Of a DNA stretch of 64,000 bases, positions 1-64,000 are shown one piece after another. Every line of letters begins with the position of its first letter. Position 1 is the stretch's first letter. The translations under genes and the position numbers were made by a program. The stretch is from contig NZ_RAHH01000024.1 in NCBI RefSeq assembly GCF_003602095.1, forward strand, positions 1-64,000. The letters are read 5' to 3'. Source of the DNA: Rahnella woolbedingensis (GTDB lineage Bacteria; Pseudomonadota; Gammaproteobacteria; Enterobacterales; Enterobacteriaceae). The notes below the pieces were generated by a model, which saw nothing but the letters and a program-made list of their open reading frames with translations, ran no database searches and was not told the origin of the DNA.

Positions 1-28
1 CGTTAAAATCACCGGCATCAGCGCTTAA
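1..28 (+). CDS. rplU: 50S ribosomal protein L21, C-terminal end only
   Basis: Codons from base 2 read VKITGISA and then TAA at 26-28, which is the C-terminus of enterobacterial ribosomal protein L21. The rest of the gene lies outside the window. It is followed after 18 bases by the normal rpmA ribosome site and start, as in the rplU-rpmA operon. Only eight residues are visible, so the call depends on this match plus the rpmA start behind it. Confidence 0.75.
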
Positions 29-46
29 GATTAGGAGAGCGGAACA

Positions 47-238
47 ATGGCACACAAAAAGGCTGGCGGCTCCACACTCTCAAACGCGCTATCAAGACCG
101 TGGCCAAAGGGAGAATTACTGATTGCCAGTGCGCTGGGTATTCATCCGTCGCTCATCTGGCCCAGTCGTTACTTCGATGCGAAGACACTAAAAATAATCG
201 AGCGTCGTTGCCGACCTGCGACTGACACGCGCACGTAG
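47..238 (+). pseudogene. Chimeric ORF: rpmA start fused in frame to the C-terminal part of SfsB/Nlp
   Basis: The 63-residue frame opens with MAHKKAGGST, the N-terminus of ribosomal protein L27 (rpmA), with a good ribosome site (AGGAGAG) and the rplU end just upstream. From residue 10 it becomes STLSNALSRPWPKGE and then a WPSRY motif. That is the DNA-binding C-terminal part of the Ner-like regulator SfsB (Nlp), which in E. coli begins this stretch near residue 35. L27 is normally about 85 residues and SfsB about 92, so both are truncated here. In related genomes rplU-rpmA and ispB-sfsB are divergent neighbours. An inversion between rpmA and sfsB would give exactly this product, and so would an assembly or amplification chimera near a contig end. 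A functional fusion is unlikely, because L27 would lose most of its body. Confidence 0.8.
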
Positions 239-260
239 AATCAGAGTTTCAGAAAGCAAA

Positions 261-288
261 AAAACCGCCGGATCGCTCTGGCGGTTTT
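261..288. terminator. Bidirectional terminator between the sfsB remnant and mdh
   Basis: The stem AAAACCGCC (261-269) pairs with GGCGGTTTT (280-288) around a 10-base loop. A-rich sequence precedes it and a T run follows, so it can end transcripts from both convergent sides. Confidence 0.85.
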
Positions 289-300
289 TGACTCAATGGC

Positions 301-1239
301 TTAGTTATTGATGAACTGCTCGCCTAACTCAATATCTTTACGCAGGATATCTAACATTGAGTCCAGAGATTGCTGCTCAAAAGCACTGAGCTTTCCGATG
401 CTGATAAGCTCGGATATGCCTTCTTTACCCAGGAGAACAGGCTGCGCAAAGAAACGGGCATGTTCGCCATTACCTTCTACATAAGCACATTCAACCACAT
501 TGCTTTCACCTTGTAAGGCACGTACCAGAGAAAGCCCGAAGCGTGCTGCGGCCTGTCCCATAGAAAGCGTGGCAGAACCGCCACCCGCTTTAGCCTCTAC
601 AACTTCTGTACCCGCGTTCTGAATACGCTTCGTCAGTGCTTCAGTTTCACTGTCACTGAAAGTGATGCCGGAAAGCTGAGATAATAATGGAAGGATAGTC
701 ACACCTGAGTGCCCGCCGATAACCGGTACCTCAATATCTTCAGGCTGCTTGCCCTTGAGCTCAGCAACAAAAGTATTGGAACGGATGGTATCCAGCGTTG
801 TAACACCAAACAGTTTGTTTTTGTCGTACACACCTGCATTTTTCAGCACTTCTGCCGCAATCGCTACTGTTGTATTGACTGGGTTAGTGATGATACCGAT
901 GCAGGCTTTCGGGCAGGTGCTGGCGACTTGCTGAATAAGATTACGAACAATCCCCGCATTCACGTTGAACAGATCAGAACGGTCCATGCCAGGCTTACGG
1001 GCGACCCCAGCAGAAATCAGAACGATGTCCGCACCCACTAAAGCGGGTTTCGCATCTTCACCGCAAAAACCTTTAATTTTGACTGCTGTGGGGATATGAC
1101 TGAGATCGACAGCGACACCCGGAGTGACCGGAGCGATATCATATAATGAGAGTTCGGAACCGGAAGGTAGCTGGGTCTTGAGCAGAAGCGCGAGGGCTTG
1201 ACCGATACCGCCCGCAGCACCGAGAACTGCAACTTTCAT
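301..1239 (-). CDS. mdh: Malate dehydrogenase, NAD-dependent
   Basis: This 312-residue enzyme interconverts malate and oxaloacetate with NAD in the TCA cycle. The Rossmann loop GAAGGIG is at residues 7-13. Substrate arginines R81 and R87 (RKPGMDR), N119, R153 and the catalytic H177 (GGHSG) sit at the same numbers as in the E. coli enzyme. The start is placed at 1239 (MKVAVLG) rather than at an ATG seven codons upstream. AGGAG lies just before it and the length then equals the E. coli protein. It is convergent with the sfsB remnant and divergent from argR. A CRP-like palindrome lies 52 bases upstream, consistent with the known CRP activation of mdh. Confidence 0.97.
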
Positions 1240-1290
1240 CCTATACTCCTTTTTTATCATTAACTTATAAGTGTCGTGGAATTATTTTAG

Positions 1291-1306
1291 TGTGACATTA
1301 ATCACT
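1291..1306. promoter_or_regulatory. Candidate CRP site upstream of mdh
   Basis: TGTGACATTAATCACT matches the CRP consensus TGTGA-N6-TCACA at nine of ten defined bases. It lies about 50 bases upstream of the mdh start codon, in the mdh-argR intergenic region. CRP control of mdh is established in E. coli; binding here is inferred. Confidence 0.65.
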
Positions 1307-2176
<870 letters not shown>

Positions 2177-2217
2177 TCTGCCTCATTTTGAACCCACCAC
2201 AGCACCTTTTCTATGCC

Positions 2218-2248
2218 TGAGGTCTGAAGAACACTCTTTCTGACCTCA
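2218..2248 (+). terminator. Possible argR terminator
   Basis: TGAGGTC (2218-2224) pairs with GACCTCA (2242-2248), and the inner bases GAAGA/TTTC may extend the stem. It is followed by TCCTTATTTTATC, a broken T tract. It lies 41 bases past the argR stop. Confidence 0.45.
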
Positions 2249-2646
2249 TCCTTATTTTATCTTTCCAAATCATCCTGGCATTTTCGTAAAAACCCGGCCT
2301 TCTCCTGCTCACGTTTGCCTCGCTTATCGCAGTATTCACTGTTAACACCCTTAACAAGCTTCACAAACACGTCACAGAAACATTTCAACGATGTGATTCA
2401 CTGCAAAATTAAGCACAAATAGTCAAATTCACTCAATACATTGATTTTACGAAAAATTAACATAAAAAGTTTACTTTTTATTCGTTTTTTATTCTTTTTA
2501 GTTATTAAAAATACACATAGGACGCACATAGAAACCTAAATAACTATTAGCTGGCTATTAATATTTATGGTTATTAGATGTATACTCATTTCCGTGGTGT
2601 GAAGCACCGGATAATGAAAACATAAAAAATCGACGAGGTTAAAATC
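2249..2646. other. AT-rich region upstream of yhcN
   Basis: No gene is recognised. Bases 2400-2580 are strikingly AT-rich with A and T tracts, a composition typical of bent, H-NS-bound promoter DNA. A -10-like TATACT is at 2581-2586, and GAGG precedes the yhcN start. The rest is unexplained. Confidence 0.4.
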
Positions 2647-2910
2647 ATGAAAGTTAAAACTACAATCGCAACGTTAAGCATTCTGTCTGCTCTGTCATTT
2701 GGCGTTTTTGCAGCACAACCTGTAACGCAGGAGCAAGCTTCAAATCTGCATTCAACCGGTATGATCAGCGTGAGCGGCGTCGCCGGCGCACCTTCTGATA
2801 TCCGTCAGGCACTGTCTGATAAAGCTGATGCCAAAGGCGCTAAAGCATTCCGCGTTATCGAAGTTCGCGAAGAAGGTAACTACCACGCTACCGCTGAAAT
2901 TTACCAATAA
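2647..2910 (+). CDS. yhcN: YhcN-type DUF1471 periplasmic stress protein, copy 1
   Basis: This 87-residue secreted protein belongs to the BhsA/McbA/YhcN (DUF1471) family. Residues 1-22 form a signal peptide ending FGVFA before AQP, and the DUF1471 domain follows with ISVSG, SDKADAKGAKAFRVIE and the terminal YHATAEIYQ. E. coli yhcN lies beside argR as here and is linked to acid and peroxide stress. The biochemical role is not known. A paralogue about two-thirds identical follows 200 bases downstream. Confidence 0.9.
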   Translation: MKVKTTIATLSILSALSFGVFAAQPVTQEQASNLHSTGMISVSGVAGAPSDIRQALSDKADAKGAKAFRVIEVREEGNYHATAEIYQ

Positions 2911-3110
2911 GTTCAGGTAGACGAAGCGAAGGGGCCTGAATGACTCGGGCCCGCGCAATGCGCATTAAGACGGATTTGTCACTGCATCATCAGCGTTCCC
3001 GTAGGCTTTATGCACTCCCGAACCCGATATCACAGTTCTGATGAATCCAGACCTCAATCGACGTTGCTCTCGAAATAATCTAACAACGTCAGTGAATTCA
3101 GGAAATTATC

Positions 3111-3374
3111 ATGAAAATTATTACTACTATTGCCGCCCTTAGCCTGATATCAGCTGTTTCTTTCGGTGCATCAGCCGCTCAGCTGGTCACTCATCAGCAG
3201 GCAGAAAATCTACAGCCTATGGGCACAATCAGCGTTAGCGGCGTCGTGGGTGTTCCGACTGATATCCACCAGCAACTGTCTGATAAAGCCGACAGTAAAG
3301 GTGCTAAATCTTTCCGCGTGATAGAAGCCCATAACAACGGCGCTTATCATGCCACAGCAGAAATCTACCAGTAA
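3111..3374 (+). CDS. YhcN-type DUF1471 periplasmic stress protein, copy 2
   Basis: This second DUF1471 protein is also 87 residues, with its own signal peptide (cleavage likely after GASA) and its own ribosome site (AGGAAATTATC before ATG). By direct comparison about 59 of 87 residues match copy 1. The core ISVSG, LSDKAD, GAK and the final YHATAEIYQ are kept. Differences cluster in the leader and around residues 28-39 and 73-78. It occupies the place where E. coli carries yhcO (barstar-like). It probably arose by local duplication and then diverged. Confidence 0.87.
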   Translation: MKIITTIAALSLISAVSFGASAAQLVTHQQAENLQPMGTISVSGVVGVPTDIHQQLSDKADSKGAKSFRVIEAHNNGAYHATAEIYQ

Positions 3375-3441
3375 GATTTCTGAGTAAGTCCCTGATACAA
3401 AGCCACTGTTTGAGTATTTTTTGAATTAGCGTTACCGGGTT

Positions 3442-3601
3442 TCAACAGCCACCATTTGAAGAAATACAGCGAAAAAATACTGCGCTGTTGAGGCTGGAAG
3501 GAGAGCTGACACTGCCACTGCCGGGCTCTCCGGCTAACGATACCCTCGTCGTCCTGTCCGACGACACCCTTTGGCCCTCAATTTTTTGAGGGCTTTTTTT
3601 T
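3442..3601 (+). ncRNA. Candidate structured RNA or gene remnant ending in a strong terminator
   Basis: Four stem-loops follow one another on the + strand: TCAACAGC/GCTGTTGA (3442-3449 with 3484-3491), GCCGG/CCGGC (3520-3534), GTCGTC/GACGAC (3548-3565) and the terminator at 3574-3593. No annotated + strand gene ends within 200 bases. It could be a small RNA or a long 3' untranslated region of yhcN copy 2. Alternatively it is a decayed gene: the frame ending at the TGA inside the terminator stem reads about 54 enteric-looking codons back to an upstream stop, but has no ATG or GTG with a ribosome site. I recognise neither an RNA family nor a protein. Confidence 0.35.
3574..3601 (+). terminator. 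Strong rho-independent terminator
   Basis: GCCCTCAA (3574-3581) and TTGAGGGC (3586-3593) form a perfect 8-bp stem with a TTTT loop, followed by a run of T. It ends a + strand transcript converging on mpl. Confidence 0.9.
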
Positions 3602-3633
3602 GGTTCAAATAGTCCTCCGGGCGCGTAACAGGC

Positions 3634-3659
3634 AAAAAAAAGCACAGCCGGAGCTGCGC
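3634..3659 (-). terminator. mpl terminator
   Basis: On the minus strand GCGCAG pairs with CTGTGC (one G-T wobble) around CTCCGG, followed by eight T. It lies 23 bases after the mpl stop. Confidence 0.8.
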
Positions 3660-3681
3660 CTGTTTCTATCAACTGACGGTT

Positions 3682-5067
3682 TTACAGCTGTTGCACCGCC
3701 TGGGCTTTGGTTGCCAGTGCCGTCAGCAGTTTGCCGTGAATGCCACCAAAACCCCCGTTGCTCATCACCAGAATATGATCGCCAGGCTGAGAAGCCTTCA
3801 TCACCATATCCACCAGCGAATCCACATCTGCGCTCCAGTGTGCTGGCTGAATGCAATGTTCAGCCACTTCAGCCACCTGCCACGGAATATGCTGCGGCTG
3901 TAACAGGAAGACTTCATCAGCACGACCCAGTGACGGCGCCAGTTCATTCTTACTCATCCCCATTTTCATGGTGTTTGAGCGAGGTTCGAGCACCGCAAGA
4001 ATGCGCGCAGTCCCGCCAACTTTGCTACGTAAGGCAGAAAGCGTGGCCAGAATAGCGGTCGGATGGTGAGCGAAATCGTCATATACACTGACACCATTTT
4101 CAACACCGCGAAGCTCCAGGCGGCGACGGGCATTGATAAATTCACCCAACGCTTTGCAGGCATCTTCCGGTTTAACGCCAACATGGCGGGCAGCGGCAAT
4201 GGCCATCAAACCGTTATGCATGTTGTGTTCGCCAACCAGGTTCCAGTTAACCTGACCGACCACTTCACCGTGCAGATACACCTCGAAAGCACTGGCGTCT
4301 GGCGTCAGTTTTTTCGCATCCCATGCACAATTTTCAGTTTCACCGGCAAACTCCTGCTCACTCCAGCAGCCCATCGCCATCACTTGTTTCAATGGTGTGT
4401 CGTTTTCAGGCAGAATAATTTTGCCTTTGCCCGGCACCAGACGCACAAGATGGTGGAACTGTTTCTGAATGGCCTTGAGGTCGTCGAAGATATCAGCGTG
4501 GTCGAACTCGAGATTATTGAGTACCAAAGTACGCGGGCTGTAATGAACGAATTTAGATCGTTTATCAAAGAACGCGCAGTCGTATTCGTCTGCTTCCAGC
4601 ACCATAAAAGGGCTGTTACCCAGACGCGCAGACACGTCGAAGTTCCCCGGCACGCCGCCAATAACATAGCCCGGCTCATAGCCACAGGCTTCGAGGATCC
4701 ACGTCACCATTCCCGCCGTCGTCGTTTTGCCGTGTGTACCCGCTACAGCAATAACCCAGCGTCCGGGAAGAACGTGATCATGCAGCCATTGTGGCCCTGA
4801 AACATAAGGGATCCCCTGTTCCAGCACGGCCTCGACGCACGGGTTACCACGCGTCATAGCGTTACCGATAATGACCAGATCAGGATGCGAGTCGAGCTGT
4901 GCAGGATCGTAGCCCTGGATCAGGTCGATCCCCTGATTTTCCAGAAGCGTACTCATCGGTGGATAAACGTTGTTGTCCGAACCGGTGACCTGATGCCCCT
5001 GAGCACGTGCCAGCATCGCCAGCCCGCCCATGAACGTGCCGCAAATCCCAAGAATATGAATGCGCAT
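3682..5067 (-). CDS. mpl: UDP-N-acetylmuramate:L-alanyl-gamma-D-glutamyl-meso-diaminopimelate ligase
   Basis: Mpl (461 residues) reattaches the tripeptide recovered from old peptidoglycan to UDP-MurNAc, so cell-wall peptides are recycled. It belongs to the Mur ligase family. The N-terminal nucleotide-sugar domain begins MRIHILGICGTFMGG, the ATP loop GTHGKTTT is at residues 110-117, and Mur central and C-terminal domains follow. Length is close to the E. coli protein (457). It diverges from fbp, the same neighbour as in E. coli, with 166 bases between the two starts. Confidence 0.96.
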   Translation of the reverse strand: MRIHILGICGTFMGGLAMLARAQGHQVTGSDNNVYPPMSTLLENQGIDLIQGYDPAQLDSHPDLVIIGNAMTRGNPCVEAVLEQGIPYVSGPQWLHDHVLPGRWVIAVAGTHGKTTTAGMVTWILEACGYEPGYVIGGVPGNFDVSARLGNSPFMVLEADEYDCAFFDKRSKFVHYSPRTLVLNNLEFDHADIFDDLKAIQKQFHHLVRLVPGKGKIILPENDTPLKQVMAMGCWSEQEFAGETENCAWDAKKLTPDASAFEVYLHGEVVGQVNWNLVGEHNMHNGLMAIAAARHVGVKPEDACKALGEFINARRRLELRGVENGVSVYDDFAHHPTAILATLSALRSKVGGTARILAVLEPRSNTMKMGMSKNELAPSLGRADEVFLLQPQHIPWQVAEVAEHCIQPAHWSADVDSLVDMVMKASQPGDHILVMSNGGFGGIHGKLLTALATKAQAVQQL

Positions 5068-5233
5068 ATATTTTCCATTGATGCCTTTAAGTCAGCCGCT
5101 ATTCTACCGCTCAGATTCCTCCAGAGAAATGGATTTGCCTATGATTCGTCCATATATTTGGGCTAAACTGCTCTCGCTCTTGTGAAATTTTTATTAACGT
5201 ACCGTTATCTATCCTCGATTCAGGGAAAGTGTC

Positions 5234-6238
5234 ATGAAAACGTTAGGCGAATTTATTGTTGAAAAGCAGCACGATTTTCCACATGCAACAGGTGAACTGA
5301 CAGCGTTGCTTTCAGCGATAAAACTCGGCGCCAAAATCATTCACCGCGACATCAATAAAGCGGGTCTGGTTGATATTCTGGGCACCAGCGGTGCAGAGAA
5401 TGTGCAGGGTGAAGTGCAGATGAAACTCGATCTGTACGCAAATGAAAAACTAAAAGCTGCCATGAAGGCGCGCGGTGAAATTGCCGGTATCGCGTCAGAA
5501 GAAGAAGACGAGATTGTTATTTTCGAGGGCGAACGCGCTGAAAATGCAAAATACGTGATTTTGATGGATCCGCTGGATGGTTCCTCCAATATCGACGTTA
5601 ACGTCTCCGTCGGTACCATCTTCTCCATTTACCGTCGTACTACCCCGTTGGGTCAGCCTGTTACTGAAGCTGATTTCCTGCAACCGGGGAATCGTCAGGT
5701 TGCCGCAGGTTACGTCGTGTATGGTTCTTCTACCATGCTGGTGTACACCACCGGTGCTGGCGTCCATGCCTTTACTTATGATCCTTCTCTCGGTGTATTC
5801 TGCCTCTCTCACGAAAAAGTCTGTTTCCCTAAAAAAGGCAACATGTACTCGATCAACGAAGGTAACTACATCAAGTTCCCTCTTGGCGTTAAACAATACA
5901 TCAAGTATTGCCAGGAGCAGGATGAAGCTACGCAACGCCCTTATACTTCACGTTATATCGGCTCGCTGGTTGCAGACTTCCACCGTAACCTGCTGAAAGG
6001 CGGCATTTATATTTACCCAAGCACCGCCAACTATCCGAATGGAAAACTGCGTTTGCTGTATGAATGCAACCCGATAGCTTTCCTTGCGGAGCAGGCGGGT
6101 GGCAAAGCCAGTGACGGGAAAAATCGTATTCTGGATATCGTTCCGCATAAACTGCATGAACGTGCGCCGTTTTTTGTTGGTAACACCTCAATGGTGGAAG
6201 ATGCAGAACGCTTTATCGCTCAATTCCCGGATGAATAA
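5234..6238 (+). CDS. fbp: Fructose-1,6-bisphosphatase class I
   Basis: This 334-residue enzyme hydrolyses fructose 1,6-bisphosphate to fructose 6-phosphate, the committed step of gluconeogenesis. Metal ligands appear in the EEEDE cluster near residues 89-93 and in DPLDGSSN at 112-119. The substrate-binding stretch [10 protein letters not shown] and the AEQAGG motif follow in the C-terminal third. Length matches E. coli Fbp (332). It is a single gene with a ribosome site (CAGGGAAAG) before ATG and a shared terminator with the convergent chemoreceptor. Confidence 0.97.
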
Positions 6239-6324
6239 TCATACTCGCCTCAAAAAAATCATCGAAGAATGAACGTGATACCTGTGTAACCTTGCATTGC
6301 GCCAGATACAAAAATTAAATGTAC

Positions 6325-6348
6325 AAAGGTGGCTTCTCAGCCACCTTT
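6325..6348. terminator. Bidirectional terminator between fbp and a chemoreceptor gene
   Basis: AAAGGTGGCT (6325-6334) pairs perfectly with AGCCACCTTT (6339-6348) across a 4-base loop. T follows on the + side and T-rich sequence follows on the minus side. Confidence 0.88.
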
Positions 6349-6384
6349 TCTTTATTCAGCCCGATTCAGCCCGACAGTCAGAAA

Positions 6385-7956
6385 TCAGAACTGACCGGCA
6401 CGGTTGAGTTTAAAGACCGCCATACTTTCAGCCAGCAACTGCGCCTGCTCTTCCAGAGAACGCGTGGCCGCTGTCGCCTGTTCCACCAGCGCCGCATTCT
6501 GCTGTGCCACCTGATCCATCTGGGTAATCGCCACGTTCACCTGCTCGATGCCGTGAGTCTGTTCGGTGGTTGCAATCGAAATCTCTCGCATCAGGCTGGT
6601 CACACGCGTCACTTCGCTGGAGATTTCCAGCATCGTATCAGCGGCCGATTTCACCATCTCCGACCCTTCAGAAACCCGGCTCTCAGAATCAACAATCAAC
6701 TCTTTGATTTCTTTGGCAGATTGCGCACTGCGTTGCGCCAGACTGCGCACTTCGCCGGCTACCACCGCAAAACCGCGCCCCTGCTCGCCCGCTCTCGCTG
6801 CTTCGACGGCGGCATTCAGCGCCAGAATATTGGTCTGGAATGCGATACCGTCGATAACGGTAATAATGTCGCCGATGCGTTTTGAGCTGTCAGTGATGCC
6901 CTGCATTTTATCCATAACCTTATGCACGACTTCGCTGCCCTTACCGGCAATCACTGACACGCTTTGCGCCAGCTGATTCGCCTGTTCGGAATTCGCGGCA
7001 TTCATACGCACGGTCGATGTCAGCTGTTCCATGCTCGCGGCGGTTTCCTCGAGCGACGCGGCGGATTCTTCCGTGCGCTGCGCCAGATGTACGTTGCCAG
7101 CAGCCAGCTCACGGGAACCGACATCAATCTGGTTTCCGGCATCGCGCACGCGTCCGACAGACTCAACCAGTGAATCCTGCATCTGTTTCATCGCTTTCAG
7201 CAAACGCCCCATCTCATTATTGCGGGAATCATCAATATCATGAGTCAGGTCGCCTTTAGCGATGTATTCCAGCTGAGCGATAGAGAAATTCAGCGGATGC
7301 ATGATAATTTTCTGCAGGGCAAACCAGGCCAGTACCGCGATAATCAGCGCAATGATGAAAGCCACAACAATCACTGTCAGCTGGATACGCGCGTTGGCGC
7401 GGGCCTGTTCGATGCGCTTGCTGGTGTTATCGACCGCATAAGCACGAAAATCTGCCAGCGCTTTGTCATAAGCATTGCTGTAAGGGGTGATTTTGTTTTC
7501 CAGCACATCATAATAACCGTCTGCACTTTGCGCCTGAATCGCCGCCAGCAGCGGTACTAAACCGTTAGCTTTGTACGCGTCGTAGGTTTTCTTCACAGCG
7601 TCAGATAATTCTCTGCCCTGCTGAGTTTCATCCTGAATACTGACAAATTTCGCCAGATCGGTATCAGCCTGTTTGATATAACCGGCAATGCGGTCGGCAG
7701 TCGTTTTAGCATCATCCATCATGCCAATTTCCAGCTGGCGCACGGCCACACCGCTGGCGACACGTGTACGCAGCGAGAAGCTGTAGCTGTCGGCCAGCGA
7801 ACCAAGTTCATCGCCCTGAAGCTGATTAATCTTTTGCAGGGAAGTGGCACCTTGCCTGATAGCGTTGGTACCCAGCACGCTAACCAGCAGTAAAATCAAC
7901 GTCATAAATACCAGCAAACCGATCAGACCGGCTTTTACGCTCAACTTATTCAACAT
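6385..7956 (-). CDS. Methyl-accepting chemotaxis protein with a four-helix-bundle-type sensor
   Basis: This 523-residue transmembrane chemoreceptor has a first membrane segment at about residues 10-31 and a periplasmic helical domain of about 160 residues. The second membrane segment ([17 protein letters not shown]) is near 194-212, followed by HAMP and a long signalling coiled coil. The hairpin tip ([27 protein letters not shown]) that contacts CheA/CheW is intact. The C-terminus is FKLNRAGQF and lacks the NWE-T-F pentapeptide of Tar and Tsr, so it probably relies on other receptors for CheR recruitment. The ligand cannot be read from sequence. It sits between fbp and ppa, where E. coli has no receptor, and a sigma-28-like promoter precedes it. 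Confidence 0.93.
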
Positions 7957-8042
7957 ACGATGTTATCCAGCTATTCAGGTGAAAAGAGATACTTCCGGTG
8001 AGGTAGGGATCAGGTGATTCCTGATTTTTTGTTTGAATATTG

Positions 8043-8069
8043 TTATCGGCAACGGACTCGATATCTTGA
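8043..8069 (-). promoter_or_regulatory. Sigma-28 (FliA) promoter for the chemoreceptor gene
   Basis: On the minus strand GCCGATAA (8043-8050) equals the sigma-28 -10 consensus. Eleven bases upstream TCAAGATA (8062-8069) matches TAAAGTTT at five of eight positions. It lies 87 bases before the start codon, so the receptor is expected to be expressed with flagellar class 3 genes. Confidence 0.75.
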
Positions 8070-8226
8070 TAAGAAAAGTAAAAACAGGCAGTTACACGGT
8101 AAAGCACCGGATGAGTAAATTTTACTGCCACCGGAGAAGATTTTGCGGCACCTTCGCAGCAGGTCGTGCCGGAAAATGCGCTGAGAGGTTCTGACGAAAA
8201 GGGCGGGAATTCGCGGGAGAGTTGGC

Positions 8227-8232
8227 TATAAT
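8227..8232 (+). promoter_or_regulatory. Likely ppa -10 element
   Basis: A perfect TATAAT lies 41 bases upstream of the ppa start. The corresponding -35 is poor (CGGGAA at 17-base spacing). The rest of the 7957-8272 gap holds the sigma-28 promoter and nothing else that I recognise. Confidence 0.55.
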
Positions 8233-8272
8233 GTGCGGCACTCTATTCCTGGTTCAACGAAGGAAACCAACC

Positions 8273-8803
8273 ATGAGCTTACTGAATGTCCCGGCGGGCA
8301 AAGAACTGCCAGAAGATATCTATGTCGTTATCGAAATCCCTGCAAATGCAGACCCAATCAAGTACGAAGTGGATAAAGATACCGGCGCGCTGTTTGTAGA
8401 TCGTTTCATGTCTACAGCGATGTTCTATCCGTGCAACTACGGTTACATCAACCACACTCTGTCTCTGGATGGCGACCCGGTTGACGTTCTGGTTCCAACT
8501 CCATACCCGCTGCAACCAGGTTCTGTGATCCGCTGCCGCCCTGTCGGCATGCTGAAAATGACCGACGAAGCCGGTGAAGATGCGAAACTGGTTGCTGTTC
8601 CGCACACCAAACTGAGCAAAGAATACGATCACATCAAAGATGTGAACGACCTGCCAGAACTGCTGCGCGGCCAGATCACCCACTTCTTCGAGCAATACAA
8701 AGCGCTGGAAAAAGGCAAATGGGTAAAAGTTGACGGTTGGGCTGACGCTGCTGCAGCAAAAGCTGAAATCGTGACGTCTTTCGAACGTGCTAAAAACAAA
8801 TAA
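8273..8803 (+). CDS. ppa: Inorganic pyrophosphatase, family I
   Basis: Ppa (176 residues) hydrolyses pyrophosphate to phosphate in the cytoplasm and so drives biosynthetic reactions. The family signature D-G-D-P-V-D is at residues 66-71, with NYGYIN just before it. The start at 8273 ([11 protein letters not shown], preceded by AAGGA) is preferred over an in-frame ATG 17 codons upstream because it gives the E. coli length and N-terminus. It is monocistronic with its own terminator. Confidence 0.97.
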
Positions 8804-8840
8804 GCCTTCAGCTGTTTGAATAACTGCCTTTTGAATAAAA

Positions 8841-8864
8841 AAACACCGCCAGATGGCGGTGTTT
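8841..8864. terminator. Bidirectional terminator between ppa and ytfP
   Basis: AAACACCGCC (8841-8850) and GGCGGTGTTT (8855-8864) make a perfect 10-bp stem with loop AGAT, followed by T on the + side and by TTTTATTC on the minus side. Confidence 0.92.
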
Positions 8865-8919
8865 TTTTATGTATTAAGCGTTGTCAGACAACGATTATTT
8901 TTAGACGACCTTGCTCAGA

Positions 8920-9273
8920 TTACTCACTGACCGCTTCGTTACGCTTCACCCAGTCTCCACCTTCTATTCTCGGCACACCGTCCAGTGAGCGAATATAGAG
9001 GTAAATCCAGGCGCTGCCATAAGGTGTCGAAATCAGCTCACGACGGTAATCCTTGGTGTTACTTTTCAGCTCATCCAACTCAGCCATGATTGACGAGTTA
9101 ATGCGGTAAACTTCGCAATAGACTTTGCCTTCCCCTGGAATAACAGCAGGATAGTGGCCCAGATTATACAGGGCATACCCTTCCAGCTCATGGTCACCCA
9201 ACCATTGAGCATTCGTCATCCAATGACTGTTGCCTTGCTTGCGTCGCAGACTACCGTAAACAATTATTCGCAT
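8920..9273 (-). CDS. ytfP: YtfP, gamma-glutamylcyclotransferase-like protein
   Basis: This 117-residue protein has the gamma-glutamylcyclotransferase-like fold, marked by the N-terminal VYGSLRRKQGN and the later YGSAWIYLY. The physiological substrate of E. coli YtfP is not established. The start at 9273 (MRIIVYGSL) matches the E. coli N-terminus. An upstream ATG at 9315 would overlap the tamB end by 11 bases and add 14 non-conserved residues. The ribosome site is weak, which fits translational coupling to tamB 31 bases upstream. Confidence 0.88.
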   Translation of the reverse strand: MRIIVYGSLRRKQGNSHWMTNAQWLGDHELEGYALYNLGHYPAVIPGEGKVYCEVYRINSSIMAELDELKSNTKDYRRELISTPYGSAWIYLYIRSLDGVPRIEGGDWVKRNEAVSE

Positions 9274-9304
9274 GTTTATATTCGTATAGTAAAAGTCACA
9301 TGAA

Positions 9305-12300
9305 TTAAAACTCAAACTGATAGAGCAAATCCAATGCCTGATCGATGCCCGATACGGCTTGCAGGTAAAGCTTCGGCATCAACCGGTAGCGCAGAGTCAG
9401 AGTCGCCAGCGAGTCGAATATCCCGACACCATATTTGACCTGTAATCCCGGTAAAACATAACCACTGACCACGACCTGAGAACTGTCTCCCACGCCCTGA
9501 GTATCCAGCGCCAGATTGCTGACACCGAATGCCTCGCCGATTTTACCCACAAGTTTACCACTTTGCGCAACCCCTAACCCGATAAGAGCGGAGGTCATAG
9601 CGCCACTGTCGCCACCAGAATTGTCTAATCCCTGCCCGCGAAGCAGGTAGGACAAGGCTTCCTGCTGCGACATTGCCGGATCCGAGAATATTTCAAGTTT
9701 CGGCGCATCGGCCTCACCGGTCACTCTCAAACCTGCTATCACGTCATTTTCTGTCGCTTCCGGGTTACGGATGGCTTCCAGATTCAGCAACGGCTGGTCG
9801 GCTGGTCCTGAGAACAGTAACTGGCCTTTGCGCACTATCAGATCCTGACCGTAAGCATGGAAACGCCCGGACGGAATATTAATCTGCCCGTTTAGTCCCA
9901 ACCCGCGGCTGTCCTGCGCCACTTTCAGCGCACCTTCGAGACGCGCTTTCAGACCGAATGCATCAAGGCGGACATCTTTACCGATATTCACCATCAGATT
10001 GCTGTTGATAGGAATTGACGTTGAAGCCGGTGCAATCGGCTGACGCTGATCGTTGAGCATCACTTCATCCGAAGAAACCCCGACTGCGCTTTCCGGCAAT
10101 TCCTGCACCGTGATGCGCGCCCACGGTATATCAACGGTTCCGTTAAGCGAGAACAGCTGCGGTGTGGCATCAAACACTAAATCCGGTGAAACGTCCAGAC
10201 GCACCATCGGCGGCACAGATACCCGCACTTTGTTACCCCGGGCCGCAATACGCGCCCGCCAGGCGTTAAGTTCACTCCAGTCGGCGTTACCGTTCAGTTC
10301 CAGCTGACCTTGCGCGGTTTTAATCACCCCTTCCATGATGGATGACATGCCATTGAAATTAATGGCGAGATTGGCATCAGTGATATCAAACGGCATAAAT
10401 TGCGCGTCGAAATCCACACCGGTCAGCGCCAGCTTACCGAACACCAGCGGTTTCTGCGCATTACCGCCGAGACGCAGATTGGCATTGAGAATACCCGACG
10501 CTTTTTCGCCGTCCATCAGCGCCGGTTGCAGCAACGCCATCGAGATACGGGCGATATTTACGTTACCGCTGAGATTACGTTTACCCTCTGGATCGGCAAT
10601 CTGGATGCTGCCATCAAGCTGACCGTTATTGGTTATCCTGATTAACCAGTCGAGATTTGCACGACCATTGTTCAGCCCGGCATTCAAATTCAGCGTATCG
10701 AAAGCGACCGGCAGCGGACTGCCCTGCACCAGTTGCTGAACTTTAACGCCTTTGCCGACCAGTGAAACGCTGGCCTGCGGCAGACCACCTTCGGCTTTCC
10801 AGCTCACATCTGCTTTCCCGCTGAACACACCGCTCAGTTGCGTATCATCAGTCAGGAAAGGTTTGATCATCGCCAGGTCAAAGCGGTTGAGCACCACACT
10901 CGCCTGCCCGCTGGCACCGGCATCAATGGTTTTCGGCACACACAAATCCGCATTCGGGTTTTGCCAGCAATGCGGACCGACGGTGATACGTTGCTCTTTA
11001 TTGAAGTATTCCAGCGCAATGGAACGGTTAAGACGCCACTGCCCGACCGGCGTATCAAACAAGGTATTGGTGACACTGCCCTTCCACTCTTCGGTCGCGC
11101 GGTCAAAACTGCCGCTCAGCGCCAGACGGCCGGACACCGGTTTGCCATCCACCTTCAGCGTCAGCTCATGGTGCTTCTCGTTACCTTTCGCATCGAGATT
11201 AATATCGGTGATATCCAGCGCATCCTGCTTAAGCTGCTGGACGCGCACGGCAAGATTGCCCTGGATCTGATCCGTCGAACTGACATCGCCTTTGATATCC
11301 ACACGACGCACCGTCAGTGCCTGCCATTTCAGGCCGGTGGCGGTAAGATCCGCCAGCAGCTTCGGAGCCTTGAGCTCGCCGCGCAGTTGCAGCATCCCTT
11401 TCACTACGCCGCCCAGCCCCGGCAATGCGCCGTCCAGATGTGGCGCATCTACTTTGGCGTCGAGGTTCCAGGTATCGGCAAGCGTGCCTTTCACATCCAG
11501 ATTATTACGGCCAAGTTCTAGGTGCAGTTGCGGAATATCCCACTGACCGTAGCTGTTTCCGCGTACGTTACCCTGCGCCCTGACGGCGTTTTGCTTCACG
11601 TTGCCGGTCAGATCCAGGACTGGCACCTGCATCTGCCATGTGCCACCGTACAGGCTGCCGCGCGTGGTGATCTTGCCCTGCAATTTTGCCGGCCAGTCGG
11701 GATACTGTTTTGCGGTATTAATACCGGTCAGTTTCAGTTCGCTGTTCCAGCTGATGGCTTTACTCCAGTCCACCACGCCGGTCAGATCAGTATTCCCTTC
11801 GAGCGCCGCCAGACGCAGCAGCGTCAGTTTAAACTGCTCCACGTTGCCTTTACCGTCGAGCGTCAATGTAGCCGGTGGGATCTGATCGCCTTTGAAATCT
11901 GAGCGCATCGACAGCGCGTAATCGGTCGCTTGACCGCTGAAATTAAGTTTGAAGCCTTTCACCTGATATTGCGGCGTACCCGTCAGCGGCCATTGCAGCG
12001 CGTCGCTGGTGAGTTTCAGATCAAGCGGCAAACCCGCTTCTGCCAGTTGCGTTTCCAGCGCCAGTTGCGCACGCACCGGACCGGAAAGATTCAGACCAAC
12101 ATCCAGTTTGTCGCGCAATCCGCCACCGACTTTCAGTTTGATCTTCTCGCCCTTCAGCGGATCGATATTCACTGCGGTGTTAATCGTCAGATCCACCGGC
12201 CAGTTTTGATTGAGCGTCGCCTGTCCCGTGCCGTCAACTGAACCCTGAGCAGAGCGAACCATCAGTTTATCCAGCTTCACTACCTGATTTTGCGTGCTGG

Positions 12301-13132
12301 CTTTCAGCTCAAAACGGGTGATCAGCACATCGGTGTCACCGGTCAGACGCAGGTTCTCGCCGAGAATTTGCTGAATATCCAGATCGACCGGCAAACGGAA
12401 ATCGGGTAAATCAGGCAACAGCGGTTTGGCAAACATCTCCTGCAATGTTTCGCCGAGCGGTTTTTCCGGCACTGCCACAGGCTCTTCTGCCGGTGCCTGT
12501 GCCGGCTTACCCGTCGCTTTCTCTACCGCTTTATCCTGCGCAGCGTGCACCACCTCCGGCAGCGGATTAACCGGCGTTTTCGGTAACGCGATCAGTAATC
12601 CGCCGATGCGCGTTGGCATCAGCTGAATAGCGCGGCCTTCCCAGTGTGCGCCCGTGCGGAATGACGCCAGCGAAATCGCGCGATCATCAAGCGTGATATT
12701 GATGTTATCCAGCGTCAGCAAACGCAGTGTGATCGGATACGGCGTGCTGAGATTAGTCAGCGGCTCGCTGGTTTCAGGTTCCGGTTGAACCGCAGCAGGC
12801 GTCATCTCTTTGGTGTTCACCACCACGTTGACGTCTTTTACCCGCAGCGCATTAACGCACAGCGCACTGTTTTTCAGGCACGAGAAATCGAGGGAAAGAT
12901 GAAACTCTCCGGCTTTGACGTCCACGCCCGGCATTTCGTAATGCACGCCTTTGAGCGTCAGGTCGCGCCACCCACCTTCGGTACTGGCGATGTTCAGCCC
13001 CGGTACGAAGCGGTTTGCGCCGCTTATCATCAGATGCAGACCGGTTTGCGTCCCTACCAGGAAAGCCACCAGACTGATTAACAGCACCAGGAAGATCAGG
13101 AAACCCAGACAGATTTTCTTAAATAAACTCAT
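9305..13132 (-). CDS. tamB: Translocation and assembly module subunit TamB
   Basis: TamB (1275 residues) is a periplasm-spanning AsmA-like protein, anchored in the inner membrane, that works with TamA in outer-membrane protein assembly and is linked to phospholipid transport. Residues 6-27 are a hydrophobic anchor ([17 protein letters not shown]). The long middle is repetitive beta-strand sequence expected to form a hydrophobic groove. The C-terminal DUF490/TamB domain ends LLYQFEF. Length is close to E. coli (1259). Its ATG overlaps the tamA stop by 4 bases, implying coupled translation and a fixed ratio. Confidence 0.96.
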
Positions 13133-14871
13133 AATTCCGGACCCAAGCCGATGTAAAACTGCATTCCATGCTCATCTTTGTCGCCGACAGGTGCGGCAAC
13201 ATCTAATTTCACCGGGCCGATAGGTGAAGCCCAGCGCACACCCACACCGGCGCCGGTTTTAAAATCACTCTTTGTAATGTCATTCACCGCTTCACCGGAA
13301 TCGACAAACACCGCACCCCACCATTTTCCGGTCACGTTGTACTGATATTCCACAGAACCGGTGCCCAGATAGGACGCACCGGTCAGCTTGCCTTCGTCAT
13401 CACGTGGAGAAATAGATTTGTATTTGTAGCCGCGAATACTGCGGTCACCCCCGGCAAAGAAACGCAGGGATGGCGGTACACGTTCAAAATCATTGGTTTC
13501 AATCCAGCCGAGATTGCCGCGGAACACAAAGCGGTGTTTATCTGCCAGCGTGCGGATCCAAACGTTTTGCGCCTGCACCACGGCGAAATCGACATCAGAA
13601 CCCCAGGTGGTATTGGACACATCAAGAGAATAGCGCTGAGAATCGCCCCAGGTCGGCATCAGGCCGCCGCGCTGACGCGTACGGTTGAGGCTCACGCCCG
13701 GATAAATCAGCATGGTGGTGTTGGTCACGCTACCCTGCGTAAAGTGGTCGAGGCTCCAGCGCAGATTCACGGCATGCTGCCAGCCGCTTGAGAGATCCCA
13801 GTACCGTGAGGCAGTCAGCAGCGTCGAGTCAGATTTAGTGTCATTGAGATCTTCACGCTTGAAGCCCCCCTGCAGCAAATAATATTGCTCAAGCGGCGAT
13901 TTCAGCAGCGGGATTTTATAGGTGAAATCCAGCGACTGCTCAGGCGCGGAAAGCGTGGTAGAGGTTTCAAAACTTTGCCCACGGTCATTTATCCACGGCT
14001 TTTTCCAATTGGCAGTAACACGCGGCCCAACGTCGGTCGAATACCCAACCCCGGTTTCAATCGTATTTTCAGTACGCGGCGACACCACGGCATTCAGAGG
14101 CAGCGTTTTTGTGGCTTTGGCATCAGTAAAATCTGGAGACACGACAACAGAGTTGAACCAGCCGGTCGCAGAAAGGCGGCGGTTAAGTTCGGCCAGTTGC
14201 GACGTGGTGTAGTAATCACCCTTATGGAATGGCACCAGATTTTGCAGATACTCGTCGCGGATCTGTGATCCCTGATAATGGACATCGCCGAAGCGGTAGC
14301 GCTCGCCGCTGTCGAACTGAATGTCCCAGAACGCTTTATGTTCATCTTCAATGACGCCCAGCTGGCTCTTGCGCATGTTGGCATCGAAATACCCTTTACG
14401 CAGCGCAATCCCGGTCAGTGAGCTTTTGAAATTGTCGTAAGTCCCATGGTTTAAAATCGTCCCCACAGCGGGCACATCACGCTTTTTCAGCTGTTCGAAT
14501 TCATTATCTTTATCTGCCTGCCCTTCAATCACCACGCTGGTACCGGCGATTTTTACCGGGGTACCCGGTGTGACTTTGGCAATCAGAACCGGACGTCCCG
14601 GCGGGGGAGTCTCGCGATAATCAAAATCGATTGTCGGGGAATAATATCCCAGCGGCCTTAATCCCTGCTGGATAGCCGCACTGACACGCGCACGAAACCG
14701 GCCATTTGTGCCGACTTCATCGCTTTGAATAGAAGATAAACGAACGCGGACGTTCTTTTCCAAATCGCCATCCAGGCCTTCCAGCTGCAAACGCACCTTC
14801 GCTGCCATGGAAAGTGAGGGGGCCAGCATAACTAATAACAAACCCAGTTCACGATATCGTGGCACACGCAC
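13129..14871 (-). CDS. tamA: Translocation and assembly module outer-membrane protein TamA
   Basis: TamA (580 residues) is an Omp85-family outer-membrane barrel. A signal peptide of about 23 residues ends before KVRLQLEG. Three POTRA domains follow to about residue 265, then a 16-strand barrel with the Omp85 motif GGDRSIRGY, ending GLGPEL. The start codon is GTG at 14871 with AGGAG five bases upstream. Length and ends agree with E. coli TamA (577). It forms the tamA-tamB-ytfP operon and diverges from msrA across 260 bases. Confidence 0.95.
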
Positions 14872-15131
14872 TCCTGCTAATTTTACTGTCCTGTTAAAAT
14901 ATCAGATGCCCGCCGGAGAATATCTGCTCGTCCTGGCAGATTCATCCTTACACATTTAGAAGAAAGCAGTTTAGTGCTAATCCCATGAAAATGTTCAACG
15001 ACTAAGCAACGTTCCCCGTATTGTGTGCAAAGACGCAATCAGATACAACTAACACTAACCTGTGGTCGTGGTTATTCTTAAGACCCCTTTGTTACAAACC
15101 TTGTTTATTTAAGCAACAACTGGAGTTTTCC

Positions 15132-15770
15132 GTGGTGCAACTTACCGATAAAACGCAGTCTGTCAATCAGGCAGATGCGTTACCTGGCCGTACAACCCCT
15201 ATGCCGGTGGCGACCATTCATGCAGTGAATGAACATTCAATGACGAATGTTCCTGACAACATGGAAGTCGCGATTTTTGCGATGGGCTGCTTCTGGGGCG
15301 TAGAGCGTTTGTTCTGGCAGCAGGAAGGGGTTTACAGCACAGCAGCCGGTTACAGCGGCGGTTTCACCCCTAATCCAACCTACCGTGAAGTCTGTACCGG
15401 CCAGACCGCGCATGCAGAAGTGGTGCGTGTGGTGTTTGACCCGGCGGTAATCAGCTATGCGAAGTTGTTGCAGATTTTTTGGGAAAACCACGACCCGGCC
15501 CAGGGCATGCGTCAGGGCGGGGATATCGGCACACAATACCGTTCAGGTTTATATGTGCTGAGCGCAGAGCAGCAAGATCAGGCGCTGGCCAGTCTGGCGA
15601 GTTTCCAGCAAGCGATGGACGAAGCGAACGATAAGCGCACCATCACCACTGAAATCACTGAAGCCCTGCCGTTCTATTATGCCGAAGACGAACATCAGCA
15701 ATACCTGTTTAAAAACCCGGAAGGTTACTGCGGATTAGGTGGAATTGGCGTTTGTCTGCCACCTCAATAA
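15132..15770 (+). CDS. msrA: Peptide methionine-S-sulfoxide reductase MsrA
   Basis: MsrA (212 residues) reduces methionine-S-sulfoxide in proteins and repairs oxidative damage. The catalytic cysteine is C53 in GCFWG. Resolving and recycling cysteines are C200 and C208 near the C-terminus. I place the start at the GTG at 15132, preceded by GGAG, because this gives exactly the E. coli length. The longer in-frame ATG at 15021 adds 37 non-conserved residues. It diverges from tamA as in E. coli. Confidence 0.95.
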
Positions 15771-15812
15771 TGCGGGATTTTTAAGCGCTGGCGGCAGTCT
15801 CAGTGCTGCTGC

Positions 15813-15840
15813 TATACTATGCGGGTCACAAATGTGGCCC
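15813..15840 (+). promoter_or_regulatory. -10-like element and hairpin between msrA and ytfL
   Basis: TATACT (15813-15818) is followed at once by GGGTCAC-AAAT-GTGGCCC (15823-15840), a 7-bp stem with one wobble. It could be an msrA terminator (only three T follow) or the 5' hairpin of a roughly 170-base ytfL leader. No known riboswitch family was recognised. Confidence 0.4.
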
Positions 15841-15998
15841 TTTAAAACTATTTCTGGCGATTATCTTTGTTTTTCATCCTTACGCTTTTTTCTTCTGAAC
15901 AGCTTTTTACTCGTTCTAATAAAATGATGTTCATTTAAGCAACAAAAATAATGAGTGCCTTTTCCTGCCGGTTCAGCCCGGTGTTAAACGGATAGATT

Positions 15999-17348
15999 AT
16001 GTTAAACAGTATTTTACTGATTCTTGTACTTATCGCGATCAGTGCCTTTTTCTCGCTGTCTGAGATATCGCTGGCCGCTTCCCGCAAAATAAAGCTTAAA
16101 CAGTTGGCAGACGAAGGAAACGTCAATGCCTCCCGCGTAATGAAATTACAGGAAACGCCTGGCCTGTTCTTTACCGTGGTGCAGATTGGCCTGAATGCCG
16201 TCGCCATCCTCGGGGGTATCGTGGGTGATGCCGCATTCTCTCCTGCGTTCCAGACCTTCTTTATTCGCTTCATGTCGCCTGAACTGGCGGATCAAGTCAG
16301 CTTTATCTGTTCCTTCGTTCTGGTCACCAGCCTGTTCATCCTGTTTGCTGACCTCACACCGAAGCGCATCGGTATGATTTCACCTGAGTCGGTTGCCGTG
16401 CGTATAGTCAACCCGATGCGTTTCTGCCTGATGATTTGCCGCCCGATGGTGTGGTTCTTCAACGGCATGGCGAACATGATTTTCCGCCTGTTCAAACTGC
16501 CGATGGTACGTAATGACGACATTACCTCCGACGATATTTATGCCGTGTTTGAAGCCGGCGCGCTGGCGGGTGTACTGCGTAAGCAGGAACATGAACTGAT
16601 TGAAAATGTCTTCGAACTCGAATCGCGTACCGTTCCCTCTTCCATGACCTCACGTGAAAGCGTGATTTATTTTGATCTGCGGGAAAGCGAAGAAAGCATT
16701 AAAGAGAAAATTGCCACCCATCCGCATTCCAAATTCCTGGTCTGCGACGGTCATATTGATCAAGTCGTCGGCTATGTCGATTCGAAAGATTTGCTGAACC
16801 GCGTGCTGGGCAATCAGAGTTTAATGCTGAGCAGCGGTGTGCAAATCCGCAATGCGCTGATCGTACCCGATACGCTGACGCTTTCTGAAGCGCTGGAAAG
16901 CTTCAAAGCCGCGGGCGAAGACTTTGCCGTTATCCTCAACGAATATGCGCTGGTAGTCGGTATTATCACGCTCAATGACGTGATGACGACGCTGATGGGC
17001 GATCTGGTCGGTCAGGGTATGGAAGAGCAGATTGTCGCCCGTGATGAGAATTCATGGCTGATTGAAGGCGGTACGCCAATCGAAGACGTGATGCGCGTGC
17101 TGCATATTGAAGCATTCCCGCAGGCCGGTAACTATGAAACCATCGGCGGCTTCATGATGTTTATGCTGCGTAAAATCCCGAAACGTACCGACTTCGTGAA
17201 ATTCTCCGGCTACAAATTTGAAGTGGTGGATATCGACAGCTACAAGATTGATCAACTGCTGGTCACGCGTATTGTCGATCAGCCTGTTACTCCCCTGCTG
17301 CCTAAAACGCCGCAGGAAATAAAAGATGAGCAAAAAGCCAAGGCGTAA
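15999..17348 (+). CDS. ytfL: YtfL, CNNM/CorC-family membrane protein with CBS domains
   Basis: This 449-residue inner-membrane protein (E. coli 447) has a DUF21/CNNM transmembrane domain in residues 1-200. Paired CBS domains lie at about 205-330 and a CorC_HlyC domain at about 345-430. Hydrophobic segments are visible at 1-20, 58-80, 95-120 and 130-160. Older annotations call it haemolysin-like, which is misleading. The family is tied to divalent-cation or polyamine efflux, and the true substrate cannot be read from sequence. It is a single gene with a strong terminator. Confidence 0.93.
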   Translation: MLNSILLILVLIAISAFFSLSEISLAASRKIKLKQLADEGNVNASRVMKLQETPGLFFTVVQIGLNAVAILGGIVGDAAFSPAFQTFFIRFMSPELADQVSFICSFVLVTSLFILFADLTPKRIGMISPESVAVRIVNPMRFCLMICRPMVWFFNGMANMIFRLFKLPMVRNDDITSDDIYAVFEAGALAGVLRKQEHELIENVFELESRTVPSSMTSRESVIYFDLRESEESIKEKIATHPHSKFLVCDGHIDQVVGYVDSKDLLNRVLGNQSLMLSSGVQIRNALIVPDTLTLSEALESFKAAGEDFAVILNEYALVVGIITLNDVMTTLMGDLVGQGMEEQIVARDENSWLIEGGTPIEDVMRVLHIEAFPQAGNYETIGGFMMFMLRKIPKRTDFVKFSGYKFEVVDIDSYKIDQLLVTRIVDQPVTPLLPKTPQEIKDEQKAKA

Positions 17349-17377
17349 TACCGTAATATCCAAACGCCAGAAACACT

Positions 17378-17404
17378 AACGGCCCCATCGGGGGCCGTTT
17401 TTTT
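17378..17404 (+). terminator. ytfL terminator
   Basis: AACGGCCCC (17378-17386) pairs with GGGGCCGTT (17391-17399), loop ATCG, followed by a run of T. The convergent ytfK gene ends 40 bases beyond. Confidence 0.93.
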
Positions 17405-17443
17405 GCGCAAGCTGCAAAAGTGGCAGCGACAACGCGCGGGTCT

Positions 17444-17650
17444 TTAACCCATTTCTGTCTGTAAATGCGTAACCTGACGATTAACTTCAGACATCACACT
17501 AAAGTGGCGCTTATCACGTACCTTTGGCAACAAGATCTTGCCTTGGTCGAATTCAAATGCGCCGACGTCCTTGATATACAAACGTCCACGAAACAGTGTC
17601 TTAACGTACTTTGCGACTTTCATCGGATTGTAACGCTGGAAGATTCTCAT
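17444..17650 (-). CDS. ytfK: YtfK, DUF1107 stringent-response modulator
   Basis: This 68-residue cytoplasmic protein is nearly identical to E. coli YtfK in its core ([21 protein letters not shown] and [10 protein letters not shown]). In E. coli YtfK stimulates SpoT-dependent (p)ppGpp accumulation during phosphate or fatty-acid limitation. The start at 17650 (MRIFQRYNP) gives the E. coli length. The in-frame ATG at 17692 is rejected because its first 14 residues are not conserved. GGAG lies a rather long 12 bases upstream. Confidence 0.93.
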
Positions 17651-17959
17651 TTTTCTATTGTTCTCCGTTAAATCACTGCAGGTAACGGCCACGTCGCAAA
17701 GCGACAGATACCGGTACAGAAAAGTGTATTGCAGTGAAGAGACCTATAACATAGCAGGGCAGTCAGGTATTGCCAGTGGATTTAACTGCTTTTACATTGC
17801 TTTTCAGTATTGTCTTAAGTCATGACGTACTGTTGCAGTATAACCCTGCTTTATGTGTCAATTTTGTAACCAGCAACACAAATTTAACATTTCAACAGGA
17901 CAGACCACTTCAGCGATCCTATGATTGGCTGAACTGTTCTTTTGCGCCCCGGAGAATCT
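17651..17959. other. ytfK-ytfJ divergent intergenic region
   Basis: No gene is seen. The 309 bases must hold the divergent promoters of ytfK and ytfJ. The AT-rich half at 17760-17900 has several -10-like hexamers, none with a convincing partner, and no stable hairpin stands out. Confidence 0.4.
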
Positions 17960-18517
17960 ATGCTTTTAAGAAGTCTTTTTGTGATCACTTTTGTGACATT
18001 TTCGCTATATGCTTCTGCCCACAATTTTACTGTGGGTCAGAGGCTGGCGCCGGTGGGCGTAGATGATAAGGGCGAGCTCAACGACGTAAACGACACGTTC
18101 AGTTACAGCAAATGGAATACTGCAAAACTGCCAGGAAAAGTCCGCATCGTGCAGCATATGGCGGGCAGAAGCAGCGCTAAAGCCCTGAATGAGCCGCTCA
18201 TCAGCGCCATCAGAGCCGCGAATTTGCCGCATGACCGCTATCAGACCACCACTATCGTCAATACTGACGACGCCATTATCGGCACCGGCATGTTTGTGCG
18301 CAGAAGTATTGAAAGCGGCAAACGTGAATTCCCCTGGTCGCAGGTGATTGTCGACAGCAGCGGCACGGTAAAAAAGGCATGGGAACTGCAACCGGAAAGC
18401 GGTGCAGTGGTGGTGCTGGATAAAAACGGGATGATTAAATTCGCCAAAGACGGCCAGCTGACGCCACAGGAAGTTCAGCAGGTGATTACGCTGGTGGATC
18501 AGCTGGTTAAAGAATAA
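17960..18517 (+). CDS. ytfJ: YtfJ-family periplasmic thioredoxin-fold protein
   Basis: This 185-residue secreted protein has a signal peptide of about 20 residues (LFVITFVTFSLYASA before HNF). The body is a thioredoxin-like fold of the YtfJ family, with conserved stretches VRIVQHMAGR, LPHDRYQTTTIVNTDDA and VVVLDKNG. No CxxC motif is present, so it is not a standard disulfide enzyme. Function in E. coli is unknown. The start at 17960 follows GGAG by six bases and removes six residues of a longer frame. Confidence 0.9.
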   Translation: MLLRSLFVITFVTFSLYASAHNFTVGQRLAPVGVDDKGELNDVNDTFSYSKWNTAKLPGKVRIVQHMAGRSSAKALNEPLISAIRAANLPHDRYQTTTIVNTDDAIIGTGMFVRRSIESGKREFPWSQVIVDSSGTVKKAWELQPESGAVVVLDKNGMIKFAKDGQLTPQEVQQVITLVDQLVKE

Positions 18518-18526
18518 AAAGTGAAA

Positions 18527-18546
18527 CCCCGGTCGCAAAACCGGGG
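18527..18546 (-). terminator. cysQ terminator
   Basis: CCCCGGT (18527-18533) pairs with ACCGGGG (18540-18546). On the minus strand it is followed by TTTCACTTTTTA. It lies between the convergent ytfJ and cysQ genes. Confidence 0.75.
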
Positions 18547-18553
18547 GATGACA

Positions 18554-19300
18554 TCAGAACAGAGAGACCCGGAAGCCCGGATTCAGGAAGGATTCACGTG
18601 GCGTGTAGGTCAGTGTCTGGCCCTTCCAGTCATGCACTTGTGCACCGGCCGCCAGCGCAACCGCATGGCCTGCGCCGGTATCCCAGATGTTAGTGGGTCC
18701 GAAGCGCGGATAAAGCTGCGCTGCGCCTTCCGCCACCAGACATAATTTCAGCGACGAACCGATTGCCACCGTCTGATGTTCGCCCAGTTGTGCCAGATAA
18801 TCCTGCAATTCAGGGTCGTTGCTAAAATGCGAACGGCTGACAACCACCAGCGGCGGATGCGCTTCTTTCACTTCAATCTGCTGACGCGCGCCCTGCTCTT
18901 CCTTCCAGGCTTTACCTTCTGCTGCGCTGTACATCACTTTAGTCACTGGCACATACACCACGCCCAGCACCGGAATACCGTCTTCAATCAGCGCGATATT
19001 CACCGTGAATTCGCCGTTACGCTTGAGGAATTCTTTCGTGCCATCCAGCGGGTCAACCAGCCAGTAGCGCGTCCAGTTCTGACGCTCACTCCAGCTTTGC
19101 GGATCTTCTTCGGACAGCATTGGCGTTTGCGGATCCAGCTTTAAAAGGCCCGCCTTAATCACGTTATGTGCCGCAATATCAGCGGCGGTCACCGGCGAAT
19201 CATCCTGTTTATGACGCGCATCCAGCGGCTGTTCACCGTCGTATACCGCCATGATCGCATCACCCGCTTCACGCGCTAACTGACAAATCTGCTCTAACAT
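18554..19300 (-). CDS. cysQ: 3'(2'),5'-bisphosphate nucleotidase CysQ
   Basis: CysQ (248 residues) converts 3'-phosphoadenosine 5'-phosphate to AMP, clearing an inhibitor made during sulfate assimilation. It belongs to the inositol-monophosphatase family. Metal ligands are E64-E65 (SEED) and the signature DPLDGT at 83-88, with the third metal motif IWDTGAGH near the C-terminus. Length agrees with E. coli (246). It diverges from cpdB, so two genes of phosphonucleotide breakdown share a promoter region, as in E. coli. Confidence 0.96.
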
Positions 19301-19499
19301 CTTTTACCTCAATGCTTTGATTCTCATTTCTCAAGCCTAGTTTTTTTTACCGCGAATAGCCATCCCGTAATGTGGCTACATCATAAAGTTGTTACATCTC
19401 ACATTTATTTATGACAACTGATTACATTCTCAGCAAATTTTGAGATACATATCCGGTTTTTCTTTTCCGGGTATCATCCCTTTCTCTGGAGGCAAGGTA

Positions 19500-21449
19500 A
19501 TGAATAAGCGTCATATGACGTTATCCCTGCTGGCGACACTGACGGCCGCATCCGTTCAGGCGTCACAGGTGGATCTGCGCATCATGGAAACCACGGATCT
19601 TCACAGCAACATGATGGACTTCGATTACTACAAAGATAAACCGACCGATAAATTCGGTCTGGTGCGCACCGCCAGCCTGATCCACGCGGCGCGTAACGAA
19701 GTCACCAACTCCGTATTAGTCGATAATGGCGACATCATTCAGGGCAGCCCGCTGGGCGATTACATGGCGGCCAAAGGTCTGAAACAGGGCGATGTTCATC
19801 CGGTGTATCTGGCGATGAACACGCTCAATTATGCGGTCGGTAACCTGGGCAACCACGAATTTAATTACGGTCTGGATTATCTGAAAAAAGCGCTGGCCGG
19901 GGCGAAATTCCCTTATGTGAATGCCAACGTCATTGATGATAAAACCGGAAAACCGCTGTTCACTCCGTTCCTGATCACCGATAACGCCGTGAAAGATCGC
20001 GAGGGTAAAACCCATAATCTGCGCATCGGTTATATCGGTTTCGTCCCACCACAAATCATGGTCTGGGATAAAGCCAATTTGCAGGGCAAAGTAACCGTCG
20101 CGGATATCACGCAAACGGCTAAAAAGTGGATCCCGGAAATGCGCAAACAAGGCGCCGACATTATTGTCGCCATTCCGCACTCCGGCCTGTCAGGCGACCC
20201 GTATAAGACCATGGCTGAAAACTCGGTCTATTACCTGAGCCAGGTTAAAGGTATCGACGCGATTATGTTCGGCCATGCGCATGCTGTTTTCCCGAGTGAG
20301 GAATTTGCCAGCATCAAAGGGGCGGACATCAGGCAAGGCACGCTCAATGGCGTTCCTGCCGTGATGCCGGGCATGTGGGGCGACCATCTGGGCGTCGTCG
20401 ATATGGTGCTCAGCAACGACAGCGGTAGCTGGAAAGTAGAAAAGGCCAAAGCCGAAGCGCGCCCGATTTACGACAAAGAGCAGAAGAAATCACTGGCGGC
20501 GGAAGATCAGGATTTAGTCAAAGTTCTGGCACCGTCACATGACGCCACGCGGGAGTTTGTCAGCAAACCGATCGGCAAATCTAACGACAACATGTACAGC
20601 TATCTGGCACTGGTTCAGGATGACCCGACGGTGCAGATCGTCAATAACGCGCAAAAAGCCTATACCGAGCATTTCATTCAGGGCGATCCGGATTTAGCCG
20701 ATCTGCCGGTACTTTCTGCGGCTGCGCCGTTTAAAGTCGGCGGGCGTAAAAACGATCCGGCCAGCTTTGTGGAAGTGGAAAAAGGCGAGCTGACCTTCCG
20801 TAATGCAGCAGATTTGTATCTTTATCCGAACACGCTGGTGGTGATGAAAGTCACCGGACAGGAAGTGAAAGACTGGCTGGAGTGCTCCGCCGGTCAGTTT
20901 AATCAGATTGACGTGAACAGCACCAAACCGCAGTCGCTGATTAACTGGGACGGTTTCCGTACCTATAATTTCGACGTCATCGACGGCGTGAATTATCAGA
21001 TTGATGTCAGTCAGCCAGCGAAATTCGACGGTGAATGTACGCTGATCCATAAAGATGCCGAACGTATCAAAAACCTGACCTACAACGGTAAGCCGATTGA
21101 TCTGAAAGCCACCTTCCTGGTCGCCACGAATAACTACCGCGCATACGGTGGCAAATTCGCGGGCACCGGCGATAAGCATATTGCTTTCGCTTCACCGGAT
21201 GAAAACCGTTCAGTAGTGGCGGCGTATATCAGCGCCGAAACCAAAAAAGCAGGCGCGGTTACCCCGACTGCGGATAACAACTGGAAGCTGGCCCCGATCA
21301 AAGCCTCGCAGCCTCTGGATATCCGTTTCGAAACGTCGCCTGGTGATAAAGCCGCAAACTTTATCAAAACCCATGCGCAGTATCCGATGACAGCCAAAGG
21401 TCCGGATGCCATCGGTTTTGAGATATATCAGGTCGACTTGCAGAAATAA
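19500..21449 (+). CDS. cpdB: 2',3'-cyclic-nucleotide 2'-phosphodiesterase/3'-nucleotidase
   Basis: CpdB (649 residues) is a periplasmic enzyme that opens 2',3'-cyclic nucleotides and dephosphorylates 3'-nucleotides so that nucleosides can be imported. A signal peptide of about 21 residues ends SVQA. The metallophosphoesterase domain shows [22 protein letters not shown] and GHAHAVF, and the 5'-nucleotidase C-terminal domain starts near residue 370. I chose the ATG at 19500, preceded by GGAGGCAAGGT. The longer frame adds 20 residues that would block the signal peptide. Confidence 0.96.
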
Positions 21450-21468
21450 CCTGAGATTCAGACGTAAC

Positions 21469-21494
21469 AAAGGGCGCATATGCGCCCTTTTCAT
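21469..21494. terminator. Terminator between cpdB and fklB
   Basis: AAAGGGCGCA (21469-21478) and TGCGCCCTTT (21481-21490) form a near-perfect palindrome with T on the + side. It can also serve the convergent fklB. Confidence 0.88.
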
Positions 21495-21513
21495 TTCTGT
21501 ATTCTAAAGAGAA

Positions 21514-22134
21514 TTACAGAATTTCCAGCAGTTCAACTTCAAAGACCAGTGCGCTGTATGGAGGGATAGAAGCACCCGCCCCACGTTCGCCGTAAGCCAG
21601 GTTATGAGGGATATAAAGCTCCCACTTAGAACCCACTGGCATCAGAGTCAGTGCTTCGATCCAACCTGCAATCACACCGTTAACCGGGAATTCAGCAGGC
21701 TCGCCACGCTGTACGGAGCTGTCGAACACGGTACCGTCGATCAGTTTACCGGTGTAGTGAACGCGTACACGGTCCTGACGACCCGGGATGGTGCCTTCGC
21801 CCTGAGTGATAACAGAGAATTGCAGACCAGACTCGGTGCTGCTCACGCCTTCACGCTGTGCATTTGCAGCCAGGAATTCCTGACCCTGAACAGCCAGGGC
21901 TTCCTGACGTTCACGACGAACAGCATCAGCACGTTCGTGGACTTCACGCAGTGCGCGGTGAACCACATCTACAGGAACGGCTGGCGTATTCCCTTCCAGC
22001 GCGTCGCGTAAGCCTGCCAGCAGCGCGTCAGGCTCTAAGCCCTGCAAACCTGATTCCTGCAACTGTTGACCGACCTGCAGGCCGATACCGTAACTTGCCT
22101 GCGCTTCTACGCTGTCAAATGAAGGGGTAGTCAT
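21514..22134 (-). CDS. fklB: FKBP-type peptidyl-prolyl cis-trans isomerase (FKBP22)
   Basis: This 206-residue protein folds substrates by isomerising prolyl bonds. Residues 1-110 form the charged helical dimerization domain and residues 118-206 the FKBP domain ([41 protein letters not shown]). There is no signal peptide, so it acts in the cytoplasm. The sequence and length match E. coli FklB (206), and cpdB and ytfB are its neighbours there too. Confidence 0.96.
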
Positions 22135-22389
22135 GAATTTTCCTTAGCTCTTAAAAATGTCGAAGGCGCAGCATAGCAGCGCAACGCTTTTGGGTAAAAT
22201 CCTCTGTGAGGCAACATGACGGCAGACGTAGTTCCTTCCTCTTTTCGGGAAATTTTTCGCATTTGACGCCATTTAACCCGTCGTTTGGGTAATATTTGTG
22301 CTTTGTCCCTTTTCGCATCAAGCAGTTAAACAGCTATACTAGGCAGCAATAGCCAGTAGAAATTGCGACAGTTAACAAGAGAGGTCGTC

Positions 22390-23100
22390 ATGGGCAGAAT
22401 CCCGCCCAGGAGAAGGAAAGCCATCCGTATTTACCAACCTATGTTGAGATCCTGGATTGCCATTATGAAAAGGCCATTGCGAGACACGACAGCACAGAGC
22501 GAAAGTGAAAGCGAAATTCAGGACAGCATAACCGCTGAAACTGAAAAGCCAGCGGCCAGCCGGGGCAAAACGCTGCTCACCAGAATCTGGCATCTGAGCG
22601 ACGATTTCCACTGGATGTCGCCACTGCCTTATGCACATCGTCGCGGGATTATTCTTGCGGTGCTGGTGATCCTTCTGGCACTGCTGTGGCCTTATTCGCC
22701 TGAAAATACCTATGCCCCTTCGCAGCCGCAACAGCCTGCCAGCATTCCGATGCAGGCAGACTTGCGTAATGATCAGGGTCGTACCACGCAGATGGCGCAG
22801 CCGGATCCGGTTCAGCCGCAAAGTAATGACAACAGCGGCGCATGGCGCAGCTACCAGGTGCAATCCGGTCAGACACTGGCGCAGTTATTCCGCGATAACA
22901 ATTTGGCGGTCAATGATGTGTTTTCGATGGCAAGGGTTGAAGGCACGGACAAGCCACTGAGTACGCTAAAAACCGGTCAGGAAGTAAAGATTCAACGTGA
23001 CGCACAGGGTGTGGTCACTGCTTTGCAGGTGACGACAGAGCAAAACGTCACGGTGACATTTACCCGTCAGCCGGACGGCAGTTTCCAGCGCAGTAACTGA
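22390..23100 (+). CDS. ytfB: YtfB, OapA-domain cell-division-linked membrane protein
   Basis: This 236-residue protein has a single membrane segment near residues 84-105 (GIILAVLVILLALLWPY), a proline/glutamine-rich periplasmic linker and a C-terminal LysM-like OapA domain of about 85 residues (WRSYQVQSGQTLAQLF to VTFTRQPDGSF). E. coli YtfB binds glycans and locates to the septum. The start is uncertain. GAGAGG stands six bases before the ATG at 22390, which gives an arginine-rich N-terminus about 25 residues longer than E. coli. ATGs at 22441 and 22465 lack ribosome sites. Confidence 0.88.
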   Translation: MGRIPPRRRKAIRIYQPMLRSWIAIMKRPLRDTTAQSESESEIQDSITAETEKPAASRGKTLLTRIWHLSDDFHWMSPLPYAHRRGIILAVLVILLALLWPYSPENTYAPSQPQQPASIPMQADLRNDQGRTTQMAQPDPVQPQSNDNSGAWRSYQVQSGQTLAQLFRDNNLAVNDVFSMARVEGTDKPLSTLKTGQEVKIQRDAQGVVTALQVTTEQNVTVTFTRQPDGSFQRSN

Positions 23101-23152
23101 TCACTGTTTCAAACAAGGCCTTATCTCTGCGTTTCCCAAACGCAGAAAAGCA

Positions 23153-23177
23153 AAACGCCGGCACATGGCCGGCGTTT
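23153..23177. terminator. Terminator between ytfB and rplI
   Basis: AAACGCCGGC (23153-23162) pairs with GCCGGCGTTT (23168-23177). A second hairpin, TCTGCGTTT-CCC-AAACGCAGA (23125-23145), lies beside it. Together they separate the convergent ytfB and ribosomal operon. Confidence 0.8.
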
Positions 23178-23198
23178 CACAGGTTAACTTCAGCGCTA

Positions 23199-23663
<465 letters not shown>

Positions 23664-23689
23664 TCAAAGTCGTTAATAGACAGTGCCGA

Positions 23690-24239
<550 letters not shown>

Positions 24240-24244
24240 GGCAA

Positions 24245-24637
24245 TTACTCTTCAGAATCCCCAGCTTCAGCATCATCGTTAGCTTCAGCAAAGTCTTCGC
24301 GGCGATCACGACGCTCGTCTTTTGCTTTAACCATTGGAGATGCTTCAGTTACCGCGTTTTTAGTACGCATAACCATGCTACGGATAACGGCGTCGTTGAA
24401 GCGGAAGTTAGTTTCCAGCTCATCGATCGCTTCCTGCGGAGCTTCAACGTTCAGAAGAACGTAGTGAGCTTTGTGCAGTTTGTTGATCGGGTAAGCCAGT
24501 TGACGGCGGCCCCAGTCTTCCAGACGGTGAATCTGACCAGCAGCGTTAGTGATTACTGCACTGTAACGCTCGATCATGCCCGGAACCTGTTCGCTTTGGT
24601 CAGGGTGAACCATAAAAACGATTTCGTAATGACGCAT
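24245..24637 (-). CDS. rpsF: 30S ribosomal protein S6
   Basis: S6 (130 residues) binds with S18 to 16S rRNA. The start [21 protein letters not shown] and the acidic C-terminus ending DAEAGDSEE are typical, the tail being the substrate of RimK glutamylation. It is the first gene of its operon and is preceded by a strong promoter and a leader of about 90 bases, where S6:S18 feedback control is expected from family knowledge. Confidence 0.98.
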
Positions 24638-24736
24638 CGAATTGCTCCTTACGGATTATTCAGCCTCCTGTCAGGGTCAACCGCGGCCCATGGAAGCAAG
24701 GAACGTGTTTGTGTGCGGTCGAAAAAATGACGCGCA

Positions 24737-24765
24737 ATTATATGTACAGCCTGTGGGAAACTCAA
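24737..24765 (-). promoter_or_regulatory. rpsF operon promoter
   Basis: On the minus strand TTGAGT (24760-24765) is separated by 17 bases from a perfect TATAAT (24737-24742). A GC-rich discriminator (GCGCG) follows, as in stringently controlled ribosomal promoters. It leaves a leader of about 95 bases. Confidence 0.85.
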
Positions 24766-24787
24766 GGAGAAAGGCAGATTAATTTCT

Positions 24788-25540
24788 CTACAGCTTTGCC
24801 GCGAAGAATGCGGTGGCTTCTTTGAGCGCATGAACCGAGACTTTATGCTTGGCACCGGGCTCTGCTATGAACGTCAGATGGGCATCTGCGCCGCTGTCTG
24901 CCAGTTCCTCACGCAGCCGCTGGCTTTCAGCAAATGGCACCACATCATCTTCTTCGCCATGCCAGATAAACAAGGGAATATCGGCGATTAGCGCCGATTT
25001 TCCGCCGATATCCAGACTCAGTAAAGGCGCGGCTTCGCGTTCAAATACGTCACGCTGCACGATACCGCCCGCATTGAAAGCCGGAAAAAGATGGTGCGAT
25101 AAACGGGCGAAATAGCCCGAACCCATCAGGTTCGCCGCCACTTTTACCCAAGGGAATTTCACCAGCGCCGCCATGGTGGTCATTCCCCCCATCGACACTC
25201 CACCGACACCTAAACGCAACGGATCCGCCAGACCGCGCCCGACAAACACGTCTTTCAGTATGGCCAGCTCAATAATGTTGTTTTGCAAAATGGCCCAGAA
25301 ATGCGCCACAGTTCTGGCAGCGTCTTTTTCTGCGCGGGCGCCGTGCATTAATGCATCAGGCAAAATTACACGAAAACCCGCCTGAGCCAGCGTGTAACCA
25401 AAATAGGAATAAATTTCTTTGGAAGACAGAAAACCGTGATAGAAAAAAATCGTCGGCAGCTGTTGCTGGTACTGTCCGGCAGGCACGGCATGGATCACCT
25501 GGATGCCTTCAACGGTTTCTTCATACATCTCTACCATCAT
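24788..25540 (-). CDS. yjfP: YjfP-type alpha/beta-hydrolase esterase
   Basis: This 250-residue cytoplasmic hydrolase matches E. coli YjfP (249), a carboxylesterase active on short acyl esters. The oxyanion region is FFYHGFLSS (32-40). The nucleophile S116 lies in GVSMGG, the acid probably in WHGEEDDVVP, and the histidine in GAKHKVS near the end. A second in-frame ATG one codon downstream is an alternative start; AGGGG precedes both. It lies upstream of the rpsF operon on the same strand, close to where E. coli has it. Confidence 0.93.
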   Translation of the reverse strand: MMVEMYEETVEGIQVIHAVPAGQYQQQLPTIFFYHGFLSSKEIYSYFGYTLAQAGFRVILPDALMHGARAEKDAARTVAHFWAILQNNIIELAILKDVFVGRGLADPLRLGVGGVSMGGMTTMAALVKFPWVKVAANLMGSGYFARLSHHLFPAFNAGGIVQRDVFEREAAPLLSLDIGGKSALIADIPLFIWHGEEDDVVPFAESQRLREELADSGADAHLTFIAEPGAKHKVSVHALKEATAFFAAKL

Positions 25541-25777
25541 GAATTCCCCTGCGCGTTTAGAAAAATTATGGCCTTACTGTGTTGTGACATTCTACGGGTC
25601 TGGAAACCGGCGACCACTCCCTTTTAAGCATGATTTATAACCTGTTTTGTCAGCCTCTGATTTCCTGCCCTTTACCCCTAATTCAAATTCACACTTTAAT
25701 ATTAATTTCATTGATTCATATCAATTATTACTGAAATAAACAGTTACATTTGATCATTAATCCTTTTCCGGTTTCCC

Positions 25778-25785
25778 GCCGTTAG
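25778..25785 (+). promoter_or_regulatory. Weak sigma-28-like -10 before the second chemoreceptor
   Basis: GCCGTTAG matches the sigma-28 -10 (GCCGATAA) at six of eight bases, 30 bases before the start codon. The -35 region (TAATCCTT) is degenerate. The call rests mainly on the gene's function. Confidence 0.35.
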
Positions 25786-25815
25786 TGCGCTATCAGAAGC
25801 TAACGGAAGAATTCC

Positions 25816-27765
25816 ATGAATACGTCATCAAAACGCTCATTTCGCAGCTGGAGCATTGGCGCAAAACTGGCCAGTATCGCCTCTCTGCTGGTCGGTTCAT
25901 TATTTATTATTTTCACTTTGTCGCTGACTCACTCCGCCGGAAAGCAGGTGAATAAGCTTGCGGTCAACGCCATTTCTGAACAGGTCACCGGCGTGGTGGA
26001 TATGATCGAAATGTACAACGCCAGCCTGAATGCGGAGGTAGACAGTTATACGCGGCTGTTCAGCCATTTCCTGCCAGAGAATTTCGAACTTGATACCGCC
26101 AGTCCCGTGATGGTCGGTGACCAATCTGCGCCGGTGATTAAAGCAGGCGGAACGCCGCTCAATCTCGACAGCAAAATCCCCGATGATTTTCTTGCCCGCA
26201 CGGGCGCCATTTCAACCGTCTTTGCCCGCCGCGGCGATGACTTCATCCGCGTGACCACCTCACTGAAAATGCAGGATGGCAACCGTGCCATCGGCACCCT
26301 GCTCGACAATGCCAGCCCGGCATATGCGCAAATTATGGCGGGACAATCCTTCAGCGGGCTGGCGACGCTGTTCGGCAAAAAATACATCACCAAATATCAG
26401 CCGGTGCGCGACGCACAGGGTAGCGTGATTGGCATTTTGTTCGTGGGGGTGGATATCACCAAAGAATACGCCGACATGCGATCCAAAATCCTTTCCAAGC
26501 GCATTGGTGAACAAGGGTATTTTTTTGTGCTCAACAGCGCGCCCGGGAAAGATCTGGGTAAGTATCTGGTGCATTCCACCGATGAAGGTAAAACGCCAGC
26601 CTGGCCCGACGGCGAACTGCATCAGGTGATGACGCAGCCGGACGGTCAGCGTGAGTACACCGATACTGCCAGCCATCACCAGCAATTTATGGTGTACGCC
26701 AGCGTTCCGGCATGGCATTGGGTCGTGGTCGGCAATACCGACAAAGACAGTCTGATGGAGCAGGTCAACAGCACCCGCAATCACTTCCTGCTGATAAGCC
26801 TGCTAGCGCTGGCCTGTTTCGCAGCACTGTTCATCTGGCTGACGCGCAAACTGGTCAGCCGCCCGCTCAGCGACGTGGTGAGTATTGCGCAGCAATATGC
26901 CAGCGGAGACCTGCGCGCGCGCGCTGAAACCCGGCGTATCGACGAGATTGGCTCGCTGATGCACGCCATCGACGGCATAGGCCATGGGTTGGAGAAAATT
27001 GTCGGTGAGGTTCGTCAGGTTTCGTCGGAAATCATGCTCAATACCCAGGGGCTGGCGCACGACAGCGAACGAATCAATCAGCAGATCGGCACGCAGGCCA
27101 GCAGTCTGGAAGAAACCTCTGCCAGTATGGAGCAGATCACCGCTACCGTGCAGAACACGGCGGACAACGCCACGCAGGCGACTCAACTGGTGCAACAGAC
27201 CGATAAAGCGGCCACGGTCGGCGCTGATGCGGTGAATCAGTCGGTTGAAAGCATGGAGGCCATTAAGCACGCCTCAACGCGCATTGCGGATATCACCACG
27301 GTGATCGAAGGCATCGCCTTCCAGACCAATATTCTGGCGCTGAACGCCGCGGTAGAAGCCGCCAGAGCGGGTGAACATGGCCGAGGTTTTGCGGTGGTCG
27401 CTTCGGAAGTCCGGGCGCTGGCGCAGCGCAGCTCTAATGCTGTGAAAGAAATTGAAAATCTGGTGGCGGATTCCCTGAGCAAAGTGGAAGACGGCCATCA
27501 GAGTGCGGCAAAAACACAGGTGAACATGAGCGACATATTGCAGGGGATCCGTCAGGTGAAAGTCCTGATGAGCGATATTGATGTGGCATCGCATGAGCAA
27601 TCTTCAGGTATTTCACAGGTGAATATCGCCATTATGCAGATTGGTAAAGCGACGCAGGAAAACGCCACGCTGGTGGAATATTCACAGCAGACCGCGGCGG
27701 CGCTAAGCGAACAGGGGCGCCATCTCTCGCAGCTGGTAAGCATCTTTAAAATCTCCGAACGTTAA
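25816..27765 (+). CDS. Methyl-accepting chemotaxis protein with a Cache-type sensor
   Basis: This 649-residue receptor has a membrane segment near residues 20-40 and a large periplasmic domain of about 270 residues that looks like a fused Cache_3/Cache_2 sensor ([37 protein letters not shown]). A second membrane segment near 322-342 is followed by HAMP and the signalling coiled coil with an intact tip ([27 protein letters not shown]). Cache domains usually bind small organic acids or amino acids; the ligand is unknown. The C-terminus (IFKISER) lacks the NWE-T-F pentapeptide. It sits between yjfP and bsmA, where E. coli has no receptor, so it is a lineage-specific insertion. Confidence 0.93.
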
Positions 27766-27859
27766 ACGTGGATCGCGCGGCAAAAAACACCGTGCGGACT
27801 CGCCAGCAGACCGGTGAAAGGGCTACACTCAGGCTATCGCCCTTTTACCGGATATCACG

Positions 27860-28171
27860 ATGAAATCCCTCCGAATCCCCGCTGCGCTGCTGTTACTGGC
27901 TGCGCTAAGCGGTTGCAGTAATCTGATGCAAACCACGCCGGTTGCCCCCCCCGCCGTGACAGCCAAAGCACAGGAAATTACCCGTGCGCAGACGTCCACA
28001 CTGACCAAAATTGGCAGCATTACGGCAGACGTCATCGGCAGCCCGATGGATGCCGAAGCGGAAATCCAGCGACGCGCTGATGCCGCCGGTGCGCATTACT
28101 ACGTGATTATGTTTAACAGCGAAACCATTGTTCCCGGTCGCTGGTATTCGCAGGCAACGCTATACCGCTGA
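27860..28171 (+). CDS. bsmA: Biofilm/peroxide-resistance lipoprotein BsmA
   Basis: This 103-residue lipoprotein has a lipobox L16-S17-G18-C19, so C19 should be lipidated. A DUF1471 domain follows (KIGSITADVIGSPMDAEAEIQRRADAAGAHYYVIMFN). E. coli BsmA (YjfO) contributes to peroxide resistance of biofilms and to motility control. It is the third DUF1471 protein in this window. Its TGA stop abuts the stop of the convergent aidB. Confidence 0.9.
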   Translation: MKSLRIPAALLLLAALSGCSNLMQTTPVAPPAVTAKAQEITRAQTSTLTKIGSITADVIGSPMDAEAEIQRRADAAGAHYYVIMFNSETIVPGRWYSQATLYR

Positions 28172-29803
28172 TCATTCAGCACCGATCGCGCGGTTGAGCA
28201 ACAGCTGGCATAAACGCTCAGGCAACAAGGTTTCGCCGCGCGAATCGAGCACCATTCTGCACCAGGCATCCGCCACCGGCGGCGAAGCAAATTCCAGCAT
28301 CTGTGTTGCCGTCATCAGGTTGAACAGCTGACCGGTCAGCCAGCGGCCATGCGCTTCTTCTGCTGTACGCAGGCGTTGTAAAAACTGGCGGGATGCACGG
28401 TCAAATATGCGGTTTTGGCCGCGCGCCTGATACAACACCTGTTGCAGCATTTCACCGCTGGCGGGCAGCTTTTTAAGCGTGCGCAGCACATCCAGACACA
28501 TCACATTCCCCGAACCTTCCCAGATGCTGTTGACCGGCATTTCCCGGTACAGACGCGGCAGTTCGCTGTCTTCGCAATAACCTATCCCGCCCAGCGCTTC
28601 CATCGCCTCGGCCACAAAAGGCATTCCCTGACGGCACACTTCAAACTTGGCGGCAGGTGTCAGCAACCGGCAGAGCAGTTGTTCTGCGGGATTGTCCTGA
28701 GCGCCGGTCGCTGCCGCCAGACGCATCAGCAACATTGTCTGCCCTTCCAGCAACATCGCCATGCGGCTCAGCGTCTGGCGCATCAGCGGCTGTTCGATGA
28801 GGGATTTACCAAAAACCTGCCGCTGAAAGGCGTGGTACAACGCAACCGACAGCGCCCGGCGCATCATGGCGTGGCTGCCCAGCGCGCAGTCAAAGCGTGT
28901 ATGGCCGCCCATTTTTAGGATATGACGGATGCCCTCGCCTTCTTCGCCCAGCAGCCAGCCGGTGGCATTCTGAAACTCCACTTCGCTGCTGGCGTTCGAG
29001 CGGTTGCCCAGCTTGTCTTTCAGACGCTCGATGCGAATTGAATTACGCGTACCATCGGGCAGAACCCGTGGCATAAAGAAACACGAAAGTCCGCCATCAG
29101 CCTGCGCCAGCACCAGATGGGCATCGCTTTGCGGTACGGAGAAAAACCATTTATGGCCGACCAGATGATATGGCTTTCCGCTGCCACGCCCTTCCAGCGC
29201 CGTCGCCCGCGTGGTGTTACTGAGCACATCGGATCCGCCCTGTTTCTCAGTCATACCCATACCTATCAGCACGCCTTTTTTCTGGTCGCCGGATTGCAGA
29301 TGGGGGTCATAACGATCGGATAACAGCGGTTTCAGCCAGCCGCCAAATTCCGACGGCAGAGTTTTTTGCAGCAACGGGATCGCGCCAAACGTCATGGTCA
29401 CCGGACATAACGTTCCCGCCTCGACCTGACCGTGAAGAATAAAACGCGCCGCACGGGCTACCGCCGAACCAATGCGCGCATCTTCCTGCCACGGCAAATT
29501 ATGCACACGGTTAGCGATCAGCCCCTGCATCAGCAAATGCCAGGCAGGATGAAAACGCACGTCATCGAGACGCTCACCGCAGGAGTCATAACGTAAAAGC
29601 TCGGGCGGATTAATATTCGCCAGCCTTCCCAACTCCAGCGATTCCGCAGAACCCAGCTGTTGCCCCAGCGACGCCAGCACATCGGCATCCCAGCCAGCCT
29701 GCTGACGGGAAACCGCTTCGCGCAGCGGTGTATCGGAAAGGAATAAATTACTGTTACTCAGCGGTTTGGGCTGATTAAAAACCCGGTGTGTTTCCCAGTT
29801 CAT
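28172..29803 (-). CDS. aidB: AidB, acyl-CoA-dehydrogenase-like alkylation-response flavoprotein
   Basis: AidB (543 residues; E. coli 541) is a DNA-binding flavoprotein of the acyl-CoA dehydrogenase family, induced by Ada and thought to protect DNA from alkylation. FAD-binding and core regions are visible (GMTEKQGGSDVLSNTTRA, GHKWFFSVPQSDAHLVLA, ALGGIGYCEDSELPRLYREM). A basic C-terminal domain is present. I chose the start at 29803 (MNWETHRVFNQP) with GGGAG upstream, dropping 24 non-conserved residues. It is convergent with bsmA with no spacer. Confidence 0.95.
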   Translation of the reverse strand: MNWETHRVFNQPKPLSNSNLFLSDTPLREAVSRQQAGWDADVLASLGQQLGSAESLELGRLANINPPELLRYDSCGERLDDVRFHPAWHLLMQGLIANRVHNLPWQEDARIGSAVARAARFILHGQVEAGTLCPVTMTFGAIPLLQKTLPSEFGGWLKPLLSDRYDPHLQSGDQKKGVLIGMGMTEKQGGSDVLSNTTRATALEGRGSGKPYHLVGHKWFFSVPQSDAHLVLAQADGGLSCFFMPRVLPDGTRNSIRIERLKDKLGNRSNASSEVEFQNATGWLLGEEGEGIRHILKMGGHTRFDCALGSHAMMRRALSVALYHAFQRQVFGKSLIEQPLMRQTLSRMAMLLEGQTMLLMRLAAATGAQDNPAEQLLCRLLTPAAKFEVCRQGMPFVAEAMEALGGIGYCEDSELPRLYREMPVNSIWEGSGNVMCLDVLRTLKKLPASGEMLQQVLYQARGQNRIFDRASRQFLQRLRTAEEAHGRWLTGQLFNLMTATQMLEFASPPVADAWCRMVLDSRGETLLPERLCQLLLNRAIGAE

Positions 29804-29889
29804 CGCCTGCTCCCTTTCAAAAGGACATGGCCTAAGTATGGTAAAAATTGGGGAATTAACAGGCGGGCAGATCACAAAGGCAGAAATGC

Positions 29890-29915
29890 AAACGGGAGCC
29901 CGAAGGCTCCCGTTT
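29890..29915 (-). terminator. rlmB terminator
   Basis: AAACGGGAGCC (29890-29900) and GGCTCCCGTTT (29905-29915) form an 11-bp perfect stem with a 4-base loop. It lies 25 bases after the rlmB stop. T richness on the minus strand is modest. Confidence 0.8.
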
Positions 29916-29939
29916 AATCAGCGACTGAATAAGCAGAAA

Positions 29940-30683
29940 TCAGCTTTTCTTCAGGCCGCGCTGACGTACCGCTTCGAACAGGCAAACGCCGGTCGCAACA
30001 GAAACGTTCAGAGAAGACACGCTCCCCGCCATCGGGATGCTGATCAGTTCGTCGCAATGTTCGCGGGTCAGCCGGCGCATACCTTCGCCTTCTGCTCCCA
30101 TCACCAGCGCCATCGGGCCAGTCATTTTGCTCTGGAACAGGTCGTGATCGGCCTCACCGGCAGTACCGACGATCCAGACATTGTGTTCCTGCAATACGCG
30201 CAGGGTACGGGCCAGATTGGTCACGTTAATCAGTGGCACGTTTTCAGCAGCACCACTGGCGACTTTCTTAGCCGTCGCATTCAGTTTGGCAGAACGGTCA
30301 CGCGGGACGATCACCGCATGAACACCGGCGGCATCCGCAGTACGCAGACAAGCGCCCAGGTTGTGCGGATCGGTGACGCCATCCAGCACCAGCAGGAACG
30401 GGCAATCGAGGCTTTCCAGCAGCGCAGGCAGATCGTTTTCCTGATACTGACGGCCTTCGCGCACACGCGCGATAATGCCCTGATGCACGGCACCTTCAGA
30501 TTTCTCATCCAGCCACTGGCGGCTCGCCACCTGGATCACGATACCGCCGGCTTCCAGCTCGTCGATCAGCGGTTTCAGGCGTTTATCGTCACGGCCTTTT
30601 AGGATGAAAACTTCCAGAAAGCGTTGCGGATCGTTATCGAGTAAGGCTTTAACGGAATGGATACCGTAAATAATTTCGCTCAT
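29940..30683 (-). CDS. rlmB: 23S rRNA (guanosine-2251-2'-O)-methyltransferase
   Basis: RlmB (247 residues) 2'-O-methylates G2251 in the peptidyl-transferase P loop. It is a SpoU-type knotted methyltransferase with an N-terminal substrate-binding domain. The three SpoU motifs are [25 protein letters not shown] and the final [15 protein letters not shown]. It follows rnr on the same strand, the E. coli order nsrR-rnr-rlmB, but a repeat element fills the 216-base space. Confidence 0.96.
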
Positions 30684-30761
30684 GATGCTCTTTAAAATAG
30701 ACTTGCGGACAGCAAGCTGTCCGCAATTTAATAGGGATTGCGGGCGATTCTATCATACCCT

Positions 30762-30870
30762 TCATCATTCATGCTGCAGATGCGTTGGCTGCTCTTAGTC
30801 ACCCGAATCACTTACCTGAGAAAGCTCATCGGGACTCCTTATTTTGCCGCCTTCCTGCAACCTGAATGCT
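30762..30870 (-). repeat. Dispersed ~109-bp imperfect palindrome, copy between rnr and rlmB
   Basis: Read on the minus strand, this shares with the element at 48785-48893 the blocks TTGCAGGAAGGCGGCAAA, TCCCGATGAGCT, AGTGAT-CGGGTGA and GCAGCCAACGCATCTGCAGC in the same order and at the same total length. Its ends are inverted (TTGCAG versus CTGCAGC-TGAA), so the transcript can fold. It is ERIC- or MITE-like in size. I recall similar elements in Serratia and Yersinia but cannot confirm this. Confidence 0.75.
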
Positions 30871-30899
30871 TTTGGGTAAAATACGACCGCCCGTCTGCC

Positions 30900-33398
30900 T
30901 TAGCTTTCTGCTGACTTTTTCTTCGCACGTTTGGCTTTGGTGGCCGCAGCAATTTTTGCTGTTTTATCAGAAGGCTTCTTAGCTTTCTTCGGCTTGCCGT
31001 CTTTACCGACCGCGCCTACCGCTTTCTCTTTCTTCGGCTTGGCGGGTTTCGCGTCATCTTTACGGAACGCGCTGTCCGGCTCAAAGTTCACGTTTTTCTT
31101 ACCGGTGCGACGTCGGCCAGCATTAGCCGGTGCCGCGGAACGCATGGAACGTTCGCCGCCATTTTTAGCGCGATCACGTGCGGTTTTACCTTCACCACGT
31201 GCTTTACGGGTGCTGGAAACCAGTGCGAAATCGATTTTCCGTTCGTCCATATGTACGGCTTCAACGCGGATCTCAACGGTATCGCCAAGACGGTAAACCG
31301 CACCGGAAGACTCGCCGACCAGACGCTGGCCGATATTGTCGTAACGGTAATAATCGTTGTCGAGCGAGGACACATGTACCAGACCGTCGATGAACAGATC
31401 GTTAAGGCGTACGAAGAAACCGAAGCCGGTGACACTGGCGATCGTGCCGGTAAATACTTCTCCGACGTGATCCTGCATGAAGTCACACTTCAGCCAGTCC
31501 GCCACATTACGGGTCGCTTCGTCCGCACGGCGTTCTGCCATCGAACAATGCTCGCCGAGCTGCAACATATCTTCGTAATCACTGTGCCAGCCGCCGGTTG
31601 GCGTCCAGCGATCTTTCAGCGTGCCGTGCTCTTTCGCCAGCAAGTATTTGATAGCACGGTGAAGAGCCAGATCCGGATAACGGCGGATTGGTGAGGTGAA
31701 GTGACCATACGAACCCAACGCCAGACCGAAGTGGCCACGGTTTTCCGGATCGTAAATCGCCTGTTTCATTGAACGCAGCAGCATGGTTTGCAGCATTTCA
31801 CGGTCAGGGCGATCGGCCAGTTCATCCATGATCTGAGCATAATCTTTCGGCTCAGGCTTCATGCCACCGCCCATCACCAGACCCAGCTCACCCAGCACGC
31901 TTTTCAGCGCGGAGATATGGTCATCGCTTGGACGGTCATGCACACGGAACAGCGCCGGTTCGTTATGTTTTTCAACAAAACGCGCGGCGGCGATGTTCGC
32001 CAGGATCATGCACTCTTCAATCAGTTTGTGGGCATCGTTACGCACGGTTGGTTCGACACGTTCGATACGGCGCTCGGCATTGAAGATAAATTTCGCTTCT
32101 TCAGTTTCGAATGCGATACCGCCACGTTCTGCACGCGCCTGATCCAGCATTTTGTACATGGTGTGCAGTTCAAGCAGATGCTTCACCAGCGGCGAATATT
32201 GTTCGCGCAGTTCCGGATCGCCTTCGATGATGCGCCAGACTTTGTTGTAGGTCAGACGCGCGTGAGAGCTCATCACTGCTTCGTAGAATTTAGAGCTGGT
32301 CAGCTTGCCCTGCGCAGAGATAGTCATCTCGCAGACCATACACAGGCGGTCTACCTGCGGATTCAGGGAACACAGGCCATTGGACAGCACTTCTGGCAGC
32401 ATCGGGACAACCTGCGACGGGAAGTAAACGGACGTCGCACGGCTGCGCGCTTCATCGTCCAGCGCGGTGCCGTGACGCACGTAATAACTGACGTCGGCGA
32501 TAGCTACCCAAAGACGCCAGCCACCACCACGTTTTTTCTCGCAGTACACGGCGTCATCGAAGTCGCGCGCATCTTCACCATCAATGGTGACCAGCGGCAA
32601 ACTGCGTAAATCGACGCGGCCTTTTTTAGCTTCTTCCGGCACCTGTTCGCTCAGGTCTTCGACCTGTTTCAGAACCTGTGGCGGCCAGATATGCGGGATT
32701 TCATGGGTGCGCAGCGCGATATCTACCGCCATGCTGGTCCCCATTTTGTCGCCGAGGACTTCAACGATTTTACCGACCGCTTTGGTACGGCGCGTCGGAC
32801 GTTGTGTCAGTTCGACCACCACCATATAGCCCATGCGCGCGCCGTTTATGGCGTCGGCCGGGATCAGGATGTCAAAACTCAGACGACTGTCGTCAGGCAC
32901 CACAAAACCGGCACCAGCGTCAGTAAAGTAACGACCCACAATCTGGCTGGTTTTCGGCACCAGGACACGCACAATGCGCGCTTCGCGGCGGCCTTTACGG
33001 TCGGTGCCGACCGGTTGTGCCAGTACCACGTCGCCGTGGATGCACATTTTCATTTGCTCAGCAGAAAGATACACATCATCTTTCTTCACGCCTTCGAGGC
33101 GCAGGAAACCGTAACCATCGCGGTGACCAATAACCGTGCCTTTCAGCAGGTCCAGACGCTCCGGCAGCGCGTAGCACTGGCGGCGGGTAAAGACTAACTG
33201 GCCATCACGTTCCATCGCGCGCAGACGACGGCGCAGGGCTTCCAGCGCTTCTTCTCCGGACAGATTCAGTTCGTTACCGATCTCTTCCCGGCTGGCTGGG
33301 GTTTCGCGTTTCGCGAGGTGTTCCAGAATAAATTCACGGCTGGGAATAGGTGATTCGTATTTTTCTGCTTCTCGTTCCAGGAATGGATCTTGTGACAT
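30900..33398 (-). CDS. rnr: Ribonuclease R
   Basis: RNase R (832 residues; E. coli 813) is a 3'-to-5' exoribonuclease that degrades structured RNA and acts in trans-translation and cold stress. In order it has an N-terminal helix-turn-helix, cold-shock domains, the RNB catalytic domain ([16 protein letters not shown] with clustered aspartates, IADVSYYV), an S1 domain ([18 protein letters not shown]) and a lysine-rich tail of about 80 residues. The start at 33398 ([14 protein letters not shown]) has GGAGG upstream. The longer frame would overlap nsrR. It is the second gene of nsrR-rnr-rlmB. Confidence 0.96.
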
Positions 33399-33439
33399 AG
33401 CGGTTCCTCCGTTGTCATCAGCAGTTTGTTGAAAGTCTT

Positions 33440-33865
33440 TCATTCAACAAGCAATAATTTGTAGAGCGTTGAATTATCTTTGACCATATCGGCCAGAGTG
33501 TACTGATTCAGCTCATCAAGAAAATGTTCTACAGCAGTGTGCAGGACTTGTTTTAGCCGGCATGCGGGCGTGATATGACAAAAGTCGCTGGCGCAATTGA
33601 CCAGCGTAAGAGGTTCCAGTTCGCGCACCACGTCGCCAATGCGAATGGTCTCTGCGGGCTTACCCAGTTTGATACCCCCGTTCTTTCCCCGAACGGCAGT
33701 CACCAGGCCAGCACGGCTCAACTGATTAATGATTTTCACCATGTGGTTGCGCGATACACCGTAAACCTCGGTGACCTGCGAAATGTTGGTCATCTGATCA
33801 TCTGGCAACGAAGCCATATAAATCAATGCTCTCAAACCATAATCAGTAAAACTCGTTAACTGCAC
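33440..33865 (-). CDS. nsrR: Nitric-oxide-sensing repressor NsrR
   Basis: NsrR (141 residues) is an Rrf2-family winged-helix repressor whose Fe-S cluster is destroyed by nitric oxide, releasing NO-detoxification genes. Cluster cysteines C91, C96 and C102 ([13 protein letters not shown]) are all present, and the recognition helix is [12 protein letters not shown] (39-50). The start is the GTG at 33865, preceded by AGAGG, which gives exactly the E. coli length. An ATG at 33916 adds 17 non-conserved residues. rnr begins 41 bases downstream. Confidence 0.95.
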
Positions 33866-34029
33866 ACATACCTCTGGGTAGCTATTTACCCGGTCTTTCC
33901 ACGTCAGCAATGACAACAGGGTGAAGATGATTGTTTATTATGACACTTTGATGATAAACCAGCCGCGAACTTTGCAGCTAATCATTTAGATATTGGATGG
34001 TTTATGGAAAGTACACAAGAGAAGGGATT

Positions 34030-34063
34030 CAGAAAAAAATAAACCGGGCAGTTTTGCCCGGTT
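34030..34063 (-). terminator. purA terminator
   Basis: AACCGGGC (34042-34049) pairs with GCCCGGTT (34056-34063). The minus strand continues TTTATTTTTTTC. It lies 30 bases after the purA stop. Confidence 0.88.
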
Positions 34064-34093
34064 ATGACGTTTTTACGCAATCAGCTCAGGCTG

Positions 34094-35425
<1,332 letters not shown>

Positions 35426-35457
35426 CTAACATCTCACTCTGTGCTTTCCAGCACTTT

Positions 35458-35473
35458 TAGCACACGTTTGCGG
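35458..35473. promoter_or_regulatory. Candidate PurR operator upstream of purA
   Basis: The minus strand reads CCGCAAACGTGTGCTA, matching the PurR palindrome ACGCAAACGTTTGCGT at 12 of 16 bases, including the central core. E. coli purA is a known PurR target, which supports the call. Confidence 0.55.
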
Positions 35474-35536
35474 GAAAATTTTTAATTGCGTGCTACGCAT
35501 CTCAGCAAGACGTGACACCAGGGTTGTAACAAACTC

Positions 35537-35737
35537 TCAGCCACCCAGACGACTACGCAACATGTAGTAAATAACGAAGCCTGCCACCACAAGTCCCCCG
35601 CCAAAACGCCGTAAAACGTGGTCCGGAAGATTTGCCAGTGAGAGGATCATTTTTCTCCATGTTTTTGGATAAAGCATCGGCCCCAGACCTTCAAGAACCA
35701 AAACTAACGCCAGCGCCAGCCAAATTGTCGAATTCAT
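35537..35737 (-). CDS. yjeT: YjeT, small DUF2065 membrane protein
   Basis: This 66-residue inner-membrane protein has two hydrophobic segments, about 4-21 and 45-61, joined by a basic loop (KTWRKMI). It matches E. coli YjeT (65) of the DUF2065 family. Its role is unknown. It lies between hflC and purA on the same strand, as in E. coli. Confidence 0.92.
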   Translation of the reverse strand: MNSTIWLALALVLVLEGLGPMLYPKTWRKMILSLANLPDHVLRRFGGGLVVAGFVIYYMLRSRLGG

Positions 35738-35791
35738 GTTGAGTGTCTCAGTGCTTCCCTTGCGGAAAATTATACCGGTTTCAGAAAAGAC

Positions 35792-35814
35792 AAAAGGCCC
35801 ATGAAGGGCCTTTT
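35792..35814 (-). terminator. hflC terminator
   Basis: AAAAGGCCC (35792-35800) and GGGCCTTTT (35806-35814) form a 9-bp stem, followed on the minus strand by GTCTTTTCTG. It closes the long cluster that begins at nnr. Confidence 0.85.
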
Positions 35815-35831
35815 GGAAATTGCATCAGCAA

Positions 35832-36833
35832 TTATTTGATCTTTTGATCAGGTGACTTCATGAAGCGGAAGAAATCGCTGTCAGGGCTCAACACCATGAC
35901 GTCGTTACCGCTCTTGAAGCTGGCCTCGTAAGCACGCAGGCTTCGGATGAATGCGTAGAAGTCAGGATCCTGATTGAATGCATCAGCAAACAGTTTCGCC
36001 GCTTCGGCATCACCTTCACCGCGGGTGATACGGGCTGTACGTTCAGCTTCAGCCACAGTACGGGTTCTTTCGTAATCCGCAGCTGCCTGAATCTTGGTCG
36101 CCTCTTCTTTACCCTGAGAAATGTGACGCAATGCCACCGCATTACGCTCAGCGCGCATACGGTCGTAAATCGCGCTGGACACTTCTTCCGGCAAGTTGAT
36201 TTGTTTCAGACGGACATCGACAACCTGAATACCCAGCGCTGCCATGCTGTTCGGGTTCACCGCAGGCTGTTTGCCTTTGGTTTCCTGCTCAACACGTTTG
36301 GCCGCAGAGGCAATCGCATCATCAGCTTCCGTTGTCGCTTCTGGCTCATCACCTACGCTACCGGTGTTCAGCGCATCACGAACATCCATCGTCAGGCGAC
36401 CACGGGAATCGGTCACGATGTCTTTCACATCCAGACGACCAATTTCAGAACGCAGACGGTCACTGAATTTACGTTTCAGCAGAATTTCTGCCTGAGACAC
36501 ATCACCACCGCCTGTTGCCAGGTAGTAGCGGCTGAAATCACTGATACGCCATTTCAGGTAAGAATCGACGATTAAGTCTTTCTTCTCGCTGGTTACAAAG
36601 CGGTCAGCCTGGTTGTCCATGGTCTGAATACGCGCGTCGAGCATTTTAATGGATTCCACAAATGGAACTTTAAAATGCAGGCCCGGTGCGTACACCAGCG
36701 GTTTGTTATCGCTGTCACGCAGGACTTTACCGAAACGCAGCACGATCCCGCGCTGACCTTCCTGAACAACAAACAGTGAGGCATAAAGCGCCACCAGCAC
36801 CACAACGACGATAAGTAAAAATGACTTACGCAT
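35832..36833 (-). CDS. hflC: FtsH protease modulator HflC
   Basis: HflC (333 residues) is a prohibitin/SPFH-family membrane protein. With HflK it forms a large cage around FtsH and limits its proteolysis. A membrane anchor is at residues 5-22 (LLIVVVVLVALYASLFVV), followed by the SPFH domain and a helical region ending FMKSPDQKIK. It starts 2 bases after the hflK stop, so the partners are translationally coupled. Confidence 0.96.
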   Translation of the reverse strand: MRKSFLLIVVVVLVALYASLFVVQEGQRGIVLRFGKVLRDSDNKPLVYAPGLHFKVPFVESIKMLDARIQTMDNQADRFVTSEKKDLIVDSYLKWRISDFSRYYLATGGGDVSQAEILLKRKFSDRLRSEIGRLDVKDIVTDSRGRLTMDVRDALNTGSVGDEPEATTEADDAIASAAKRVEQETKGKQPAVNPNSMAALGIQVVDVRLKQINLPEEVSSAIYDRMRAERNAVALRHISQGKEEATKIQAAADYERTRTVAEAERTARITRGEGDAEAAKLFADAFNQDPDFYAFIRSLRAYEASFKSGNDVMVLSPDSDFFRFMKSPDQKIK

Positions 36834-36835
36834 TG

Positions 36836-38143
36836 TTATTCTCTCCCTACGCGAAGTGTATCGTCACGCTGTGCGTTTGCACGGCGCTGGTCCATGACAC
36901 TGCCAGACGAACGGGAACTGCTGGTACCGGCACTGCTTTTGCCATTACTGCTGGTTAAACCCGGAACGGAAGGCAACAAACCTGATTCATCATTTTTGCT
37001 GGTGTCATTGGCTGCTGCATTGCCGCCACGCAGCATCTGATCCAGCGGTAATACCATCAGGTTATTCCCTTTGTCACTCACCAGAACTTTACGGGTGTGA
37101 CTGAGGACTTTTTCCATGGTTTCAATATAGAGGCGCTCACGGGTGATTTCCGGCGCGGCTTTATATTCAGGTAACAGTTTGGAGAAACGGGCAACTTCAC
37201 CCTGTGCTTCCAGAACAGTACGATCTTTATAAGCTTTTGCGTCTTCCAGTAAGCGTTGTGCTTCACCGTTTGCCAGAGGCTGGATCTGGTTCGCGTAAGC
37301 TTCTGCTTCACGAATAGACTGTTGCTCTCTTTCACGGGCTGCAATCGCGTTATCGAAGGAAGCTTTCACTTCTTCCGGCGGACGCGCAGTCTGGAAGTTG
37401 ACGTCCTGAATGGTGATCCCCATTTTGTACGGACGAATAGTTTCTTCCAGTACTCGTTGGGTATCGCTACGCACGGTGGTACGGCCTTCAGTCAGGATTT
37501 TATCCATCGTGTATTTACCGATAACGCCACGTAATGCGCTGTCCGTTGCCTGGCTCAGGCTGTCGTCAGGGTTGGCGACGCTGAACAGATAGGCTTCAGG
37601 ATCCGTCACGCGGTACTGTACGTTCATTTCAACGCGCACCACGTTTTCGTCAGAGGTCAGCATCACGCCAGATGCAGCAAGCTCACGTACCGATTCTACG
37701 TTGACTGCGCGGACCTGGTCGACGAAGGTTGGTTTCCAGTTCAGGCCCGGCTCAACCAGATGGCTGAACTTACCAAAACGGGTCACAACGCCACGTTCGG
37801 CTTCTTTAATGGTATAGAAACCTGTTGCAGCCCAGATAACCACCACCGCTGCGACCGCGATGCCGGCAATCCGTGTGCCACTCATTCCATGACCGGAACC
37901 CGTTGGCGTACCGTTATTATTGCTGCCGTTGTTATTATTGTTGCCTGAACCTTTTCCACCGAAACCACCCAGCTTTTTGCTGAGTTTACGGAAGATATCA
38001 TCCAGATCAGGTGGCCCCTGATTGCGGCCGCCCTTGTTGTCATTATTTCCACCAGAATTTCCACCAGAGTTGCCGCTATTATTATTGCTGCTGCCCCAGG
38101 GGTCGCGGTCCTGTCCGTTATTACCGGGCTGATTCCACGCCAT
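36836..38143 (-). CDS. hflK: FtsH protease modulator HflK
   Basis: HflK (435 residues; E. coli 419) is the SPFH partner of HflC. The first 85 residues are unusually rich in asparagine and glycine (runs such as GNNNNNGSNNNG). A membrane segment spans about 95-114 (IAGIAVAAVVVIWAATGFY), followed by the SPFH domain and coiled coil, with a serine-rich tail. GGAG precedes the ATG. It lies 33 bases after hflX. Confidence 0.95.
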   Translation of the reverse strand: MAWNQPGNNGQDRDPWGSSNNNSGNSGGNSGGNNDNKGGRNQGPPDLDDIFRKLSKKLGGFGGKGSGNNNNNGSNNNGTPTGSGHGMSGTRIAGIAVAAVVVIWAATGFYTIKEAERGVVTRFGKFSHLVEPGLNWKPTFVDQVRAVNVESVRELAASGVMLTSDENVVRVEMNVQYRVTDPEAYLFSVANPDDSLSQATDSALRGVIGKYTMDKILTEGRTTVRSDTQRVLEETIRPYKMGITIQDVNFQTARPPEEVKASFDNAIAAREREQQSIREAEAYANQIQPLANGEAQRLLEDAKAYKDRTVLEAQGEVARFSKLLPEYKAAPEITRERLYIETMEKVLSHTRKVLVSDKGNNLMVLPLDQMLRGGNAAANDTSKNDESGLLPSVPGLTSSNGKSSAGTSSSRSSGSVMDQRRANAQRDDTLRVGRE

Positions 38144-38176
38144 GTTATAGCTCCATTATTCTATGATTGGTGTTCT

Positions 38177-39481
38177 TCAGGCCAAATCAGACAGGCTCTG
38201 GTTGCGGACATAGCTTTCCAGTTCCTGCTCTTGTTTGCAGAGGCGGCGCCAGTCAACGATGGGCATTCGCACCATCAGACCAATACTGCCATCCTCTTCA
38301 ATCCATTCTTTTTCAATTGCCTGAAGCTGGTAAAAACGGCTACGAAGGCGGCCTGCTTCCGGCGGCAAGCACAATTCATGCTGCGCGATTTCGCCAGAGA
38401 GTCGCTCCGTTAATGCCAGAAAAAGCAACGGAATGCCTTCACCTGTCACGGCTGATAGCCAAACTCTGACAGGTAAATTCTCCTCGTTGCGGTCGATACG
38501 CGGGACAAAATCATCCAGCATATCTATTTTATTCATCACTAACAGCGCAGGAATTTCATCTGCTTCGATCTCTGCCAGCACCGTATTCACCGCGTCAATA
38601 TTCTCCTGAACACGGATGTCCGCTGCATCAATAACATGTAATAACAGAGATGCCTGTCGGGTTTCCTGCAACGTTGCTTTAAAGGCCGCAACCAAATCAT
38701 GGGGCAGGTGACGAATAAACCCTACGGTGTCCGCCAAAACTGTCTCCCCGACATCTGCCACCATAATGCGGCGCAGCGTAGGATCGAGCGTAGCAAACAA
38801 CTGATTGGCCACATAAACATCGGCCTGAGTAACACGGTTAAAGAGTGTGGACTTCCCGGCGTTGGTATATCCAACCAAAGACACCGTCGGAATATCCGCA
38901 CGAACGCGTGAACGGCGACCCTGTTCACGCTGCTTAGCCACTTTTTCAAGACGGCTGAGGATTAAAGTGATTCTGTCGCGCAATAAACGGCGGTCAGTTT
39001 CGAGCTGGGTTTCACCCGGACCACGTGCGCCAATACCGCCGCCCTGTCGTTCAAGGTGCGTCCAGCCGCGAACCAGTCGGGTAGCAATGTGGCGTAATTG
39101 CGCCAGTTCTACTTGTAACTTACCTTCGTGTGTTCGGGCCCGCTGGGCAAAAATATCTAATATCAATCCGGTGCGGTCGACAACGCGACATTCGCATAAG
39201 GCTTCCAGGTTTCTTTCCTGGCCGGGGGACAAGGCGTGATCAAACAGGATGACAGAGGCGCCCGTTGCTTTGACGGCATCTGCGATTTCTTGGGCCTTTC
39301 CTTCACCGACAAAGTATTTTGGGTGCGGTGCCTTACGGCTCCCGGTGACGACTTGCAACGCCTCTACACCTGCAGAAGAAACCAGCGATTCAAATTCGCT
39401 CAGGTCTTCCGTGTCTTTGTCTTGCGAGAAATAGATATGAACCAGTACGGCCTGCTCACCGGCTTCATAACGGTCAAACAA
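38177..39481 (-). CDS. hflX: Ribosome-splitting GTPase HflX
   Basis: HflX (434 residues; E. coli 426) rescues and splits ribosomes under heat stress. The N-terminal HflX domain includes KAPHPKYFVGEGK, and a helical linker has RGWTHLERQGGGIG. The GTPase domain has GYTNAGKST (G1), TVGFIRHLP (after G3) and NKID (G4). The start codon is TTG at 39481 with GAGG eight bases upstream. The next residues FDRYEAGEQAVLVH equal the E. coli N-terminus. Confidence 0.94.
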   Translation of the reverse strand: MFDRYEAGEQAVLVHIYFSQDKDTEDLSEFESLVSSAGVEALQVVTGSRKAPHPKYFVGEGKAQEIADAVKATGASVILFDHALSPGQERNLEALCECRVVDRTGLILDIFAQRARTHEGKLQVELAQLRHIATRLVRGWTHLERQGGGIGARGPGETQLETDRRLLRDRITLILSRLEKVAKQREQGRRSRVRADIPTVSLVGYTNAGKSTLFNRVTQADVYVANQLFATLDPTLRRIMVADVGETVLADTVGFIRHLPHDLVAAFKATLQETRQASLLLHVIDAADIRVQENIDAVNTVLAEIEADEIPALLVMNKIDMLDDFVPRIDRNEENLPVRVWLSAVTGEGIPLLFLALTERLSGEIAQHELCLPPEAGRLRSRFYQLQAIEKEWIEEDGSIGLMVRMPIVDWRRLCKQEQELESYVRNQSLSDLA

Positions 39482-39579
39482 GCTTGCGACCTCTCATTTG
39501 GGAAAAATTCGCCAGCCGGGGGTACATAAGCATAATCGGAATACTTATGAACCCCTTCGTGGTTGACCAACGTTGCGCT

Positions 39580-39888
39580 TTATTCAGCGTCATCGTTTTC
39601 CTGCTGCGGCTGTTGCGCAGACGGAGTACTACCTTGGTGATAATTGCTAGTGCTGCCCGAACCTGGATTATTGCTATGGTGTGACACCGGGCGGGAAGGC
39701 ACTACGGTGGAGATAGCGTGTTTATACACCATCTGGCTTACCGTATTTTTTAACAGAATGACAAACTGGTCAAAAGACTCAATCTGGCCTTGCAGCTTAA
39801 TACCATTCACCAAGTAAATAGAAACCGGAACACGTTCACGACGCAATGCGTTCAGGAACGGATCTTGCAAAGATTGCCCCTTAGCCAT
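39580..39888 (-). CDS. hfq: RNA chaperone Hfq
   Basis: Hfq (102 residues, exactly the E. coli length) is the hexameric Sm-like protein that pairs small RNAs with mRNAs. The Sm core is fully conserved ([20 protein letters not shown] to [13 protein letters not shown]). The glutamine/asparagine-rich tail ends in the acidic tip ENDDAE. It follows miaA by 114 bases, where hfq promoters are known in E. coli. Confidence 0.98.
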
Positions 39889-40002
39889 TCTATCTTTTCC
39901 TTATTAGTTTGTTGTTTGTAACTTTGAGCCTATCGGCTCGAAAATAAATCACATAAAAAATTTGCGCGCTGAGTACTCATCAATTGTACACAATCACCCA
40001 AC

Positions 40003-40944
40003 CTATGCACTAACAACCTGAATTACACGGTTTAAGGCCTCTTCTGGCTTCTCAGAATCGAGCCATTCGACACCCTCCCAACCCCGCAACCAGGTCATCT
40101 GACGTTTGGCCAGCTGTCGTGTCGCGCAAACACCACGATAAACCATTTCATCGTAATCGAATTCACCAGAAAGATATGACCACATCTGGCGATAGCCTAC
40201 ACAGCGAATAGAAGGCAAATCGGTATGCAAATCGCCCCGAGCTATCAGCGTCTTGACTTCATCTTCAAAACCATTGGACAACATCTGACTAAAACGTTCC
40301 TCGATCCGCGTATGTAATAATTCACGGCGGGTCGGTGCAATCGCAAACTGATGAACGCGATAGGGCAATGTTTCACCCGAAATTTTAGTCAGTTCCGTTA
40401 AAGTTTTACCCGAAATAAAAAAAACTTCCAGTGCTCTGGACAGTCTCTGCGGATCATTCGGATGAATTCGCATTGCCGCCACGGGATCTATCTCGCGCAA
40501 TTGGTCATGAAGTGCTTCCCAACCCTGCTCCGCCGCCTGCTTTTCGATACGTTCACGAACCTCAGGGTCAGCCGGTGGCAGCGGGGAAAGTCCTTCAAGC
40601 AATGCCTTGAAATAAAGCATAGTCCCACCTACCAATAACGGGATCTTATTGCGTGAGGTTATTTCCGCCATTTCGCGTAATGCGTCGCGACGAAAGTCAG
40701 CGGCGGAATAAGCCTCGGCCGGATCCAGAATGTCGATCAGGCGGTGCGGCGCCTGCGCCAGTTCTTCCGCCGTCGGCTTGGCTGTGCCGATATCCATCCC
40801 ACGATAGATTAAAGCAGAGTCCACGCTGACTAACTCAACAGGAAGATGGTTCATCAGCGACATCGCAAGTGCCGTTTTACCGGATGCGGTCGGCCCCATA
40901 ATAAAAATCGCCGGGGGTGCGGAGTTTTTTTCAGAATCAGTCAT
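40003..40944 (-). CDS. miaA: tRNA dimethylallyltransferase MiaA
   Basis: MiaA (313 residues; E. coli 316) adds the isopentenyl group to A37 of tRNAs reading UNN codons. The P loop GPTASGKT is at 17-24, and [16 protein letters not shown] and the LVGGTMLYF motif follow. The start at 40944 ([12 protein letters not shown]) overlaps the mutL end by 8 bases. An ATG at 40977 would lengthen the overlap and add residues not found in homologues. Confidence 0.95.
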
Positions 40945-42862
40945 GCTTAAAAGCCGCCAGCGCGGGCTGTAAATCAAGAGGTTGCAGAAGTCCGGACGGA
41001 GGCGATTTCACCAACTGCGGGCAAAGACGCTCAACATCCGTGAGTAATTGTATAGCTTGTGAAATCGTCCAGACCTCGTGCCCGCAGCCACAGTGGCGGG
41101 CAAACCACATGGCTACCGCATCAGAAGTCACCTCCTGCTGAACAGCAAGGTAACCTAACAGATCAGGTATCAACTTTTGTAAATTTTGTTGGCGTAATGG
41201 TAAAGGTACCGCGCGAACCGTCACACGATGCGACTCATTGAGCATTTCTAAACCAAAATGCTGCAATAACGACTGATGGCGTACCAGGACAACGGCCTCT
41301 TCTTTACTCACATTCAGTTTCAGCGGGATCAAAAGCGGCTGCGGGCGTAACCCTTCTTCCGGAGGCGTCAGCTGCGCCCATTTAAGCCAGCGATCGGCCA
41401 CCGGCAATGACAGCAGCACCAGCTGTTTGCCATGCTCAAGCAAGGCATATTCCGTCGAACAGACCGTCAGTACCCGTCCGAAACTCTGGCTGTGTGATTC
41501 CAGCGCTGGTTCAGCCAGTGTACGGGCCGCAGTTGCAGCAGGCTTAGTGGGCTGTGTCGCGACCGGCGAAGGTTCCTGTAAAGAAAATAACTCAGGGGCG
41601 GACTGCAACAAACGCCCGTAAGCCTTGCTTTCAGAAGGATTATAAGCCGGTTCATTGCTGCGAAAAACGGCTTCGCGTGGCTGGCTGGCACGTGCCGTTT
41701 CAGGAAACACATTTTCACGCGGCGCGCTGTTTTCACGTTCACGCACGGGTGATGATTTACGTTCTGCCGGTTGCGAGAAATGGTTTCCGCCCGCGGCCTG
41801 ACGGTTTTCCTGCTGCCAGCGCGGCGTATCCTCCTGCAACTGCGGTTCATCCAGCACAGGCGCACCCGCCTGCTGCAATACGGACATCACCGCCTGATAA
41901 ATAAAATCATGCACCAGCCGTGACTGATGGAAACGCACTTCGTGTTTTGCCGGATGCACATTCACATCCACCTGATGCGGATCGACATCCAGATAAAGTA
42001 CATACGCGGGCTGCTGATCGTCTTTCAGCTGATCCTGATATGCCTGGCGGATCGCGTGATTTATCAGACGATCTTTCATCATGCGGTTATTCACGTAGCA
42101 ATACTGCATGTCCGTCAGGTTGCGCGAACCAGCCGGATCCGCCACCCAACCGCGTATCGCCAAATCGCCGTGACTCCATTCCACTTCCAGCGCGTGCTCG
42201 ACAAACGTCGGGCTGCAAATGCTCGCCAGACGGCGGGAAAACTGCGAGGGATCTTTGACCGCGCGATACTGACGAATGAGTTTGCCGTTGTGGCTGAGAT
42301 TGACGGACACGTCAAAGCGCGCCAGCGCAATCCGGCGGACGACTTCATCAATATGAGTAAATTCGGTTTTTTCGGTGCGCATGAACTTGCGGCGGGCGGG
42401 TGTGTTGTAGAACAAATCCAGCACTTCCACGGTCGAGCCCTGCGGATGCGCCGCCGGTTTGACCGTGACCGCCATATCGCGCCCTTCGGCGTAGGCCTGC
42501 CAGGCCTCGTTTTGTTCAGCCGTGCGTGATGTCAGGATAAGGCGCGAAACTGAGCTGATACTCGCCAGCGCTTCGCCGCGAAAGCCAAGACTGAGAATAG
42601 CTTCGAGATCGTCAAGACAGGTGATTTTACTGGTGGCATGACGCGCCAGCGCCAGAGCCAGATCGTCTTTGCTAATCCCGCAGCCATTATCGCGAATGCG
42701 GATAAGCTTGGCACCACCGCGATCGATATCAATGTCGATGCGCGTAGCGCCCGCATCAAGGCTGTTTTCCACCAGCTCTTTCACCACGGAAGCCGGCCTT
42801 TCGACAACTTCGCCCGCTGCTATCTGGTTAGCAAGTTGCGGCGGCAGTACCTTGATCGGCAT
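40937..42862 (-). CDS. mutL: DNA mismatch repair protein MutL
   Basis: MutL (641 residues; E. coli 615) couples MutS mismatch recognition to MutH nicking and UvrD. The GHKL ATPase motifs are intact: [30 protein letters not shown] and the region around TPARRKF. A variable proline/glutamate-rich linker spans about 335-440 and the C-terminal dimerization domain follows. No endonuclease motif (DQHAxxER) is seen, as expected in species with MutH. It overlaps miaA and follows amiB by 34 bases. Confidence 0.96.
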
Positions 42863-42896
42863 AGCGGCTCCTGTGGCTGGCGGTCATAAACCGCCC

Positions 42897-44633
42897 TTAA
42901 GTCTGTGGAATAGTTAAGGTTTGGCCGAGCTGTACCTCGCCAGACTTCATGTGATTTGCGGTTTTGATGTCATTCATACTGACACCATATTTACTCGCGA
43001 TTGCCGACAACGTATCACCACGTTTAACCGTATGTTTTGACGGTTTCTTCGTGGCTTTTGCCGTTGTTCCTGAAGATGTGCGGGTGCCCGCTGGCACTTT
43101 CAATCTCTGGCCGACCCAGACGCCGTCTTTTTTCAGTTTATTGAGGTCACGCAGCGCCGCATTGGTCGTGCCATAGCTGTTCGCGATGCCGGTCAGCGTT
43201 TCGCCACGGGTCACTTTATGGATCTGCGTGGCACCAGCTGCACCAGCGGTCACTTCAATCGGCCCCGGCTGACGGGTCGTCGTACTGGCTACCGCGCTAC
43301 TGTCTGCCGCCGCTGCTGATGACGCCAGCAGCGGGCGGTTTTCGACCTTTGGGCCGTTTTGTATCGGATGCGACTGGAAATAATTACGCAGACCGATGTG
43401 AATGGCCCTCGCAATTTTATCCTGGTACGCGCTGCTGCCCAGCAGCCGCTCCTCAGTTGAGTTACTGATAAAGCCGGTTTCCACCAGCAGGGAAGGAATA
43501 TCCGGCGAGCGCAATACACCTAAACTGGCATGTTCGGGTTTCGCTTTATGCAGAGAACCGACGGAGCGCAGTTCTCGCAGAACGCGGGTCGCGACGTCAT
43601 AACCTACGCGTTGCGAATGCCCGAACTGCAAATCCAGTACCGCCTGACTCAGATAAGGGTCAGATGCGGTATTCGCCAGCACATCGCCCGCGCCGCCGAG
43701 CAGTTCGGATTGCTTCTCGTGCTGCTCGAGCCAGTTACCCATTTCGCTGTTGGCACGGCGGTTCGACAGCACCCAGACCGAGGCCCCGCGCGCGCTGCGG
43801 CTTGGTGCGGCATCGGCGTGAATGGAAACCAGCACGTTGGCGTTTTTCTTACGCGCAACGTCGGAACGTCCCATCACAGAAATGAAGTAATCCCCGTCGC
43901 GGGTTAATACCGGCTGGAACATCGGATCCGCATTCAGAATTGCCTGTAATTTGCGGGCGATAGCGATGGTGACATTCTTTTCTTTCAGACCGCCCCCGCC
44001 GATAGCACCGGGATCCTGCCCGCCGTGACCGGCATCAATCGCGACAATGATTTTGCTGTCGCTGGTGCTGACGGTTGAGGAACGCGAGTTATCGGGTGCG
44101 ACGGTCGTGGAAACCACTTTGGTCTGATCGTTGGTAAACGGATTAGATTTAGAGGATGGTGTGACCGTTTTGCCTGCATTAGGCGAAGGCGTATTGGTCG
44201 CCGTTACCACCGGTGCAGTAAGACGCGGCGCAGGTGCGGCGGCATTCATGGTCAGCACAACCGTGTACTGGCTGCCGTCTTTTTGTTTCGTCGCGTTGGT
44301 TCTGACTTTCTGATTCAGCTCAAACACCAGACGCTGACTCTGTGCATTAGGCGGAGTACTGGCACGCACACGCGTGACCAGATTCTGACCGTTAAAATTC
44401 AGCGGCAACCCCTTCATCACGCCGTCCTGGCGGATATCCATCACCACACGTTCAGGATTATGCAGCGGGAAAAAGGAGTAATCCGGCGAGCCGTCAAATG
44501 TAATGGTGACTGTCGACTGCGTCTGCCCGTTGGAAACATTGATGTTTTTCATGCCCGCCGCAAAAACCGGCGAGGCCAGTACAGCAAATAACATCAGCGC
44601 CGACGTTAATAGAGAGGTAAAACGTGAATTCAT
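42897..44633 (-). CDS. amiB: N-acetylmuramoyl-L-alanine amidase AmiB with two LysM repeats
   Basis: AmiB (578 residues) cleaves peptide from glycan in septal peptidoglycan during daughter-cell separation, activated by EnvC. A signal peptide of about 26 residues ends PVFA, followed by an AMIN domain (about 30-130), a low-complexity linker and the zinc amidase domain ([13 protein letters not shown] with the metal histidine; ETGFISN). There are two C-terminal LysM repeats ([33 protein letters not shown]). E. coli AmiB is 445 residues with, as I recall, one LysM. The start at 44633 avoids overlap with tsaE. Confidence 0.95.
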
Positions 44634-44640
44634 CGCGTGA

Positions 44641-45108
44641 TCATCCTTGCTGTTGAACACGATGCAGCAAATTTATGCCAGATTCAGAAACAGCAACCAG
44701 CTTCGCAGTGCGCCCGGTCTGGGAATAATCCAGCGTCAGTTCAATATCCGGTTCGGGTAACACGCCTGCGCCCTGCTGCGGCCATTCCACCAGACAAATG
44801 GCGTCCTGTGCGAAATAATCGCGGATCCCCATAAACTCCAGTTCTTCCGGGTCAGCAAGACGGTATAAATCAAAATGATAGACGGCAAACGTTTCCAGCT
44901 GATAAGGCTCAACCAGCGTATAAGTCGGGCTTTTCACATTGCCCTGATGCCCCAATGCCTGAAGAAATCCCCGGCTAAAGGTTGTTTTACCGGCTCCCAA
45001 ATCGCCATAAAGATGGATAACCGTTGAGCCTTCGCAGGCTTTCGCCAGAGAAGCACCTAGTTGCAGCGTTGCCGCTTCGTCGGGTAAAGAGATATTAAGT
45101 TGATTCAT
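44641..45108 (-). CDS. tsaE: tRNA threonylcarbamoyladenosine biosynthesis ATPase TsaE
   Basis: TsaE (155 residues) is the P-loop ATPase that, with TsaB and TsaD, makes the t6A37 modification of tRNAs reading ANN codons. The Walker A motif GDLGAGKTT is at about 35-43, and [10 protein letters not shown] and FDLYRL follow. It starts 10 bases after nnr and ends 7 bases before the amiB start, all in one operon. Confidence 0.96.
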
Positions 45109-45118
45109 TCAGTGATAT

Positions 45119-46633
45119 CTATTTCTTCAGGTCTGGATTAACTAACGGGGCAATCACCGCTAAAAGATCAGTTGCCAGCATACCGCGCGTTCCCTGCCGG
45201 TGGGCAATTTCGTCTGCGGCAGCGCCATGTACTACTGAACCCGCGCAGGCCGCATCAAATACATTAAGTTTCTGAGCCAGCAATCCGCCAATGATACCAG
45301 AAAGCACGTCGCCCATACCGCCGGATGCCATTCCGGCATTGCCGACATCCGCCACTGCCATTTCGCCCTGTTCACTGGCAATCAGACTGCCTGCCCCTTT
45401 GAGCACCACCACGCCGCCATAACGCGCCGTGAGTTTCTGCGCCGAAAGTAAGCGGTCACTCTCAATTTCCTTCACGCTGCAACCGAGTAAACGGGCCGCC
45501 TCGCCAGGATGAGGCGTCAGTACACGATTTTGCCGTTTCCGCGGATTGATTGCCAGCAGGTTAAGCGCATCCGCATCCCATAAGGCCGGTTTATCCCACT
45601 TTGCTGCGCGATCCACCGCCTGTTTACCCCATTCTTTCTGGCCTAAACCGGGACCGATCACTAACACATCCGCCCATTCAAGCCCTTCTTCGAGCGATTC
45701 TGCGGTCAGCTCCTGCACCATCAGCTCAGGTCTGGCCGTCAGTAACGGACCGGCATGTTCTTTGTGAGTGAGTACTCGCACCAGTCCGGCACCAGTACGC
45801 AAAGCAGCTTCCGACGCCATACGGATCGCACCGGCAAAACCGGTATCGCCGCCCACCACCAGCAAACGTCCGTGCTCACCTTTATGAGAGCACGGGCGGC
45901 GCGGATGCAACCATTGACCAAGCTGTGAAGCGTCAAGCCGCTGTAATGCCGCAACATGCCCGCCCAGCCAGCTTTCCAGCCCTAGCGCATCACAATGTAA
46001 TTTGCCGGTGTAATCGCGTGCCTGACCGGTCAGTAAACCAGGTTTAAGGGCAATGAAACTGACGGTATGCGTGGCGTGTACCGCCTTCCCCGCTGTCTGA
46101 CCGGTCTGCGCGTCAAGACCCGAAGGAATATCTAAAGAGATAACAGGCAAAGACGCCGAGTTAATGGCAGTAATCAGGGAATCATAAGGTGCGCGCGGCG
46201 CAGAGGACAAGCCGGTGCCAAGCAGACCATCGATAATCAGATCGGTGTCGTGCGGCCACACTGATCCGGCAGAACTGATAGCTCCGCCACCTTTCAGCCA
46301 GCCCTTCCGCGCCGTCTCTGCCTCTTCTGGCAAGGGTTTATTGCCTTCCACGGCCAGCAGGGTCACGCGTATTCCGGCGGTTTTCGCCAGACGGGCGATT
46401 TCAAAACCGTCGCCGCCGTTATTGCCATGACCACATAAAATCAGCCAGTGACGCGTCTGCGGAAACTCACGCTGCGCCAGCAAAAACGCGGCTTTTGCCG
46501 CACGTTGCATCAGTGTAAACAGAGAAATCCCCGTTTCCTGCGCGGCCAGACGTTCAGCTTGTCGCAGCCAGTCAGCAGAAAACACGGAATGTGGTAAACT
46601 CGCCTCGTTTCGTTTTTCACGTTGGTTCGTCAT
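45119..46633 (-). CDS. nnr: Bifunctional NAD(P)H-hydrate epimerase and ADP-dependent dehydratase
   Basis: Nnr (504 residues; E. coli 515) repairs hydrated NADH and NADPH. The YjeF_N epimerase domain occupies about 1-220 (LCGHGNNGGDGFEIARLAK). The ribokinase-like dehydratase domain follows (TPHPGEAARLLGCS, NAGMASGGMGDVLSG). Its ATG overlaps that of the divergent queG by two bases within CATG, as I recall from E. coli yjeF-yjeS. Confidence 0.96.
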   Translation of the reverse strand: MTNQREKRNEASLPHSVFSADWLRQAERLAAQETGISLFTLMQRAAKAAFLLAQREFPQTRHWLILCGHGNNGGDGFEIARLAKTAGIRVTLLAVEGNKPLPEEAETARKGWLKGGGAISSAGSVWPHDTDLIIDGLLGTGLSSAPRAPYDSLITAINSASLPVISLDIPSGLDAQTGQTAGKAVHATHTVSFIALKPGLLTGQARDYTGKLHCDALGLESWLGGHVAALQRLDASQLGQWLHPRRPCSHKGEHGRLLVVGGDTGFAGAIRMASEAALRTGAGLVRVLTHKEHAGPLLTARPELMVQELTAESLEEGLEWADVLVIGPGLGQKEWGKQAVDRAAKWDKPALWDADALNLLAINPRKRQNRVLTPHPGEAARLLGCSVKEIESDRLLSAQKLTARYGGVVVLKGAGSLIASEQGEMAVADVGNAGMASGGMGDVLSGIIGGLLAQKLNVFDAACAGSVVHGAAADEIAHRQGTRGMLATDLLAVIAPLVNPDLKK

Positions 46634-47786
46634 GACACTCCCTCTCGATCTCGTTCAACTGGCTCAACATATCAAGCAATGGGGCCAATCGCTAGGCTTC
46701 CAGCAGGTTGGCATCTGCGATACAGACTTATCTGTCGAAGAGCCCAAACTTCAAGACTGGCTTGATAAACAATATCATGGCGAGATGGACTGGATGGCAC
46801 GCCACGGCATGCTACGCGCCCGTCCGCATGAGTTATTGCCCGGCACATTGCGGGTGATCAGCGTGCGCATGAACTATCTGCCCGCCAAAGCCGCCTTTGC
46901 CAAAACCCTGAATAATCCGCAACTCGGTTACGTCAGCCGATACGCCCTGGGGCGCGACTATCACAAAGTGTTGCGCCAGCGGTTAAAAAAACTGGGCGAC
47001 ATGATCCAGGCGCATTGTACAGAGCACGCGGACCCGACCGTCACCTTCCGCCCTTTTGTGGATTCCGCACCGGTGATGGAACGCCCGCTGGCCGCAAAAG
47101 CCGGTCTTGGTTGGGTTGGTAAACACTCACTTATTCTTAACCGTGAATCCGGTTCGTGGTTCTTTCTCGGCGAACTGCTGATTGATTTACCGCTGCCTGT
47201 CGATCAGCCGCAGGAAGAAAAGTGCGGAAAGTGCGTGGCCTGCATCACCACCTGCCCGACCGGCGCCATCGTCGCGCCTTATACCGTTGATGCCCGCCGC
47301 TGTATTTCCTATCTGACGATTGAACTGGAAGGAGCAATACCGGAAGAATTCCGGCCTCTGATGGGTAACCGCATCTACGGCTGCGATGACTGTCAGCTGA
47401 TCTGCCCGTGGAATCGTTATTCACAACTAACTGATGAAGAAGACTTTAGTCCCCGCGCCGCACTGCATGCGCCGGAGCTGATTACTTTGTTTGGCTGGAC
47501 GGAAGAGAAGTTTTTACGCATTACGGAAGGATCACCGATACGGCGTATCGGACATTTGCGCTGGCTGCGCAATATTGCGGTGGCGTTGGGCAATGCGCCC
47601 TACTCGCAGGAAGTGATGGATTCTCTGCATTTACGCGAAGGGGAAAATGCGCTGCTGGATGAACATATCAGCTGGGCTATCGCGCAACAGGTAGAAAGAA
47701 GAAAGGAACATCGTGTCGAAGTGCAAACATTACAGCAGAAACGGCTGATCCGTGCGGTGGAAAAAGGTTTGCCAAGGGATGCATAA
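46632..47786 (+). CDS. queG: Epoxyqueuosine reductase QueG
   Basis: QueG (384 residues; E. coli 379) reduces epoxyqueuosine to queuosine in tRNA using cobalamin. The catalytic aspartate is D144 in FVDSAPVMERPLA. Two [4Fe-4S] clusters are served by C198, C201, C204, C208 (CGKCVACITTCP) and by C251, C254, C258 (CDDCQLICP) together with a further cysteine. HEAT-like repeats form the C-terminus. It diverges from nnr with overlapping start codons and is followed by the DnaA-box region. Confidence 0.96.
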   Translation: MTLPLDLVQLAQHIKQWGQSLGFQQVGICDTDLSVEEPKLQDWLDKQYHGEMDWMARHGMLRARPHELLPGTLRVISVRMNYLPAKAAFAKTLNNPQLGYVSRYALGRDYHKVLRQRLKKLGDMIQAHCTEHADPTVTFRPFVDSAPVMERPLAAKAGLGWVGKHSLILNRESGSWFFLGELLIDLPLPVDQPQEEKCGKCVACITTCPTGAIVAPYTVDARRCISYLTIELEGAIPEEFRPLMGNRIYGCDDCQLICPWNRYSQLTDEEDFSPRAALHAPELITLFGWTEEKFLRITEGSPIRRIGHLRWLRNIAVALGNAPYSQEVMDSLHLREGENALLDEHISWAIAQQVERRKEHRVEVQTLQQKRLIRAVEKGLPRDA

Positions 47787-47825
47787 CATTTCCCTGAAGA
47801 CTATGATCCGTATTGCATAATTTTC

Positions 47826-47995
47826 TGTGCATAAAAATAAAAATGCTTTGCCAATCAAGTGCAAAAAAAAGAGCAAGAGATCGTCATAACGTTTCGCTAT
47901 AAATTTATTTATATTTAAATCAATAGGTTAAATTTTGGCAATATGGCAGGCGCAAAAAACAGACAGTCTAAAAAAACAACTAAACCTGTGGATAA
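47826..47995. promoter_or_regulatory. datA: datA-like DnaA-box/IHF locus between queG and the tRNA-Gly array
   Basis: The 314 bases between queG and the tRNAs carry two perfect 9-base DnaA boxes in the same orientation: TTATGCACA (minus strand of 47826-47834) and TTATCCACA (minus strand of 47987-47995). Between them AATCAATAGGTTA (47918-47930) fits the IHF consensus WATCAANNNNTTR at every position and follows an A/T tract. Weaker boxes (7 of 9) occur at 47812, 47858 and 48050. In E. coli, datA, which promotes DnaA-ATP hydrolysis through DnaA boxes flanking an IHF site, lies beside glyVXY. Position and architecture agree; function is inferred. Confidence 0.65.
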
Positions 47996-48100
47996 GTCTG
48001 TTTAAAAAAATAATACAAACCGTGTAATGATTGTTTCATTCGCGCACGAAATATGCACCAGAAAGGCATAAAGAAATGATTTTGTATTGAAGAAGAAAAT

Positions 48101-48176
<76 letters not shown>

Positions 48177-48235
48177 GTCGCATGGCACTGCATTTTTTAC
48201 ATCTTAAATCTTTAAATCTGCACAACTTAAAAATT

Positions 48236-48311
<76 letters not shown>

Positions 48312-48370
48312 GTCGCATGGCACTGCATTTTTTACATCTTAAATCTTTAAATCTGCACAACTTAAAAATT

Positions 48371-48446
<76 letters not shown>

Positions 48447-48505
48447 GTCGCATGGCACTGCATTTTTTACATCTTAAATCTTTAAATCTGCACAACTTAA
48501 AAATT

Positions 48506-48581
<76 letters not shown>

Positions 48582-48622
48582 TCTGCGCACTCAATGAAAT
48601 TCTTCATCGGTACGGGGTGCGC

Positions 48623-48650
48623 ATTATACGAGAAATCCTTTCTGCCGCAA
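48623..48650 (-). promoter_or_regulatory. tRNA-Gly operon promoter
   Basis: On the minus strand TTGCGG (48645-48650), 16 bases and a perfect TATAAT (48623-48628) are followed by the GC-rich discriminator GCGCACCCC, the signature of stringently controlled stable-RNA promoters. Start would be about 35 bases before the first tRNA. Bases 48651-48784 upstream may hold Fis sites; nothing definite was identified. Confidence 0.85.
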
Positions 48651-48784
48651 GCCCCTGAAAGCAAAAAAATGAATTTTTCGTTCAAGTGCCGATTAAACCA
48701 TCAAACCGGTGATTTAATCAGCGAAACACGGTGATTTCGTGTCCCGTATGCCTTTTTAAAGCTTTTTAAAATAAATCGCCTAAA

Positions 48785-48893
48785 TCATTCGAATTGCAGG
48801 AAGGCGGCAAACTCATTGATCCCGATGAGCTGACATCGGTCAGTGATGCGGGTGAGAGAGTGCAGCCAACGCATCTGCAGCTTGAAGGATGAC
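48785..48893 (+). repeat. Dispersed ~109-bp imperfect palindrome, copy next to orn
   Basis: This is a second copy of the element at 30762-30870, in the opposite strand orientation. Outer arms TTCGAATTGCAG (48788-48799) and CTGCAGCTTGAA (48875-48886) pair with wobbles. Inner arms CCCG/CGGG and CTGAC-ATCG-GTCAG (48821-48852) form a second hairpin. It begins 6 bases after the orn stop. No ORF is present inside. Confidence 0.75.
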
Positions 48894-48898
48894 GGAGA

Positions 48899-49444
48899 TT
48901 AAAGATTAATAAAGTGTTCGCGGTAATAGGCTAACTCGGCCACGGATTCACGGATATCGTCCAGCGCCTGATGAGTATTCTGCTTCTTAAACCCGCCCAG
49001 CACTTCCGGCTTCCAGCGACGCGCCAGTTCTTTGAGCGTGCTGACGTCCAGATAGCGGTAATGGAAATACTGTTCCAGCTCCGGCATATACTTAAACAGG
49101 AAACGTCTGTCCTGCCCCACGCTGTTGCCACAAATCGGCGATTTACCCGCCGGAACCCACTCACGCAGGAACTCGATGGTTTTAAGCTGTGCCTCATTGT
49201 CATCAAACGGGCTGGCTTTTACGCGTTCAACCAGACCGCTGCCGGTATGCGTGCGCACATTCCAGTCATCCATCAGCGCCAGCTGAGCATCAGACTGATG
49301 TACCGCCATCACCGGCCCTTCGGCCAGAATGTTCAGATGCGCGTCGGTTACCAGCGTCGCAATCTCGATAATACGGTCACGTTCAGGATCCAGACCGGTC
49401 ATTTCCAGGTCGATCCAAATTAAGTTCGAGTCATTTGCAGCCAT
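48899..49444 (-). CDS. orn: Oligoribonuclease
   Basis: Orn (181 residues, as in E. coli) degrades 2-5-nt RNAs and pGpG to mononucleotides and is essential in E. coli. DEDD-family motifs are visible: [10 protein letters not shown] (D12, E14), [11 protein letters not shown] and [10 protein letters not shown]. The C-terminal YYREHFINL is conserved. It diverges from rsgA across 126 bases and is followed at once by the repeat element. Confidence 0.97.
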
Positions 49445-49570
49445 GATGTGTCCTGTTACAAAGTAGAGAGTTGACGGAGATCTCCGTCATTCGGGCATTT
49501 AATATAAAATAGCTGGTATCATAGTCGTTTTGGTCGCACCGAGCGATTAAAGCCAGTCAAGTGAGGCGCA

Positions 49571-50608
49571 GTGACTAAGTCAAAACTGTCTAAAGGGCAA
49601 CAACGTCGCGTTCAGACTAACCATCAGCGTCGTCTGACACAGACCGACAAACGGAAAGAGCTGGACGATTCTCTGCATGGCGAACCGCAGGACGGCGTTG
49701 TCATCAGCCGTTTCGGGATGCATGCGGACGTTGAAGCGGCCGACGGCAGCCAGCACCGTTGCAATATCCGCCGTACCATCCGTTCTCTGGTTACCGGTGA
49801 CCGCGTTGTATGGCGCGCCGGGGAAAACACCAGTGTGAAAGGTATCGTCGAGGCGGTACACGAACGTACGTCCGTTCTGACCCGCCCAGATTTCTATGAT
49901 GGCGTAAAACCCATTGCCGCGAACATTGACCAGATTGTCATTGTTTCCGCCATTCTGCCGGAACTGTCGCTTAATATTATCGACCGTTATCTGGTGGCGT
50001 GCGAAACCGTTGAAGTTGAGCCGCTGATTGTGCTCAACAAAATCGATCTGCTGGACGACGAAGGCCGCAAATTCGTTCAGGGCATGATGGATATCTACCG
50101 CAATATCAATTACCGCGTGCTTGAAGTTTCGAGCCAGACCGGCGAAGGCATGCCCGCGTTTGAAAAGGCGCTGACTGACCGCATCAGTATTTTCGCGGGT
50201 CAGTCCGGTGTGGGAAAATCGAGCTTGCTGAACGCCCTTCTGCCACCGGATGAAAAACAAATTGTGGTGAATGAAGTTTCTGATAACTCAGGTCTGGGCC
50301 AGCACACCACCACCGCCGCGCGTCTGTATCACTTCCAGCATGGCGGCGATGTTATCGACTCCCCGGGTGTGCGTGAATTTGGTCTGTGGCACCTCGCGCC
50401 AGAGCAAATCACACAGGGCTTTGTCGAATTCCGTCCTTTCCTCGGCTACTGTAAATTCCGCGACTGCAAACACGGCAGTGATCCGGGCTGCGCAATCCGT
50501 GACGCCGTAGACCGTGGCGAAATTGCCGAAGAACGTTTCGACAACTACCATCGTATTCTGGAAAGCATGGAAGACGTAAAAACGCGTAAAAACTTTGACG
50601 CGCTTTAA
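49571..50608 (+). CDS. rsgA: Small-subunit maturation GTPase RsgA
   Basis: RsgA (345 residues; E. coli 350) checks late maturation of the 30S subunit. An OB-fold domain (about 40-110) precedes the circularly permuted GTPase domain, with NKIDLLD (G4) before [14 protein letters not shown] (G1) and DSPGVREF (G3). A zinc finger follows ([14 protein letters not shown]). The start is GTG at 49571 with GAGG upstream, and the N-terminus [12 protein letters not shown] fits homologues. A terminator-like hairpin lies at 50714-50734. Confidence 0.96.
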
Positions 50609-50713
50609 TGCTAATTAATTGAATTAACATGTTAATGGCAAACGGCTGAAGTTAACGGAAGTTGAACCGTTGATTTCACCCCGTTACAATCCCCCGCCAT
50701 ACAACACTGCGTG

Positions 50714-50734
50714 ACCCTGAACAGGATTCAGGGT
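50714..50734 (+). terminator. Possible rsgA terminator
   Basis: ACCCTGA (50714-50720) pairs with TCAGGGT (50728-50734), followed by TTCCTG. The T tract is short, so termination may be partial and psd may also be read from upstream. Confidence 0.45.
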
Positions 50735-50790
50735 TTCCTGCAAAATGGCCGGTAACGCCGGTCATTCATACCATCCAAGAGGTTTTCCCC

Positions 50791-51813
50791 GTGCTGGACA
50801 GTATCAAAATCAAACTTCAATACTTACTTCCTAAACAAGGACTGACCCGTCTTGCAGGCTGGGGCGCAGATAAACGTGCCGCCACGCTGACCCATTGGGT
50901 GATCAAAGCGTTTGCACGTTTTTATAACGTCGACATGAAAGAAGCACAAAATCCGGATCTGAAATCTTACGCGACATTCAATGAATTCTTCGTCCGTCCG
51001 CTGCGCGATGGCGCACGTCCGGTGGTCAGTGGTCTGGACATGCTTTGCCTGCCTGCCGACGGCGCAGTCAGCCAGTTAGGCGCCATTACCGAGGGTAAAC
51101 TGTTCCAGGCAAAAGGCCATTTCTACAGTTTAGAAGCGCTGCTGGCGGGTAACTATCTGCTGGCTGAGCAGTTCAAAGACGGCCAGTTCGCCACCATTTA
51201 TCTGGCACCGCGCGATTATCACCGTGTGCATATGCCGTGCGACGGCGTGCTGCGTGAAATGATTTATGTGCCGGGCGATTTGTTCTCTGTGAACCCGCTG
51301 ACCGCCGCTAACGTGCCGAATCTCTTTGCCCGTAACGAACGCGTCATCTGCGTCTTTGATACTGAATTTGGCCCGATGGTGCAGATTCTGGTCGGTGCCA
51401 CGATTGTCGGCAGTATCGAAACCGTCTGGGCTGGTTGCGTCACGCCGCCGCGCGAAGGCATCATCAAGCGCTGGACCTATCCGGCTGTGGGTGAGGAAGG
51501 TGCCATCGCGCTGGAAAAAGGTCAGGAAATGGGCCGCTTTAAACTGGGCTCCACCGTGATCAACCTGTTTGCCGCCCATCAGACTCGCTTTATGCCCAAT
51601 CTGAAAAACGGCACCGTCACCCGCATGGGGGAACCGTTCGCCGAAGCCCTGCGTACACCCGCCGCAGCTACAGCGGAACCGGTAGTCGCTGAGCCCGTCG
51701 TTACAGCAGCAGAACCCGTAGTCGCGAAACCGGTGGTCACAGAAGCGCCTGTCACACCAGAAACACCGGCAGGTATGGCCACAGCAGAACCACAAGCGCC
51801 TAAAGATTACTGA
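50791..51813 (+). CDS. psd: Phosphatidylserine decarboxylase proenzyme
   Basis: Psd (340 residues; E. coli 322) makes phosphatidylethanolamine at the inner membrane. It cleaves itself at LGST, turning S254 into the pyruvoyl cofactor. D90, H144, H147 and S254 sit at E. coli positions. The start is GTG at 50791 ([15 protein letters not shown]), with GAGG upstream. The last 50 residues are a low-complexity tail with repeated AEPVV/KPVV units, which explains the extra length. mscM follows 47 bases downstream, as in E. coli. Confidence 0.96.
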
Positions 51814-51860
51814 GTTCAGACTGAACAGACATAAAGAACTTAAGAAAAGGATGTGACCGA

Positions 51861-54800
51861 GTGCGCCTGATCCCCGCCTTGCTGATGAGTTTATTGCTGT
51901 CCCTGCCATTGATGGCGGGTGCAGCGCCGACTGAAGATCAGCTCAAACAGGAACTGAAACAGGCGGAAGCCAACAAAGAAATGGCCAATCAGACACAGGT
52001 GGTTGAGGCGCTGCAAAGCGCGCTCAACTGGCTGAATGAGGCCAGTGTTTCAGCCGGTCGCACCGAGCAGTACCAAAAGGTCATTGATGACTTTCCGAAA
52101 CTGACGCAGGCCCTGCGTCAGGAATTACAAAATCAGCCGGAAAAACCGCCGGCGGTTGATGACAACATTCCCACCGCACAGCTCGAGCAGCAAATTCTGC
52201 AAGTCAGCAGCCAGCAGTTGGAAGAAACTCGTCAGTTACGCCAGGAACAGGACCGCTCACGCGATATCAGTGATTCTCTCAGCCTGATCCCGCAACAGCA
52301 GTCTGAGGCACGCAATGCGCTCGGAGACATTGAGCAGCGGATGCAGGCGGCGACGGCGGCAGCCACGTCGTCCCCTCTCGCACAGGCGCAACTCAGTGCG
52401 CTGCAGGCTGAATCCGCCGCACGCAAAGCCAAAGTTGATGAACTCGAGCTGGCTCAGCTTTCTGCCAATAACCGGCAGGAACTGTCGCGGATGCGCACCG
52501 ATCTCTACAAAAAGCGCGCCGATTATCTGGATCAGCAATTACAGGCCTTACGCAATACGCTGAATAATCAGCGCCAGCGTGAAGCCGAACAGGCACTGGA
52601 AAAAACCGAACTGCTGGCCGAGCAGAGTGGCGAACTGCCGCACTCCATCAGCCAGCAGTTGCAGTCCAACCGCGAGTTGTCGCTGGCACTGAATCAGCAG
52701 GCGCAGCGGATGGATCTGATTTCCTCCCAGCAGCGCCAGGCTGCCGCACAAACCCAGCAGGTGCGTCAGGCGATCAATACCATCCGCGAACAGGCGCAGT
52801 GGCTCGGTGCATCCAATCTTCTGGGAGAAACCCTGCGGGCGCAGGTTTCCCGTCTGCCGGAAATGCCAAAGCCACAACAACTCGACCGCGACATGGGTCA
52901 ACTGCGCGTTCAGCGTCTGCACTATGAAGATTTACTCGATAAGCAGCCGGTTTACCGTCAGGCGCGGCAGGATGATGGCAAACCGCTGACCGCGGCACAG
53001 CAGAAAATTCTTGATGCTCAGCTGCGCACGCAGCGTGATCTGCTCAATTCCCTGCTTTCGGGCTGCGATACCCAAATTCTTGAACTGACCAAACTGAAAG
53101 TGGCCAACAGCCAGCTGGTCGAAGCGCTGAATGACGTACACGAGGCGGCGCACCGCTATCTGTTCTGGGTGGCGGACGTCAGCGCTATCGGCATTTCTTA
53201 TCCGGTACAGGTGGCGCATGACCTGAAACGCCTGGTGTCGCTGGATTCTCTGACCCAGCTTGGCGGCGCTTTCATGATGATGGTCACCAGCAAAGAAACG
53301 CTGCTGCCGCTGTTTGGCGCGCTGATCCTGGTGATTATCAGTATCAGTTCCCGCAGGCACTATTACGCATTTCTGGAACGTGCCAGCAGCCGGGTCGGTA
53401 AAGTCACGCAGGATCATTTCTCGCTGACCATGCGCACCGTGTTCTGGTCGATTCTGGTGGCGATGCCGCTGCCGGTCTTGTGGGCCGCGCTGGGCTTCGG
53501 GCTGCAAAGTGCCTGGCCGTATCCGATAGCGGTAGCGATTGGCGATGGTGTGACCGCCACGCTGCCCATTCTGTGGGCGTTTATGGTCAGCGCCGCGCTG
53601 GCACATCCTCAGGGACTGTTTGTCGCGCACTTCGGCTGGCCGCAGCGCGCTGTTTCACGCGCACTGCGCTATTACGCGCTGTCCATCTGGGTGATGGTGC
53701 CGCTGATTATGGCGCTGATTACTTTCGATAATCTGAATGACCGCGAATTCTCCAATACCCTCGGGCGGTTGTGCTTCGTCATTCTGTGTCTGGTGGTGGC
53801 ACTGGTCACGCACAGCCTGAAACGTGCCGGTATCCCGCTGTATCACGATAAAAAGGGCAACAGCGAAAACGTCATCAACAACACTCTGTGGTGGATGCTG
53901 CTGGGTGCGCCGATTGTGGCTGCGCTGGCCTCGCTGCTGGGTTATCTGGCAACATCGCAGGCGCTGCTGGCGCGTCTGGAAACGTCGGTCGCTATCTGGT
54001 TCGTCCTGCTGGTGATTTATCACATTATCCGCCGCTGGATGCTGATTCAGCGCCGCCGTATCGCTTTTGAGCGCGCCAAACAGCGCCGTGCGGAAATGCT
54101 GAATCAGCGCGCCCGTGGCGAAGAAGATGCAAACCACGTCAGCACCAGTAACGAAGGTACGGTAGAAGTGGAAGAGCCGGTGGTCGATCTGGATGCGATC
54201 TCCGCGCAATCACTGCGCCTCGTTCGTTCGCTGCTGACGTTAATCGCGTTGATCTCGGTGATCTTCCTGTGGTCGGAGATCCATTCAGCCTTCTCATTCC
54301 TGGAGAATATCCACCTGTGGCAGGTTTCTTCCAGCGTGCAGGGCGTCGAGAGCATGCAGCCGATCACGCTGGGATCGGTGTTGATCGCCATACTGGTGCT
54401 GATTATCACCACGCAGCTGGTGCGTAATCTGCCCGCATTGCTGGAACTGGCTTTGCTGCAACATCTGGATCTGACGCCGGGCACCGGTTATGCCGTGCTG
54501 ACCGTGACCAAATACGTGTTGCTGCTGATTGGCGGCCTGACCGGCTTCTCGCTGATCGGCATCGAATGGGCAAAATTACAATGGCTGGTCGCCGCACTCG
54601 GTGTCGGGCTGGGCTTTGGTTTGCAGGAGATCTTCGCTAACTTTATTTCCGGCCTGATCATCTTGTTTGAAAAACCGATCCGTATCGGCGATACCGTGAC
54701 GATCCGTAATCTCACCGGCAGCATCACCAAGATCAACACCCGCGCCACCACGATCGCAGACTGGGACCGCAAAGAGATCATCGTGCCGAACAAGGCCTTT

Positions 54801-55229
54801 ATCACAGAGCAGTTCATCAACTGGTCGCTGTCGGATTCCGTGACCCGTGTGGTGCTGACCGTTCCGGCACCGTCAGAAGCCAACAGCGAAGAAGTGACGG
54901 AAATTCTGCTTAATGCGGCGCACCGCTGCTCGCTGGTGCTGGATGTGCCTGCACCGGAAGCTTATCTGGTCGATTTGCAGCAGGGGATCCAGATTTTCGA
55001 ATTACGTATGCATGCCGCTGAGATGGCGCACCGTATGCCGCTGCGCCATGAAATCCATCAGCTGATCTTGTCCGGATTCCGCGAACACGGCATTACCCTG
55101 CCGTTCCCGCCATTCCAGGTGCGTATGGAAACACTGCATCGTGCGCAAAACGGTAATAACGCGACGTTTACCAACAGCAGCGGCAGTGGACGCAGCGGAA
55201 ACAGCTCGCGCTCACCGGGTGATTTGTAA
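51861..55229 (+). CDS. mscM: Miniconductance mechanosensitive channel MscM
   Basis: MscM (1122 residues; E. coli YjeP 1107) is an MscS-superfamily channel that opens under membrane tension. A signal peptide of about 21 residues ends MAGA, followed by a periplasmic coiled-coil domain to about 480. Roughly eleven membrane segments come next, then the pore-lining helix (LGVGLGFGLQEIFANFISGLIILFE in part) and the cytoplasmic MscS beta domain (RIGDTVTI, VPNKAFI). The start is GTG at 51861. A glycine/serine-rich tail ends the protein. Confidence 0.95.
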   Translation: MRLIPALLMSLLLSLPLMAGAAPTEDQLKQELKQAEANKEMANQTQVVEALQSALNWLNEASVSAGRTEQYQKVIDDFPKLTQALRQELQNQPEKPPAVDDNIPTAQLEQQILQVSSQQLEETRQLRQEQDRSRDISDSLSLIPQQQSEARNALGDIEQRMQAATAAATSSPLAQAQLSALQAESAARKAKVDELELAQLSANNRQELSRMRTDLYKKRADYLDQQLQALRNTLNNQRQREAEQALEKTELLAEQSGELPHSISQQLQSNRELSLALNQQAQRMDLISSQQRQAAAQTQQVRQAINTIREQAQWLGASNLLGETLRAQVSRLPEMPKPQQLDRDMGQLRVQRLHYEDLLDKQPVYRQARQDDGKPLTAAQQKILDAQLRTQRDLLNSLLSGCDTQILELTKLKVANSQLVEALNDVHEAAHRYLFWVADVSAIGISYPVQVAHDLKRLVSLDSLTQLGGAFMMMVTSKETLLPLFGALILVIISISSRRHYYAFLERASSRVGKVTQDHFSLTMRTVFWSILVAMPLPVLWAALGFGLQSAWPYPIAVAIGDGVTATLPILWAFMVSAALAHPQGLFVAHFGWPQRAVSRALRYYALSIWVMVPLIMALITFDNLNDREFSNTLGRLCFVILCLVVALVTHSLKRAGIPLYHDKKGNSENVINNTLWWMLLGAPIVAALASLLGYLATSQALLARLETSVAIWFVLLVIYHIIRRWMLIQRRRIAFERAKQRRAEMLNQRARGEEDANHVSTSNEGTVEVEEPVVDLDAISAQSLRLVRSLLTLIALISVIFLWSEIHSAFSFLENIHLWQVSSSVQGVESMQPITLGSVLIAILVLIITTQLVRNLPALLELALLQHLDLTPGTGYAVLTVTKYVLLLIGGLTGFSLIGIEWAKLQWLVAALGVGLGFGLQEIFANFISGLIILFEKPIRIGDTVTIRNLTGSITKINTRATTIADWDRKEIIVPNKAFITEQFINWSLSDSVTRVVLTVPAPSEANSEEVTEILLNAAHRCSLVLDVPAPEAYLVDLQQGIQIFELRMHAAEMAHRMPLRHEIHQLILSGFREHGITLPFPPFQVRMETLHRAQNGNNATFTNSSGSGRSGNSSRSPGDL

Positions 55230-55260
55230 CGGTCGATTTATAGCCGTAACAGGCACAGCA

Positions 55261-55288
55261 AAAAGGGCAGATTCCTCTGCCCTTTTTT
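55261..55288. terminator. Bidirectional terminator between mscM and the amidohydrolase gene
   Basis: AAAAGGGCAGA (55261-55271) and TCTGCCCTTTT (55276-55286) form an 11-bp perfect stem with T on the + side and T-rich sequence on the minus side. Confidence 0.92.
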
Positions 55289-55312
55289 ACGCCCCGATTT
55301 TACATGCAGGAT

Positions 55313-56671
55313 TTACAGATTGGCTATCAGCGCCGCCGCCGCTTTACGATGCCGGGATATCAGTGATTTGATATCCATGCCGACAATTTCACCGTCAATA
55401 ACCCGCCATTTTCCGCCGACCATCACCCGGTCGGCTTTTTCTGCGCCACACAATAACAGCGCGGCGATGGGATCATGACTGCCGCTAAAGCGTAATTCAT
55501 CGAGTTTAAACAGCGCCAGATCGGCCTGTTTGCCGACAGCAATCTGACCGATATCATCACGTCCGATAAGTTTTGCCGAGCCGCGCGTCGCCCAGCGCAG
55601 CACTCTTTCCGGCGTGACATATTCCGCGCCATATTTCAGACGTTGCAGATACAGCGCCTGCCGCGCTTCATACATCAGATTCGAGGCATCGTTCGAAGCA
55701 GAACCATCAACCCCCAGACCGATCGGCACACCTGCGGTCTCCAGATCGCGTGTCGGACACATGCCGGAAGCCAGCCGCATATTCGATACCGGACAATGGC
55801 AGATACCGGTTCCCGCAGCGCCCAGACGCCGGATTTCGTCGTCATTAAAATGAATGCCGTGCGCCAGCCAAGTCCGGTCACTCAGCCAGCCGACGCTTTC
55901 CAGATAATCGACTGTCCGCAGACCAAACATTTTCAGGCAAAATTGCTCTTCATCCAGCGTTTCCGCCAGATGCGTATGCAGCCGGACATCTTCGCGCTGC
56001 GCCATCTGCGCACTTTCGCGCATAATGTCGGTGGTGACGGAAAACGGTGAGCACGGAGCAAGCGCAATCTGCATCCACGCCCCTTCGCCACGCTGATGAT
56101 ATCGGTCGATCAGGCGCTGGCTGTCGCGCAGAATCACCTCGCCAGACTGCACCGTTTGCTCCGGTGGCAAACCGCCCTGCTCCTCACCGAGACTCATCGA
56201 GCCGCGGGTCAGTAAGGCACGCATGCCGAGTTCCCGAACGACATCCACCTGCACGTCGATGGCCTCTTCCATCCCCTGCGGGAAAAGATAGTGGTGGTCG
56301 GTGGTGGTGGTACAACCGGAAAGCAGCAGTTCAGACATCGCCACACGACTTGCCAGTCCCAGCGCTTCGGGCTGCAAACGCGCCCAGACCGGATACAGTT
56401 TTTTCAGCCACGGGAATAACGGCACGTTGACCACCGGCGCCCAGGCGCGGGTCAGTGTCTGATAGAAATGGTGATGAGTATTGATGAGGCCCGGCAGCAG
56501 AACAGATTCGCAAGCATCAAAAATATGATCCACCGGTTGTGAAGGCTGCTGACCGGCGGTCAGCAATTCCACGATTTTCTGCCCCTGGATAACAATTCCG
56601 CCGCTGGCATCGAGTGCATTAGCGGTAAAAACGGCCAGCGGATTTTTGATCCACGTGCGTTGATCTGACAT
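55313..56671 (-). CDS. 8-oxoguanine deaminase-like amidohydrolase (TRZ/ATZ family)
   Basis: This 452-residue enzyme is a metal-dependent amidohydrolase of the TRZ/ATZ/guanine-deaminase group, best matching by memory the 8-oxoguanine deaminases. Zinc ligands are H66 and H68 (LINTHHHF), with LHTHLAET, AHGIHF, CHCPVSNMRL and GLGVDGSASND downstream. It should hydrolyse an amino group from an oxidised or normal purine; substrate choice cannot be settled by eye. The start at 56671 (MSDQRTWIKNP) follows AAGGA. It lies 92 bases after an NCS2 permease on the same strand, so uptake and deamination are probably paired. The pair is absent from the corresponding E. coli locus. Confidence 0.85.
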   Translation of the reverse strand: MSDQRTWIKNPLAVFTANALDASGGIVIQGQKIVELLTAGQQPSQPVDHIFDACESVLLPGLINTHHHFYQTLTRAWAPVVNVPLFPWLKKLYPVWARLQPEALGLASRVAMSELLLSGCTTTTDHHYLFPQGMEEAIDVQVDVVRELGMRALLTRGSMSLGEEQGGLPPEQTVQSGEVILRDSQRLIDRYHQRGEGAWMQIALAPCSPFSVTTDIMRESAQMAQREDVRLHTHLAETLDEEQFCLKMFGLRTVDYLESVGWLSDRTWLAHGIHFNDDEIRRLGAAGTGICHCPVSNMRLASGMCPTRDLETAGVPIGLGVDGSASNDASNLMYEARQALYLQRLKYGAEYVTPERVLRWATRGSAKLIGRDDIGQIAVGKQADLALFKLDELRFSGSHDPIAALLLCGAEKADRVMVGGKWRVIDGEIVGMDIKSLISRHRKAAAALIANL

Positions 56672-56763
56672 GTCTGACTTCCTTTTTAAGGTCAGTAAAT
56701 TCAAAAAGTGAGTCAGCTCAGTTATGCCCTGTCTGCTGATCCAGGGGCGCAAGGCGCGGGATA

Positions 56764-58131
56764 TCAGTGAACCTTAGCTTCCTTTGCCACAACACTTGTG
56801 CTGCGTTCTTCCGGCATCAGTAAGTTGAGCATGATAGCAATCACGCCACCGCTGGTCACGGCATGACCGAAGATATTGCCGACGATTGGCGGGAACTGGC
56901 TGAGCACATCCGGCACGGCTTCAATGCCCAGACCGATGCCAAAGGCGATAGCGATAATCAGCATTTCGCGACGTCCGACCGGTGACTGAGTCATGATACG
57001 GATGCCCGCCGCGACGACGCTGCCAAACATCACCAGGGTTGCGCCGCCCAGAACGGGTGCCGGGATTTGTTGCAGAATTTCGCCGATAAACGGGAACAAG
57101 CCCAGCACCAATAACACGCCGCCGATATACATACCGACATAGCGGCTGGCGACGCCGGTCATCTGGATCACCCCGTTGTTTTGCGCAAAGGTGGTGTTCG
57201 GGAACGACGAAAATGCAGCGGCGATCAGACAGCTGATACCGTCGGCCAGAATGCCGCCCTTCAGACGTTTACGGAAGCTTTCCCCTTCAATCGGCTGCTG
57301 CGATAACATGCAGTTGGCAGTCAGATCGCCCACGGCTTCCAGAATGCTGATAAAGGACACCAGCGCGATCGGCACGAAAATAATCCAGTCGAATTTGAAA
57401 CCGAAGCGGAACAACTGCGGCAAAGCGAACCAGTCGCCCTGCAACGGTTTCGCGCTGAGATGCCCGGTCAGCGCCGCGGCGATACAGCCCACAACAATCC
57501 CCAGAACGATAGATGAAAGACGCAGCCAGCGCACGTTGATACGGTTGCAGGCGACAATCACCAGCAACGTCAGCGCGCCCAGCCCGAGATTGGCAGGTGC
57601 GCCAAAGTTCGCCGCGCCATGACCGCCCGCCCAGTCGGTGATGCTGACTTTAATCAGACTGATGCCAATCAGCGCGATCACGGTTCCGCTCACCAGCGGT
57701 GTGAAGACCTGGCGCATCTGGCCGATAAACCGGCTGACCAGCAGCGGAATAAATGCGGCAACAAAGTTCACCCCGAAAATCATCGCCATGATGTCTTCCG
57801 GCGAACCGCCGCGCCCTTTCACCATCATGCCGCCGGAGAGGATCACCCCCAGAAACGCAAAGCTGGTGCCCTGCAGACAAATCATCCCTGCGCCCACCGA
57901 CATAAACCGGCGCGCCTGAATAAATGTGCCGATGCCGGACGCCAGCAAAGACATGCTGATGAGATACGGCAGATAGGCATTGAGCCCGAGCATTGAGCCG
58001 ATAATCAGCGGCGGCGTGATAATACCCACTACGCTTGCCAGTACATGCTGGATGGCGGTGAAAAATGCCGGTGCCGGTGCAATACGCTCTTCCAGTCCAT
58101 AAAGAAGTTCTTTGTCGTTGGATTCTGACAT
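56764..58131 (-). CDS. NCS2-family nucleobase:cation symporter
   Basis: This 455-residue permease (uracil/xanthine NAT family) has about 12-14 hydrophobic segments. The conserved QH pair is in the first segment (AIQHVLAS). The family signature QNNGVIQMTG and the acidic EAVGDLTANCMLS segment of TM8 are present. It resembles purine (xanthine/uric acid) rather than uracil transporters, consistent with the following purine amidohydrolase, but this is inferred. Its start is preceded by a weak ribosome site and a hairpin-rich leader. Confidence 0.88.
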   Translation of the reverse strand: MSESNDKELLYGLEERIAPAPAFFTAIQHVLASVVGIITPPLIIGSMLGLNAYLPYLISMSLLASGIGTFIQARRFMSVGAGMICLQGTSFAFLGVILSGGMMVKGRGGSPEDIMAMIFGVNFVAAFIPLLVSRFIGQMRQVFTPLVSGTVIALIGISLIKVSITDWAGGHGAANFGAPANLGLGALTLLVIVACNRINVRWLRLSSIVLGIVVGCIAAALTGHLSAKPLQGDWFALPQLFRFGFKFDWIIFVPIALVSFISILEAVGDLTANCMLSQQPIEGESFRKRLKGGILADGISCLIAAAFSSFPNTTFAQNNGVIQMTGVASRYVGMYIGGVLLVLGLFPFIGEILQQIPAPVLGGATLVMFGSVVAAGIRIMTQSPVGRREMLIIAIAFGIGLGIEAVPDVLSQFPPIVGNIFGHAVTSGGVIAIMLNLLMPEERSTSVVAKEAKVH

Positions 58132-58141
58132 ATCGGTAATT

Positions 58142-58274
58142 CCGGATGATGAGTGATGATCCGGTAATGCATAAATCAGGCCAGCAGCAGAAAAATTTTA
58201 GTTAAAGCAGGGAGAATGCCCTGACAGCGCGGTCCGGCATGAAGAACCCGACACTGAAACTTTAAAATCAGTGT
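58142..58274 (-). promoter_or_regulatory. Hairpin-rich leader of the NCS2 permease gene
   Basis: Three short perfect inverted repeats lie in the 265-base space before the permease: ACACTGA/TCAGTGT (58251-58274), CAGGG/CCCTG (58208-58223) and CCGGAT/ATCCGG (58142-58164). The last reaches to 11 bases before the start codon and covers the Shine-Dalgarno region. No purine riboswitch core was recognised. Translational control is possible but unproven. Confidence 0.35.
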
Positions 58275-58353
58275 TGCGCCATTTGGGTACTTTTGTTTCA
58301 TGAAATGCGCGATTTTAGCATGATCGCACAATGACGGGGCAAAACGGGAGGAG

Positions 58354-58381
58354 AAAAAGTCCTGACCGGGAGATCAGGACT
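58354..58381 (-). terminator. epmA terminator
   Basis: On the minus strand AGTCCTGA (58381-58374) and TCAGGACT (58365-58358) form an 8-bp stem followed by TTTTC. It lies 16 bases after the epmA stop. Confidence 0.85.
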
Positions 58382-58396
58382 GTGCAGAGAAGCGTA

Positions 58397-59374
58397 TCAG
58401 GCGCGCATGACCGGGAAGGCCAGCACATCACTCAGGCTGGCGGCACCCAGCGCAATCATAATCAGGCGGTCAACGCCCAGCGCTACACCGGAACACTCCG
58501 GCATACCGTGTTCTAACGCATCCAGCAGATTGTTATCGATAGGATGCTGCGGCAGGCCACGCGCCGCACGTTTGCGATTATCCTGCTCGAAACGCTGACG
58601 CTGTTCACGGCCATCAGTCAGCTCACGGAAACCATTCGCCAGCTCGATGCCTTTGTAATACACCTCGAAACGCTCGGCGACGCGGTGATCTTCGGTGCTG
58701 ATTTCTGCCAGAGACGCCTGGCTCGCCGGGAAGTGATACACAAACGTCGGCTTGTCGCGCCCGATATGTGGCTCAACGCCCATGGTAAACAGCAACTGCA
58801 GCAACGTATCGCGATCTTCTTCTGTATCGGCAATGTTGGATAAATCCAGTTTCGCCGCCGCTTCGCGCAGCTCAGTTTTATCAGCAGATAACGGGTCAAC
58901 ATTCAGATGACGGGTAAACGCCTGCTGATAAGAAAGGGTTTCGGCAGTATCGCAGTCGAGAACCTGCTGGAGTAAATCATCCACTTCATTCATCAGGCGG
59001 TACATGTCATAACGCGGACGATACCATTCGAGCATGGTGAATTCAGGATTGTGATGACGGCCCGCTTCCTCATTACGGAAACTGCGCCCCATCTGATAAA
59101 TCGGTCCGCTGCCCGCAGCCAGCAGACGTTTCATGTGATATTCCGGGCTGGTCATCAGATACAACGTCATGCCATCTGCCGCACCCGGCCCGACAAAACG
59201 TGTCTCGAACGGCACCAGATGAATGTCGGTCACCGTGGCCTGGCTCATTGCCGGAGTTTCAACTTCCAGTACGCCGCGATCGGCAAAGAAACGTCGAATC
59301 TCAGCGAGGATAGCCGCACGCTTCAACAAATTGGCGACGGGAGCACTGGGTTGCCAGCTTGCTGTTTCGCTCAT
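58397..59374 (-). CDS. epmA: EF-P beta-lysine ligase EpmA
   Basis: EpmA (325 residues, the E. coli length) is a truncated lysyl-tRNA-synthetase paralogue that attaches beta-lysine to elongation factor P. It consists only of the class II catalytic core. Motif 2 is [19 protein letters not shown] and motif 3 is in [13 protein letters not shown]. No anticodon-binding domain is present, as in the family. It diverges from frdA, the E. coli order. efp itself should lie just beyond the right edge, past the entericidin genes. Confidence 0.96.
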
Positions 59375-59477
59375 GGTGATTTACTCCGAATTCAGAAAAG
59401 TCATGCAGTCTACCTGCATCCCCGCAGGCAAACAAATATCTCATTTTGCGTTGCGTACAGCAGAGAAAGTCCAAATG

Positions 59478-59519
59478 CGCGTCCACATCAAATTACCACT
59501 ACTCCCTATTAGGTATAAT
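59478..59519 (+). promoter_or_regulatory. frdABCD promoter with an FNR half site
   Basis: A perfect -10 TATAAT (59514-59519) puts the start near 59526. The 14-base window 59478-59491 contains a perfect right FNR half (ATCAA) and a poor left half. Its centre falls at -41.5, the class II activating position. FNR activation of frd is established in E. coli. Confidence 0.65.
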
Positions 59520-59584
59520 ATCCTTACAAAAAATAAGAATACTAGCCTCTGGGACAGCGCCTGTATGTCATCAGGGTTTACTAA

Positions 59585-59625
59585 CTCTTCGATTATGAAG
59601 AGCTTTTCGCGGGTGTTTCAAACCC
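59585..59625 (+). promoter_or_regulatory. Two hairpins in the frdA leader
   Basis: CTCTTC-GATTAT-GAAGAG followed by CTTTTC (59585-59608), and CGGGT-GTTTCAA-ACCCG (59609-59625), lie in tandem in the ~130-base leader. The first resembles a weak attenuator. Regulatory role unknown. Confidence 0.35.
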
Positions 59626-59654
59626 GATCTCATTGATGATAGTGGAGGAATGCA

Positions 59655-61454
59655 GTGCAAACCTTTAACGCCGACATTGCAATTATAGGTGCAGGTGGGG
59701 CGGGTTTACGCGCAGCAATAGCCGCAGCGGAAGCCAATCCCAACCTGAATATCGCGTTGATTTCGAAAGTGTACCCTATGCGCAGCCACACCGTGGCGGC
59801 CGAAGGCGGTTCTGCCGCGGTGACGCAAGATCACGACAGCTTTGATTTTCACTTCCAGGATACCGTTTCCGGAGGCGACTGGCTGTGTGAGCAGGACGTT
59901 GTAGACCACTTCGTTCATCAATGCCCGACCGAAATGGCCCAGCTTGAACTGTGGGGATGTCCGTGGAGCCGCAAGGATGATGGTTCAGTCAACGTCCGCC
60001 GCTTTGGCGGAATGAAGATCGAACGCACGTGGTTTGCCGCAGATAAAACCGGCTTCCACATGCTGCACACCCTGTTCCAGACCTCGCTGAAATACCCCCA
60101 AATCAAACGCTTCGACGAGCATTTCGTCCTCGACATTCTGGTCGATGAAGGCCAGGTGCGCGGCGTCGTCGCCATCAATATGATGGAAGGCACGCGCGTA
60201 CAAATTCGTGCCAACGCGGTGGTCATGGCCACCGGCGGCGCAGGCCGCGTTTACCGCTACAACACCAACGGCGGTATCGTCACCGGCGACGGAATGGGCA
60301 TGGCATTCCGCCACGGCATTCCGTTGCGTGACATGGAGTTTGTGCAATATCACCCGACCGGCCTGCCGGGTTCCGGCATTCTGATGACAGAGGGCTGCCG
60401 TGGTGAAGGCGGTATTCTGGTCAATAAAGACGGTTACCGTTATTTGCAGGATTACGGCATGGGGCCGGAAACCCCGCTGGGCGAACCGAAAAACAAATAC
60501 ATGGAACTGGGTCCGCGCGACAAAGTTTCTCAGGCGTTCTGGCACGAATGGCGCGCTGGCCGCACTATCTCAACGCCGCGTGGCGATGTGGTGTATCTGG
60601 ATTTACGTCATCTGGGCGAGAAAAAACTGCGCGAGCGTCTGCCGTTTATCTGCGAGCTGGCGAAAGCGTACGTCGGCGTCGATCCGATTACCGATCCGAT
60701 CCCGGTGCGCCCTACCGCGCACTACACTATGGGCGGCATCGAAACCGATGCGCAGTGTGAAACCCGCATCAAAGGGCTGTTTGCCGTCGGCGAATGTTCC
60801 TCAGTCGGCCTGCACGGTGCTAACCGTCTCGGCTCCAACTCGCTGGCAGAACTGGTGGTGTTTGGCCGCATGGCTGGCGAAAAAGCGGCTGAGCGTGCTG
60901 CTGAAGCTAAAGACACCGGCAACAGCGCGGCACTCGACGCACAGGTTCGCGATATCGAAAACCGCGTCGCGGCACTGATGGCGCAGGAAGGCGATGAAAG
61001 CTGGGCCGCCATCCGCGATGAAATGGGTCTGGCGATGGAAGAAGGCTGCGGGATTTACCGCACTACGGAGCTGATGCAGAAAACTATCGATAAGCTGGCT
61101 GAACTGAAAGAACGTTTCAAACGGGTGAAAATTCAGGATACTTCCAGCGTTTTCAACACTGATCTGCTGTACACCATCGAGTTGGGTCATGGTCTGGAAG
61201 TAGCCGAATGCATGGCGCACTCCGCGATCAATCGTCGTGAATCCCGCGGTGCTCATCAGCGTCTTGATGAAGGCTGCACCGAGCGCGATGACGTGAATTT
61301 CCTCAAGCATACCCTGGCCTTTTATCAGCCAGATTCCGCCCCACGTCTGGAATATGGCGACGTGAAAATTACCACGCTGCCACCGGCAAAACGCGTGTAT
61401 GGCGGGGAATCTGAGACTCACGATAAAAAAGATAAGGAGCAATCACGTGGCTAA
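59655..61454 (+). CDS. frdA: Fumarate reductase flavoprotein subunit
   Basis: FrdA (599 residues; E. coli 602) reduces fumarate to succinate on the cytoplasmic face of the membrane during anaerobic respiration. The FAD motif GAGGAGLRA is at 12-20 and the covalent flavin histidine is H45 in [11 protein letters not shown]. Substrate residues are in [20 protein letters not shown] and [11 protein letters not shown]. The start is GTG at 59655 with GGAGG upstream. It overlaps frdB by 8 bases. Confidence 0.97.
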
Positions 61455-62181
61455 AATGCGCAGCCTGAAGGTTGAAATCATGCGCTATAACCCGGAAACG
61501 GACAGCGCGCCGCATCCGGTGGTGTATGACGTGCCTTTCGATGAAACAACGTCCCTGCTCGATGCTCTGGGCTACATCAAAGACCATCTGGCCGCCGACC
61601 TTTCCTATCGCTGGTCGTGCCGTATGGCGATTTGCGGCTCATGCGGCATGATGGTGAACCGTGTGCCGAAGCTGGCCTGCAAAACCTTCCTGCGTGAATA
61701 TCCGGACGGTATGCAGATAGAGGCGCTGGGTAATTTCCCGGTCGAGCGCGATTTGGTGGTTGATATGACCCACTTTATCGAAAGCCTGGAAGCCATCAAA
61801 CCCTACATCATCGGCAATACCCGTACCGTCGGTGAAGGTCCGGGTAAACAAACCCCGGCGCAAATGGAGAAGTACCATCAGTTCTCCGGCTGCATCAACT
61901 GCGGTTTATGTTACGCCGCCTGCCCGCAGTTTGGTCTGAATCCACAATTCATTGGTCCGGCGGCTATCACGCTGGCGCACCGCTACAACCTCGATAACCG
62001 CGACCACGGCAGGGCGCAACGTATGCCGCAGTTAAACGGTCAGAACGGGGTCTGGAGCTGTACGTTTGTCGGTTATTGCTCCGAAGTCTGTCCGAAGCAC
62101 GTTGACCCTGCCGCAGCCATTCAGCAAGGCAAAGTCGAAAGCTCCAAAGACTTCATGATAGCGAGGCTGAGACCGCAATGA
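61447..62181 (+). CDS. frdB: Fumarate reductase iron-sulfur subunit
   Basis: FrdB (244 residues, the E. coli length) passes electrons from menaquinol through three clusters. The [2Fe-2S] site is in [14 protein letters not shown] plus a downstream LAC. The [4Fe-4S] and [3Fe-4S] sites use [12 protein letters not shown] and [12 protein letters not shown]. The start is GTG at 61447 with AAGGAG upstream, inside the end of frdA. The longer frame at 61399 lies within frdA coding sequence. Confidence 0.96.
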
Positions 62182-62192
62182 GGGAGGAAAAT

Positions 62193-62603
62193 ATGACGAC
62201 TCAAAGTACGGGCAGCAAACGTAAACCCTACGTGCGTGAGATGAAAGCCAACTGGTGGAAAAGCTTACCGTTCTACCGTTTCTACATGCTGCGCGAAGGT
62301 ACGGCGGTGCCGGCTGTCTGGTTCAGCCTTTTGTTGCTGGCAGGGGTTTTCTCGTTACGTAACGGACCGGAAAGCTGGGCGGGTTTTGTGCATTTTCTGC
62401 AAAATCCGGTGGTCATGCTGATTAACCTGATTGCCCTGCTTGCAGCCTTACTGCATACCAAAACCTGGTTCGAACTGGCGCCAAAAGCCTCGGTCGTAAT
62501 GGTGAAAGGTAAAAAAATGGGGCCGGAGCCGATCATCGCCGGTTTCTGGGGTGTGACTATCGTCGTGACGCTGGTTGTTCTCGTCATCGCACTGTTTCTT
62601 TAA
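62193..62603 (+). CDS. frdC: Fumarate reductase membrane anchor subunit C
   Basis: FrdC (136 residues; E. coli 131) anchors FrdAB and helps form the menaquinol site. Three hydrophobic helices are visible (about 36-56, 70-90, 113-135). [20 protein letters not shown] matches E. coli closely. The start at 62193 follows GGGAGGA. Confidence 0.95.
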
Positions 62604-62612
62604 GGAGGCGAC

Positions 62613-62972
62613 ATGAAAAATACTCTTCCTAAACGTTCAGATGAGCCGGTGTTCTGGGGACTGTTTGGTGCAGGCGGCATGTGGAGCGCGATTTTCGCGC
62701 CGGTGATGATTCTGCTGGTGTGCTTCCTGCTGCCGCTGGGTTTCTTCCCGGGTGATGCCCTGAGTTATCCGCGCGTGCTGGCGTTCGCGCAGAGCGGGAT
62801 CGGGCGTCTGTTCCTGTTGCTGATGATCGTGCTGCCCATCTGGTGCGGACTTCACCGGATCCATCACTCTATGCATGACCTGAAGATCCACGTTCCGGCT
62901 GCAAAATGGGTGTTCTACGGACTGGCGACGATCTTAAGTATCATCACTTTAATCGTGCTGATCCGTCTCTGA
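62613..62972 (+). CDS. frdD: Fumarate reductase membrane anchor subunit D
   Basis: FrdD (119 residues, the E. coli length) is the second anchor subunit, with three helices and the start [30 protein letters not shown] is conserved. It begins 9 bases after frdC with GGAGG upstream and ends the operon. Confidence 0.96.
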
Positions 62973-62992
62973 TCCCTGAAGATCATACTTTC

Positions 62993-63016
62993 CAGCGGCC
63001 ATTTCTCTGGCCGCTG
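62993..63016 (+). terminator. frd operon terminator
   Basis: CAGCGGCCA (62993-63001) pairs with TGGCCGCTG (63008-63016), followed by ATTTCATTCTT. It occupies the place where the ampC attenuator region lies in E. coli. Confidence 0.78.
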
Positions 63017-63093
63017 ATTTCATTCTTATCTCTGTATTTCCCTTTTCCTTTTTGTTACCTAGACTTAGAGAAAATCCTAAGGAAGGAAACTTT

Positions 63094-63618
63094 ATGCGTA
63101 TCTGGTCAAAACTCGGCGTCATCGTGACAGCACTCATGTCTGTTGCCTGTAGCGTCACCCCACCGAAAGACGTCAAAGTCGTCAATAACTTCGAACTCAC
63201 CCGCTATTTGGGAACCTGGTATGAAGTCGCCAGACTGGATCATAGTTTTGAAAGCGGGCTGGAGCGTGTCACAGCCAATTACAGCCTGCGTGACGATGGC
63301 GGTGTGAAAGTCATCAACCGTGGTTTTAATCCGCAGAAGAACAAATGGCAGGAAAGCGAGGGTAAAGGTTACTTCACCGGTTCAACCGCACGTGCGGCAC
63401 TCAAGGTGTCGTTCTTTGGCCCGTTTTATGGCGGCTATAACGTGATTGAGCTGGATAAAGATTACCAGTACGCGCTGGTCTGCGGCCCGGATAAAAGCTA
63501 CTTGTGGATCCTGTCACGTACCCCGACGCTGGATGACGGCGTGAAGCAACATCTTCTGCAAACCGCGCAGCAATACGGATTCGATACCAGCAAACTGGTG
63601 TGGGTGAAACAGCCTTAA
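63094..63618 (+). CDS. blc: Outer-membrane lipoprotein Blc (bacterial lipocalin)
   Basis: Blc (174 residues; E. coli 177) is a lipocalin that binds lysophospholipids in the outer membrane. The lipobox S16-V17-A18 precedes C19. The lipocalin signature YLGTWYEVARLDHSFE follows, with later YALVCGPDKSYLWILSRTP. The start at 63094 has AAGGAAGG upstream; a longer frame at 63052 is rejected. It lies directly after frdD. Confidence 0.96.
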   Translation: MRIWSKLGVIVTALMSVACSVTPPKDVKVVNNFELTRYLGTWYEVARLDHSFESGLERVTANYSLRDDGGVKVINRGFNPQKNKWQESEGKGYFTGSTARAALKVSFFGPFYGGYNVIELDKDYQYALVCGPDKSYLWILSRTPTLDDGVKQHLLQTAQQYGFDTSKLVWVKQP

Positions 63619-63649
63619 TTTCTGTTATTTCCGGACGCCAGAAACAACA

Positions 63650-63673
63650 CTGCCTGCATCAAAGTGCAGGCAG
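63650..63673 (+). terminator. Possible blc terminator
   Basis: CTGCCTGCA (63650-63658) and TGCAGGCAG (63665-63673) form a perfect 9-bp stem followed by only ATTT. It is convergent with the entericidin gene. Confidence 0.55.
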
Positions 63674-63701
63674 ATTTCAGCTTACTTCACATCATTCGCC
63701 G

Positions 63702-63836
63702 TTATTGTGCGCTTTTCTGGATCGCTTGCCCGCCGGCGGAAACATCTTCACCCACGCCACGCGTGGTATTGCAGGCAGTTAACGCAGAAGACAGGATAAG
63801 AACAGACAAAACAGCGAGGATACTTTTCTTCAGCAT
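63702..63836 (-). CDS. ecnB: Entericidin B-type small lipoprotein
   Basis: This 44-residue lipoprotein has a signal sequence ending LTAC, so C22 should be lipidated, followed by [17 protein letters not shown]. It closely resembles E. coli EcnB (48). Entericidins form a toxin/antidote pair that promotes lysis in stationary phase. The start at 63836 ([10 protein letters not shown]) has AGGAAA upstream. The 92-residue frame starting at 63980 adds nothing conserved. Confidence 0.9.
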
Positions 63837-63954
63837 ATAAATTTCCTTCCTATAAGAGAATGTAAAGTACGACACCTTAAGTGTAGCTAACTTTCTGGAT
63901 ATAGAAGAAAACAGGTGGGATTTTAGGACAGTTGGTAAAACGAGGCTGAAGGGA

Positions 63955-64000
63955 TCAGCCTGCTTTGGAAATAGCGCCACCCAGATGCTGGATGTCTTCA
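63955..64000 (-). CDS. ecnA: Entericidin A-type lipoprotein, C-terminal end
   Basis: Minus-strand codons from 63999 read [14 protein letters not shown] and stop at 63955-63957. This matches the end of EcnA (GEDIKHLGNSISRA in E. coli). The start lies beyond the window. Together with ecnB it keeps the E. coli ecnA-ecnB order, so efp is expected next. Confidence 0.75.

Follow-up and report, generated by a model that had tools for sequence, protein, structure and literature searches.

The closest described system to the element reported here is the datA locus of Escherichia coli, for which one review counts two consensus and four one-misfit DnaA boxes (PMC5835720) and another gives a minimal segment for DnaA-ATP hydrolysis of 183 bp comprising boxes 7, 2, and 3 and one IHF site, while also quoting 262 bp (PMC5742627). 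According to these reviews, boxes 2, 3, and 7 and the IHF site are essential, whereas boxes 1 and 4 are not essential in vivo (PMC5742627, PMC5835720), and box 4 is described as stimulating hydrolysis in vitro (PMC5742627). In E. coli, datA is described as making a rather modest contribution to DnaA-ATP hydrolysis, and how much asynchrony follows from its deletion is disputed (PMC5835720). The pair formed by boxes 7 and 2 is listed as the DnaA ChIP-seq site at E. coli datA (PMC11317965, Table 1). A survey covering E. coli strains only reports one base fewer between the IHF site and box 3 in strain 536 (PMC4585315), scripts for DnaA-box maps of S. enterica are mentioned in PMC12371093, and DnaA-box clusters in Bacillus subtilis and Streptomyces coelicolor are called analogous to datA in PMC10950094. 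Our literature searches found no paper on datA orthologues outside E. coli; Kasho and Katayama 2013 and Kasho et al. 2017, which lay beyond the reach of these searches, may note conservation.

Three other E. coli systems share features with the element. DARS1 and DARS2 are likewise non-coding DnaA-box clusters that set the nucleotide state of DnaA, and DARS2 also uses IHF, but they reactivate DnaA, and boxes I and II are opposed there (PMC8682772), whereas the three boxes of the present element lie in one orientation. The conservation of DARS2, including Rahnella aquatilis and Vibrio cholerae, has already been published (PMC8682772, Fig. 8 legend). At the right end of E. coli oriC, R4 and a weak neighbour form the same double-box pattern of a weak box, GAG, and TTATCCACAG. 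This weak neighbour of R4 goes by the name C1. Double boxes are tabulated as cTTCCTGACAgagTTATCCACAg for oriC and cTTGTAAACAgagTTATCCACAg for datA (PMC11317965, Table 1). Unlike oriC, the present element combines one double box with an IHF site and box 3, and the locus corresponding to it in E. coli is distinct from the chromosomal origin.

The window, a stretch of 64,000 nucleotides from Rahnella woolbedingensis (contig NZ_RAHH01000024.1, from an assembly of 113 contigs and 5.46 Mb), contains a gap of 314 bp with 31% G+C (47787-48100) between queG and four tRNA-Gly(GCC) genes. A preliminary description of this gap had reported two perfect DnaA boxes in the same orientation and a perfect IHF consensus with an adjacent A/T tract, all of which are present, but had overlooked a third essential element, the weak box 7 (Table 1). 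From the tRNAs to queG, the order is box 7, GAC, box 2, IHF site, T-rich tract, box 3, and the end of queG, with boxes 7, 2, and 3 all in one orientation and a single IHF consensus between boxes 2 and 3. Neither the box 1 nor the box 4 position holds a DnaA box in the window, and the box 1 position reads TCTGGTGCA. The encoded QueG is 93-98% identical to that of seven Rahnella loci (96-98% in five). The tRNA-Gly repeat units at 48096-48581 match at 99% with a 135-bp period, which suggests a recent amplification, and a GATC (Dam site) lies in the IHF-box 3 spacer at about 47879-47882.

Table 1 Features of the predicted datA locus and its neighbours in the window.
Feature	Position	Strand	Basis
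Predicted datA core, box 7 to box 3, 182 bp	47826..48007	-	comparison with NC_000913.3 (L089)
Weak DnaA box 7, TTTTAAACA, two misfits to TTATNCACA	47999..48007	-	sequence
Linker between boxes 7 and 2, GAC, 3 bp	between 47999 and 47995	-	sequence
DnaA box 2, TTATCCACA, perfect	47987..47995	-	sequence
IHF site, AATCAATAGGTTA, perfect match to WATCAANNNNTTR	47918..47930	+	sequence
IHF-box 3 spacer, unusually conserved between genera	47844..47917	-	0.81 bits per column
T-rich tract touching box 3, TTTTTATTT	47835..47843	-	1.55 bits per column
DnaA box 3, TTATGCACA, perfect	47826..47834	-	sequence
Four tRNA-Gly(GCC) genes, 135-bp tandem repeat, transcribed towards datA	48101..48581	-	
Predicted tRNA-operon promoter, TTGCGG-16-TATAAT, G+C-rich discriminator GCGCACCC	48623..48650	-	prediction
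queG, convergent with the tRNA operon	46632..47786	+	
orn, oligoribonuclease, synteny marker	48899..49444	-	

We compared the locus with the experimentally defined datA of E. coli K-12 (NC_000913.3, 4391000-4396500), where the gene order is rsgA, orn, glyV-X-Y, queG, nnr, tsaE, and amiB. The translated neighbours around the element in the window are the same as those in K-12 (identities assigned by reading, except for queG, orn, and the tRNAs), and the proposed placement beside glycine tRNAs is borne out by the order orn, tRNA-Gly, datA, queG in both genomes. K-12 datA consists of box 7 TTGTAAACA, GAG, TTATCCACA, the IHF site TATCAATAGGTTA, and then TTATTCACA, with boxes 7, 2, and 3 in one orientation and the IHF site between boxes 2 and 3, as in the window. 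Start-to-start distances from box 7 to box 2, box 2 to the IHF site, and the IHF site to box 3 are 12, 65, and 96 bp in the window and 12, 65, and 97 bp in K-12, giving cores of 182 and 183 bp, respectively. The two loci differ in the linker (GAG in K-12, GAC here), in the number of tRNA-Gly genes (three and four), and in boxes 1 and 4, which are present in K-12 and missing here. In addition, IHF and box 2 are reported to attenuate read-through at E. coli datA (PMC10950094), whereas a scan of the window found no terminator-like site between the tRNAs and datA. Judged by sequence, place, and geometry, the element is the datA orthologue, in agreement with the datA-like reading of the preliminary description. 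The same description credited E. coli datA with five strong boxes and the window with fewer; K-12 has two perfect boxes, as does the window, which lacks nothing but boxes 1 and 4, both dispensable.

In order to evaluate conservation, we retained 80 queG loci from a search with the window QueG, which found 209 relatives, and defined a strict pair as TTATCCACA N149-157 TTATNCACA. The boxes, whose lack of conservation in close relatives the preliminary description had named as a refutation, are widely retained: the strict box 2-box 3 pair occurs in 78/80 queG loci, and of the remaining two, one ends 142 bp after queG (L005) and one has a box 3 with one mismatch (L061). In 71/80 loci, the two boxes enclose an IHF site with at most one mismatch, including L070, where the IHF match is shifted to 54 bp; 8/80 have both boxes and no IHF site within one mismatch, and the last is the truncated L005. 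Across a sample of the family, the pair is present in 249/392 genomes (reversed control, 1/392 by reading), which does not support the suggestion that this genus would define a minimal datA. Most misses are reduced genomes, and about 244/265 family genomes of at least 3 Mb contain the pair (hand count). In an order-level sample of 394 genomes, the pair was recovered from 30/34 family genomes vs. 12/360 genomes of other families (control, 2/394), and the four family misses are genomes of 0.8-1.2 Mb.

Among the 143 family genomes with no match, 24 of 2.0 Mb or more were queried for queG (G544 and G560 were left out), and 17 of them encode it. By reading, 13 of these 17 keep box 2 and have an altered box 3 or spacing: nine contain TTACTCACA or TTACCCACA at 159 or 161, three contain TTATGAACA at 164, and one has a perfect box at 154. 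A recognisable pair is absent, again by reading, from the other four (G718, G448, G415, and G750). A few family pair matches, in G498 and G717, were rejected as datA because they fall in tandem arrays of boxes on small contigs, and second pair matches occur in G441, G631, G704, and G725. Two genomes of 0.8-0.9 Mb have contigs of 3-4 kb, L324 (1896-2125) and L325 (1-205), in which tandem TTATCCACAG arrays with 11- and 20-base periods were seen; by reading, a protein encoded on L325 resembles a plasmid replication initiator. In G482 (L222-L224), QueG matches fall into three separate reading-frame pieces, with the neighbouring double box still in place, as is a box at +154.

A census of individual elements was built from 62 loci picked by the box 2-box 3 pair; the IHF, linker, and box 7 features given below played no part in picking. 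Within the picking range, the distance between the two boxes is 161 in 39/62 loci and 159-163 in 60/62. The best IHF match lies at offset 65 in 48/62 and at 64-66 in 61/62. An IHF site within one mismatch is present in 42/62 loci vs. 1.4 expected by shuffling (five in the opposite orientation), and at exactly +65 in 35/62 vs. 0.16 expected. The remaining 20/62 loci have IHF sites with 2-3 mismatches; because of these, and of the eight queG loci described above, IHF dependence may vary. The IHF-box 3 spacer is conserved at 0.81 bits per column, compared with 0.29 for the box 2-IHF spacer and 0.17-0.21 outside the element, and the T-rich tract abutting box 3 reaches 1.55 (profile of 73 sequences without L090-L094; the picture is the same when L090 and L091, from outside the family, are included). 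GATC occurs in the IHF-box 3 spacer of 41/62 loci. In E. coli, the T-tract next to box 3 is overlapped by the very small gene yjeV, but a coding reason for the tract is weakened by the presence of a start codon at the yjeV position in only 10/62 loci; an in-frame ATG occurs in the stretch scanned upstream in 26/62.

Box 7 deviates from the consensus in every locus, with one mismatch to TTATNCACA in one, two in 48, and three or four in 13, while the linker to box 2 is GAG or GAC in 59/62. Position 6 of box 7 is A in 57/62 loci and positions 7-9 are ACA in 62/62. Since box 7 never fits TTATNCACA, its weakness itself seems to be conserved, and such a weak box may prefer ATP-DnaA. At E. coli purH, an improved weak upstream box is reported to bring no rise in DnaA association (PMC11317965). 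Box 1 is perfect in 29/62 loci and box 4 is within one mismatch in 21/62, a coming and going that is expected given that both are dispensable in E. coli.

Outside the family, five of the 12 genomes' pair matches were examined. L091 (genome G004, family f5, 2.5 Mb) lies beside queG and contains a weak box 7, GAG, box 2, and a box 3 at exactly 161, with a 2-mismatch IHF site at offset 65; no tRNA was found in this stretch. L092 and L093 (family f11) also lie beside queG and have a weak box 7 and a GAG linker, whereas L090 and L094 are not beside queG. At the f11 loci L296 and L297, a double box lies beside queG together with a box at +165; neither contains an IHF consensus, and we call them only datA-like. 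The motif AACAGASTTATCCACA alone was rejected as a datA marker, being found in 132/394 genomes of the order (reversed control, 0), including 28/34 of the family. In three outside genomes (G001, G009, and G036) it lies far from queG, with positions compared by eye; such distant copies probably belong to oriC, and the E. coli oriC site listed in Table 1 of PMC11317965 is similar. Because the motif alone is unspecific, only loci beside queG or orn were counted as datA-like.

A longer arrangement was found in family f21, which appears to be Vibrionaceae-like. A double box followed by TTWTCCACA at long distance occurs in 69/121 f21 genomes (control, 0) and is absent from 52/121. We read 25 loci picked by this pattern, 24 of them distinct (L299 and L307 are one place). 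QueG is encoded in the fetched stretch of 24/25, the remaining one (L309) has orn, and 17/25 have tRNA-Gly. The loci contain an inverted TTATCCACA at +19 in 21/25 and, as the pattern demands, TTTTCCACA at +262 to +279 in 25/25. At +120 to +122, 15/25 have an IHF-like site with at most one mismatch, a raw, uncontrolled count. No QueG was found at three f21 loci with the double box alone (L286, L292, and L293). The six loci L302-L307, from one f21 genus (g93), all contain the double box AACAGASTTATCCACA on both strands, 19 bases apart. From its sequence, the long-spacer form looks like the same element re-cut.

The predicted window tRNA promoter, which was not listed by a consensus scan, reads towards datA, and we asked how transcription into the element varies, with tRNA genes called by ARAGORN. 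Where the sequence extends far enough upstream, 42 loci lack a tRNA gene within 300 bp ahead of box 2, including loci from Pectobacterium, Xenorhabdus, and two Pantoea (two of the set, L032 and L116, seem to be the same contig); in some, such as L036 and L133, a tRNA-Gly is found further upstream. A promoter-like site with a G+C-rich discriminator directed towards datA is present in 37/42 of these tRNA-less loci vs. 0.97 expected from shuffles, an expectation that applies to criteria set post hoc, after the first cases had been seen; none occurs on the opposite strand. These orphan sites lie about 150-220 bp before box 2 (L031, L018, and 35 other loci). The five loci without a strict promoter are L033, L042, L124, L137, and L138, of which L042 has a CACAAT variant. 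Across 17 Xenorhabdus loci, the two hexamers have mean column identities of 0.98 and 0.99, the discriminator 0.99, the spacer 0.86, and the 5′ and 3′ flanks 0.75 and 0.90, and the conserved 3′ flank makes a small RNA from the orphan promoter a rival reading. The footprint is weak in Pectobacterium (10 loci), where the hexamers stand at 0.95 and 1.00, because the spacer is at 0.92 and the discriminator equals the 5′ flank at 0.86. An Rfam search of eight tRNA-less loci found no known RNA family, its five matches all being tRNAs in L298. A quick QueG tree with 121 rows, 43/114 of whose inner branches are poorly supported, requires four changes in whether a tRNA-Gly lies within 400 bp, or three by well-supported branches. 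Since 36/42 tRNA-less rows form one group, the strict-promoter loci without a tRNA may reflect only two or three independent losses.

The R. woolbedingensis genome also encodes IHF alpha and Hda, both above curated cut-offs. DARS-like stretches occur on contigs other than that of the window: one matches the E. coli rppH-mutH gap (DARS2) at 71% over 194 bases, 89% over 36, and 78% over 50, and one matches the bioD-uvrB gap (DARS1) at 89% over about 51. By homology to E. coli, the element is highly likely to be this genome's datA locus and to act through DnaA-ATP hydrolysis. DnaA-ATP would bind the double site of box 7, GAC, and box 2 as well as the distant box 3. After initiation, IHF would bind between the boxes and bend the DNA so as to join the two DnaA groups, which would lead to hydrolysis of the DnaA-bound ATP and stop early re-initiation. 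Transcription from the tRNA-Gly promoter towards datA may help to clear IHF before initiation.

Other explanations were weighed against this reading. A chance clustering of boxes gains something from base composition, since A/T-rich DNA raises the match rate: the mean count of TTATNCACA over 20,000 dinucleotide shuffles of the gap is 0.026, rather than the roughly 0.01 of the preliminary description, whose conclusion that the cluster is improbable nevertheless stands. At least two boxes arose in 0.03% of the shuffles and two boxes with an IHF site in 0/20,000, the box 2-box 3 pattern has a single match in the whole 5.46-Mb genome, and members of the family share the pair at a nearly constant spacing, with reversed-pattern controls yielding almost no matches. 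Shuffles and conservation together rule chance out for practical purposes, leaving it vanishingly improbable. The boxes could alternatively be a passive sink that titrates DnaA without stimulating ATP hydrolysis, since titration was the first role described for datA in E. coli and does take place there (PMC5835720). A sink, however, needs neither a near-fixed box distance, nor a fixed IHF offset, nor a box that is kept weak, all of which are seen, and we regard titration alone as improbable.

Bound DnaA and IHF might instead act as a terminator or roadblock that keeps tRNA-Gly transcripts out of queG. In favour of this, transcription of the tRNA operon and of queG is convergent, a scan between the tRNAs and datA in the window revealed no ordinary terminator, and the attenuation reported at E. 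coli datA is of this kind. The box geometry nonetheless persists in the 42 tRNA-less loci described above, an argument that is not decisive because 37 of them keep a promoter-like site reading in, and E. coli datA mutants are described as having initiation phenotypes (PMC5835720). We consider a roadblock function very unlikely, somewhat more so than a passive sink.

We give roughly even chances to a broader proposal: that datA predates the family, as its presence beside queG in at least two neighbouring families (f5 and f11) and the long-spacer form in a Vibrionaceae-like family would indicate; that box 7 is kept weak by selection; and that a strong tRNA-type promoter into datA was kept after loss of the adjacent tRNA in at least two or three lineages, so that transcription, and not the tRNA, would be what is selected there. 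For specialists, the points worth pursuing are the census, the conservation of the weak box, the orphan promoters, and the f21 form. Lineages that kept the promoter and lost the tRNA would be natural experiments for the published, incomplete model in which read-through counteracts IHF at datA, and the f21 form would show the reach of this DnaA switch and whether its geometry can be re-cut. For R. woolbedingensis, a layout that relatives retain with hardly a base changed makes the window datA very probably a working and old brake on DNA replication, and the box geometry, IHF offset, and weak box found across the family argue that a stereospecific DnaA-IHF complex, rather than mere titration, has been selected.
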